NCBI RefSeq assembly: GCF_963576615.1
Contig: NC_088711.1
Coordinates: forward strand, 11,278,869 to 11,342,868
DNA from: Watersipora subatra
Lineage: Eukaryota > Bryozoa > Gymnolaemata > Cheilostomatida > Watersiporidae
DNA: 64,000 nucleotides
Direction: 5' to 3'
Below are positions 1-64,000 of this stretch, one piece after another. The position numbers were made by a program, and so were the translations under genes. The notes below the pieces were generated by a model that was given only the letters and a program-made list of their open reading frames with translations, was not told the DNA's origin and ran no database searches. How positions within the stretch are numbered: the first letter of the stretch is position 1; every line of letters begins with the position of its first letter.

Positions 1-256
1 CCTAACAATTATATTTCAATGTGATCAGATAAATAAAGCAATATTTTTACATGGCTCTGTCAGCCATCGCTAGTTTTCAACAGGCACAAGAGACAAGTTT
101 ACTTTATGAAAGGTTCCATAAGATGGACATTAAATGAAAGAAGTTGGTATTGTTCAAGGCACCATTAGTAGCCTATATTTTCTCTTTTAGCAAAAAAAGC
201 TTTTAGGCTAAATTTACTTGAAAGAAGAAAATACTAATCACAAATTCCTCTCACAG

Positions 257-322
257 GATCTCTAGCTACCTCCATGAATGTGTACTCCGACTGCCACTTT
301 GTTTGAAGCCCCAGTTCTATGT
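257..322 (+). CDS. ERLEC1: Possible ERLEC1-like exon (end of first MRH domain)
   Basis: An AG acceptor at 255-256 follows a pyrimidine-rich tract. It opens a frame reading SSYLHECVLRLPLCLKPQFY, which resembles the closing strand of an MRH domain (a Leu/Pro-rich stretch, then Cys-x-x-Pro-x-aromatic). It would sit just upstream of the clear exon at 1474. The donor is uncertain: GT at 323 or at 314 would each give the phase needed by the next exon, and both are weak. The domain would also be one residue short of the family pattern. Treat this as a candidate only. Confidence 0.33.
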
Positions 323-1473
323 GTTCATCTTCCTTTTTGCCTTTTTTTTATATCTATCTGAAAGTTAACTTTACTGTTGCTCTGACTACCGCCGTGATCA
401 TCCTCACCGTAACAAGAGCTGTGTCAGACACAGTTGGTGGTTGGAAAAAAATGCTTCCTACTAGATTCAAACTCAGGACATTCGGGTCTGTACTCCAACA
501 CTCTAAAAACTGCGCTAATTGATTATCTTAGCTGTCTTGAATGTGACACATGTGTTTAGGGGATTACCGAACAATGTTGACAAGCAAATAACAGGAAACA
601 AAGGCAAAGATTCACTCAGGTTAACCACATCTCATCATTGTCATGGTTGTGCTTTTATTTGAAACACTGCATAGTTGAAGCACCGCTTGTCACATTGAAA
701 TACAGAGTAATTACCGAAACAGGGTTCATAGTTCATATCTACAGTAATACAGGTCTAGAACAACTTAATAACTTGCTCTTGTTTGGCCATGCGCATAAAA
801 AGCGTACATTTGAGAACTAGTTAGTTCCAGGTCTTTTCTGCTTTTAGTGGGTAGTGAGAGCCACTCAGATGTTCAATGCTGACCAACATATTCCATACTA
901 TCATCAGCTCTGTAGTTGTTATTGCATGAACATCAGTTTTTACCTCTCACCAGCTTTGTGTAGATGGTCTGAAGACTTCCCTTACCTGCACCCTAGTATA
1001 ATGGTTAGCTTCATCTGTAAGACCTCAAACTTCCTAGCATGGGCTCCACTTGATCGCTGCAAACAAAAACTGTGCATGCTGATGGGTTCTTTTAACCTGT
1101 GGAGTCTCATTCAGTTTCTCTGAGTTTCAGGACAAGAATGTCTTGTTAACTGGAGAGACGCCCACCTGCTGATGGGACCCAAAGATATGCTCTTCTTTTG
1201 TCTGGCGGTCAGCGCTGCCTGAACTGCCAGTCTCCTATATAAAAGCCAGATTTTTTATCCGGTATAAGACTACTTACATTTGAGAATAGAGCTTGGGTAT
1301 CAGGAAGTAGATATGTCAACAGGAGAATACACATTTTTGTGTTAGGTCGCTTACCTTAGATTCTTCACCTTCATTGTAGCTAACGGTTAGTTTTCTGTTT
1401 TGTCAATATCTGAAAGAATAGCTATTTCCTGTTCTTTGTATACCCATATTTTCTACTCATTCGATTAATACAG
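323..1473 (+). other. ERLEC1-like intron, no further gene seen
   Basis: This stretch precedes the exon at 1474. The open frames at 319, 638 and 854 have no recognisable domain and no matching splice context. I see no repeat of note. Confidence 0.4.
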
Positions 1474-4400
1474 ACCAATCAGAGAAAAGTCAAAGATTAT
1501 TTCATGCCACTCATTGGATGGAGCGCCGGAAAAGCCTCAGATGGTTTTGGACATTGACAATATTCTGAGTCAAAAACCTCAGGTCAGTCCCTTTATTACT
1601 CCCTTAACCTACTTGTTATGCTGGTATCAGTTGTGCATGGTTTATCTGGTTGTATATGATTTCCCGCTTCTCCATAACTCCACAAAATTTTATCTCTCGC
1701 TTTGTTTGCGTAAACTATGTCTGCCTTTTAATGCATGAAAATTACTATAATGATATGAAGTGATATACGAACTACATATATGACAATTCTTATTTAATTA
1801 ATATCGGAGGCAATTTTTGACCCACAAAAGGGACATAAAACAGCTTTTAGTATTTTTTCCGATTACTGTAATTTGATTTGCCACTTTGTGTAACTTCTGC
1901 CTTTGGTCACTGGAGTACTTCCTGTGATCAGCATTATTCTAATTTACTAAAGCACATGATAAGTCGTTACCTGTGTGTTGCAGAAAATCTCTCCACCAAA
2001 GGGGAGTTCTGTTGTCACTATCACCAAAGCAGAACAAGAGGCAAAAAGGACCGGCATTGGAAAAAGAGAAGACAACCTCTTCCTTCAAAGATTTTTGAGC
2101 GGCGAGCACTGCTTGCAAGGAGTAAGTGTCTTTTGGTTCTCTCTTTACTTCGTCAAGCTTATGCTGCATTGCGTCAGGGCCGTATCCACCTGTTTGAAAA
2201 TGGTACTGCGGGTAGAGTCCGAGAGGGGTGCCGATCGCCCTCTCGATAGGGGGGGTCCAGGGGTTCTCTCCCTGAAAATTTTTTAGTGTAACTAGTCAAA
2301 ATGGTGCAAATCTAGGACACTTGGCTCCTGATGGGGCACATGTTCTAACAGCAAATTTGACATTATAAACCAGTTTTCTAAATATAAAACTTTATTGAGA
2401 TTGTTTATTGAGATTGTCTTTAACAACGTTTATTAAAAATATAATGTGAATGAAAGCTGCTAAAGGGGTTGGCCACAGCTAGCATGACGTAGAATTATCA
2501 CCGGGTACAACGCTGAATGGTGTAGGAGACGAGTAGTCTCCTATGAAATAATTTAATTAAATAATATTGTAGAGTTAAAAAGTAAAATTAATAGAGCACC
2601 ATGTCTAAAATAATGCACTTATACTATAGTCTATAATATTGAGCAAGTAGTAGATTTAAATTTGAGCTATGCATGTTACATGCATAGCTCAAACTTAAAT
2701 TTATTTCAATGAACAAAATCTTTTGGACATAGATATTCATTTACATATGTACTACCACAAAAAAAATACAACCATGTACAATTGTCCCTGTATGAAATGC
2801 TTGGAAGCATTCCTTTCGGTGGAGTCCAACGCTATAATGTTACCGTGCATGCTACCATAACGATTGTTTTTCTCTGTATATTCCAAGTATAATAAAAGTC
2901 CAAAAGGTTTACATCACTTCTATCATCTGAATTATTTTTATTCTGATCTTACAAAAAATCACTAACGATCGCAGGATCAAATAATTTTTTATTTCACCGT
3001 TTCAAAAGTCGATATGGGCTGGTTTTTCCAACTTTTATTCTTTTCCAAGGAGTCGCGATTTCTTTAGCTTTTAGCACAAAGCAACACCTCTCAGATAATC
3101 GTTTCATATTGTAATTCATCGACTGATATCTTGTTGATGATATTTAAAACTTACTAGCAATCATATCCCTTGTTTAACGTGACTAGTCGACAGCTTTATA
3201 AACGGCGACCGAACGCGGCATAAATGTCGTTTCCTCACGCAACCGATAAACGACAATTTTGGTCATTTCCCAAGCCAAAGCGTTAACATCAAGCAAAAAT
3301 GACGTGAATTCCGGGATTTTGAGCCTTAAAAAATGGTACTGTCATGGCAGTAGCTGCAGTATAGGAGGATACGGCCCTGCATTGCGTATGTACATACATA
3401 CATATGTATGTACGTACATACATATGTATGTATGTAAATATACATATGTGCATAAGTTTGTTCAACTCATCCTGCTGCTTCCTGTTTCAGGCGGCTGGAT
3501 GGTGGAGTTATGAATTATGCTATGGTAAGACTGCTAAACAGTTTCATGTAGAGGCAGGAAAGCGAGTTACAAACATATTGCTTGGCAAATGGGACCTTGA
3601 TGCCCATCTCACCTGGATCTCTAAGCACCCTTCCAAAAATATGAATAAGCACAATACTAGAAGGTAGGTATATCGCATCTAATTATGGGCTTAGGAGGCA
3701 TTTAATTGTCTGTTGTAGTGCTCGAGCTTTGATATTGCTCTATAGACTACACTACTGTAATATTGCTCTATAGACTACACTGCTGTAATATTGCTCTATA
3801 GACTACACTGCTGTAGTATTGCTCTATAGACTACACTGCTGTAATAATGCTCTATAGACTACACTGCTGTAATATTGCTCTATACACTACACTGCTGTAA
3901 TATTGCTCTATAGACTACACTGCTGTAATATTGCTCTATAGACTACACTGCTGTAATATTACTCTATAAACTACACTGCTGTAATATTGCTCTATAGACT
4001 ACACTGCTGTAGTATTGCTCTATAGACTACACTGCTGTAATAATGCTCTATAGACTACACTGCTGTAATATTGCTCTATACACTACACTGCTGTAATATT
4101 GCTCTATAGACTACACTGCTGTAATATTGCTCTATAGACTACACTGCTCTAATATTACTCTATAAACTACACTGCTGTAATATTGCTCTATAGACTACAC
4201 TGCTGTAGTATTGCTCTATAGACTACACTGCTGTAATAATGCTCTATAGACTACACTGCTGTAATATTGCTCTATAAACTACACTGCTGTAATATTGCTC
4301 TATAGACTACACTGCTGTAGTATTGCTCTATAGACTACACTGCTGTAATATTGCTCTATTAACTACACTGCTGTAATATTGCTCTATAGACTACACTGCT

Positions 4401-7400
4401 GTAGTATTGCTCTATAGACTACACTGCTGTAATATTGCTCTATAGACTACACTGCTGTAATATTGCTCTATAGACTACACTGCTGTAGTATTGCTCTATA
4501 GACTACACTGCTGTAATATTGCTCTATAGACTACACTGCTGTAATATTGCTCTATAGACTACACTACTGTAATATTGCTTTATAGACTACACTGCTGTAA
4601 TATTGCTCTGTAGATTACACTGCTGGAATAGTGCTCTATAGACTACACTGCTGTAATATTGCTCTATAGACTACACTGCTGTAGTATTGCTCTATAGACT
4701 ACACTGCTGTAGTATTGCTCTATAGACTACACTGCTGTAATATTGCTCTATAGACTACACTGCTGTAATATTGCTCTATAGACTACACTGCTGTAATATT
4801 GCTCTATAGACTACACTGCTGTAATATTGCTCTATAGACTACACTGCTGTAATATTGCTCTATAGACTACACTGCTGTAATATTGCTCTATAGACTACAC
4901 TGCTGTAATAATGCTCTATAGACTACACTACTGTAATATTGCTCTATAGACTACACTGCTGTAATATTGCTCTATAGACTACACTGCTGTAATATTGCTC
5001 TATAGACTACACTGCTGTAATATTGCTCTATAGACTACACTACTGTAATATTGCTCTATAGACTACACTACTGTAATATTGCTCTATAGACTACACTACT
5101 GTAATATTGCTCTATAGACTACACTACTGTAATATTGCTCTATAGACTACACTGCTGTAATATTGCTCTATAGACTACACTACTGTAATATTGCTCTATA
5201 GACTACACTGCTGTAATATTGCTCTATAGACTACACTACTGTAATATTGCTCTATAGACTACACTACTGTAATATTGCTCTATAGACTACACTGCTGTAA
5301 TATTGCTCTATAGACTACACTGCTGTAATATTGCTCTATAGACTACACTGCTGTACTATTGCTCTATAGACTACACTGCTGTAATATTGCTCTATAGACT
5401 ACACTGCTGTAATATTGCTCTATAGACTACACTGCTGTAATATTGCTCTATAGACTACACTGCTGTAATATTGCTCTATAGACTACACTGCTGTAATATT
5501 GCTCTATAGCACTTTCATTCACATTCTACTAGAATTATTACATAACATGACAGTCTTGCTTGTATATGTGCCCTAGCGTTTATTCTTTGGTATGTAACTC
5601 CCTGGTTATGAGTCGTCTGTGATGTGTAACACTGTTTTGAGTCATCTGTGATGTGTAACTCTCTGGTTTTGAGTCATCTGTGATGGGTAACTTTCTGGTT
5701 ATGAGTCATTTGTGATATGTAATTCTTTGTTTATCCAATTTAATATGATCGACATTATTCCATACTTTTCCAACACCATGTGCTATAGTCTATAACTTGG
5801 CTCGTTCTTTGTGTGACCTCAACCTTACGGTATGATCATATTATGTTCATTTATTTAACATATCAGCTGCATACTATTTGTCGAATATCTTAGTTGTCAG
5901 TTGCTTCAGTCAATCTGCAGTTACTCGTACTCTGGTGCGCAAGGTGGAGATCATTAAGGTTCCAGCTCTGCTTAGTAGCTGCATGTTTCATTGTTGAATA
6001 CATGTACTGTTATTTAATCAAAAGTAATATATTTTACAGATATATATCACAATTTTACTCTGAAGGAGATTTCTGTGATGAAATTAAAGCAAAGAGGACA
6101 GTGGAAGTGAAGCTGAAGTTAGTAGAAATATATGTTATGATATTGTAAGAGAGCAGCAGGGTTGCTTGTTTATGAGTGACTGTACTAGCAATAGGTTAGC
6201 TAGGTCAATTTTGTCACCCAATACTGCAAGATACTCTTCAGTATTGGGTAACCTGTCTCTGTGGCTGCTCTATATGAACGGCACCTAGGAAAATTAGTAG
6301 ACTGTTAATTTTATGCTAGTATTTCTGATCAGTGTAGGAGCAAGGGATGTTAAAATCAAGTTACAAGATAAAATTGCAAGTTGAAACGAATATTTCCATT
6401 AAAATACGCTGCAATTTGTCTAATTCGTTCCAAGGTATAAAACTTTCAAGTGTAATGTATGTTGAAGGTATTACTCATACTCAGTTTTAAATAATCATAC
6501 ACAATTATTTCTGTACATCAACCCTGCTACCAACTCTTCTCTCCCCACAGTACAGTGAGTCTATGTTACTGTCTGACAGCTATATCAGAATTGTCTATGG
6601 AACTACTAAGGGGCCATAATTTCTGATGTTTCTTGTATTGTTCTCTCAGATGATTATAGCTCTAACAGTCATGTTTAATGGTATGACTTGCCTCTGTAAG
6701 TATGATGCCTCCTACCCTATACCGATAGGTATTGAAGAGCTAGTTTACTGCTTCTTCATGCTAATTTTTTCAGCATTTTGTCACATTGGATAATTACAAA
6801 AATTACATATGACTTGTTCTCATTGCAAACTTGCAAAAGCTATTTTAATTGTAAGGCGAGTAGTAGTACAGACTTAAGTCATCTAATACCTTGGACTCAC
6901 AGACTTAAGTCAAAGATATTAGAGTCAGGAAGAATAGCGCTAGATTTTTTTTAATGGTATTTCAAACTTTATACATTTTAAATTACATCCCAGTAAAACA
7001 GTTTAAATCAAATAAACATTTCAAATTAGTAAAATTGTTTCTCAACCCTCTAATCGTTTGGACAGTTTTTTCTGTTTAGATTTGTATCAATTGGCGTTGT
7101 AAAGATATTTGCTAGTCTTAAGACATGTTTCTCTATTATACACATTATTTCAGATGTACCCAAATGGGAGGAAGCTCACACGCTGTAGCCATATATTTAG
7201 TAGAACCATCTACTTGTCAGTACATTCTCACGGTATGTCATTGTAACTTAGTTTATTCAAGTACTATCTGGTTTTCAGTAACAGATCTTCTGGTGGTAAA
7301 TATTAAAGTTGTATCTGTATGTATTATTTTACATGACTAAGTTTTGTCAATTTTTTGCGCTTTACTTTCAGGTGGAATCTCCTATTTTGTGTGATCTAGT

Positions 7401-7434
7401 TGATCAAGCGGATGATAAAGGCCTCGTCTCCTAG
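1474..7434 (+). CDS. ERLEC1: ERLEC1/XTP3-B-like ER lectin, 3' portion (6 exons)
   Basis: Endoplasmic reticulum lectin of the OS-9/ERLEC1 family, which binds trimmed N-glycans and works with the SEL1L-HRD1 complex in ER-associated degradation. Exons by splice phase: 1474-1582, 1984-2121, 3491-3663, 6040-6117, 7154-7232 and 7372-7434 (stop TAG at 7432). The first two carry the linker between MRH domains. The last four carry a complete second MRH domain, starting with GWWSYELCYGK. The four glycan-contact positions known for MRH domains look intact: Gln in KQFH, Arg in AKRTVE, and Glu and Tyr in VEPSTCQY. The ending VESPILCDLVDQADDKGLVS matches the family C-terminus. Introns fall in phases 0, 0, 2, 2 and 0 and all junctions stay in frame. 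The N-terminus and most of the first MRH domain lie outside the window. Confidence 0.93.
2175..3379. mobile_element. Non-autonomous hAT-like element with 8-bp target duplication
   Basis: Terminal inverted repeats CAGGGCCGTATCC (2175-2187) and GGATACGGCCCTG (3367-3379) are flanked by a perfect 8-bp direct repeat CATTGCGT (2167-2174 and 3380-3387). CAGGG termini and an 8-bp duplication are the hallmarks of the hAT superfamily. The 1205-bp interior has no convincing transposase, so it is a non-autonomous copy. It lies in the ERLEC1-like intron between 2121 and 3491. A short hairpin (2661-2693) lies inside. Confidence 0.85.
2661..2693. repeat. Short perfect hairpin inside the hAT-like element
   Basis: TTTGAGCTATGCATG, a TTA spacer, then its reverse complement. 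It may be a structural part of the transposon. Confidence 0.7.
3385..3450. repeat. CATA/TGTA microsatellite
   Basis: Alternating CATACATA and TATGTATG blocks directly right of the hAT-like element's target duplication and 40 bp upstream of an ERLEC1-like exon. It creates spurious open frames with no domain. Confidence 0.8.
3733..5510. repeat. 28-bp satellite array, about 63 copies
   Basis: Tandem monomers of 28 bp (beginning TATTGCTCTATAGACT and ending ACTGCTGTAA) run for about 1.78 kb in the intron between exons 3491-3663 and 6040-6117 of the ERLEC1-like gene. Most differences are single bases. The variants ACTCTATAAAC (3961, 4157) and TATACACTAC (3881, 4077) recur exactly 196 bp apart, which is seven monomers, so part of the array spread as a higher-order block. 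The 3' half is more homogeneous. Confidence 0.97.
5604..5729. repeat. Imperfect ~32-bp tandem repeat, 4 copies
   Basis: Four diverged units of the form GAGTCATCTGTGATGTGTAA separated by CTCTGGTT-like spacers, shortly after the 28-bp satellite and in the same intron. Confidence 0.8.
6349..6490. repeat. Dispersed repeat copy (pairs with 12862-12995)
   Basis: A segment with GTTGAAACGAATATTTCCAT followed by diverged sequence recurs in the same orientation at 12862-12995. One copy is in an ERLEC1-like intron and the other in a PDIA5-like intron. The family was not identified. Confidence 0.6.
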
Positions 7435-7714
7435 AACCTTGTCAGCACAATCATTTTAGTACAATTCTGTATTAATCAATTTCTGATAGAACTTTTTGTC
7501 TTCATCTATTTCCAGTAACACTCTGTCTTGTCTTATATGAACAAATTCTAACAGGACTATGTTGGAATGCTATGCAGACTGAAGCCTTTGGAAGCTCTTG
7601 AATGTAAGGGCATTAAGATAATGTGAATTACTTGGATGTAAGTGATAACTCATCATCCGCTCTGTCTAGACTGGACTGTCTTGTTATAATAATTTCTGTT
7701 AGTTTTATCATGGC

Positions 7715-7720
7715 AATAAA
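7715..7720 (+). terminator. Poly(A) signal for ERLEC1-like gene
   Basis: AATAAA lies 281 bp past the ERLEC1-like stop codon and is the first canonical hexamer noticed downstream. It fits a short 3' UTR. Confidence 0.55.
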
Positions 7721-7840
7721 ATGATATAATACTGAGAAAAACTGAAGCCACACTTTATACCATGTTTGGAAATTGGTTTTTTCAATTTTTTTGTAGCGCG
7801 CTCGCCTATATGATAGGTGGAAGTCAGATAACAAAGCTTT

Positions 7841-7846
7841 TTTATT
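7841..7846 (-). terminator. Poly(A) signal for PDIA5-like gene
   Basis: TTTATT on the + strand, so AATAAA on the minus strand, about 660 bp past the PDIA5-like stop. It faces the ERLEC1-like signal, so the two convergent transcripts would end about 120 bp apart. Confidence 0.5.
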
Positions 7847-8503
7847 GGACGTCTATCCGACTCCCACAGAAAATGGTGACAAACGAGCTTTTAATGAATA
7901 TTTTACAATGCTTTAAAGGTATCTCACAGCATATGTTCATGTTTAAATACGTTGAATAGTAAAGAAACAACTGATAAGTGGCAGCAAACATTTGTTAATG
8001 CTGCATTCAAGCTCATTATTTTAAAGGGAGTCAGTCAGGCTTTTACTGAGTAATAATCAACCAGTTTCGGCCACACAGAGTGCAGCCATAGACCAAGACC
8101 TTTAACCATTACTGAGCCATGCGAGAGGGCTGCCACAGCACTGAGCTGTTGCACTCTTGCTATCTCCAACAAATCTATGAAAACTAATTAGCAATAACAC
8201 ATTTTTCAAATGCATGATTAAGATACTGATAAGTGAATTTAATGTATGTTGCCCAGAGGTAAGTACTAACTACTTGCATATGCAGTAAGTAGTTAGTAAA
8301 AAGTAGAAAGACTTATAACAAACAATATCAATAAGAGATTATAACATGTCTTTTGAAACTGAGGCTACGCGTACTAAAACATTTTCATCAAATACAAAAT
8401 CAATCGAAACAACTGCTAAAACAAACGTTAGCATTCTAGAGCAAACAAGGAAAATCACAATTACTTATAGACTTATTGTCAGTTCCATTCAAATGCCCTC
8501 TCG

Positions 8504-8564
8504 TTAGAGCTCATCGTCATTTCTAGCTGGATCAGGGATTCGTGCCCCCTCCATATCGAATGAA
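8504..8564 (-). CDS. PDIA5: PDIA5-like terminal exon with DDEL retention signal
   Basis: The acceptor TTTTTAG precedes 8564. Twenty codons follow and end in ARNDDEL and a TAA stop (8504-8506). DDEL is a KDEL-type ER retrieval signal; vertebrate PDIA5 ends in KEEL. The exon takes the 2-nt overhang from exon 18. Confidence 0.85.
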
Positions 8565-11500
8565 CTAAAAAGGAAAAGGCGTATAATGAGTCATACAGTT
8601 AACAAAGTGTGGCGGTTAAAATAAAATCTATGATGAGCAGATCAGGGCAATATGACAAAGACACATATTTCATAGGTAGGAGCATAGAGTTATCTCCCCC
8701 TAGAGTGATAACTGCACGAGCGTTTCCGGTGCCAACAAGGAGCGTTTAGGCCACGCCTCTTTTTTGTGCTAGTCAGTCGTAGTGATTGACTAGATCAATA
8801 ACATCAGCTATGAGAAGGGTTAAACAAGGATCATGAATTCCAGTTGAGATAGTAATTAATGCTCATATTAAAGAAATGATGATTATAGTTTGTTACTTTA
8901 ATATATGCTAATTATTTAAAGCAATTCAATACCTACCAGAGATTGCTAAACATATTATGGAAATGTTTACTTTTTTATTTCCATAAACATAAATATTTCC
9001 ATAATTTTAGGGAAATGGATATGGAAATTTTATTTTACAAGTATGGAAATAGTATGAAAATGGAAATAATATGGAAATGAATTATGGAAATGCTATGGAA
9101 ATGGAAATAATATGGAAATGGAATTAATATGGAAATGAATTATGGAACTTTTAAGGAAATGGATATAATATGGAAATGAATTATGGAAATGGAAATAATA
9201 TGGAAATGGAAATACTATGGAAATGAAGTAGGGAAATGGAATTAATATGGAAATGAATTATGGAAATGGAAATAATATAGAAATGGAAATAATATGGAAA
9301 TGAATTATGGAAATGGAATTAATATGGAAATGAATTATGGAAATAGAAATAATATGGAAATGGAAATAATATGGAAATGAGTTATGGAAATGGAATTAAT
9401 ATGGAAATGAATTATGGAAATGGAAATAATATGGAAATGAATTATGGAAATGGAATTAATATGGAAATGAATTATGGAAATAGAAATAATATGGAAATGG
9501 AAATAATATGGAAATGAGTTATGGAAATGGAATTAATATGGAAATGAATTATGGAAATGGAAATAATATGGAAATGAATTATGGAAATGGAATTAATATG
9601 GAAATGAATTATGGAACTTTTATGGAAATGGAAATAATATGGAAATGAATTATGGAAATGTTATGGAAATAGAAATAATCTGGAAATGAATTATGGAAAT
9701 GGAAATAATATGGAAATGAATTATGAAAATGGAAATTGTGACATACACGTAATCCCTGATACCTACATGACATGCCAAGGCACTGAATAGATAGTGAGTG
9801 ATAGTGAAGGTAATGCAAGCAGTTACTCATAGATAACATACATAGTCATACTGGGGTTGTATTACATTGGTGTGATGGGAAGCTAATCAACTGCCATCAA
9901 CTATAAGCCGTACTACCCGGTGTTGCCCGAGTAATAAAAAAGTATTTGGACAGAAAATTTATTTTTATATAACATTTACTATTCTAACTTTTAAACTTCA
10001 TATCATGAGAAAATATTTTTAAGCAGTTTAAATGAATTAAGAGGAAAAAGAAAACAACTCTAAAGGTTTGCAAGCTTTTTCAAACAACTACAACTTTTAA
10101 ATTTCATATCATGAAAGAAGTGTTTTGTTGAAATAAATTAGGAAAAAAAATAAAAACTGTAAATGTGTTTAAATGTAAAATAATTAGCAAGTAATGGCTA
10201 AATATAATCTGTTTAGCTATGATTACAATGAAAAATTATTTAATAAATAAGGTAATAAAAAAGTCTATTTTATTTTTATATAATTATAGTTAGTAGAATT
10301 AAGTATAATTTATTTTTATTTAACATATAACAACATTTACCACTTTAACTTTCAAACTACATATTATAAAAAGTGTTCTGTGTAATTGAAATAAATGAAG
10401 AGAAGAGAGAAAATAAAAACAACTGTAAATGTTTTCAAGCTTTTTCAAACAACTACCACTTTTAAACTTCATATCCTGAAAGAAGTTTTTTGTTGAAATG
10501 AATTAGGAAGAAAAATGAAACTGCAAATTTGTTTAAATGTAAAATAATTAGCAAGTAATGCTAAATATAATCTGTTTAGCTATGATTACAATAAAAAATT
10601 ATTGTAATCATAGCTAATTTTTATTACTTTATTTAATAAATAAAGTAATTCACAACTACTTTTTATTACTTTATTTAATAAATAAAGTAATAAAAAGTCT
10701 ATTTTATTTTTAAATAATTATAATTTAGTATAATTAAGTATAATTTATTTTCATCTAACATATAACAACATTTGCCAATCTAACTTTCAAACTTTTTGCT
10801 TGCTTACATCAAGCAAAGATGTCCACTAACTAGTGGACATCTTTGCTTCAAGCTAGTCTATGTATTTGATTGATATGTATTGAAATCTAATATTACATGC
10901 AAGGGCTGTTTGTGAACTGAGGTGACAATGAATCACTCTATCACCATACAATGTCAATACTTTCAGTTGATGGCAGTCGATTAGCTTCCCATCACACCAA
11001 TGTAATACAACCCCAGTATGACTATCTATCTTATCTATGAATAACCAATGATATACAGCCCCTCATGTGTGGGGGCTGTATATCATTGGAGTAACTGATT
11101 GCATTAACTCACTTACTTAACACCATCTATTCAGTGCCTTTGCAATGCATGTAGGTATTGAATTGCTTTAAATAATAAGCATATATTAGAGTAATAAACT
11201 ATAATCATTTCTTTAATATGAGCAATAATTACTATCTTAACTGGAAATTCATGATCATTCTCATGGCTGACGTTATTGTTCTGTCGATCACTACGACTGA
11301 CTAGCACAAAAAAGGGGCGTGGCCTAAACACTCCTTGTTGGCACCGAAAACGCTCGTGTTGCTGAATGCGCAGTTATCACTCTAGGGGGAGATAACTCTA
11401 TGGGTAGGAGTATCACAGCACTCAAATAGGGGCTGCAAACGAAACAAAGATATGGCGATGTATGTAAAGCACTTGCGTTATACTGATCGAATCTAACATT

Positions 11501-14500
11501 CCTCCATTCACCCAAGAGTGTGCTACAGAGAAATCTAGCAAAAACCTGGAATTATTTTATTTGATAATCTAATCAATAATTATGTTATCTTTAATGATTC
11601 ATGAACCTCTCACCTCTTCATGTAGTCGACCACGGCTTGTTTTGTTCTTCCCTCTGAGTAGTCTTCAATGAATTCTCCATTTCTGCAATAAACGTTAAAT
11701 CAACTATCTAGATTCTAGAGCAAACAGAGAAATAGGGTGAAATTTATAAACAATCTATTTCGGCATAGATGACGTTTAGACCGCTTGTTGTTAAACCGTA
11801 ACAGTCATGTTTTGATACAAGATTACCCGGAATTTTGATGGGAGATAATGTGAAAAAATGTTGGCAGCGTTCTTCTCTTCATTGGAAGAGGCCAACAGCT
11901 TTATATGAAAAGAGGGGCTATGAACAAATGTTCAATGGTCGACGTACAAAACAGAGAAGAAGTTCTCGACGACTATAACATTTGGTGGTATGTAGGTCAA
12001 TGTTGGGGCAAGAATTCTTGGTTGGGGTTGGCAATTAACTCTGGATGTGTAATCAATCATTGGAGTAAATCCTATTCTATACCTTTGAGAAACCAAGAAA
12101 AACAACATCATCATTTCAATATTAGTCTTGCTTGGCAGCTACTCCTTGAATCATTTACCTGCCTAAATAATTTTACTGACATCTCATTAATCGGCATCTA
12201 TGCCGAAATAGATTGTTTATAAATTTTACCGAAAAATTGAAGTTCAACGATAAAGCTACAGCCTACAGGTAAAAATTACAGAAATGTTCTTGCTCTTGCA
12301 TCTACCTACAAATACTAGACTAAAACTGAAATTTTAACAAAAGTCAAACAGCTAACGCAATAATTTTTCAACTGCCCATAATTTGCTGAAAATCAAAAAA
12401 CAAAAAAATGTGCTGAATTTTTATACAAAATTTCTGTCTAGTACACTTTCTTTTTCTAACTCGTCTAACCTAATTTATTTAATATCGATAGAATTGTTTG
12501 CGAGTTACAAATATATCATACATTCACAACTGAACTTGACAATACACTTACTGGAAATATTTCAGAGCGGGGAATCCTTTAACGTCATACTTATTTGAAA
12601 CGGCAGATTCCTTGGTCGCATCAACAGCTGCAAGAACCCCGACTGCCTAAAAGTGTTCATACATGCTGTACAAGAAAGCACGCTTCACTGTCCCTCAAAG
12701 GTGACGCACGGAGTCAGGGAAAGCCCTGAGAAGCATGACAATAATGCGTTGTTTCTCTAACCGGTAGAAATATTTTGTAATTCTACCTATATTTGCGCCT
12801 AGGCAGAAATGTTGGCAGAGTCAGACCTCTACATTCAAAATTAATTTGTTCTGAGACACACTTTGAATGTTAAAACCATTGCATGTTGAAACAAATATTT
12901 CCATTAGAATACACTGTAATTCATCTAATTAGTTCCATGTCATAAAACTCCTAAATAGATACTGAAGGCTCATACTCCTGTTTAATACTCACAATATTAA
13001 AACAAATACATTATAAAACACTGCAAAAAATTAAACGTTAAAAATCACTTATGTACATATAAAAACCTAAACGAACAAAATAATAATCAATAAAAAATGT
13101 TTTTTATTGTGACATTACTATGGAAACACTTGACAGGAAGTATAGGCTAAGAGATGCATAAGTTTGAAGATAGAGGTGATAAGATTGTCATACAATTTAC
13201 TTGACCCTCAACTAGGTGAAGTTTAAACAAACTTATACCATACGGTTTCAAGGATAAATAACTCTTACCCCATCCTCCTTGAGCTGAGTGGCAGCAGCGG
13301 CAAAATCGGGTTTCATGTTCTTACAATGTCCACACCCTAAATATTGAAACAATGACTGCTGTCAGAGAAGATGCTCAAAAAATTAGACACACTACGGTAA
13401 CTTATAAGGTAACTTTAGTTCAACAGCCAACTAGTGCTGCTAGAAACAAGCAATTTTCTGTCTTTTTTGTAATACTTAAATGTTTGATAAAAACAAAACC
13501 AAAATTTGAGTTAATAAATTTCGATGAATTTCGAGCTATCACAATAATGATATAATATAGATAGACATCGGCACACAATAGACTTATCGAAGTCTTTAGC
13601 ATTTTCATACCTGAAGAATTAGTTTGAAGGAAAATGCACCCGTAATTATATCTACAGTTGTTGAATGCCCGATGTTGCCCGGGTAATAAAAAAGTCTTTG
13701 CACAAAAAATATATTTTTATTTAGCATATACAACATTTACCATCATAAACTTTTAAACTTCATATCACGAGAAAAGTGTTTTGTGCAGTTCAAATAAATT
13801 AAGAGGAAAACTAAAGCAACTGTAAAGATGTTTAGATGTGAAATAATTAGCAAGTGATGGCTAGATAAAGTATGATGTTACAATGGTTCCGGCGAAATGT
13901 GAATTGATACAATTGATAAGTACTTAATAAATCCAACGATGTCAATGAAAGTCCGTGTCGATTAGTCCGCATGAATGCATGTGATCCGCGCCTTCAGCTA
14001 GGTCATCAAAAATGTTTGGCTTCAAAACTTGTCTGGTTCCCGAGAACCAGCCTTTTAAACAGCCATATCATCCATCCCATGCTCAATGCGCCGTCACATG
14101 TATTAAGAACAATCATCTTCAACGAACGTGTTCATAGATTGTTGTCATGAAAGCAGCTTGGCAATTAATGTTGAAAACCTACACGCTATCTGATTGAAAA
14201 GGAACGTAATCCCGGTCAACGAAGGATTTGATACTAGTGATAATATTTGTTTGTGTGGTAAATATTAGACTATTTTAAACAAAGTTTTACCCAAGCCTTG
14301 GGCAACCGCAAACGATATGATTACAATGCGCTGCCCAAAGCATTGATTGTGTAACTACTGAAGTAGAGAGTGATGTCTGGGTGCATTTGTGCCTATCTAA
14401 ATATGTCATTGCTGCCTATGCGTATCTAAATCTGTCATTGCTGCCTATCACATGCCACTGTCACCTCCATATCTCAATTTTCATAATTCTTAGCGTATTT

Positions 14501-17500
14501 CCAGTTATTTGAAACTTGTATATTTTACATGAGGAATTTATGTTTGCGTAAACGCCATTCTTGTAATACATAGGTCAAGTGTCTGAAACTTGTCCTAGTC
14601 CTAGATTGTGACTACTACATGTAGAACCCATTTTAAACAGCTATCAAACATTTTAGAAGGCACACTATTTTTTGAGAATTGTCATGAGGAAACATAAAGT
14701 TGAGAACCAAACAACTAAAGCTCATTCATGCCATCAGGTCTGGTGCAGCATGCACATAAATATTATTGTGGTCAGACAACACACGCCTAGCCTTGCCCAC
14801 TTACAGGGAGCATAAAACATGACAAGGACGGATGGATTTTCTGCCATAAAGTCATCAAAGTCTCCGTCGGTGAGCATATGCACGTTTTCAGCTCCAGCTG
14901 TGTTTGCCCACATGTCTTCCTGCACTGGAGGGGTTGGGTGCTGTGGATTTTCAGGATCATTCATGAAGCCCACAAAATCAGCCTCCTGCAATACAATAAT
15001 AGTATTATAATTAAACTCAATTCAGCTTACTCTTTTCTGCACAACAGACTACTTTACAGGTTTATACTAGTTCACACTAGTAGTTTATACTAGTTTATAC
15101 TAGTTCACACTCGTTTTAGTAAACAGATAGCACCTGCATTTTAAACTCAATATGTAATATTCTTTATGAACCATCTTCTAACATCTACCGTAAGTCCTTA
15201 TGCTCAGGCCGCACGGCTTGTCGTTGGGCGCGGCTTCTGGTTCAAGGTCATAGGCCACGGCTAAAGCCAAGTTTTTAAAACTTACGTGAGGCTTAAGGCG
15301 GCTTCTCGATAAATGCAGTCTCTGCTGCTCAGTTCCGCGCTATAACCATAGAATCGCAGTCATGATACACTTTCATGTACGGGATTTTGGCGACCTACTC
15401 GTTTATTTTCAAGGTCATCTTTATGGAATACTTTAGACTAAAGAATAATTTATCGCTAATGTTTAACTCACCACAGTCATAGGTTATTAAAACCGTTTCA
15501 TTCTTGACCGGCATCTTTACATAAACGTGAAGCCCTCTAACAGCGCAATAAAAATCTAGCTGAGGCATGGCAAGTAAGTTCTTGATGCAAGGGTTTAGGA
15601 ATTTTAATTCGAACTTGGAAGTAAAAGAAAATTCTTTTCACATGTACTGATGTAGCCTGTTTTCTTGTTCAAGAGGACGGGGGTTAGCGAAACCTTTCTC
15701 AACACTCTCGCTCTTGAAGGGGGTCAAGGACGACAAAACCTCAGTCATTAGCAGCGGTCTGTGGGCATACGCGGCTTGTTGGAAGATTATTTTTTCTTTC
15801 GTGAGTCATCTGGTTTTGAGCACAAGCCGCGCGGCTTGAGCATGAGGACTTATGGTATTAGATTTCGATCAGTAAAAAAACTGTCCACACAAAGGAGGAA
15901 TATTTGTTGTCTTATTAAATGCTGAGCATGAAAGGCATTGGTCAAATACGAACGGTTTCTTTGGTCCGTTCCCACGTAATGATAAATTGCTATAGATAAC
16001 TCGAACTCAACACTGTTAATTCGAACTGTTTTTTTGCCCAACGGCTACCGAAACGGTTGTTATCGCTTTAGAAAATCACTTTATTCAAAGCCATAGAGGT
16101 AAACTTCATCTTTTCGTAATTCATAAGCGTTGTTATTACCACCATCGGCAAAATAATTTTGTCAACAACTTTTCTAAAGGTTTGGTCAAATTTGATTTAT
16201 ACTGCTATACGATTATTAGCACGGGCTTGCCGGGTCACGCGCGCAAGGATTTTCGCCACGCACATACAAAACAAAAACAGCATGTTGTTTTGTATGTGCG
16301 TGGCGAAAATCCTTGAGTGCGTGACCCGGCTAGCCCGTGACGAATAGTTTTCCGATGTTGATTCCGTGTTGAATCAACGTCGGAATGTTGAATGTTTAAA
16401 ACGTCTTAAAAATTGTTTTTATTAAACGTATACGTTGTCTTAGCTAAAAAAACTATTCATCGTTTAACCTAAACACAGAATACGTGTGTACATTCAATAA
16501 GTATCCATTCAAAAAGCGTGAGTGATATACAATGTTAAACCTCGTAAAACTTTTAATTGAACTGCCTCGGAGTGTTGCTCTTAACGAATCCCAGGTAAAG
16601 TAAGGGATTTTTCTTTGGTAACTTTTTCTTGAAGTTGCATAAACTTCAAGAAAAATTGGCAAAATTGATCGTGGGTAAAACGCTCAAAAGAAAAAGATGT
16701 CTTTTCTTTTGAGCATTTCAACAACGATCAACTTTTTCCAATGTCAATCTAAAAAAACGTCCTGGCAATAACATCACTTCAAACAACAAACCAATCTCAA
16801 GTGATAGAAAAATATCTATACTTTTTGATAAAAACGTTTTAAACTTTACATTAGAAGCATTTAATTTGAAACAAGCCATTTGTGCTTTTGATTTATATTA
16901 TAGTTTGCATATGTACATGTATCTACTAATAAATAAGTAAATACATGGACTTGTGACAGTGCTCTGATAACTTGAACGCTCTGATAATTCGAACACTTTT
17001 GCTCGGTCCCGTGAAGTTCGAGTTATCCATGTTTGACTGTATATATATGTATATATATATATATATATAAACTGTTACATCATTTTTACAAATTTTACAT
17101 ATATATATAAAATTTATTCATGTAAAACCTTAGATAAAAAACAATTTCATTACTATTAGTTTCATGTCTGTTATGCAGACAATCATCAGATAAAATTGTT
17201 TTGGTCCAACTGAGTTATATATAAGGAAGGTGTAATTACTATAATGACTGATAGCTATGTAATTGCAATACAATTGCAATTACATAGCTATCAGTCGTTA
17301 TAGTAATTACACCTTCCTTATATATAACTCAGTTGGACCAAAACAATTTTATCTGATGATTGTCTGCATAACAGACATGAAACTAATAGTAATGAAGTTG
17401 TTTTTTATCTAAGGTTTTACATGAATAAATTTTATATTTAAGCTCTGATCACTCATTGAGCACTATTTGGCAGCTTTAACACACTACTTTGGAATATATA

Positions 17501-20500
17501 TATATATATAACATAATATACATGTTATATATGTATAACATATATATTATGTTATATATATGTTATATATATAACATATATACATTATGTTATATAACAT
17601 ATATATATCTAACGTACATGTATATACAACATATATATATATATGTTATGTTACATATATATGCACACAAATAAAGTGTGGAAGAACCATTTGCGGTCAA
17701 AAATAATGTAATAATCTGTTCAAAAACCAACAAAGAGATACGAGCAAAAAAGGAGATGACCAACCTCACGACCACCATTGTAAGGCTGCTCATTCTTGCC
17801 ATAGTTGAAAGTGATGAAGGTCGGGTAACCCTTCACTTCATATTTGCCACAAACATCCTGGTGCTCTGTGCAATCCACAGCCGCAAAGAGTTTCTGTTCA
17901 AATATACAGGCTTCGTATCCAAACACAAAATATGTAAGACATTGTATGCTATCATAAAACTCGACTGTATTTGTGTTAGACATTGTATGCTATCATAAAA
18001 CTCGACTGTCTCTGTTGGGTAAAAAATACTGATTGAGTGGTCAACTACCTTCAATAGCGATATTCCTGCAAAAATCTTCAGTTCTGAAAAGCTAAGCTTG
18101 CCAGTATTGTACAGCGATACAAAAAATATAGATATAATGGATAAGTATGAAGAAACTCCATCGAAAGTAGAAGTTTAGCTAACAGCAGCTCAGATGTAGA
18201 GATATTCACATGACTCAACTATGTAACCCTGGATAAGGGAAATCTGTTTGAGTGCCAATTTATGAAGGTGTTACATTAGCAATTGTTATTTCGATGCAAT
18301 AGTTTCAGTGACCAATCAGCTAAAATATTAGACTGAAGTCCATGATCCCTACAAAAGCTCACTATGGGCACAGTGATGCAACAACCACAACTCGCCTCAG
18401 TTCTTGCCATTTGCCTTAAACCATGACTACCACAAACAGCTTTCATGGTTTTTTCTTAGGTAAATCAAACACGCTGATTTCGATTTTGTATTCAAAATAA
18501 AGATTGGACCACCAACTTTCTAGGTCGTGAAGGCTTTTTACAGCGTTTCAATATTGGTCTTGTAAATGACACAATTGGCACAACAAGCTCCGCCCATAAA
18601 TATGTGACATATCCTAGCTTTTTAGGAACTTGGGGATGTTTAGTCCGATCTAGAATGATAGAGATGGGTGTCTTAAAACCCATTATTATCTAAATTCAGC
18701 ATTCAAAATAGTCTCAGCCTTTTATGAAAGTTAGATAAGCTATTTAACATTGCTCGTAGCTTATTACGAGCTCATAAAAGCTCATAACAATGCTAGCTTG
18801 TGATAACATTGCGCTTTCTTGAGCTCATTTTTCTCGGCGTTCAGCCTATTAAACACCCTATATCAAACGACAAGCAATGTTAAATAGCTTATCTACCTTT
18901 CATAAAAGACTGAGATTATTTTGAAGGCTGAATTTAGAAAATAATGGGTTTTAAGACACCTATCTCTATTATTCTAGATCGGACTAAACATCCCCAACTT
19001 CCGTTCCTAAAAAGCTAGAATGCATCACATATTTATGGGCGGAGCTTGTTGTGCCGATTGTGTCGTTTACAAGACCGATATTGAAACGCTGTAAAAAAGC
19101 ATTCATGACTTTGAAAGTTAGTGGACCAATCTTTATTTTGAATATAAAATCGGAATCAGCGTGTCTGATTTACCTAACAAAAACGATAAAAGCTGTTCGT
19201 GGCAGTTATGGTTTAAGTTTTATCACCAGAAAGTGATTCGTTTACGCATTCACACCGGTATGGAGTGACAGCGCGTATGAGTTTTATATTACAGTACAGT
19301 ATGTGTGTATACCTTCAAGAAGATTACATTGTGTCTGAATAACTGACACACCTCACACCTTACTTTCTTACAACTCCATCATTTGATTTACAATAATTTT
19401 GATGTACAAAGTAAATCAATGTTTTGTTTAATTCTATAAATCAGCTCTGGTATTCGGGTTTGAAAAGTTATCTATTAATAGAGTTCTGATAGAGTAGCTC
19501 TATTAGAGTAACTTTATACAAACCTTAGGATCTTCAGTAAATTGAGCTGCTGCTGCTGTGTAGTGGGGTTTTGCTTTCTTGCAGTGGCCACACCCTAAAA
19601 CACATGACCGTGACATGGCAGGTGTTTGATGAAAGTTTTAAGGCTTACTTCCTCACTAACAGAACTAGCAGTTACTAGTACAGTTTATTAGTACAGTAAT
19701 ACCTTGAAATACAAGTGTTTCGAGATATGACAAAATTGAGATACAAGGAAAACTCCAAACAAATTTTTGCCTTGAGATATGAGACAAATTTGAGATACGA
19801 GCATAAGAGATGGTTTCCAATGCGGTCACTAGGTAACTGAGCATGGTGGTTGGCCGCTTGCAAGAACAGCATTGCTCGATCTATCTAATTGGATAAAAAG
19901 TGGTTTAAAAAAGCAGACTATAAGAGAAGATAAAAGTGAGTCTGAAAGCGAGGCAAACCGGAAGAACAAAATAAAAAAATTGAAAATGAAAACAAAATTA
20001 TAATAAAGTTTAGAGTAAAATTAAAACTTATTTTCAAGTGTGTGTATAGTAAGCTAAATTCGTTTAAATTGAATTTAAGGTTTATTTTACGTAGTGTTAC
20101 AAAAGTGTGAAGCTAGAATCAGTACATATCTGACTATAAACAACAATAAGATATAAAACAATACAAGTTAATCTTTCTAATAGTATATAAGGAGGAACTT
20201 ACATGGTGCATAGAACATGACCAAAGAATATTTCTTCTTTTTGATTACAGATGCAAAGTTTTCATTCGTGAGGTGCACGACATTGCTTTCAACTTCAGAC
20301 CATGACGCTTCAGGAGCGGGTGGTGGAGGCGGTTCTTCAGGATTCTTCATGAACTCAATGATCTTATCTGCTGTCCTTGCAGACACCTGCCACATCTGTA
20401 TGCCATCCCTAAATGAAATGTAAAGAAAGCCTACTCAGAAAATTATTCACTGACTACTTTTAACAAAATTGCACACTCTTTCAAGGCATCACATCTGCAT

Positions 20501-23500
20501 CCACATTCAGACTACTCTTGCAGCAGGTTTTTATAGAGTTACGCAGTAACTAACATCTTTACGCAAAAATATAAATACCGCTTTATAGAATTAAGCAAAA
20601 CATTGATTTACTTTTTACAGCGAAATTATTGTAAATCTAGTGATGGAGGTGTTAGAAGGTAAGGTATGAGGTATGTCAATTATTCAGACACAATGTACTC
20701 TTCTTAAAGGCATACATGCATACTTGAATATGAAACTCATACGCGCTGTCACTCCATACAAGTGTGAATGCATAAAATAAATCACATTCTGGTGATAAAA
20801 CTTGAGGCAAATGTCAAGAACTGGGCGGAGTTGTGGAGTTGTTGCATCACTGCGCCCTTAGTGAGCTTATGTAGGGATCATGGACTTTAATCCAAGATTT
20901 GGTCATTTTTGGTCAAGATTGGTCACTAAAATTATTGCAGCGAAATAATGATTGCTAATGTAACGCCTTCATAAATTCGAACTCAAACAGATTTCTCCTA
21001 TCCGGGTTTACATAGTTCAGCCATGTGAATATCTCTACATCTGAGCTGCTATTATAACAAACTTACTTTTTGTAAGACATTGTCAAATGAGTATCATTAT
21101 AGTTAATTTGTAGTGTTGGACGAGTTAATTTACAGAACAATAGTTAGTCGACGGGTTTGCAGTGCAAACTATATATGAGTAACTCTGTGTGTTCGATTGA
21201 TCCAACGAAATTGCTTGAAAATTGGCATGTGATACTGACCACCCAGTGAAGGCTTTGTGGTTTTTTAAAAGTACTATAATTTTTTAAACTGTAATCTTTC
21301 AAAATCAAAATAGAGCCCATCACAAAAAGAAATCTCACTTATTCGCCATCTTGAATTCTTGCAATTTCACTGAGCAACGACTTCCAAAATATGAATTTAG
21401 CTATTTAGAGTACTTTGATTGGCTTTAAAATATGCTCAACTGACTAGCGAGGTAATTTCTTAATTAAATTTTTTTAAATGTCCACTTCACATAAAATGCT
21501 ACAACTCGTATAAAATTTAAACTTGTCCGACATTCCAGGAGCCGCCACGAAATGTTTCATATACATAGAAACTAAATGACTCAGGGTACTTGGATAAATG
21601 CATTTCATTTCCCGAAGGTCCTATGTTCTTTTTTCATTCATGCACTTATAGAGTGTAGTCTTTATCACTTCTATATAAATAGGCATATTACATACATGTA
21701 TGTAGATATCTAACTACCTAAAAGAAGGTGCAGGACACTCCATAAAAAGCTGCCATAAAATGGTCACACCAATAATTTGTCTATTGACCAATCGTAAAAA
21801 TATTTCCAAATCTTTGTTAAGCTCTGATTTCTCATACAATATTCACACAAAGTGAATCCAAACGCTTATATTACCTGAAGTATATAACAGTAGGGAATCC
21901 TTTCACCCCATATCTCTCTCCTAAATCTGTGCTCTCTGTAGCATCTACAGCTGCTAGCTTTCCTTCCTCCTGATAAAAATAATTATACAGCGCTACTCAA
22001 ATTGTGAGCGAAGCAAATAAATTAATAAGTAGGGTAGTTCCTTATGAGAAAAAAACATAAAATAGAAGTTTCAGAATAAAATGCACTGAAAAGCTGACGC
22101 AATTAGCATTGTCAGCCATTTTACTAACTCAGAAATATCAGTATACAACAGAGTAAATATTAGTCTTAGATGTCCATTTAGGGTGCTCTAAAACTATTCA
22201 GTACAAAAGTTCTTAAACTGTTCAAAGTAGCGAGTGGGCAGAGCACACGGTTGTTTTTAAAACAGATAACAGGAAATCCACTCTTTACAAACTAACACAT
22301 AATTACAACAGACAAACACTTGTATAGTTACCACAAATGATCTGTATTAAACCTACCCAGAGACAGACAACAAAGTGAAGGGCAACAGGTAAACACAATG
22401 AGTGTATGATCATAAACATTCTAATAAAAGATTATTCTATTGTGAGACTTTATGATTTGTCTATGAAAATAAACTAGTTAACTGATGAACTGAACAACAT
22501 ATCGACTGAACAACTAATAAAATGTGGAGTAAACTTGATTTCGCTGAAATTGCAGACAGAATAGATAAAAAATAATACATAAGATGCATTACATCATTGC
22601 TGAGATAGGTAGTCATTCAGCCATGTTAAACCAATCGGATCGAAACAAAACCATGATTCCCATCTGCTGAAATCTAGGCATCGTATTACTTAGTTTAGCT
22701 TCAGAATAAACCGCAATAATGACTCACTGTCCAGCTCTACTAACTGCACTAAAAGAAGTCTGTCTTTGATTTTCATGAGATAATGCTGCCAAGGTTACCT
22801 GCTGCCAAGGTTGAGACGACACAAAACGGTGAGACAAGCAATAATCAATGATAAACTTACTCCCTCATCTTTTAATGCTGTTGCTGCGGTCTCATAGTCT
22901 GGTTTCATCTTCTTACAATGACCACACCCTAAGGTAAAGGACAAAGTCACTGCAGACATGACGTATGACAACCAAAGGCTCGGTAATGTGAATAAGCTGT
23001 TATTATACTACAAATGTAATACCAACTCTTTTAGCACAACATAAATACTTCAATTGACCAGAAAAATTATTCTGGTCAAAATTATCTGTGATCATTTGAG
23101 TTGCTGTTAAAGAACTTGCGTGAGCTTGCTAACTGCACCGCTAAACATTCTGTGTGATTCAGATGAATGCGCATGTACAGTCATACCTCGCCATATGAGT
23201 GTCCCGTGACATACGAGTGTCTCACGAAATACAAGACATTGAAATTCGAAGAAAATTTCAAGTGAAGTTTTGCCTTGAGATACGAAACAAATTTGAGATA
23301 TAAGCACACGAGACAATTCTCGATGTGATTGCTAAGTGATTGAGTATGCGACAGGCCGCTTGCAAGATCTGCATCATCGGTCTTTCTTGTCAGATCTGTT
23401 TGGAAGTTTTAAAAAGGCGGGCTAAAAAAGAATATGAAAGCAAATGGAAAAGTCGAGACAAAAAGAGCCAAAAGTAAAAAAAAATGAAAATGAGAAAAAA

Positions 23501-26500
23501 CTTAAAATTAAGTTTAGAGTAATGTAAGATTAAAATTTTATTTCAAGTGTGCGTATAGTAAGCTAAGTTCATTTTAGTTTAAATTTTAAGTTTATGTTAT
23601 GTAGCGTCACAAAAGTGTAATGTACGAAATGTGTACGCGTTAAATCTCTTTTAAACTGAGATTACCATCTGTCTTGAAGGTAAGAACTCCACACAGTACT
23701 GTACAAAATGTTACAATTCATCGCACATCATAACCACTAGATAAGTATTTGTTACTTTCTGAGCGTATGTGGTGAATTAGAACAATTAAAAACACATTTT
23801 TCCAGTAAAACATCCCGTTTTAGGTGGTTTTTCGGAGAGGGAATGGAGTAATTTGTATTTAGTTATTTTATAAAAGAAAAAGTGATTTGAGATACCAGAG
23901 AATATTCCTAGACATACAAGCTCAATCCCTAAACGCATTAAGCTCGTATATCGAGATGTGACTGTATTATTAAACAACTGTGTGTGCTTGGGTATTACAA
24001 GATAATCTTTAGCTCACTGTCATAAGTGAGGAGCACGTGTAAGCTTTGTATGAGTGTTAATAGGGTGAATAAGGTCATGTAATGACAGAGAACCTGCCCA
24101 CCTGCCAGTTAATGCTAAAAGGATTTCACGTGAGGTTGTCATGTAGATGTGAAATACAGAAGTAATGTGAAAGCAAATACACTTACACGGAGCATAAAAC
24201 ATGACAAGAACCGATGGATTAGCATTGAGAAATTCATCAAACGTTTCGGTAGAAAGGTGGTGAACATCGTTCTCTTTTTCTGACCACGCCACCTCCTTCT
24301 CTGGTTCCTTAGGCTCTGATGGACTGAAACACAAGCTAATTTAAACCAGTAGCAACTTTTATAATTGTTACTTTCTACATTTTATCTTCACTTATCTCCT
24401 CCAGCTGCTCCACCTTCAAGGTGTAAACACACTAGGCGATTTTATCGCGAGCGTCATGAGGAGGGCGGAGATATCGCTGGCGTGTGCATAAACACACTTG
24501 AGCGACTCACTAGCAAGCGATATAATTGGCAGGCCGACAAACTGCCAATAAAATTTCGTATCATTAGTTTCTTCGGAGTTGTTAATAAATCTAGGTTAGT
24601 CAATATGGTGCCATCTAGGCGACAACGTAAACAACTTATGCATTTGTTATTAAACCTATCTCACTTTCACGGATTGTACACTGCCTACACTACAAGAAGA
24701 CATAAGAAAAAATGATTATTGTATTTTTAACTGTAATATTTTTTACTATTTTTATACATATTTTATTTTGTAGTTGTTTTTTATACTTAATATATTAAAT
24801 ATTTACCGTTCTCAAGATGGTCAACCTGCGCAACGATTGACTCCAAATGTTGGTTTTCAACTCGGATTCTTTTAATTTTGTTTGTTATGGTGCACAGGAC
24901 TGGGAGTGCTATTATTAAATTTATGAACAATCCTGTGTTTGTTCTGAAGATGTTTCAATTGTAACAAAATAGCAAATTGTCGCTGCTGTACGTTGGTATA
25001 TATATATATAGTACTTTATTGGCAATAATTTCATTTCACAAATAGAAATGTTTTTCAAATTAGGCCATACAACAATAGTAAAACAAAAAAAAGGGAAAAA
25101 AGCAACAGTTAGCCATTAAAATTGAATAAATAGTCTGACAAATAGTGTTTAAAATGCCTTTCTCTGATAAGAGAACAGATATTTGGTGGAAGATTGTTAA
25201 AGCAGCTGGCAATGACATTTTCAAAATGATTGTTAGTGATTGTATGCAATTTGTTCATATCACGTAAGTTGAGATGAGTTAAGAACCTGTAATTGTCATG
25301 TAAAAAACGAGGACACAAACCATGAAAAATCTTGAAACATTGAATTGAAGTAAAATAAATATTTAGCATAGGCAGAGTAAGAAGACGCAGAGATTTGGAA
25401 AGATCATTTGTTGGAATAATATATGCTGGCATATGATGTAAATTTGCAATGAGTCGAAATGCTCTTTTTTGCAACAAAAATAAATCCTTAGTGACAGCGA
25501 AGTTGGTGAACAGCGATAAGAAATAATTACCCGCCATAAAATTGCATTCTGTTAAAAGCCAACCAATCGAAATGCATCTCGCTAGCTATAAAGTTGTGTA
25601 GAGAAAGTCTAACCTTATCGCTCTGCATGAGCACGCTGAGTGAATTCTAGCGCAGATTAGCGCCACGCAGCGCGATATCGCTCTAAATATTGCCTAGTGT
25701 GTTTATACCTTCACTCATTCTAGGCTTTTCTCTTCGTGCCAGTTTCACTTTCTTCCTCATAGTGATCATGATGCTTGAAAGAACTTATATACCATACTTT
25801 TCGGACTATAACCCGCACCCCTATATAAGCCGCATCTCTCTATTTTCCAAAAAACAATAATAAAACAATACATAGGTCGCACCTTTGTATAGGCCACAGA
25901 ACTCAGGACGGTGCTTTTTAACACGGCAGTAACTTTCCAGTTTAAAATAGAACAGTGCCTAACGGCACTGTTTCGTATTAACCGACGCTTTTTAACCTAG
26001 CGTCTAACGGAACAGTACCGTTAGGCGTTGTTTCGCTGTTTCTTTCACCGCTAGAGGCGCACTAACCGGAGATTCTGGTTAATGCGCCCTAGCGATGAAA
26101 GAAAAAGCCACAGAATAGCTGCACCGTTGTATAAGCCGCATGGATCAAATCATCAGAAAAAAGTAGCGGCTAATAGACTAAAAAGTACTAAAAGGTACTC
26201 AAAGTTTTCTTTAATTTTTCACAAATTTCTTTAAAGGAAAACGTTATTCCTTTTACCACTACTGCTGGCACTTGATTATCTCAAAACTATGAAAGAAAGG
26301 AATAAAGCTGTTTTAATATTATTCAACCTCAACAGAACCAAATAATGTCAAGAATTGCATTCATATGCATGGATTTATAAAGCTGCAATGTATGCTGATG
26401 TTTGAGGTGGAGGTCTGACTGCAGTCCTTCATTATTATCACTCAGAATGGTCATTATACAAAAGGAGGCAGTAAGAGGCAGTAAAAATCATTATCAACAT

Positions 26501-29500
26501 TATGCAGCATTTTCAATAACATTGAAAAAGGTATACTCACTTTTTCAACCATTCCACTATGCCTTCCTTATCATTCTCTCCCCCATACTTGAATAACAAG
26601 TTGCCTTTGCTGCAAAAACACAAAATAACAATAATAGAAATTAGCTGGTGTTTTACTTAACGAATGCTCAGACATAGAACACCTTGCAAGGAGTGCATCT
26701 CTAACATTAAGAAGACATTTTTTAGAATCAACCAAAATCCCATCAATAAAATAAGAATGATCTACTAATTATATTACTGTAAGCAGACAGCTGTTGAAAG
26801 AGTTTATGGCTAAGTGGTTGACTAACCTAAAGTAAAATAATGTAGGGTATCCCGTGATGTTGAAGACAGTTCTTAGAGGAGACAGCGCCGGCTTGTCAGC
26901 ATTTATTCCAACCAGAACCTGATAAAACAGCCACAATTCATACTCAACTTGGGCTTCTATAAATAGAATCTTTACTATAATGAAAGCCGTGTTTGTCCGC
27001 CTGTCCGAAACTATGCTAAGAGCATTAGGAAAAAAATTACCTCACACAGGAAATGAAATCCATTACTCTGTTTTACAGATGAAAACGCTAACCACTACCC
27101 CATTTGGCCACCTTGCCACATCACAGAATAATTATTGATATACTTATAACTCATGACGATCTCTCACGATGCACAAGACTGCCGAGCGTACTAGTACAAA
27201 TAATAACTGCCACACAGGTAAAACTAAATCTTGCTAAATGACCCTTCCTTTGTCGCTGAATACCACTAGCTTACCTTTGTATCTCATATTGAGGTGATCC
27301 TCCATGAAAGATCAAATGATAGAACAATACCTGACACAGTTAATGAAAGTTTAAACACTAAATATTTCATGTATTCTTTTAATAGCCAGGAATTGATAAA
27401 CAAAAATCTTAACCACAACACGAGCCATGTTTATTCGTCTGTCAAAAGTTGGATGGTGAGAAAAAAGACCGCATCATACAGGATTCGAACGCAAAACTTC
27501 CAGCTTGGTAGACCAACGCTTTAACATCTGCGCCAATCAACCAGCTTGTCTCAATTTAGGAATAATTGTGCACATAGTTATTACACCTGATGATCTCTCA
27601 CGGCCACTCAGCTGTCAGGGCATTAGTATGCGTAATAGCTAGCAACAGTGAGTCATGAGCATAGAGCAGCAATGGACACTCAGGTACAGCTATAAAGGTA
27701 AAGAGAAAAAGGACTTTGTAAACTCACGTTGCTTGTCTTCACTTCTGTGGCTGCTGCGGCAAACTCGGGCTTTAGTCTCTTGCAGTGTCCGCACCACGGT
27801 GCATAAAACATTGCTAAGATAGGCTTTTTTGATTTCTCAACCAACTTTCTAAATTCCTGGTAAAGTACATTACATACACGCCTGAATCCCATTGCAAAAA
27901 ACTAAGGTAATGCTAGATTGCATAACCAGTCTAACATAGCTCAGTGCCACGAACAAAATATTTTAGATATACGCTTCAGATAGTGAGCAACTGAGCTAAA
28001 TCCACCACCAATCCTCCAAAACTGTCATAATTTGCTCACACAATGTAGTATCAAGCCAATAAAGAACCAGTAAGAGATAACTTGTTACACACTTAAGAGG
28101 TTATCATTAAAATGTTGACTTGCAACAAAAATCACATTACCCTAGGACACTTATGTAATCGCGGCATCTAACTTTCGCATTTTCGCGGTGTCATCCTCTC
28201 GCGAAAATTTAATGAGCGAAACTAAACTATCACCACGAACGAGCGAAAACGCGAAGTTAAATAGCTTTGTTCATTGATATCCACAATAAAATCGTAATAT
28301 TAGAAATGCAGGCAATTTTCGTCTGTGGTTGGGATAAATGGGAAATTTCTGGTAAACTCATTATAGCTAATACACCGACTGAGCAGCATGGCAAAGCAAA
28401 TTAAGATTATATCAGTTTAGTCACCGAATTTGTAACTGATGAGGATGAAAGTCTGGTAGGTGAAGTAATAAAATTGCAGAATAATTATTGTAGTGATGAA
28501 TTTTATTACCAACCAAAAACAATATCAACCCTCATCAGGTCCAACCACATTATCTCTTTCACTGCCAATCATGTACAAATTCGTTACCGGCCTAGTGAAA
28601 GCCATTTTACCGAAATTGCCGATATTGCTTCATGATATGTATACAGTATTTTTTCAAGTTTTACTTTAATTATCTGTATAATCACGAAAATCTAAATTGG
28701 CTATTATGTCATCAACAACTAATTACCTGTTTTATGACTCGCGCGGGGTAGTTAATGAACTCACAGAAAAATGTTCGTTTTTAGATTAGAAATTCTCAAA
28801 CAAAAGTTTAAAAGTGCTTCGTTGTTTTAGGCCAATTTTATAGAGAAATCTTCGGACAACACAGTCAATTTCATAAAACTCTTAAAGACCGTGGGTTATG
28901 TGGTCAACAAATAATAAAATCAGGTTACCACACAATTCCTGAGAAAGTCCAAAAATGCGTTTTTGGCAGTGGCCCCTAGAAAACGCATAAATGCGTTTAT
29001 GGCAGCGTAAGGGTTATACAGTTTTGGTTGTGAAGTTGGTTGTTACCTATCTATTTTCTTCTTCTTGGGATTCGAGTGTGAAAGTCACGGCGGGAGGGAC
29101 CTAGACGTCATTGATAGTCTAAGAAACAAATGGCAGCAAGTGATCAAATTGAATTGCCGATCTCACCCACACATTTCAACCTGTGGTTTACAAATACAAA
29201 CTATTCCCAAATTGAATTTTTTTCTTATTAGTGAACTGGACCTGAGGAATGTAATGTTTTTTCCATTGCATTTATTTTCACATCACTATATTTTCGCACT
29301 CATCAGAGCCACGAAATTAAGTTGCAGCGAAATTTTACTCTGTGTGCTACTCACGAAACTAAATACTAGCGAAATATAAGTGTCCTAGGGTACAGTTATT
29401 TGATATCAAAAGATTCACCATGTCTTACTCTGTTGTGTTGTAGGTGCCAAATACGTGGAAACGTGATTACAAGCCCTTAAAAGCTCAAAAACGAAAAGCC

Positions 29501-32500
29501 GCCGTAGATTGGAATCTGTTTAATTATCTGACGTAGTCATTACAGTTTGGTTATCGTCTTGTCACGTGATGTTCTCACGTGTATTGAAAGGCCAATAAAA
29601 AGTTTACTATAAAACATATCGTAGCACTAGTTTATGACAAACACTTCGGGTTTTACCGAAGTCCCCGTATTAAATATAGATGCTCGCTACTTTACAGTTT
29701 TGTTTCGGCATCATTCAATCGTCAAGTCGTAATCTGATCACGTGACCCAATACTCCGCAAATAATTTCTGCAGCACTTTTCGATTATCACAGGTGACCAA
29801 CAGGCTCGTCATGATTATCAGACAATGATATGTACTCCTTCGAGCTAAGGTCAAAAAGTTTAATGATTTTTTACGGTAAGTTATAAGATATCAGTGCTAA
29901 AAGTGACAGCATTACAATGACGATAAAACAGACGCGTAAAAACAATAGACATGGTTTTATTGAATGCGCGAAGTATATTTGTGAAAATATTTCGACGAAT
30001 GAGGTTGCATGAAAGTGTAAACAGAAACCATCCTGTAACAACTACGTCCCATTTGAGCTGTTTTGGAAAGCGAATCCAAACTACGGCGGTTTTGTGTGGC
30101 TGCGATTAACTGTTCGTTTTTTAGCTTTTAAGAGCTTGTAATCACATTCCCATATATTTTGCACCTACAACACAACAGAGTAAGACATGGTGAATCTTAT
30201 GATACCAAATAACTGTAATGTGAATGTTGTTGCAAGCCAACCTTTAAGGTTAGAGCTAATATAATAAATTAATTCTAACTTTAATGATAAACTCTACGTG
30301 TAGACTAAGTACTATTATAATAGTATACATAAATGTATACTATGTACATGTATATTATACATAGATAGCATTGAACTTACATTAGTGGATGAGACGTGTA
30401 ATACATCCCTAGCAGTAGTATCCTCGTCCCAAGGCATATCCCCAGTTGGATCTTCCAAAAAACTAACAATGGACTTTGACGCCAGGGCTCTGTCATATGC
30501 CTTGTTCAGCTTATTATCCCTGCATGACATCGCTTAGTACAATGCAAGCATGGCTGATCGTAACAGAAAACAACTGATGGCAATAAAATGTATTCACATG
30601 TTAACTTATTGTCATCTTCACGCCATGGATCAGAAAAAGCAGTGAATCATGTGTATAATATGATATAACATCGTAACTTATTTAAAGAGTGGCTGGGAGC
30701 ACAACTTCTCACATAAGGACTGCCATAAAAGTCCAGAGTATGAACGCAATGCACAGTCATTCCTCGGTCTTTGACCATAATTAATCCCAGCGGGCTGTTG
30801 AAAAAGCAATTTGTTCAAAATCGGAAACTATTTTTCCATTATAATCAATGCTGTGCTCAAAGGTTCAAACAGGTTCGGCGAGCAGGTAAAAGTAAATTTC
30901 AAGTTTTTCACTGAATCGGTGAAAAAGTTGCATGTATTTGTTTATACGTTGCATGGAGAATACAAGGTACGTGCAATCACAAACCTAGTGCTGCGACTCC
31001 TATATGTAGTGCAAAATGAATGCGTAAATTATTTATACAAATTTTGAAATTTTCTATATATTTTTCTTCCGCAACTAATGGTGCAACGCGAGTCTAAAAG
31101 TAGTGCGCATTCCAAGCTTTTAGATTGGTACGCATTATTTTACGTCTCTGTACATTACTCTAGTAATAAACTGAAAATTCTACCATTTTTCAGTAGATTA
31201 TTATCATCATAAATCGAAACAAATTTTTAAATTTTCTAAAATTAACAACGCCGTAAGTCGAGAAAATTTGAACACATTTATTTCTAAATCCAGTAACGGT
31301 AGCACTTCGTCAGCAAAGCAATTAAAGCCTGTTTTTACCAAATGAGTTACAATATTTTAAATTTTCCCATAACTAGACAAATGTACCAAAGTTGCTGTCT
31401 TGTGCCTTACACAGATCCTAGAATTAAAAAGTCTGTGTGAACTTGAGGAAGTGTAAGTGTAAGTGTAAGGAAGTGTAAGTGGCCACCTAGAAAACATCCC
31501 CGTCTTTACTTCAAATCATGAACCAGTAAAATGCTAGTGCACTTTGAGCACTAAAGCAACGTAAATAACATGAATCGATTCTTAGACTAAAAAACAACTT
31601 TTTAAAGCATTTTTTATATTTTTTTCTTTTTATAATTTTACACCATAAACTGTATACATCTATATATATTTCTCAAAGTCCGTATGTCTGTATGTTTGTC
31701 TGAAATCCGGCTATAGCTATTATTAGAACAGCTGAGCTTGACAACAATAAAGACTCAAATTCATGGAATTTCATGGAAATTCATGGTATTCTTACTGTCA
31801 TTGGAAGCCTAACCTTATTAACTAGCTTAGTGGAGTTTCCATTGGCAATATGCCAGGCCACTAGCTACAAATCAATTTTCTGTCCAAAAACTCTTCTATT
31901 ACACGGGCAACGCCGAGTGGCACAGCTAATATATAATAAAAGAGCACGTAGTATGTAAAATACAGTAATTTTCTCGTAAAGAAATACATTAATAGACTAA
32001 TAGGCTGGGGAATATACTGTACAGTTCTACTGTATCAACTCGTACATTAGTTTCATTTACTCAGTCTCGTGTACTGTATATAAGTATGTTAAATACAAAA
32101 GTGTAGAAATGAGAAATGGACCAAGTGTTTTATTTTAATAAAAATTATCCCATCTAAGACCATAAAAACTTTAAACATTTTGTTTTAATAATTTTATCAT
32201 AAACATTGAGGTAAGGAAAGCTACCTACTCTAAAGTTACAATCTAAAACCAACCTAATGAAAGTGTACAGTAACGTATCCTAGCAAAGGTCGTGTGAAAT
32301 ATAAAAGCATAACAATGACATTTCTGTCTTCTAATCTTAATAATTGCAACATGAAAAATAATTTAGGTACATTAGGATATGGTCGAAAACCAAATCTTTA
32401 GTACAAATTTGAGGCATAAAAGTCTTACTACTCTGATTTGGTCGAGATCAGAAGCGTTCAAAAGCCGAGGTATGACTGTATTTATTTACAAAGTGTAAGT

Positions 32501-35500
32501 GGGGAGACAACTTACAGATAATGATGAACAATGAGAGGCTCTGGCGATACCTTCATTTTTTTGCACAATTTGGCAGCATCCCTGCAGTTAGCAAAAACAC
32601 AGATAAGAAAAACTTGCTTATATGACAGTGTCTACACTCTATTTTGCGTAAGCACCTTATTTCACAGTATAACCAGCTACCGGTACAAAGAATAGGATGA
32701 ATTCCAAGCAAACACTCATAACACATATTTGCTATCAAGTCATGGTGTTTAGAGGTAACCTTACTTCATGTATTATTCCGGGAATTTTAATAGGTATTCT
32801 TAACAAATCAATAACCAAAATTGTATTTGAATGAATCCCTCTTTGTCAGTGCGTGTGTCTGTTAGGTCACATAAATGGGTTTTCACATTTTCTTTGCAAA
32901 TTTCACAGGCATATGCTCTGTACCTTCTACCAGGTTGTCAAAGATATTTGGTTTTCAAACTCCGTCTGAATCCTGAGCACCAGCCTCTCAGGCACCCAGC
33001 AGCAGGCTGTCTGCCTCTTAGACACCCAGCAGCAGGCTGTCTGCCTCTCAGACACCCAGCAGCAGGCTGTCTGCCTCTTAGACACCCAGCAGCAGGCTGT
33101 CTGATTGAAATGAAAAAAAAACCAAACATCGCCGCGCTTACTGCTAGTGTTTAAATTTTTCAAATTGAAAATAAATTTTTTATGGCTGAAACCAAAAAAT
33201 ATACATGAGACAAAATATAGCTATAGGAAATAGTACTCTGAAATAAATAGAGACATTTTAAGCATGGATTTGTATGGTAGTCATTTATGACAGACGAAAA
33301 TCCTACTGAAAGGGTCAGTCTGCGGTTCACTGTTCACAGTTCACTGAACACTGAACATTTCAACTCAAAATGCTTCTCAAATAAATACATCTAATTGACA
33401 AAAACACACAGCTCTGCAGATTAACATGTCTATATATGGTATATATATACGGTGTATATATATAGTATATACACTGTATATACTATATATATATATGCAT
33501 AGTATATATAGTATATACATGTATACACTATAGTCTGTTGCTGTATATATATGCGTTGCATATATATAGTATATATATACAGTTTTAAATATAAAGTATA
33601 TACATACAGTATATATATACCGTATATATAAAACTGTACATATACAGCGTATAAATAGAATCCAAAATGTTCAACTACAATTGCTTGCGGCCGCTGCCGC
33701 AAGAAATTTCCGTCAAAAATCTGGTAACTTTAACATAATCAACTCGCGAAGTTTAGTTCTTTTTTTAACTGAATTTCTTTGAAACAACATAAATATACAG
33801 TGTATATATATAGGTGAAAAACATGAATATCTCGCTTCTTACCCGCAATCAACTGAACATATAGTTGCCTTGCCCTTCATCTCTTCGGCAGCTCTTTCAA
33901 ACTCTCTCAACACCTTAGAGTTTGATTTGTCTAGAATACAAGCGTGGTCATTCGATCAACAATGGTTTTGGTATACGGTAAATAAGTAACAAGTTTAACA
34001 TATGAAAGACCTAAATAAAAAAGTGAACAACGACTGAGATTGAGAAATGTTCATACGATTGTCATAAGTAACTTACTAGACTTCATGTACAGCACCAGTA
34101 CATTGTTCCGCGTACGCAACAGCTTTTTGAAATCTTTGATGTCATAAACCTGCTCTATCAACCCATTTTTCTTTGCACCTTCCACAAATGGCTGCAAAGC
34201 AAACAAGCCAGATATATCTGATGCATATGCAATCTATTTGTCAAAATATAGCCTAGGTTTGCTAAAGAGTGTTTGCCAAGCATAACTAATTTTCCTATGC
34301 TGTATAAGTTGAAGATAATGCCAAAAATTCTAAATTTGTTGTTAAGCAAAATTCTGCAGATTTCTGCTGTTGCTACCAAATTCTGCAGCAAAAAAACAAT
34401 ACAAAACAAATATAAAAAGTTATCTTACTAGCTGCTTAGTGAATTGAATTTACTTAAGGAAATACAATGAAACCATTGAGACTAACTACATGTTATTACC
34501 CAAGAAAACCTTTTACATCGTTAGAGTATCAATAAAATATGGGTGCTATGGCTGTAAAGGATCCTGTTTAAAGTGACCTATTTTGTAAGAGGGAAGTGTG
34601 CTTCCTCACCCTGCAGGACGGAGGAGAATATTTTAGACAAACGATTGCTAAAAATACCTCTTTCTTGTGAACTGTGGTGTTGTGGAACGATCCATTAACA
34701 TTACTTTTTGACAAATGAACACAAAATTTCAGGTCATTCAAAGATTGGTTATCTTGCAACTTCATTAAATACATATCCATGTTTTGGTTACCAAGTTGAA
34801 AGGTTTACGATCTCAACAAGTTGGTTGATGACACATTGGTACTTTTGCATGCTGTTGTTTAGGTTAGCTGACCAATGACAGCATAACAACCATACATGTA
34901 GAGCTATTAGGCAAAAGCGAAGGCTGAATTTTTAGATACCTAGTTGCATAGCCTCAAGCATTGTAGAGGCAGTTATGGGATTACCAACATTCGCACCTTT
35001 ATCACTATGTTTCTATGACGTGCATGATGCGGACTTGGAGTCATGGGCATGTTGAGTTACCGTGCAATAACTTTCAATGTCCATTCGCATGATGCAAATT
35101 AACACAGGCACGTTGTTAAAAAGGACGGACTCTTACACCAGAGAGATCATTGTGGCGATTGTGTATTCGGAATAGAGCATTTGGAGCTGCTCAAATTGAA
35201 ATTATAAGAACAACTAAAGTGTGTAAAACATTTAAAATGGAATAGCTAGCGCGGAATTTTATCGCGCATCATTTGCAAGAGCCGTTTCCATCATTTGCAA
35301 ACATAAAACATTCAATAAAGATTTCCGAGTAACAAAACTTGCGGATTTTCGCCATTTTCATTCTGCGGATGACTTGCAGATTGACGCAAATTTGCGGATT
35401 GACTGTATCATGGAAACATTGCGATTGGATAGCTCTTAATACTAGCATTCTTTCAAGGAATACGCTTGAATTGTCAAAGTTTGTCATTCAAAGTTTAACC

Positions 35501-38500
35501 TCACGTTTGCTTCACTACATCATTCCATAGCTGATTCATTGATAGAAACAATAATTATTTAAAAAAACGATTATAAATAGTTGAAGCATTAAGGAATTCA
35601 GACTAACATTTCGATTCAATTACATTAAAGATCTGAAAGAGTCTAAGGAGACGTTTGCTGCTTGAATTAAAACAGGAAAACCATTTCTGGGCATTTTAAC
35701 CTTCAAATTCAAGCTAGTGCCAACAGCATACATATGCCTTTTCAAATAGAAAGTCACTTATTAAATCTGATTTAATTTTCATTTAAGTAAACAAATGCGT
35801 GTTTCTGAAGATTGTATTCACATTGAAGAAACAAGATCTTTAATTTTACTGTAATTTGAACACTACGAAATGGTAGTAGTCATGTTGGTCGATGTGAATG
35901 ATCAATCTTTATATGGATATAACTTACTATATTAGATTATATGTAGGCCATAATTACTAATGAAAATATTAATCCAGGACTTAGTATATTAGTCAGAATT
36001 ATCAGTAAAATAAGATTATGAACTGTTCACTTTTAGCAAATTTTTATCGAAAGAATTAGTGCATGAAATGTTGACTATTATTATAATGCACTTATTATTG
36101 TTGACATAAAGTATTAACTATACTACTAACAGTACTTTGCTAGCTATACTATTAACACTATTAACAGTACTGTACTAGCTATACTACTAACAGTACTGTA
36201 CTAGCTATACTCCTGAAACGTTCTCATACTAAAGTTTGAGTTATTTTACTTGTTCATGATGATTGGCCAGGGTTCAGCCATCATTAGTATCACACATTTG
36301 TTAAACATGCGTTCAGCCATTAACTGTTTTTCTAAATGTTAAAAAATTTGTTTTCACTTTGCAAAACCCTCATTATCAGAATAGACATTCATGAATGACT
36401 CTAAGGTATATAGCTGAACTACACGACTAGCAAACGCACATCTTGCACTATTGATAACAAGCATGCTGTGAGCCTGTATATAAGTGCACTTTGGGGCAAT
36501 TTTGATGGTTAGTGTTGACTCACTGTGCTTCACCTTGTGGCTCATATGAAGTATAAGCATTTATACCCAAACATCAGCGTAGTTCATAAGAAACCAATAT
36601 TTTTAACTGTCATTGGTCTCAAATATTCTCCTCTGTCCTGCAGGGAGGCACACTCTTCTCTTACAAAATGGGTCACTTTAAACAGAATCATTTACAGCCG
36701 GAGCAATCATATTTTATTGATACTATAACAATGCAAAAGTTTTTCTTGGGTAATAACATGTAGGTAGTCTCAATCGTTTCATTGCATTTCCTTCCGTGAA
36801 TTTAATTTACAAAGCAGTTGGTAAGATAATTTTCATTTTGTTTTGTAACATTTTTTGCTGCAGTATTTGGTAGCTTTGCTTATCAAATAATTTAGAAAGT
36901 TCTACATTGTTTTCAACTTATACTGCATCAACGTACAAAAGTAATCTGGTTTATTTGTCGCTTCATTATATATTCACTAGTCAACATAAGAAAATATAGC
37001 ATTGCTCCAATGCATCAGTAAAAGGGGTGATTAAAGTGAGAAAAAAAATTAAACTGAACGTTATCATAATCACAACCACAGGACACTGCAGTTGACAACC
37101 AAAATGATAGAACTGAAGATAACCCTGAACTGGAGTTCATTGATTATCCAGTTTGTACTACAGAATGTATGACTTATTTTGCAAAGGTATGTTCAAAACT
37201 ACTATTAATAAGCAAACCAGACCGTTACAGATAGAAAACTGTCTTTCATTCTATCACTACCAAACTACACATACATGTACTTGGATTGGCGAGCCATGCA
37301 TGGTTGTACAACGAATAGTTGGCAAACAAACTATGACACTCGATGTGAACTTTCTTACTTATTTAAATAAAGTACTATAAACCAAATACTTTGCTGATAT
37401 CATTTTAAAAGAGTTTTCTGACATTTCCTCGCGACACAGAAAGACTTCTTCTGAGTGCACATGAATGCCACGTGATAGAGATACGACTACTTAATCTGCC
37501 AACAGTTGGGCCATTCCTATTCTTGTTGCGTTCACTGTATGCATAAATTTAGTTAGCTGTATGTTCGCAATGTAATAGTATGTCAAGATCAAGAAGGAGA
37601 TCATTGCGGAAACGTCATTGAATAGATGGTTGCGCAAGTGTACGGGACGGCAAATCAATGAGGTTTTATCCTAGACTGCTCAGCGACTCCCAACTAAAGA
37701 TGAGAGTTGCTCATACACTACTGCATAATATCACATGGTGTCAGAACTGATAGCTATGCACAGAGTTGGTGGAGAAGCCTACTAAAGAAAAAGAACTGTA
37801 CAACATGCCACTACAAATGCAAAATTGTCCTTATTTTTTTATTGGTGACTGCCTTCCTCAGTTGTTGAAAGTGCAATAAAGCATTGATAGTGCAAGGCGA
37901 TATTCTTTTCTGACATACCATTGGTTAAAATGGCTGAATCCCAGTCTAAAGATGATAGATTCATTAAGAGAATTGAATTCTCCTCCGGCAATCTTGCTAC
38001 TCAATGGAAAGCATTTAAAATGCAGTTTGAGATTTACCGGCTAGCAAAAGACTACAGTAAAATGTTTCAAGAACAGCAGATTGCCAACATGCTGGTTCAG
38101 ATGGGGCGGAAAGCGTGCCAACCCACTCACAGTTTGTATATGAGTCAGAAGATGATAAAAAGAAAACACTTTAAAATACAGTAAAAACATTTGACCATCA
38201 CTCTGACCCGGCCAAGAACATAATATATGAGAGGGCTAAGTTCAACACCAGGTGAAGCAAGGCAATGCCAGCATTCACCAGTTTATTGTGGCTCTACAAC
38301 GACAGGCAGATCAATGTGAGTGTGGTGCAGTGAATAACGACTTGATTCGTGATAGAATTGTCATAGGTGTCAATGATGTGAAACCTCAAAAGTATCTCAT
38401 GGACATGACATGACTTAGATTTAAACAAGTGGATTCAAAAAGCGAAGCCTGACAAACACCTGACAATTTAGATACCGTCCACAATGCTACCAGAGAGCCT

Positions 38501-41500
38501 TACCATGCCAATGAGAAATTCCCTTCATCCAAGCACCCTTGCTGCACCAAGTGTGCATTCCACAGGTTTGGAAAGTGCCCGGCTAAATTCACAACCTGCA
38601 AAGCATGTGGAGAGAGAAGGTACTGAGCAAGATCTACACTCCGCAAGAAGCCGGCAGGCAAGCCGATTAACAAGGTTGTATCAGAGCAATGACTCAGAAT
38701 TTGCCAATGGCTTATTTTTATGGTCCAAATCTTTCTGACTACATGGCTTTAATGGATATACACTCGACAGCATACAAGAAACCGAAAAAGCATGGTATTG
38801 CAACCTGAGCTCCAATGACATAAAAATATGTTTTAAAGTTGACACAGAGGCCTCTGTGACAGCTCTCCCAGTGAAAAGGTCTAGAAAGTTAGGAGTGTAA
38901 AGACAACTTCACTTCAGAACGCAACCAAGAAGCTGATAGCAGCAGGTAACCAAAAGCTTAATGTATGCAGATCTGCCAAGATACCACTAAGGTATAAATC
39001 CAGAGAAACTAGAAAACATCTACTTTATCAGAGTGTTAGTGACACCTTTGCTCGGCAAACCGGCCATATCAAGATTACGGATGATAGAGTTCATTGATGG
39101 GACCTCCACTGATGGATGGATCGAGAAATATCCAAGATTGTTTAGTGAACTGGGTACTATAGTAACATGAGCGAACATTATATCGAAAAAGGATGCAGAA
39201 CTGTTTACTCACGCTGTACCACAAAGAGTAGCTGCAGCAAGAAAGGAGTCACTGCATCAGGAGCTGCGGCGAATAGAGGCCCTAGAAGTTATCGGAAAAG
39301 TTGAAACCCCCACGGAATGGTGCGCACCTTGTATTGTGGTCTCAAAGGAAAATAGAAAAATCCAATTCAGTATTGATTTCGCCAAATTGAACGAATCTGT
39401 ACTTCGGAAAGTCCATCAACTACCCACCATGGAAGAGACACTCAGCAACTTAGAGAATGCAGAATACTTCAGCAAGATGGATGCAAACAGCGGGTCCTGG
39501 CAGATGAAGCTAAATACTACATCTCAGAAACTAACCACATTCATCTCGGCATTTGGTAGATATTTCTGTAAACACTTGCCTTTCGGAATCTCATTAGCAC
39601 CAGAGAGTTTTCAAAGGGAGATGCAAAGAACACTTGCGGGTTTCTGCCAGATGTATAACATTCTAGTGCACGCTCCAACCCAAGAAGAACATGACATGAT
39701 ACTGAAAAAAGTATTGGTAAAGTTGCAGGCCGCTGGAATTAACTGTCTGGAACCCAGACAAATGTGAATTCAGCAAGAGGAGTATCACGTTTCTTGGATA
39801 CGTCATTGGCAAACATGGGATATATGTAGACCCTGAAAAAATGACAACTGTACAAAATTACCCGGCACCATAGAACAGAAAAGAACTAAGGTGATTCTTT
39901 GGTATTATCAATTATATTGGGAAGATCTCTCTTTTCTTAGCAACTGACAGGTCTGCCCTGAGAGAATTGCTTCTGAAGGATAAGGAGTGGATTTGGGATG
40001 CAGATCAGGCCAAACAGTTTGCAGGACTGAAGGATAAACTGGCGTCACCCTTACACGCTATAAGTTGGAAGCAGAAACGATGGTAAGCACTGATGCCTCG
40101 TCCTATGGCCTTGGTGCTGTCATAATGCAGAGGGTTGGAAATGCCTGGAGGCCTGTAGCTTACGCGTCTAGAACAATGTCTCCCGCTGAGACCAAATATG
40201 CCCAGATAGAGGGAGAAGCGCTCGCAATCGTTTGGACATGTGAAAAATTTGACTTTTATCTGGCAGGAAGAAAGTTTTACATTGAGACCAACCACAAACC
40301 GCTCATTTCAGTTCTGGGGAAGAAGGAATTATCCAGTTTACTGATTTGAATTCAGCGTTTCCGTTTAAAACTAATGGCATATGATTACGATATTTCATAA
40401 ACGCTTGATCAGAAACTGGTTTTGGCAAATGCCCTGTCACGCTCACCCCTGCCAGGTCATACAATGGATGAGAAGAATGCCATTGTGAATGTTTTGTACA
40501 TTTATTTCTGTGCCTTGCCATTTCTGTTATAGATGGCTGTGGTGTTGAGTAATTCTATTGTTAATAACCTCAATGTCCCTAATATTAATACCGTATCAAT
40601 CAAAGGGCTTAATTGGTGTCAGGCATCCAAATATAGTCTCCCACCGAAACAATCTGCGCGAGAAACACACATTCATCATAATTGGGCCACTAAGGTTCAC
40701 CACTAAGCACCAGTCTAGAAAAGAAGTGGTTTTCGTAGAAACCAATCTGTTGTCTGTCAAGCAAAGCTTTGAACCTTTCTATAACGAACTACACTTTCTG
40801 GACCTTAAAGGTTGACTTGCAACAAAATTCACATTACAGTTATTTGGTATCAAAAGATTCATCATATCTTACTCTGCTGTGTTGTAGGTGCAAAATATGC
40901 GGAAATGTGATTACAAGGTCTTAAAAGCTCAAAAACGAACAGTTAATCGCCCCCATCACAAAACCGTCGTAGATTAGAATCTCTTTCCAAAATGGCTCAA
41001 ATGGGACATAGTTGTACAAGATGGCTTCTGTTTACACTTTCACGCAACCTCATTCATCGAAATATTTTCACAAATATACTTCACTCATTCAATAAAACCA
41101 TGTCTATTGTTCTTACGCGTCTATTTCATCATCATTGTAATGCTGTCATTTTGAGCACTAATATCTCAAAACCTACCATAAAAATTTGTTTAATTTTTTT
41201 AACCTTAGCTCGAAGTAGTGCATATCATCCTCTGATAAACATGACGAGCCTGTTGGCCACCTGTGATAGTCGAAAAATGCTGCAGAAATTATTCGCACCG
41301 TTTGGCAGGAAGTATGGGTCCCATGATCAGATTACGACTAGACAATAGACCAAGCCGAAACAAAACTGTAAACTAGCAAGCGTCTATATTTGGTAAGGGC
41401 TCTTCGGTAAAACCCAAAGTGATTGTCATAAACTAGTGCTACGAGAAGTTTGATATTGAGCCTTTTATTGGCCTTTCAATTTACATGAGAACATCACGTG

Positions 41501-42823
41501 ACTAAACAATAACCAAATGTAATGACTACATCAAAGAAATAAACTGATTGCAATCTACGGTAGTTTCGTGATGGCGGCGATTAACTGTTCATTTTTTAGC
41601 TTTTAAGAGCTTGCAATCACATTTCCACATATTTTGCATCTACAACACAGCAGAGTAAGACATGGTGAATCTTTTGATACCAAATAACTGTAATGTGAAT
41701 TTTGTTGCAAGTAAACCTTTAAGCCAATACCATATACAATATTTTCCATAGTTTTGAAAAATACAACAACCTGACAGCTAGTCGTCCTATTTATGTCAGC
41801 TTTCTACCCCGAGTGGAAGACTAAAGGACATGTAGTGATAGAAAACCGCAGAATCTTTGAATTTAATAATGCCTATATTTGCCAATACTAAACATTGCAA
41901 ACGCCATCTTATGGAGATGCAAAAATTGATGTCTTGATGCAAAAATTGATGGGCCGAATGCTTATGGATGGTCTACACCCTACCGTAGCCACACTCCATA
42001 AATGGAAGGCAGAAATTTCGAAGGTTATATGCCTCATATAAAAAAATATTGTACTGTCCTAGCACCTCTTCAGTAATGCACTTTATGTCCTTGTTTTAGT
42101 AATGCATTTTATGTCCTCACTTTACACCTTTTGTTGTTCGTGTCTCGCTTTCCCACTTTCTTATGTCTCACCGACAAGTTTTATTTTGGAGATAAGTAAA
42201 TTTGTTGTATGGAATTTTGTTGATGCTTCTAGTTTGATGGTGCGATAGCATCTGTCGAGAGTATATGTGCTTGGAAAGGAGGTGTACAATAGTATGTCAA
42301 TGTCCAAAAGGAGATCATCGCGGGAACGCCATTGAATAGACAGGAGCGCAACTGAACGGGCGGCAAATCAGCGAGTGTTTATCCTAAACTGCTCAAGACT
42401 CACAAATAAAGGTGAGAGTTGTTTATACACTACTGCATAGTATAACAATTACAATAATTTACGCGAGCGTATTGCGTGTCGCCCATCAGTAATTCTCAAT
42501 CAATACGAAATATCCACAGGTGCAGTATTCAACGTGAGCATTACATCAACAGCACGCTTAATAATCTGGTAACTTTTCACTGTTGTGAATGGTTATGTAC
42601 AGTAGCGCTGTTATAACGATCACATTCTAGTGTCATAGGTGTTAGATTATTAATGCTACCACTGATGCACTTTGACAGATGGAGCGAGGTCGTGAAAATT
42701 AACGTGTACATGCATCAATCAATACATTATTAAACAAAAAACCGTCAATTTTCTTACCAAGATGCAACTACAAATAATTAAAACTCCAAAGCACACCAGC
42801 GGTTGCACGCGAAGGCGTTTCAT
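8504..42823 (-). CDS. PDIA5: PDIA5-like protein disulfide isomerase, four CGHC domains (19 exons)
   Basis: ER thiol-disulfide oxidoreductase. Exons in transcript order: 42758-42823, 34077-34191, 33843-33930, 32516-32581, 30381-30519, 27728-27856, 26827-26918, 26541-26609, 24187-24323, 22861-22928, 21875-21969, 20203-20408, 19524-19594, 17765-17893, 14805-14985, 13269-13336, 12552-12646, 11614-11682, 8504-8564. The sum is 1944 nt (647 aa) with every junction in phase. Exon 1 encodes a signal peptide (MKRLRV, then a hydrophobic run). Exons 2-5 encode the non-catalytic N-terminal domain ([14 protein letters not shown] motif). Four thioredoxin domains follow, with CGHC at about residues 180, 302, 425 and 552, each with a later cis-Pro motif (GYPT, GFPT, GYPT, GFPA). 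The protein ends NDDEL, a KDEL-type retention signal. Human PDIA5 is 519 aa with three such domains (CSMC, CGHC, CPHC), so one domain is extra here. Confidence 0.93.
8945..9740. repeat. TATGGAAATG minisatellite inside the foldback element
   Basis: About 800 bp of 13-17-bp units alternating TATGGAAATGAAT and TATGGAAATGGAAATAA. A longer block containing the variant AAATAGAAAT recurs about 137 bp apart (9341 and 9478), which indicates higher-order expansion. It splits the left arm of the 8683-11402 transposon. Confidence 0.93.
9903..10790 (-). repeat. AT-rich dispersed repeat with a GC hairpin end, tandem partial copies
   Basis: It starts with CCCGGTGTTGCCCGAGTAAT, followed by AT-rich sequence (ACTTTTAAACTTCATATCATG) that recurs at about 10110, 10350 and 10460. 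The same head recurs at 13668. In reverse complement the head reads GGGCAACACCGGGTAGTAC, close to the right end of the 31660-31935 repeat. It fills the loop of the foldback transposon. Confidence 0.6.
10811..10852. repeat. Perfect hairpin
   Basis: AAGCAAAGATGTCCACTA, a 4-base loop, then its reverse complement. It lies within the interior of the foldback transposon. Confidence 0.75.
11045..11090. repeat. Hairpin in the right arm of the foldback transposon
   Basis: CCAATGATATACAGCCCC, an 8-9-base loop, then GGGGGCTGTATATCATTGG. It marks where the long arms of the 8683-11402 element lose homology. Confidence 0.7.
12862..12995. repeat. Dispersed repeat copy (pairs with 6349-6490)
   Basis: A direct-orientation partner of the copy in the ERLEC1-like gene, with the shared core GAAACAAATATTTCCATTAG. 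It lies in the PDIA5-like intron between exons 16 and 17. Confidence 0.6.
13663..13870 (-). repeat. Second copy of the GC-hairpin-ended dispersed repeat
   Basis: It begins GCCCGATGTTGCCCGGGTAA, then AATAAAAAAGTC and AT-rich sequence with ACTTTTAAACTTCATATCAC and AATAATTAGCAAGTGATGGC, all shared with 9903-10600. Confidence 0.6.
15188..15855. mobile_element. Mariner-like MITE, TA target duplication
   Basis: The left end CCGTAAGTCCTTATGCTCAG pairs with a right end whose reverse complement is CCATAAGTCCTCATGCTCAA. TA dinucleotides flank both sides (15186-15187 and 15856-15857). It is 668 bp without a coding frame, locally GC-richer than its surroundings, and inserted in the PDIA5-like intron between exons 14 and 15. 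Confidence 0.78.
16220..16339. repeat. 120-bp hairpin, small foldback element
   Basis: Two arms of about 55 bp, with only a few mismatches, pair around a loop of about 10 bases. The ends are CACGGGC and GCCCGTG. The stem is GC-rich compared with its surroundings. No clear target duplication was seen. If transcribed in the PDIA5-like intron it would form a long double-stranded stem. Confidence 0.85.
16620..16746. repeat. Cluster of nested hairpins
   Basis: TTCTTGAAGTTGCATAAACTTCAAGAA is a short hairpin. Next to it, CTCAAAAGAAAA and TTTTCTTTTGAG form another, with outer arms GATCGTGG and AACGATC extending it. Probably the remains of a foldback element. Confidence 0.6.
17041..17070. repeat. (TA)n microsatellite
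   Basis: A TA-rich run beside the 17105-17437 palindrome. Confidence 0.8.
17105..17437. repeat. 333-bp almost perfect palindrome
   Basis: The arms are about 165 bp, mirrored around a 3-base spacer (ACA, about 17270), with only two mismatches noticed. The central sequence is AATTGCAAT-ACA-ATTGCAATT. The ends run into TA-rich DNA. It is either a foldback MITE with almost no interior or a recent inverted duplication. It lies in the PDIA5-like intron between exons 14 and 15. Confidence 0.93.
17490..17670. repeat. TATA-rich low-complexity tract with short palindromes
   Basis: Runs of ATATAT interspersed with ACATAT and GTTATATA blocks. The open frames here are low-complexity artefacts rich in Tyr and Ile. 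Confidence 0.85.
17936..18017. repeat. 41-bp tandem duplication
   Basis: AGACATTGTATGCTATCATA and the following bases are repeated twice, 41 bp apart, just upstream (in transcript sense) of PDIA5-like exon 14. Confidence 0.8.
18183..19443 (+). repeat. Left arm of a large inverted repeat around PDIA5 exons 12-13
   Basis: The segment pairs in inverted orientation with 20578-21053. Shared blocks include CAGCTCAGATGTAGAGATAT near 18190, TGGAGTGACAGCGCGTATGA near 19260, and the inner end AAGTAAATCAATGTTTTG near 19410. Without the 793-bp insertion at 18420-19212 the arm is about 470 bp. It ends about 80 bp from exon 13. Confidence 0.85.
18420..19212. mobile_element. Foldback MITE with TTAA target duplication (piggyBac type)
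   Basis: The left end ACCATGACTACCACAAACAG mirrors the right end (reverse complement ACCATAACTGCCACGAACAG). The arms pair over about 330 bp. TTAA flanks both sides (18416-18419 and 19213-19216). The paralogous arm at 20578-21053 has the unoccupied site (GCCTCAAGTTTTATC where this arm has GCCTTAA, the insert, then TTAAGTTTTATC), so the borders are supported by an empty-site comparison. Confidence 0.88.
19694..20115 (+). mobile_element. Truncated mariner-like MITE copy
   Basis: It starts after TA with CAGTAATACCTTGAAATACA and shares CTTGAGATATGAGACAAATT and TTTCAAGTGTGTGTATAGTA-type blocks with the full copy at 23178-23964. Its right end is missing. It lies between PDIA5-like exons 12 and 13, inside the inverted-repeat loop. 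Confidence 0.7.
20578..21053 (-). repeat. Right arm of the inverted repeat around PDIA5 exons 12-13
   Basis: The inverted partner of 18183-19443 without the TTAA insertion. With the left arm it brackets exons 20203-20408 and 19524-19594. It may be one dispersed element present in opposite orientations. Confidence 0.85.
21875..24323 (-). other. PDIA5: PDIA5-like thioredoxin domain 2 (exons 9-11)
   Basis: Exons 24187-24323, 22861-22928 and 21875-21969. The Trp codon of WCGHC is split T|GG by an intron. Motifs are [33 protein letters not shown] and [11 protein letters not shown]. Exon-end phases are 1, 0 and 2. It corresponds to the second thioredoxin domain of vertebrate PDIA5. Confidence 0.92.
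23178..23964. mobile_element. Mariner-like MITE, complete ends
   Basis: The left end CAGTCATACCTCGCCATATG and the right end (reverse complement CAGTCACATCTCGATATACG) are flanked by TA (23176-23177 and 23965-23966). Ends of the form CAGTCATACCTCG are widespread among animal mariner-type elements. It has no transposase frame. It lies between PDIA5-like exons 9 and 10. Confidence 0.82.
24419..25710. mobile_element. PIF/Harbinger-like DNA transposon remnant
   Basis: The left end AGGTGTAAACACACTAGGC pairs with a right end whose reverse complement is AGGTATAAACACACTAGGC. A 3-bp direct repeat TCA (24416-24418 and 25711-25713) flanks it, and 3-bp duplications are typical of PIF/Harbinger. A short basic open frame near 24600-24715 ([13 protein letters not shown]) could be a fragment of its coding region, though I do not recognise it. 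A LINE fragment (25010-25545) is nested within. Confidence 0.72.
25010..25545 (-). mobile_element. 5'-truncated non-LTR retrotransposon (3' end of RT ORF)
   Basis: A 142-codon minus-strand frame (25109-25537) has the C-terminal signature of CR1/jockey-type LINEs: [19 protein letters not shown], a Leu/Ile-rich middle, and [18 protein letters not shown] near the stop. The catalytic reverse transcriptase core is absent. A TATA-rich tail follows the 3' end near 25010. It is nested in the Harbinger-like element and lies on the same strand as the PDIA5-like host gene. Confidence 0.8.
25789..26196. mobile_element. MITE with TACTTTTCGGACTATAA-type end
   Basis: The left end ATACTTTTCGGACTATAACC and the right end (reverse complement of a segment near 26165-26190) are related imperfectly. 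Internal blocks TATAAGCCGCAT recur near both ends. The interior has a GC-rich hairpin at about 26037-26104. Exact borders are uncertain. Confidence 0.55.
26037..26104. repeat. Hairpin within the MITE
   Basis: TTTCTTTCACCGCTAG and CTAGCGATGAAAGAAA arms, with GGCGCACTAACC and GGTTAATGCGCC continuing the stem around a short AT loop. Confidence 0.75.
26968..27215 (-). repeat. tRNA-derived SINE copy 1
   Basis: On the minus strand it has an A-box-like GGTAGTGGTTAGCG, a degenerate B box, then GTTTCGGACAGGCGGAC and a terminal ATTATAGTAAAGAT. It shares the terminal block with the copy at 62042-62290 and an upstream block (ATGACGATCTCTCACG on +) with the copies at 27410 and 51632. Confidence 0.7.
27410..27645 (-). 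repeat. tRNA-derived SINE copy 2
   Basis: The minus strand reads TGGCGCAGATGTTAAAGCG (A-box region), then GCGTTCGAATCCTG (B box GTTCGAATCC). The best-preserved RNA polymerase III promoter of the four copies. It is not a functional tRNA: no cloverleaf with an acceptor stem was evident. Confidence 0.72.
28111..30243. mobile_element. TTAA foldback MITE, family 1, copy A (with nested element)
   Basis: The left end AATGTTGACTTGCAAC and the right end (reverse complement AGGTTGGCTTGCAAC) are flanked by TTAA (28107-28110 and 30244-30247). Near-identical blocks (CAAAAGATTCACCATGTCTT, AGGTGCAAAATATG) recur in copy B at 40809-41718. Removing the nested element 28140-29390 and its TA leaves about 880 bp, close to copy B at 910 bp. 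Confidence 0.87.
28140..29390. mobile_element. Nested TA-flanked transposon inside the TTAA MITE
   Basis: Ends CCCTAGGACACTTAT and ATAAGTGTCCTAGGG are exact inverted repeats, flanked by TA (28138-28139 and 29391-29392). The element splits CACATTACAGTTATTTG, which is intact in copy B near 40830. It has no open frame with a recognisable transposase. Repeated TTCGC/GCGAAA motifs appear near both ends. Confidence 0.88.
31660..31935 (+). repeat. Dispersed repeat with a GC hairpin near its 3' end, Helitron-like?
   Basis: It begins TTTCTCAAAGTCCGTATGTC and ends ACACGGGCAACGCCGAGTGG, then CACAGCTAATATATA. A TC start, a small hairpin and a CTAR-type end are compatible with a Helitron-derived repeat, but the end is CTAAT and the assignment is tentative. 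The hairpin block also occurs, inverted, at 9903 and 13663. Confidence 0.45.
32985..33105. repeat. 30-bp minisatellite, 4 copies
   Basis: The unit ACACCCAGCAGCAGGCTGTC plus TGCCTCTTAG repeats four times with few differences. Because the unit is a multiple of three, several frames stay open on both strands (for example repeated RQPAAGCL), which is a period artefact and not a gene. It lies in the PDIA5-like intron between exons 3 and 4. Confidence 0.93.
33430..33660. repeat. TATA-rich low-complexity tract
   Basis: Repeated TATATAGTATA/CTGTATA blocks between PDIA5-like exons 3 and 4. Confidence 0.85.
34285..34700 (+). repeat. Left arm of an inverted duplication (pairs with 36560-36945)
   Basis: Shared blocks include TACATGTTATTACCCAAGAA, TTTAAAGTGACC and CTGCAGGACGGAGGAGAATA, all inverted at 36560-36945. 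The arms are about 400 bp at roughly 80% by eye, with a 1.86-kb spacer. It lies in PDIA5-like intron 1. Confidence 0.8.
36115..36215. repeat. ~35-bp tandem repeat, 3 copies
   Basis: ACTACTAACAGTACTGTACT and AGCTATACT blocks repeated about three times. Confidence 0.75.
36560..36945 (-). repeat. Right arm of the inverted duplication
   Basis: The inverted partner of 34285-34700. The 1.86-kb between the arms has no recognisable transposase. Confidence 0.8.
37571..37735 (+). repeat. 5' LTR (165 bp)
   Basis: It starts TGTAATAGTATGTCAA and ends TACTGCATAATATCACA. It matches 42283-42446 along its length with scattered substitutions. Confidence 0.85.
37921..38740 (+). pseudogene. Gag remnant with zinc knuckle
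   Basis: The frame at 37921-38184 ([33 protein letters not shown]) looks like a Ty3/gypsy gag N-terminus. After frameshifts, a cysteine-rich segment near 38530-38630 ([21 protein letters not shown]) resembles the nucleocapsid knuckle seen in such elements. Confidence 0.72.
38838..38890 (+). pseudogene. Aspartic protease remnant
   Basis: [11 protein letters not shown] occupies the place of the protease active site. The normal Asp-Thr/Ser-Gly is DTE here, so the Gly is lost. Confidence 0.55.
39240..40500 (+). pseudogene. Reverse transcriptase and RNase H remnant
   Basis: The RT frame (39336-39767) keeps FSKMDANSG and [20 protein letters not shown], but the Tyr-x-Asp-Asp box is replaced around MYNILVH. 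After a frameshift the connection domain continues ([11 protein letters not shown]) to RNase H at about 40065-40349, with [12 protein letters not shown] later conserved Asp reads Asn in ETNHKPL. A decayed, inactive copy. Confidence 0.87.
40809..41718. mobile_element. TTAA foldback MITE, family 1, copy B
   Basis: The left end AGGTTGACTTGCAACAAAAT and the right end (reverse complement AGGTTTACTTGCAACAAAAT) are flanked by TTAA (40805-40808 and 41719-41722). The arms pair over about 185 bp. It sits inside the LTR retrotransposon, so it inserted after that element. The frame at 40992-41348 is in its interior and has no recognised domain. Confidence 0.88.
42283..42446 (+). repeat. 3' LTR (164 bp)
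   Basis: It starts TGTACAATAGTATGTCAA and ends CTACTGCATAGTATAACA, after a purine-rich tract. Confidence 0.85.
42758..42823 (-). CDS. PDIA5: PDIA5-like exon 1 (signal peptide)
   Basis: The ATG is at 42823 on the minus strand. The exon encodes 22 residues: a basic start (MKRLRVQP), then [14 protein letters not shown], a typical ER signal core. The donor is TTG|GTAAGA at 42757, and the exon ends in phase 0, which is what exon 2 at 34191 needs. The exon is too short to appear as a long open frame. It lies 8.6 kb upstream of exon 2, with a Ty3/gypsy element in between. No transcript confirms it, but hydrophobicity, donor strength and phase all agree. Confidence 0.75.
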
Positions 42824-43969
42824 TCTTCCCACTTTTTCAATCGTTGACAAGGTTCAAAGGTTCGCTCTATAAAATATGATTTACTTCTAAGGATTAATAA
42901 ACTTCCTTATATTCACATCAAACGGAGCGTAGTTTTAGCACCGCAAATTCGTCCTCCACATTGAAAAAATATTGCACGGGTTTCTATCGATAAAAGTAAA
43001 AATAAGTTACCGTTACTTAAGCGCACTGAAAATACAGTCTTTAGTCTGAAAACCAACCAATTACTTTTGCTATTTACTAGGAATAACATAAATTATTATA
43101 GACAATTCGCGCTACTTCTGCGAGTAGCGTTGGTACGAAGGCACGCTAATAAATATAGTGACGCAATCGATTTTTGTATCCGCATAGTAAACTTACCTAC
43201 GGTACGTATAAAATCTACTAACATAAGTTTTACAAAGCATCACATTGAAGCTCTATCACTAATCTGAGCATAATTGAAACCCACGTTTGAATTTAATTTC
43301 GCTTGAATAGTCTATATAAGAAAATTACCTAAAGGAAGTTAGTGAGCTTTACATTTTAGAAAGTAGATTCTTCGTGGTAGCAGTACATTTTTTGTAGAAT
43401 GTAGCCTAATATTCAACATTAAATTTTATCAATAAATTTGTTATTGGCAGTTATTAAGCTAGTACACCTGTCATTTTCTGTTACAAACCAATGAATTTTT
43501 ATCTGGCTTTATATATAACTTTATTAAACCTTTCCTTTGAGGCATGAGTTTTTCAATGACAGTTCGAACAGCTTATTCATGCAACACTTGGCTAACCTGG
43601 TCGCCATTCTAAACCATTTTAACGTGGAAAATTATTTTTAAAAAATGGAGATTTTCGCGACCAGGCTGCTCGCTGGAGGATTGAAACAAGATTTTTACTC
43701 TAATTTATTTCTTGCGCTTTCACCTTCTAGTGAACAGTTTTTTTTTATAAATATTGTTTAATTCATTAAGTCAGTTTCTATTTGCACACTTATGGGTCAT
43801 CGTTTCACTAGTCAGGTGATGCCTGTCATTCATCTACTTGTGACAGCTTTTCATTGGTGCTTCCTCGTATAAGGAGATGAGTAGTGATTTGTTCATAATG
43901 ATTGAAGCCTGAACGGAATATTGTACTTGCAGATATAATTATCTTGCATTTGTTGTAGAAAGGAGATAG
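42824..43969. promoter_or_regulatory. Divergent intergenic region, PDIA5-like / CYB561D-like
   Basis: The start codons of the minus-strand PDIA5-like gene (42823) and the plus-strand cytochrome b561 gene (43970) are 1146 bp apart and point away from each other. No canonical TATA box stands out. An acceptor-like TTTGTTGTAG just before 43970 suggests an upstream 5' UTR exon for the cytochrome gene. Inferred from gene order only. Confidence 0.45.
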
Positions 43970-45903
43970 ATGATAAATGATAGTGAGCAGCCTTTTGCTC
44001 AGAGTTCAAAGCAACCAGATTTAAAAACATACGCTGCCCGTCGAACTATGGTAGCCACAATGGTTGCTCACGCTCTCGTCTTCACCTTCACTTGCATGAT
44101 AGCGTACAGTGTTGTACCCGGCTCGAGTGAGTTAGTTTACACCGTATGCAGTACTAGTTATATCCTTGATGTCTTTTGTTTGACAAGAAAAAACGAGACT
44201 TGAAAATGTAAATATCTCAATTGAGATATTAAGTCCATCAACTGATCGTACTACAAGCTATATGCAACATTATTCTCTTTGTAGGTTTATTTTCGTGGCA
44301 CCCGTTCCTCATGACATTAGCTGTGAGTACTATTTTGTATTTTCATTCCGTAGAGCATTTCAGTTTCATAGATCTGTACGCATGTGCCTAATAGCTTTGA
44401 AGAGGAAAAAGTAGCATTATCTCGCATAAATTTCATATAGTTTACAAATAGGCCTACAATGTGGTAAATTCCAAATAGGTTCAGCAGCAATGAGTACCCA
44501 GTTAAGATGAACTGTGAAGAAATAGGGCAGCCATCTCAGCACCATTTAATTAAAGCTTCACGATTTCCAAAAATCATGTGAGGATTCGATATTGCAAATT
44601 CGCAATATCGAATCACGATACAAGTATACCACGACTCATCTATTTATAGACTGTTTGCAATATATCACGCTAGTATTATTATTGTGTAAAAAACTTGTTA
44701 ATATTTATTTATTTGTACATTTTTTTTAACTTAAAATGAAACTGTTTTGTTTTCGTGATAATTAAGAAACATTTATTTCATAGATGCTCGTGTCTGTGAA
44801 TGGCCATGGATTGAACGTATTTTAGGGCTAGAAGGCCTCTGCGTTTTAGTTCCAGTATCACTCACATTGAAAATCAACAGGCGTGAGATGAACCGCCATT
44901 ACACGATTAAATTGTTCATTTGAATGACGATATCTTTTTAAATGGTGGCGATTTTCAAATTGTCTACATTCAAAATCGCCACCTAACAATTAAATCGGCA
45001 TATTGTGAAGCTCTACTTTTAGTAGGTCACATGATTAGTAAGTCACATGATTAATGAGTGCACTATGTTTCATCATCATATTAATCATGCCAACCGTCTT
45101 TAGGGATTCATCATCCCCCATTCGACTAAAAAAAGTATTTTCAATACGCCTTAATTTATACAATGCTTTTAAGAAATACTCACAAGATGCTGATGGGTTG
45201 AGCAAAAAAATTCTGTCAAGCAAACGATACATACCCTGTTAATATTTTTCCTGCATTATTCGAATTTGTGCTCTTCAAGGGTGTAGAAAGTTATAGTAGA
45301 AATTTATCATAGTATAGAGAAGTTTTTGTAGCATAGAGAAAGTTGCTGGAATAGAGGTCGATGAGTTGTTATTAAGTTCTCTATTCATTTTTGTAGTTTG
45401 TGCTCTTCATGACTGAGGGGATTCTCATGTTTTCTCAACAAAGCTCTTTTATTCGAGGTGATAGGAAGCTACAGGTCCGCTCTCATTGGGTATTTCAAGT
45501 GATGATGCTGACCTGCGCAATTCTGGGATGTATGGCCATATTCACCAACAAGAATAATAACAATGTTGCTCATTTTACAACTGCGCATGGACGACTGGGT
45601 GCAATCACTGTCTTCTTAAGTTGTGGCCAGGTTTTGGCTGGTATAGGCTTACTATATCCTAATTTGATCAAGAATTTTGTTTCGTTAGGCCAAGCGAAGA
45701 TATATCATGCAACTTTTGGTTTGCTGAATTATACACTTGTCACTTTGGATTTGAATTTTGCAATGAGGTCGGATTGGGCTGTAGCCAACATCACCGGCGT
45801 GGCATGGTATGTTTGTGTGGCCTGCATCGACATCTTAGCTCTCGTAATTATGACTCAGATCACTACACACTATCTACCTCGTATGCGTCGGCAACGTCAG
45901 TAA
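43970..45903 (+). CDS. CYB561D2: Cytochrome b561 domain protein, CYB561D1/D2-like (3 exons)
   Basis: Transmembrane di-heme cytochrome b561, a family that transfers electrons across membranes from ascorbate to ferric iron or monodehydroascorbate. Exons 43970-44126, 44285-44322 and 45397-45903, with introns in phases 1 and 0, give 233 aa (human CYB561D2 has 222). Six hydrophobic segments are visible. The four heme-ligand histidines are His58 (SLFSWHPFLM), His95 (RSHWVFQ), His129 (TAHGRLG) and His169 (KIYHATFG). The ATG at 43970 is the first in frame and leaves a short polar N-terminus before the first membrane helix. AATAAA follows at 46002-46007. D1 and D2 paralogues cannot be separated with confidence. 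Confidence 0.9.
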
Positions 45904-48110
45904 AGGCTAATTGCATAATAGCTATGTTATGATCTGTGTACATCTCTAGTTATAAACAATTGTGATTCAAGTATTTTTAATTTGATTGATTTTTATTATA
46001 GAATAAACCATCATGAGTCCATACAATTATCATTCATGTGTGTGCTTATTCATGTTTATGCATTTGTATAATTTGGTCACGCATATGCGAATGCATACAA
46101 GTCTGTTGGCGAGTTCTTTCTTGGCGAGTTCTTTCTCAAAACATTGTTAAAATAGGTGCAATCTTGAACGTTTTAACAACCTGTTAGCTTACATGCTGTT
46201 ACGCGTAAATCAATATGGGCGTGGTTTAGAAGTAAGTTCTGATCGTTATTTCAACGCACGTGGTATTTGTTTATGTTTTAAGAAGACGTTAGTTTGTGCT
46301 GAAGTCCTATGTCGGTTTTGTATATTTCTAAAGCCGTGAAACATATGGGTCGTGAATTCCATTGACTGCGCATGTCTGGTTGGAGCTAACGTTTGTTAGT
46401 TACACAAGAAGGAAAAACGACATTAGTTTCTTTGTCATTATCTTTGTTTCGCGAATTCTTAACGCTAACTATTGGCTCACATCTTGCTTTGATACAATTT
46501 TTTACGAAAAACTTTTTTTTAATTTCATCTCGTGGCACTCTGTGTTGGTATTAAAAGTCGCGTGAAGTTTCTTACTGAATGATACAAGCTATTTGAACAC
46601 TTCTACAGTATTTCAAAAGGTAGGTAATTTTTTTATTTAGGCGTCTGTTGGAACTGCGTAATATTTAGTGTTTTTGTTAATTGTTACTTAGTCACTAATA
46701 TTTTTATTTGTATCCTCAAGGCGAACAATCGTTTAAGCCTACTTTTCACTGTGTCTTTAGCATAGTTGTTTCCGTAGACCTCACAGAAATCATCATACCG
46801 CAGTGAAATTGCTAGCTGCCACTAGTCAAGTATATTCATTGTTTAGTTATATTTTTTGTTTAGCCAAATTGTGTTAGGTCTAATGTTTTGTCGGATCGCT
46901 TAAATATCCCATTTCATTTTGACCTAATGCTCGACTTAGAACTACGATGATCTCAGCGTCAAAACACAAACCTTGGTTGTATCATCATGTTAAATTATTT
47001 TATATTTTTGGCTTCATTGCTGGTGAAAAGAGTAGTTAGCATAAACAAACTTTTATAGATTCAAACAGAGGGCCGATTGAGAGGTGCTGACATAGCTAAT
47101 GCCAATAAGTCTGCCACCCAATTATAACCAAGCTCGACGATGAAGTGCTGTTTATATACTCATTATTTATAGCTTCATTCATTTTTAGCATTACATATGA
47201 TGACCGTGACCCGCATGCTACATAGAATAAAAATGCATAGTTTACAGTTAAACACATTGTTGCAATAGTTAATATAGATAATTTACTATTATTCTACAGT
47301 AAACTATTCTATATGTACTATAGAATAATCCAATATAGAAAACTTGGATTATTCTATAGTAAATTTGATTTCATAGATCTAGTTTTTTGCAATATTTAAC
47401 TTTCAGCTCACCGCTTGTATCCCTTGAAAAGTGGATCAGTCTGATTTACATTACTATAAATTAAATCATGAATATTTAGTTTCTATTAACAGTGCTATAT
47501 AACTGACCGTATCCTAAGGCTTAACCAACACTGACAGCTCAACTTTTTACAGTGTAGGATCGACATAGACCTTGTTTTCAACATTTCATTGTTTACATTT
47601 TTCACTTAATTCTTTTGTCAAATTTTTCTTAAAATATTGATTATATGTGTAAAACTGGACGATCTATTATGATTCTCAGGTATAGTTTACCAATGTTTTG
47701 CGTCATTTTTGTCTGACTATTCGAATCATTAACCTTTTTACATTTGTGAACATTGTTGATTCAATATCATGTATATCTTCAATTGCATAAAGTCATTAAA
47801 ACCCTAGTGAATATACTTTAAATATTCTTAGGTTCTCTAAATTTCAGCATTGAAGTTGACTCCGGATTGAAAACTTGATAACACCTTAGTCTCTGCAAGA
47901 AAATGGAACATTGACTTCGATCTCTATTAAACTGAAATTGGGTGCTTCTTGATAAAGGTATTTTATAGTTCATTTGACACGTTAGCTGTTATTTATGTTA
48001 TGAATGTTGTTATATAATACAGCAGTGGTTAAGGCACACATAAGTTGGCTATTGCTGCTCAATTATGCATTGTTTTAGTATTTCAAATCCTACTTGCATC
48101 GTTTTATCAG
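45904..48110. other. Intergenic region, CYB561D-like to CK1
   Basis: It holds the CYB561D-like poly(A) signal (AATAAA, 46002-46007) and AT-rich sequence with small palindromes near 47270-47360 (TATTCTATAGTAAA-type). The CK1 promoter and at least one 5' UTR exon should be here, because the acceptor at 48110 opens the coding exon 18 bp before the ATG. I could not place that exon. No other gene seen. Confidence 0.5.
46002..46007 (+). terminator. Poly(A) signal for CYB561D-like gene
   Basis: AATAAA about 100 bp past the stop at 45903. Confidence 0.65.
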
Positions 48111-48128
48111 GACTGACCTTACAGAAAT

Positions 48129-51100
48129 ATGGAGCTGAGAGTTGGGAATAAATACAGGCTAGGAAGAAAGATTGGAAGCGGATCTTTCGGGGACATATAC
48201 CTAGGTTAGTATTTCGGGGACATATACCTAGGTTAGTATTTCAGGAACATATACCTAGGTTAGTATTTCGGGGACATATACCTAGGTTAGTATTTCAGGA
48301 ACATATACCTAGGTTAGTATTTTAGGGACATATACCTAGGTTAGTATTTCAGGAACATATACCTAGGTTAGTATTTCAGGAACATATACCTAGGTTAGTA
48401 TTTCAGGAACATATACCTAGGTTAGTATTTCAGGAACATATACCTAGGTTAGTATTTTGTGAAGCATATTAGGATTTTCTGAATTCTGTGAAAAATACTT
48501 GAGTTATAATATCTCATTTGCATTTCGGTTGCCTGACTGTGAAATCAATTGTTTCATATTTCTTTCGGGTTAGATGTTTTTATATAATGTTGATTGTGTG
48601 GTTGCGGTTGAGCAAGAACTCTGTGTTTGCTGCTTTCTCAAAGAGACGTCTTCTTGAGTTGCTTCAATATCTGAATCAATAATATTCTCGGTTGTCTTAG
48701 AAAGATGATGCTTTGTTCTTAGTCTACTCAATTGAAATAAATTGCCTCCTGCTTCTTTGTCGCCAATCTAATTCACACAGTTCATTCTCCAGTACTTTTC
48801 AACTTTGCATCCATGTATCATTCACTCTCCTATCAGTTTTCATTTCTCCATCATGATAGTTCGTTGCCACTGGCTAATCAATAATTATCGGTGGTTGTAA
48901 AGATGACTGCAACTAGCCTCCCTATTTGTCTATTCTACACAGACTAGTGTTGTTAACTGCTTGACTTTGTAGGTACGGATGTATCCACGGGTGAGGAAGT
49001 AGGGGTTAAGCTCGAGTGCGTTAAACTCAAACACCCGCAGCTGCACATTGAGAGCAAAATTTACAGAATACTTCAAGGCGGAGGTAAGGTTTTAGCTGGT
49101 ACCCACTCACAATGTTATTAACTCTGTTTAGTCAAAATGTGGGAGGTGTAAGTCAGATATTTGTGTATAAGATTTAGGATTGACTTGCTGGATCCGGTCA
49201 CACCAATAATCTTTTCTCTTCATCCCATGCTACTCCAAGTACACATGTTGCAAATTTTAGCAAAAATATTAGCTAGTTGTGTGCAATGGATTTTAGATTT
49301 ACTTGCTTCTAAAGAGGTATTGCACAAATTTTCTCTGTTGTGTATATTGCACACATCATTGGTCACAATGCTTTCTTTCAATAGCATATTAATAAAAAAG
49401 TTGATACGTTTCTAGCTTTTTGCATCACACCGCCTCATTGATTAACACATCGTGAAGTCCAAACTGTTTGACTCACCTAAGGAAATGCATGATTCGTCAA
49501 AATTGCCTCATAATCTAAACAGAGAGTTACTGCTACATATAAATGTGTAAATGCTGATATTTGACCCAAACTTGAATAATGTCAGCTATGGATTGACAAC
49601 TCTCCACATGGCAAACAAAGAGTCCGTGAACTTATGCGGGTTTGTCGAATGGGCTTGGCGCTCGACTCAGACAGCCTGTTGACATCTGATTAGTGACTAA
49701 CAATCATAGGCCTGTCTGTATAGCTCATCAGAAGATAATCTCATTCCTATGCACAGCCTAATGATTGATGGTTGCTAGTAGGAAATGAGGCTAGTTGCTA
49801 GCTGAACGATGAGAACTCCTTAAAATATAGTGTTTGTGTTTTACTGAGTTAGTAAGACTGTACATATATATATCATATGCGTTAATTGACCGGGATGCTG
49901 CTGCTTAAGATTCTATTTGTGAAGCCTCCAAGCTATCTACTCATTCGTTCTATTTCTGCGTAGTGACATTACTACAGACTGGCGGTCATTCTTGTCTAGG
50001 CATCCTCTCTTTATCATTCACTTTGTTCAAAATAGACCTAGTTATATGACCTCACTCGCACCATGTACTCATCTTTACATATTAATGACTGCAGTTGGTA
50101 TTCCGGCAATCAAATGGTGTGGTGCTGAGGGTGACTACAATGTCATGGTTATGGAGCTGCTTGGACCAAGTCTAGAGGATTTATTCAACTACTGCAACAG
50201 AAAGTTTAGCCTCAAAACTGCGTTGCTGTTAGCGGACCAACTTGTAAGTAGTGTTTCTATAGTGTACATTTTGGGTAGATTCGGGTTCTAAATCTATGAG
50301 CAGCCTTCATAACATTTTACCTTTTATAGTGTGAGGATTTGTCAACTATTTTATCTGAGAGATTTGCAGTCAGATTTACTCTTTGGAACATCAGATTAAT
50401 TTAAAATTTTAATTTGAAGCTGTTCTAGGAAAAAATCTCAAGTTGTCATACATTCAAATATGCTCTTATGCCATCTTTGGCCATATCTGCCATTTTGTAA
50501 TAGCATTTGATCATGAATTTCTCCCGGAATGCTTTCACATATGCTGTTTTCTCACAAGGCCTTCTATGCTTTAGGAGTTTGCTAAGAACAAGCTCAAATA
50601 TTTGATTTTTAAGAAATTCAGGTTTCATTTATTGACCAAGTTCATCAAGCCTCTTTGTACCATGGGATTAATTGTTTAAAATCTTTAAAAGGTGTAGGCG
50701 AGATCTTTGCATTGTCAGGCACGTTGAAGCTTTTTGGTAAAAACAGCCTTTCAGTTGCCTTGTGGTATCAGCACTTAATATTAATTTTAAGTATTGACAT
50801 CAATATTGATTAGACATCACAACTGTTGTATGAGCATCAAAAGCATTTAAGGCTGGTGGTTCTTTTTTTGATGATTTTGAACTAGAATGCATTTCTTACT
50901 AGCAGTGGGAACATATCTATTTGTTTAAAAGTTTGTTGTGAAAAAACGAGAATCACTATTAGTAGTGTTGGTTCAGTCTAAAAGAGTGAGGTAGGTATTG
51001 AGTTAATTTACCATTCATTTATGGACTGTTCTTTGTCATTAGCAGATAGAACTCCCAGGGCTACCAGCTCAGAGACATTAAACACATCTAGTGTGGTATC

Positions 51101-54100
51101 AGCAGCTCTTACATTACAAATGAGTAGCTCGTATGCCATAGAGTTATCTTTACCACAGTTATCTCTATCTTATAGTCCTATCTACAGTCTTTAATCTTAT
51201 ACAGTAGACGCCTCTGCAACGTAAATAATCTGTTCTGGTAATGCTTATGTATATGGATTTTATATTATATGAACAATAAAATATATGTAAATAGTCTAAT
51301 CCATTCCGAGATTTTCCTAAATTCACCGAGTCGGCCCTTCAAAAAGGAAAAAACTTAACTTAACTACTTAATTTAATGACTGTACAGTAATTGTAGTATT
51401 ATTGACTTATATCGACAAGTTTTTTACTTTTTCTTGTGACTTTCGCTCTGTTTATGGTCCATGATTGAGGCTATTTTACGTGAGGGGCGCGCACACCTGC
51501 AATGCCCTTTTAGATCTATTTCATTTTTTCTGCACAGTAAGGTTTATGCTGCAAATAAAAAAGAAAAAAAAACATTTTATATGCTTGAAATAAAACAAGA
51601 CAAAAATATATCTTTAATATAACAAGTACAGTTTTTGTCCGTCATTCCAATGCCATGGTTAGAGGTTATAAAAAAGTTTGCTTTCAGCGAGACTACAACT
51701 CGTGACTTTCAGCTTGATAGACCCACACTAACACTTGCAACGATTGATTGCTGTTTGGTATTTATGAATAATAGCGCAGCTTCTTATTCCCTGTGCTTTA
51801 TTGGCACGCCTGACCATCTCTCACGTCACACTGTGAGGCTACTAGCGTATATAATATAGATATTCCTTTACAGCAATGTGGAGAAGACAAAATTTTCAAA
51901 GCTAACTAGGGGACTCCTCGTTATTTGAATCGAGTTTGAGAACTTGTAACGACTTGACGCTTTGTTATATGGAATTTATTTTGTAATCTGAAGCAAAAAC
52001 TTCACATAAATTCTTTTGTTAAGTGGAGTTTACATAAAAAGAGGTTTACGTTATTGTACCGTCTACAGTACATTGCAAGTCGATAGTACATTGCAAGTCG
52101 ATAGTACATTACAAGTCGATAGGCCTTGCATGTTTTTTATCCTAGAGAAGATTTGTCATTTTGTTTAATACAGTCCAGCCTTGGTTTATGACCACAATTT
52201 GTTCCTGATGGCTGTCCGAAAAGCAATTGTTTGAATTCAAAAACATTTTGATGACCCAGTTAGCAGTTGAAATATGAATTAGAAATGTCAAGCAAAGGCG
52301 GATTGCTTTTCCGGTTCTTATTTCACATTCGCACTTCACCATTCTAGCTTGTGTCAGATAATTGGTGCATACCAATAGCAAGTCAGGAACTTTTCACTCT
52401 TCACTTGTTCACTGGTGCGCATCAAGCTGGCCGCCAGCCAGTTATTCACAGCACACTGGCTATACTGTTATGAATATCACTCCACGGTCATTCTTAATGT
52501 CAGCTTGGCTTGCGGCTCCCTTTCCTCGTTGGGCCTCAAATTGTACGCTATCGTTATACAATCATTAGTTATAGCACTTATGCACTACAAGTAGGATATT
52601 TCTCATTAATCATATAGCAGCTGAATTGGGCTAGAGAATTTAGAATTGCTCGAATGCTCAATTATCATACTCGGCTGACTAGAGAATCATTAGGTACCCC
52701 TTACCATTGCTTCATAGTTAGTTGTTTGTCTGATATCATAGGTAAAAACACTACATATTATTGTACCAGTTAGTCAACATCTTGCAACAGTGGGCAATTA
52801 TAGGTCCAAGTTGATCATACTCCGAATAACTCTCACTCTTTATTTCTTCAAAACCCTGTTGATTTATAGGTTATTTTTACAGTTTGGCTCTTGGCAAGCA
52901 GCATGTGTGACTTAAATAGCAAATGACCTGCTTGATTTTGCAATATAGCCAGTTAACGATGTGGTGGTGTTTGTGTATTTATTTATAGTTGCTTTTGACG
53001 TGTAAGTTTAGAGGTTTCAATTTATCACCAAATTAATCTCTCTCCTTGAGTTATTTAGTACGGTAACTGAAAAGCTCACTCAGTAGCATAATTGGCAACT
53101 GTGATTGGTCGAATGAAACCATCCCCCAGAGACAAACAGTTATTTTCGTGGACCTTGACTACTAGATATTTTTGGGCAGGTAGTTAGTGAAACAAGCCGT
53201 ATTGTGACTCAATGCAGTGCAGCATTCCTTCTGCTAAATTAGGAGGGATAGTTTTGTTGAAGTCATTTTATTTAGTGCCAACTTCTCTGTGACTTCGTGT
53301 AATATATATTACTACTAACTGCCGTAAATAGGTATTTTGAGAGACTAGATATTATTTATAATTCCTAGTAATGAAACCATTTTATTTTTTTCTTCTTTTT
53401 AGATAAGCCGTATTGAATACATTCACTCCAAGAATTTCATACATAGAGACATTAAACCAGATAACTTTTTAATGGGTCTCGGTAAAAAGGGCAACTTGGT
53501 ATACGTAATAGACTTTGGACTAGCCAAGAAATACAGAGATAGTAGAACACACCAGCACATAGCTTACCGCGAGAATAAGAACCTGACCGGCACAGCGAGA
53601 TACGCCAGTGTCAACACCCACTTGGGCATCGGTGAGTGCAGTTAAAACATGTTATGACCTTGTTCACTAGTCATATCAATAGCAGCTTGCCAATGGCAAC
53701 AGCAGGTTACCATTGATGGACAGCCTTTTGTGAGCAACTAACAGCTTCATGTGAAAGCCTGGCTACATACACCAACAATATACATAGTCTACATGTAGTA
53801 TAAATTATAAATACTTTCTCTGGCTGCATGTCCTGACGCTGTCATTTGCTGCCAAATCACGTGTCATATAGAAAAGTAGGTTGACCAATGAGAATTGGCC
53901 TCATTCATGTGAAGGTCATGGCATCCTTGGTGGATTTCCCATTACCATTATTATCTAATATGGTTCATCAACATTTTGGGATAGCAATTACACTTACAAG
54001 TGCAGTTGTTTTTATTGCTCTACAGGTTTCATTGAATGTTCCAATTCACCCCAGTCTCAGTACATATCTATTACAAGTGTTTATACATAAATAGTCGGTT

Positions 54101-57100
54101 GTGTGAATCCCTTGTCATCATGCAAATGCGAATCTCCTATGAAATCTGTTTCCTGTTGCAAATAAATAACATGAAATCGCGATTTTCCTCATTGGTAACC
54201 AACTCTTTCGTCCAATCACAGATTTATCGGTTTCCATTTTACTTATGTCGACGAATGTATTCATTCACAGACACAATGTATCAACCACACATTGGCCACA
54301 CTAATAATATACATGAATTTCGTTGGTGTGATCAGGCAGGCCCTTCTGTGTCTGTATACTTGTGTGCATGTTTCTTTAGTAGCTATCATGCATTGCGAAG
54401 GAGAATGGCTACATCACTGACACCAATTTAAACTATATGTTCGGCATTGAATTCCTCTTATTGTGGACACGTTTATAGTAGTGTAGGTATATTGTGACGA
54501 TGATTCTATATCCCATCACGTTAAGAGTAGTCTGGTCAGCTTCGTGATTGTTACATTTTGACAAGGTTGTTTTAGGTAAATATCTTACCATACCGATTCA
54601 AATCTTTGAGCTCCATCAAGAACCGTAGCATACTGTTGCTACAAGGCACGTCAAGGCCGTACTGGCTTTATCAACAGTAAAAAACATCTTGCGTAAAGTG
54701 AACCATCAGTGATATTTTAAGCGAGCCATGTAAATAAAGCAGGACGATCTTGATCCATATTGTAAATGTAGCTTTTTCTGCTCATAATCACTATTTATAC
54801 TGTCTCTATTGGCTACCAAAATTTGATTTTCCATTCATGATTATGAATTAACATGTCATGCAGCAATCGACAAAGCGGCCTTATGACCTAAAGAGCAATG
54901 CCTTGCAAAACTTTCTCCTCATACTGAATAGCAAACTCGTCATGTCTCTTGAGCCGCTAGCCCCTAGAATCCTAGATGGTCTGCTTACTACCGGACTACA
55001 AGGCTCACTGCTTACTTTTTTTAAACTTATCATTTGACACGCTCAGTGGTTCTCGCCAATATGGCTCCCCTAAGCAAACAAGTTGTCTGTGTAACAACTG
55101 GTATCAATGGTTTATTAAACCTCAGCTGTGGTTATTGCCTAAACTCATCAGCTAGTTTGATCTTGCAAGCTTAGACCAGGTCACACACCGATGAAATCAT
55201 AGTATAGATATTTGCTGCGGTTATACAAACTGATGCCACCAATAGTGATAGTTAGGTTGACCAATGAGAATTGGTCTCGTTGGTATCCTTTCTGGATTTC
55301 CATTACCATTGTTGAAGTATCGGCAGCATATAAGTCATCTAACATGGATTTTCGTTGACTTGTCATAGCAATTATGCCTTTTTTGCATTTTAATATATTT
55401 TCTCAACGAAACAACATCACAAATCAATGACGAAAATGATTCAAGTACAAAAGTAGTTTGATTTCATGAAATTAATCAGACGCGCAAAAATGATTGGGAA
55501 TTTTGCAGATTCAATTATCTAAAAGTTAATCTGATCTGAACTTTTTCATCGACTGGTCCAATTTATACAATGTCTTCGTACATCTTTTACAAGTTTGAAC
55601 ATCTTTGTCCGTATATAAATAGTTGTTTGGGCCATGTCCGAAAGCGAACTTTACATGAAATCAGCCCATTTTGAAAGTGGATAAAATAGAATAGATATTA
55701 TATCAGTTGAGAATCAACTCATTGGGTCAATCATAGGCGCATTGGTTTTTCCCTGATGTAGACCACTTTGTTTGTTTAGACACCACCATTGACAACGCCG
55801 TCAGCTACCCAAATGATGTGCTTTGTCAGTGTTTATAGTCACTCCGTTAGTGTTCAGCCTAGAAGGAATAGTATCAGAAAAGGGAAGCTTTATCAGTTAC
55901 CTGAGTTGATGCCTGACTTACTTATCATCTACAGTGATTGTGCTGGTGCTGCAGATCACGACAAAGAACTCGGGCTATCATTGTAGCATTGACATATTGA
56001 CATTAGATCAATTTTGTGTGCTAGTCTTGTGTGTTGTCAAGGCGATGTTCTCGTATATTCTTTTCGCTATCCAGTACTATGGAGCATTCTTTGGTCACAT
56101 CATTTAACTATCATAAATAAACATGGATGTTGCCATGACAATGAATCTCAAGGTTTCGGAAAAGGTTCGTGTATATCGTGCTCATTTGGTAATATTGATA
56201 GACCTAATCAGTTATTGAAAATGTGTGGTGGAACAATTTTCAAAGGTGTTGTAAATTGTATCCTCAGGTGCTTAACTTGTTTTATTATTAGCCATTCTGT
56301 ATTTAGAACGATGCAAAACAAATGTGATATCCCTAATGCGTAAGAATAACAAAAATCATCTAGTGCATATGTGCAGAATATGAAATATAACAAATATATA
56401 ATGTATAATACACATAAGACCATGACAATCTTACTTTAGGGTCATCTACTAGACTGCACCAGATAAAACTGATTGATTACTTTGAACTGATTGGTAGCTG
56501 ACATTATAATGATTTTGTATTGCGTAGATAGTGTTAAAACCCTCCTTCGTCGTTATGAAATGTGTTAAAGAAAATGTAGGTGAATATGTAACAACACAAG
56601 GTGGTGATACAATTTTCTACGAGCTTCATTAATACACACTCTTTTATCCATATATATTATATATATTTATATTACCCATAAACTTGTTGATTGTTATATC
56701 TGGCCAGTCTGCAATGTAATTTATCCTCACCTCTGTTACATCCTCTCTTACTCCCTCTAAATGATAAATCAGTCCATGCTAGGCCTACATTTTTGATGCT
56801 GTGAGGTTTGCTTGTGACCAGCAAGTAGCACTCACAAATATTCATACGAAATTAGCCTGACGTTGCAGTAGGTTCCAAACATACCATGTCTAACTAGTAA
56901 CATATGCTAGATGTGGTGATACATTATTGCCACTTGATGAGTTGACCTACTATACAGCTGTTCAATCGCCTTCTAAAAATTGTAATATTTCCTATACAGA
57001 GCAGAGTAGGCGAGACGATATGGAGTCGCTTGGCTATGTACTCATGTACTTCTTGAGAGGTAGTCTCCCTTGGCAGGGCCTTAAAGCTGCAACCAAAAGG

Positions 57101-60100
57101 CAGAAATATGAACGAATCAGCGAGAAGAAAATGGCGACCCCGATCGAAGAATTGAGCAAGGGATTTCCGTGTAAGAACTCACATCTTTATAGAAATTGTG
57201 GCATCGGTGTCCCTGAACGAATATCGTCGTCTAATATAACAAGCTATGTTGTTACTCAAACCTAGTGCTGAGCCGCCACAGACATGCTATAGGAGATCTC
57301 CATTCACTTATATCATTTCATAGTCTGGCTTTTGTTTTGAGGAAAATATGTTCATAGTTACAATAAGATATAGATTTGACGGTTTTGTGTGATTGTTTGC
57401 TTGCAGCCGAGTTTGCCACTTACCTAAACTTCTGCAGATCTCTGCGGTTTGATGACAAACCTGACTACAGCTATTTGAGGCAGCTATTTAGGAATCTGTT
57501 TCATAGACATGGATATACATATGATTATGTCTTTGATTGGAACATGCTTAAATTTGTAAGTACAGGACTATTTTAGCTCAGTTTGATGTTAGTTTTGTCA
57601 GTAAAATTCTATGCTAAATGATTTAGCATTACGCTCAATGATCCGTGTTATGCATGCTCACAGCTATTTTTCCAGCACGTTTTTTGACATGATGGGTTGC
57701 TTATGCTGATGCAATCGATTGGCACATAAAGCCAATTCTTTTTATCAAAAACAACACTTTATCAACAGTATAAGTCTAATGCAAGCCTTTCTTGCTGACT
57801 ATGCAGAGTGTAGTGAACCATCTTTCCTTGAAATATATATTGGGAAGTTTTCAGCGAATGCAGGATATCCACTACCAGCTCACAGAATTAGCGGGATCTA
57901 CATGTATATGTGGCTATAAAAAATTTTCTTTTGTCAAAATTAAAAAAGAGAAGAAAAAACGTTCAAATGGCAAACGTCTCGACTGTCTGATTGACACTGC
58001 AAAGGGCTCTTCTCTTCATATGTACAAACTTGGTGAAATAAACCTGCTTCAAATGTATAAGCATAAGCCTTGTGACATGCAGCGTGCTCTCGGGTTATGA
58101 TGACGCTGTTATACAATTTTTTTCCCCTACGATGTAGAACACGATGATTTTTCGCCCTTTTCATACAAACTATTTTTTGCCACACAATATTAACAAAAAT
58201 TTCTCTCAATATTCGAATTTGGCAGTCAGTGTGCTGCTTACGTCGGAATAACAGATGTGGCGATCTGCTATTCGCTGAAATCCTTCTAACAACGAATGAA
58301 AGAGATACGATGCTCGATCTCCCGCAGTTCGGTATTATTCGTTATTAGTTGTTGTGAAAACGAAACCGGAAACAGATAGGTGATGAAATTGTAGCGATAA
58401 AAAAGTTGATGATCAGTGAAATAGTTAAAAATACATACTAAAACTTAGCTTTAAGTATGTGTTTAGTAAGCTAAAGTCATTAAGTTAAGCTGAACGTTCA
58501 TTTTATACGTCTGCCTCGAAGGTAAGAACTCCCTACGGTACGTACTGCACATAGTACATTGTAACGTTACATTTTATTACAGATAATAACTACTAAATAT
58601 AGTAAAGTGTAGGTAACTATAGTTAATAAGGTTAACATACTATTTTGTTACAAAGTTTTAATATACATGTACAGTATTAAAATTTTAATGTTTTTTACTA
58701 GGGGTGTTTGCGTTAGATAATTACTACGGGTTTTCATACCCTTTATGCGACATTTTCGCCTTATTTTGCCAACACTTGAACAAATTAATGTCGTATAGGG
58801 AGGGTCCACCGTATTTATACATATAAATATATGTGTATATTTAAATTTAAGCATAATTCAAATGAGCATAACTCCAAAGTATAACGGCTACCAGAATCTG
58901 TATCATTTAATTGCATAATTGCATAAATTCAATAATATGGATGACTTTTTTACAGAACGCATGTCAACATATTTTTTCTTTATTTAAATTTATTTTGTAA
59001 GTTATGCGTGACTGGCTGCTCTGTAATAAGCCATATCACAAGTTTATATAGATCAGGTAGAATACTAATGAAAACCTATTGTACTGGTAGCCTTATATTT
59101 ATATCTTTTTCAAGATATTCCAGTAGCTGTAATGTTCATCCTGGCTTAAATACTCTTAGTACGCCTGTTCTGCCATTTAGGCCGGTGGTACCTCAGCAGC
59201 AGCCGCATCTCACGCTTCAGGACAAGAAGCATCTGGCTCTAGGCAAGTGCACAGCGGGTTGACTAGACCACATGGTGCTGTTGGAGGAGCGCGGCAGATG
59301 ACTGCTGCCAATCCTATTCACAATGGTATGGTTACAGCTGCCTGCTATCACAAACCTTTCATCCCTGTCTTGAAGGCCCAGCATGAAACTTGAGTCAGGT
59401 TAAATGCCATTTGAATGCAGTCCTGTTGGATAAGTGACATACTGTAAAACCTCTAATTGAACGCCATGGCGCTCTATTTTTTAACCCTTTCTCTATAGTG
59501 GCGGTAAATTGGAGGTGGTGTTCAAATAGAGGCCTGCGTTGTATTTTTCAAATGGCTCGTCAGAATTTTGGGAAGATAAATTTAGCCCTTATCACCTATA
59601 TTTTGCCCTCTTTTGTCAGTGGAGCGGTATTAAACCTTTTGGATGCAATAAATCTGTTAACTTACCTCCAACTTGCCAAAGATCGCTTAATAAATATGCA
59701 TTGAGAAACAGAGAAATACCTCTACCAGTTGATATCTGTTGCTTGCAATTAACATGTGATGATATTATAGCTTGTGTATTGCTTTGCAATTGGTTGGAGC
59801 GTTCAATTTTTATTTCAGCTTGTGTACTACTCTGCAATTGGTTGGAGCATTCAATTTTTATTTCATTCTAAATTTGAAGACATATTTTTATTTTATATTT
59901 AACAGTGTTGAATAAAAGCTCATTGCACTCATTGATATGTTTGCTACAGTTTGTAGTCAGAACTGGCTTTATACGCTTGAAGTTGTCTCTTTGTTATTAA
60001 GTTTCATAGCTTCATAAATTAAATTATTTTGATCCTGCTATTGTTTATTTTACTTTAAAAGCCATTTCTGCCATTTACGTTTACACAATCTAAATGTGTG

Positions 60101-60704
60101 CTCTGGTTGTGAACAGACATTATTAATTTATAATAATAAGTCATTGTAATGAATTGTTATAGTGATAGTAATTGTATGCAAGGATTATTACTTGTGCCCT
60201 AAACCTCTTGTTATATGTGTATTTAGACTAGAGGTAGACTAGGCAACTGCTAGCAAAAACTCTGCCCGCATCGCCTGTATGTGAGCTTAACTTCTTAACG
60301 CCATAAAAAGCAATATAATTTGAACAGAGTATAAAAATCATGAAGTTCGAACTTAAGCCCTTTTCAAGGTTTCCGTACATTGAATTTCAAATTGGTGATT
60401 GTTTGTGATATGCGGAACAAAATTGTTAGTTTTTCCAGTAATTTTCTTGTAACAGTCATGCAATTACATTTGCTGATAATTAATTGTTCAAAGTAATAAT
60501 TTTTTTCTCCGTGCATGTGTTTCTTGAAAAAGATTGTAAGCAGTTTTACATTTTGCTACAGGAATGGTCGGTGATCTATCAAGGGAACCGACGAGATTAA
60601 CCTCTGGTCAGGTCTCCGCTGGTGTGATGAGTAACAGTCTACGACGACGCAGTAAAGAGGATGGAATGGTAACTAGGTCAAAGTCTAGGATGATGCGCAA
60701 ATGA
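48129..60704 (+). CDS. CSNK1E: Casein kinase I delta/epsilon orthologue (8 coding exons)
   Basis: Serine/threonine kinase acting in circadian timing (PER phosphorylation), Wnt signalling and vesicle traffic. Coding exons: 48129-48204, 48973-49083, 50095-50243, 53403-53631, 57000-57170, 57407-57555, 59181-59325, 60562-60704. The sum is 1173 nt, 390 aa, all in phase, against 415-416 in human CSNK1D/E. The start [20 protein letters not shown] matches the family. Numbering equals human: Lys38 (VKLECVK), catalytic Asp128 (HRDIKPDN) and Asp149 (DFGLAKKY), with the substrate-recognition region [13 protein letters not shown]. The kinase domain ends near [19 protein letters not shown]. The C-terminal tail (exons 7-8) is Ser/Arg-rich, ends SKSRMMRK and is less conserved, as expected for the autoinhibitory tail. 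Delta and epsilon split in vertebrates, so the symbol stands for the pre-duplication gene. Confidence 0.95.
48185..48458 (+). repeat. 27-bp tandem array built from the CK1 exon 1 / intron 1 junction
   Basis: Ten copies of a 27-bp unit containing GGGGACATATACCTAG|GTTAGT. The first copy is the real end of CK1 exon 1 (codons for GDIYLG) with its donor at 48205; the other nine lie in the intron. Most intronic copies read CAGGAACATATACCTAG; copies 2 and 4 are identical to the exon. Any downstream donor would retain an in-frame GGT TAG. Confidence 0.95.
51632..51858 (-). repeat. tRNA-derived SINE copy 3
   Basis: It resembles the 27410 copy on the minus strand (AAGCTGAAAGTCACGAGTTG for the B-box side) and shares GACCATCTCTCACG. 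It lies in the CK1 intron between exons 3 and 4. Confidence 0.6.
52068..52122. repeat. 20-bp tandem repeat, ~3 copies
   Basis: AGTACATTGCAAGTCGAT repeated three times, the third with one change. Confidence 0.85.
53632..56999 (+). other. CK1 intron 4
   Basis: A 3.4-kb intron between the exon encoding the catalytic loop and the exon starting [13 protein letters not shown]. Apart from the direct repeat pair (53876, 55252) I see no gene. The open frames at 54036 and 56014 have no domain. Confidence 0.6.
53876..54000. repeat. Dispersed repeat copy (pairs with 55252-55380)
   Basis: AGGTTGACCAATGAGAATTG and following diverged sequence recur directly at 55252-55380 within the same CK1 intron. Confidence 0.7.
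58200..58820. repeat. Degenerate third copy of the mariner-like MITE family
   Basis: Blocks TAGTAAGCTAAAGTCATTA, GCCTCGAAGGTAAGAACTCC and GTACATTGTAACGTTACA match the interior of 23178-23964 in the same order. The termini are too diverged to place. It lies in the CK1 intron between exons 6 and 7. Confidence 0.55.
59769..59868. repeat. ~49-bp tandem duplication
   Basis: GCAATTGGTTGGAGCGTTCA and TTTTTATTTCA occur twice with few differences, between CK1 exons 7 and 8. Confidence 0.85.
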
Positions 60705-61438
60705 TGGAAGCTCTGTGACAACTGGGAATATATATCCTGTACAGGAATGTGTTGCTCAAGTCCGTTTTGATCTCAAGTGACAATAGCAGTTGTGATTTTT
60801 GGTCACAATAAGTTGTGCTGGACCTTGATACACGTTCAGCAGAAGTTAAGAAACAATTTCTTATCAAGTCACATAAATTGTTTTGATTTGGTAGTTAAGG
60901 TTTGTGCCATTGTTGATACCAAATCCTGCTGCCTCGCTGCTTGCACTGTAAATTAGATTCAAAATAGAACAAGCTTATGCTTCTACATTTTTCACCTTGT
61001 GTAGCCACACCTTGTCACCTTGTTCGCCGTGATCTGATCCAGTTTCTCCACTCTTTATATAATATTTATAATTAAAAATGTTTGCTGATCTTACGTATTT
61101 AATACCAGTTTGAAGCGTTCATGTGTTCTAATACAATGATTTTACTCCAGTCAGGATTTTTGATCAAATAATTCTTCAAGGTGTATCCAAGCAAGATATC
61201 TTCTTTTATATCTATAGGTGATGTATTACTATTCTGACGTTGTTCTACGTAATGTTATCACATCCTAAATAGAGAAAACTATGAGTTGAACTTTTATGTA
61301 TGACAAGATAAAAACTAGCAAAGCCTGTGTTGTTGAGGCGGTTAAATTAGCTTTAAGCTTTGCTTTGTCTCCTTACCGCACCAGACTCATTTTATTGTTT
61401 ATTACTCATATTTTATTTATTGTTTACCGTCAAATGAA

Positions 61439-61444
61439 AATAAA
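61439..61444 (+). terminator. Candidate poly(A) signal for CK1
   Basis: AATAAA in AAAATAAAAGG about 735 bp past the stop at 60704. Confidence 0.4.
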
Positions 61445-62041
61445 AGGCAGTGAATGTACATAAACTGCTGAGGGATTTCTTTATACTCATACTACAAAAA
61501 AATTAGGTCAGCGATATAAATATCAACGAAACGAACCTTAGAATGTTGTAGCTCGACTCATACACAAATTCAACATGGTAGAAAAGTCGGTCTGAAGCAA
61601 ACAGCATTCGCATCAACAAATTGTTATGAAATAAATCATCTGAAATCACTTGTGGTACAAAGAAAGTCATTTTGCATTAAGAGTGGCAGTCACATTTTTA
61701 TGGAAGGTTAAAATAGACAATGAAGATAGCAAATCAGAACTTCACAACAATCCAGGCTGCAAAATTAAGCGGTTGGCAGCTCTGCTACTGGTGATGTGCG
61801 AAAGACTATTCTTGGTGTCGGAGACTGGCAGGTCGCGTATCCTTTCCAATATTTTGCTGTCTCTTTGCAGCAATAAGAAGAACGTCTTGTACTTCATTCA
61901 CTCATGTTTCTCTGATCGAGAGAAAAAACAATAGTGTTTGGTGCAACAGAGTCTATGGTTGCAGCTCTGTAGCAAAATACTTAGGCGCTCTATGTAGAAA
62001 GGCAAGAAGTGACATGCAAACACCCTGATGATTAAGTTATG

Positions 62042-62290
62042 GTTACTAGTATATTTGTCAGCCGCGTGCACTGTATGAGATTGTCATGAGCAATTGGTAT
62101 ACGAATGAGGAATTATCTCATGAGGTGGTAAGGCGCCTGAGTAGTGTTACAGTTATGTAGTGGTAACGTGCTTACCTTTTAATCTGGCGCCAAGGGTTTA
62201 ATTCTCGCGTGAGGCAATCTTTTTTCTAATGCTCTTCACATGACTTCGGACAGTTGGACGGACACTGCTCTTATTATAGTAAAGATAAGA
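62042..62290 (+). repeat. tRNA-derived SINE copy 4
   Basis: It has GTAGTGGTAACGTGC (A-box side) and GGGTTTAATTCTCGC (degenerate B box), then CTTCGGACAGTTGGACGGAC and the terminal ATTATAGTAAAGAT shared with the 26968 copy. It starts near ACTAGTATATTTGTCAG. Confidence 0.7.
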
Positions 62291-63189
62291 TCATGCATAG
62301 CTTTAGGCAATGTTTTGTGCCGGCTCTGCGATTTGCTTGTCTGAGTGGACCTTAAGATGTAAACATGAGTAAGTCTAATAAACTTTGTGATATACCTTTT
62401 AGCAGACACTCACGTTATTTTGCAAGTTTATTAAATGAATTGAAATCTCATTTGAAACAGCGGCTAGCAATCTTTTAGAGCAATGTTTTAATAGCTTACA
62501 GAAATTCAAATTATTTGAATTTTCAACCGCAAAAAAGTGTTCAAATGTTAGCACATCATTTATGTGTTAACACATAATCTTTGTGTTGATATTATGTGTT
62601 AACATTATGTGTTAACATATAATCTATGTCTAAAAGATTATCTAGGCTGGACTGATGCAATCAGCGAATATGATTTAGTACAAAAACTCATCGTTCTGTA
62701 AATGATGACAACATAAAATGTTTGAGCGTCAGCAATTCTGCTTTTCATAACAAATAGTTTACATATACTGTACATGTAGGCGTATATGTATTGTTATAGG
62801 TATGTAGGTATGTACTTTTTGGAAACTTTAAAAAACTTTTGTAGATTTGCCAAATTTGTGTAGTCATTTCGGAGTATAAATTAAAAAAGCATGCAGGCAA
62901 GTCAAAAATTATTTTATATTTATAATGTGGTTTCAGATTTTCCCAAAACTGAAGATTGAGTCACTGTATAGATTGCCCCAAGACCGTTTTAATCGCATAA
63001 TGCACAATGACTCTAGTCTAAAAGGGGGTTAGAACGCCAGCAAATATTAAAGTCGGTCACATGCTTGATGTTTCTAACACTATTCGCGCTATAGGCGATC
63101 TTAAATTGCTTGAGACAGTTTAACCTCTTGACAAAAGTGGTTGTTATTGAGTACAAATATCCATCCCACAACTAAGTCTTGCGTCGACT

Positions 63190-64000
63190 AAGTTTTTTTA
63201 GGTCCAACATGGATAAACTAAGGGATATAACCGCCTTCTTTACTTGTCTCCACCCTAGTACTTGTCCTTGCGGCCTGACAGCCAAGTGTATTCTTATGGG
63301 CTCAATGACGTCCTAACACACCCACTCGAAGATATTCTGTTTGTATCAAACATCCCCAAACACCAAGACCAGTATATGGTACTGGTCAAAAAACACTTCC
63401 TGTTACTATCTTAATGATTCTACTCAGACAAAACAACCCAGAGCAGGCACCAGTCTATCTTACCATTATGGCAGCACTAAACAAAGGTCTCCATAAAATT
63501 GAGGAATATAGCATCTGGACAAGAAGAAAAAATATGTTGTAGTCAAAGATAGTACAATTTATGCATACAGAACCAGGAAAATCATCACGTGTCAACATCA
63601 TGAAAGTGTGGCAGCGTACTGTCATCCTGGTTACCTCCAGGACTGGAAGAAGCTACTTAAAAGTGATAGGAAGACAGATCCAGACGCTTTAAAAGACGGC
63701 GTACAGTTTGGAGACACAAGTAAGTCATTGTACATAAACATGTATAACAGTGGTACAATACTGATACAAGGCAACATGACCTACTCACTGGAAAATGTAG
63801 GAAGACTGGTCTCAGCACTGCCTGGACTGGAACCAAACACCGGGAAAATATTAACACTCATTAAGGAAGCAACCAAACTTTTCCCAACAAACACATACAG
63901 ACAATTTGTAGACCTACCTCTGATAGTACAATATAACAGTCCATTTGAACCTAATGAGAAGCTAAACACACTTCAAGTTCAACCAAGGGACAATGACAAG
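63190..64000 (+). pseudogene. Decayed open frame running off the window, probably transposon-derived
   Basis: A plus-strand frame is open from 63512 to the end (163 codons, no stop), with AAYCHPGYLQDWKKLL, SLYINMYNSGTILIQGN and TNTYRQFVDLPLIVQYNSPF. Upstream, in another frame (about 63395-63530), coding-like sequence (LRQNNPEQAPVYLTIMAAL) seems to join it across an A-rich run, suggesting a frameshift. No intron borders are evident and I do not recognise the family. The 'VYxxGTxxIQG' pattern recalls accessory segments of some invertebrate retroelements, but this is inference. It could also be the start of a real gene to the right. Confidence 0.45.

Follow-up and report, generated by a model that had tools for sequence, protein, structure and literature searches.

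It has long been asked how the spliceosome selects one of several identical 5′ splice sites, and the question is posed in natural form by the bryozoan Watersipora subatra, in which the first coding exon of a casein kinase I (CK1) gene runs into ten tandem copies of its own donor. Which of these copies would yield a kinase, and does the array serve the gene or is it simply tolerated? We approached both questions from the window (the whole stretch of 64,000 nucleotides of contig NC_088711.1 that was analysed, to which the CK1 positions below refer) and from other parts of the assembly.

A CK1 delta/epsilon gene with ten first-intron donors

Seven exons were traced on the forward strand (48129-59325), and splicing them together leaves 343 codons open without interruption; the tracing stops short of the 3′ end. 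Exons 1-3, when translated, match CK1 delta (E 1.2e-64) and epsilon (8.9e-64) in the PDB, with the best alpha (2.6e-51) and gamma (2.5e-32) entries both behind, and 263 of the 294 N-terminal residues are identical to those of human CK1 delta. Judged by its translation, the gene is a CK1 delta/epsilon with a kinase domain of the delta/epsilon type. The first coding exon (48129..48204), defined by translation and its PDB match, encodes 26 residues and ends in phase 1; intron 1 (48205..48972), delimited by the exon boundaries, is 768 nt long and about one-third array; and exon 2 (48973..49083) completes Gly 26 upon translation. The kinase domain remains open throughout exons 3-7, which lie at 50095-50243, 53403-53631, 57000-57170, 57407-57555, and 59181-59325. 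Upstream of CK1, at 45397-45900, an open frame resembles by eye a cytochrome b561-type membrane protein.

TRF places a tandem array at 48185-48457 (period 27, 10.1 copies, 0% indels, score 490), and direct reading of the units resolves it into ten full, gap-free copies of 27 bp on the forward strand (48185-48454) that cross the exon 1/intron 1 boundary. The array starts 20 nt inside the first coding exon and extends into intron 1; the 27 nt of each unit divide into 20 of exon-type sequence and 7 of intron, and unit 1 is the exon boundary itself. A first-pass annotation had described a ten-copy, 27-bp array of 5′ splice sites with its origin at this boundary and a unit length that is a multiple of three. 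All of this holds, with unit identity running across the boundary; the array end that it gave, 48458, should be moved to 48454, where the last full unit ends.

Twenty-four of the 27 unit columns are invariant, among them the whole donor CCTAG/GTTAGTA (the slash marks the exon-intron boundary), and the variable columns 4, 5, and 8 define three kinds of unit: an exon type, E (TTTCGGGGAC; units 1, 2, and 4), an intron type, I (TTTCAGGAAC; units 3, 5, and 7-10), and a type M (TTTTAGGGAC; unit 6 only), which has an A at column 5 and none at column 8. Units 2 and 4 are therefore identical to the exon copy, as had been noticed at the outset. The units follow one another in the order E E I E I M I I I I, with a repeated E-I pair of the kind expected from slippage or from unequal exchange involving two or more units. 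The core donor, TAG/GTTAGT, is the same in 10/10 units; between 48001 and 49000 there are ten GTTAGT, the first at 48205 and the others following in 27-base steps up to 48448. This invariance is compatible with constraint but, with only three columns varying, proves little. A DNA search, which skips simple repeats, found a single match to the array stretch in the 784-Mb assembly.

Predicted consequences of donor choice

With each donor spliced in silico, the CK1 frame is kept by donor 1 (48205..48210) alone, and homology resumes in exon 2. Each of the decoy donors 2-10 (GTTAGT at 48232 + 27n; 48232..48453) retains GGT TAG and ends translation after 26 residues, which bears out the earlier claim that this stop would be kept with every donor but the first. 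Seven units also hold an acceptor-like site (TTTCAG in six, TTTTAG in unit 6; 48239..48433), each followed by a potential microexon of 14 nt and a donor; inclusion of the microexon through any of the seven gives a computed stop after residue 29. Because, of the ten, donor 1 alone would yield a kinase, and homology continues exactly from donor 1 to exon 2, a functional CK1 should need the first donor, and we infer that donor 1 is the authentic one.

That every alternative donor and acceptor-like site tested leads to an early stop lends some appeal to a regulatory role, in which competition of the nine decoys for U1 would send a fixed share of CK1 transcripts to nonsense-mediated decay, with copy number setting the output. 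In-frame stops in such decoys are, however, often expected by chance, and we hold tuning by poison donors to be improbable. The sequence CTAG/GTTAGT could also be regarded as an acceptor juxtaposed to a donor, and the array might then be removed recursively or stepwise, in multiples of 27 nt, with the donor regenerated and the mRNA normal. AG/GT does stand at the same place in each unit, with TTTCAG or TTTTAG upstream in seven, and the units of arrays elsewhere in the genome (L036, L037, and L038) resemble by eye complete short introns separated by zero-length exons; yet the acceptor has no long pyrimidine tract, one step of 27 nt falls below the usual length of introns, and the scheme is superfluous: the product would be the same if donor 1 were spliced directly. 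We give stepwise removal hardly any credence. Telescripting by U1 was set aside in view of the short, 768-nt length of intron 1.

A paralogue with the intron but not the array

A same-genome search with the CK1 peptide identified a second copy of the delta/epsilon type on C1 at 45.35 Mb (L034/L024), with six recognisable exons. Its intron 1 has the same position and phase as that of CK1, and its exon 1 ends in CTAG/GTCTGT, a single donor; a repeat array was looked for at this exon 1/intron 1 boundary, and none was found. The paralogue carries two minisatellites, neither of which crosses a donor. One (40 bp x 12) lies downstream of the exon 3 donor, at a distance of 21 nt; this donor is by reading likewise GTTAGT. 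The other (31 bp; L035) follows exon 6 after about 55 nt. The same intron 1 without the array implies that the array is not required in this type of gene and that the intron is older than the array. The bare boundary also argues against an output-setting role of decoys in CK1.

Relation to known systems

The name mirage was given to tandem repeats that span exon-intron boundaries in amphioxus Adh3, and such repeats are also described in amphioxus globin genes (PMC3087553); troponin C is reported as a further case, and PGBD5 as similar (PMC3902484). According to these accounts, many, though not all, of the amphioxus copies carry AG/GT signals, and regular splicing is undisturbed (PMC3087553, PMC3902484). 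The CK1 array shows two of these attributes: it is a tandem repeat spanning an exon-intron boundary, and its copies carry AG/GT splice signals, TAG/GTTAGT in 10/10 units. In this it is like the amphioxus mirages, including those of the globins BflGb6 and BflGb9. Its 27-bp unit is shorter than the globin units (150-160 bp) and within the range of Adh3 (10-72 bp); regular splicing of the CK1 transcript is a prediction from the reading frame.

One amphioxus gene is described with six mirage units in one haplotype and three in another (PMC3087553), and this variability bears on whether the CK1 array could be an assembly artefact or an allele private to the sequenced animal. Against either stand the ordered sequence variants of the CK1 units, which are not perfect copies, and the comparable arrays at several separately sampled places of the assembly; an artefact or private allele is thus very unlikely.

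A human minisatellite with multiple splice donors, in IFI6 (G1P3, 6-16), was reportedly described by Turri et al. in 1995 (NAR 23:1854; cited in PMC4526556 and PMC2572611). Two downstream repeat units of IFI6 are recorded as serving as donors, giving three mRNA species (PMC4526556). The two loci are alike in that minisatellite units supply donors at an exon end; they differ in that the downstream donors of IFI6 are used, whereas those of CK1 would give a stop. We rejected an IFI6-type use of several units for protein isoforms, since donors 2-10 all stop after residue 26 when computed on the sequence and yield no kinase isoforms. In human segmental-duplication genes, internal tandem repeats are reported to alter exon-intron boundaries, with minisatellites averaging 30-bp units and 4 copies (PMC2812944); the cases presented there concern primate-specific paralogues and novel introns, whereas the CK1 intron is older than its array and shared with the paralogue. 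Introns are also described as being gained through tandem genomic duplication of AGGT (PMC3443670). The CK1 array likewise duplicates an AG/GT segment, but no intron has been gained; a new intron bounded by duplicated AGGT was rejected as its origin on the grounds that the paralogue has intron 1 unduplicated, at the same position and phase. Since tandem repeats at exon-intron boundaries are known from amphioxus, IFI6, and human duplicated genes, the CK1 array belongs to a known kind: by its sequence organisation, it is a further case of the mirage minisatellite, a type already published.

Donor strength, U1 exclusion, and RNA folding

Predicted pairing with the 5′ end of U1 is identical for all ten CK1 donors (-6.8 kcal/mol), an equality that favours competition by decoys, and it ranks donor 1 as middling beside the six other donors of the gene (-4.4 to -10.1 kcal/mol). 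The U1 footprint is given as 35 nt, 23 nt of exon and 12 nt of intron (PMC6002489). This exceeds the 27-nt spacing of the units, so neighbouring donors should exclude each other. In an exclusion lattice model, the occupancy of donor 1 of ten is 0.38, 0.72, and 0.83 at fugacity 1, 10, and 1000, as compared with 0.5, 0.91, and 0.999 for a lone donor, and this reduction likewise speaks for the poison-donor idea. The model has the two end sites most occupied and shows an odd-even effect of copy number, which is a prediction and not evidence. Exon 1 of the human oestrogen receptor alpha gene has two comparable donors at a distance of 33 nt, and splicing normally takes the intron-proximal one (PMC6002489); such a preference, if applied to the CK1 array, would be harmful.

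The array RNA folds better than its dinucleotide shuffles (z -3.74; 0/100 shuffles as good), and a self-complementary ACCTAGGT pairs between units in the predicted fold. Compared with arrays of column-shuffled units, however, the fold is unexceptional (14 of 60 do at least as well), and the ten donors are about equally paired in it (mean unpaired 0.20-0.28). On these two grounds, RNA structure was rejected as a mechanism.

Donor arrays in other genes

A parallel is a DNMT1-like gene (L039; G000:C1:1460000-1461000, minus strand), in which six identical AAG/GTGAGT donors are spaced 25 nt apart and the array starts inside a coding exon. Units 1-3 equal the exon end and units 4-6 share one change; decoy donors 2-6 all read VSCY followed by a stop. 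The peptide spanning the first donor and the next exon aligns to DNMT1 over 68 residues without a gap (PDB E 5.4e-31), and because homology is continuous from the first donor to the next exon, a functional DNMT1 should need the first donor.

Similarly, a RhoGAP exon (L056; G000:C1:53473550-53474350, minus strand; Pfam 6.4e-14) is directly followed by a 26-bp array with at least six GTAAGTC donors within the fetched stretch, at 0, 26, 52, 78, 104, and 130. Each unit seen begins with GTAAGTC, and the repeat begins at the donor itself, unlike those of CK1 and DNMT1, which start inside the exon. Donor 2 would shift the frame without retaining a stop, and donors 3-6 would retain a stop after nine residues. 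With units of 25 bp in DNMT1 and 26 bp in RhoGAP, a length that is a multiple of three is not essential.

Two further arrays begin on exons of less certain identity. At L051 (G000:C1:29809750-29810600), the last 12 nt of the exon and its donor head a degenerate 23-bp array, and splicing from any of the seven GTAAGT sites that follow would run into a stop after five residues; the exon resembles thyroid receptor alpha weakly (E 0.05), has no match in Pfam, and is on its sequence probably a nuclear-receptor exon. The 169-nt exon at L037 has no Pfam match and no known family assigned; eight later donors were tested there, and each retains an immediate stop.

Some repeats have a different appearance. 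By eye, the 28-34-nt units of L036, L037, and L038/L045 look like complete short introns (GT...AG) set head to tail with zero-length exons, and those of L036 hold GCTAAC, which is branch-point-like. At 1130-1501, L036 also contains a repeat with a 20-bp period whose units look by eye like TTTCTATGGAGTCATTGTAG, with 12 exact occurrences of GGAGTCATTGTAG. It sits in the intron after a GLOD4-like exon (Pfam GLOD4_C 1.7e-07, 29 residues), where these may be acceptor-side repeats.

The recurrence of the same array layout in unrelated genes is a further argument against poison donors in CK1. With the paralogue boundary free of an array, donor 1 middling, the fold unexceptional, and similar arrays in unrelated genes, the suggestion of the first-pass annotation that the array tunes CK1 output finds no support; neutral slippage, which it had offered as the alternative, fits better and has a published precedent in the mirages.

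Minisatellites and donor words across the genome

Minisatellites abound in this genome: of the 200,000 bases sampled from C1-C8 (20 stretches of 10 kb), 11,723 (5.9%) lie in 23 arrays of period 10-60 with at least 4 copies, and clusters of at least four GTTAGT occur in three of these stretches (L006, L013, and L018). The window itself holds seven arrays of period 10-60 and at least 4 copies. A 28-bp minisatellite at window 3732-5509 has 63.5 copies with 96% matches, and open frames at 39171-40346 resemble by eye a Gypsy-type reverse transcriptase.

We compiled a census of arrays with at least three donor words, taken from the first genome places among the matches listed, and inspected their upstream ends. 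The nine AGGTNAGT arrays listed all lie within the first 3.5 Mb of C1, and an open exon supplies the donor at the start of two of them (L039, the DNMT1-like gene, and L037). By eye, L036, L041, L042, and L044 have no same-strand exon at the array start; the upstream ends of L038/L045 and L043 lie outside the fetched stretch, and L040 is ambiguous. Two of the 12 AAGGTAAGT arrays listed start on an exon donor (L056, RhoGAP, and L051), and in the remaining ten the first AAGGTAAGT is preceded by at most 31 open codons. Four of the 18 CAGGTGAGT arrays listed were examined and gave no clear case, with L058 a possible one. In all, 4 of the 25 arrays examined start on an exon donor, two of them certain by homology.

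Counts of donor words are less informative. Triples of AGGTNAGT spaced 10-40 nt have 9,813 matches as against 1,708 for the reversed pattern, and composition-matched control triples have 6,573 (GATGNTGA; its reverse, 29,300) and 1,705 (TTGANGGA; its reverse, 4,531). We rejected donor-motif enrichment in arrays as a deduction from the AGGTNAGT triples, whose matches are dominated by large arrays and whose controls span 1,705-29,300. Among the matches listed in the first 3.48 Mb of C1, distinct arrays number nine for AGGTNAGT, two for GATGNTGA (to 3.42 Mb), and four for TTGANGGA; this surplus for AGGTNAGT is suggestive only. The full donor words AAGGTAAGT (776 vs 21) and CAGGTGAGT (355 vs 113) exceed their reversed controls, the sole comparison for each.

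With arrays masked (26,038 bases), 264 kb contain 49 copies of AGGTNAGT, which ranks third of 210 permutations of its letters (mean 27.8); perhaps 40% of such words are therefore real donors. As real donors are frequent words, random seeding suffices to explain arrays on them, and the 4/25 arrays on exon donors do not go beyond what it predicts. Most simply, minisatellites would seed at any site, and donor-containing ones would persist since they are harmless. A more ambitious proposal has donor-seeded minisatellites as normal constituents of the genes of this genome, under a strict exon-side-first rule with U1 self-exclusion on a lattice smaller than its footprint, and copy number as a weak, evolvable leak into nonsense-mediated decay in genes including CK1 and DNMT1; we consider it unlikely.

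Conclusions

The CK1 array is, in our judgement and with good confidence, a tolerated and probably neutral mirage minisatellite whose exon-side donor would be the one in use. We posit that slippage at the exon 1/intron 1 boundary multiplied a donor-bearing segment of 27 bp. The exon-side (first) donor would be spliced and the extra copies would leave with the intron, the protein remaining unchanged, whereas transcripts that leak to donors 2-10 would become targets of nonsense-mediated decay. For a tandem duplication that contains a donor to be silent, use of the exon-side copy would be both necessary and sufficient; with silent duplication and decay of leaked transcripts, the array is most likely neutral or nearly so. 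The kinase domain of this gene is open and highly conserved, and that donor 1 alone would yield a kinase supports a tolerated mirage.

Natural arrays of identical donors in conserved genes of one animal, CK1, DNMT1, and RhoGAP, provide test cases for how the spliceosome chooses among equal sites, the more so as every donor except the first would truncate the protein in CK1 and DNMT1. If RNA shows that only the first donor is used, the exon-side rule and the tolerance of mirages would extend to another genome; if RNA shows leakage, the copy number of the array would be a measurable dosage dial.
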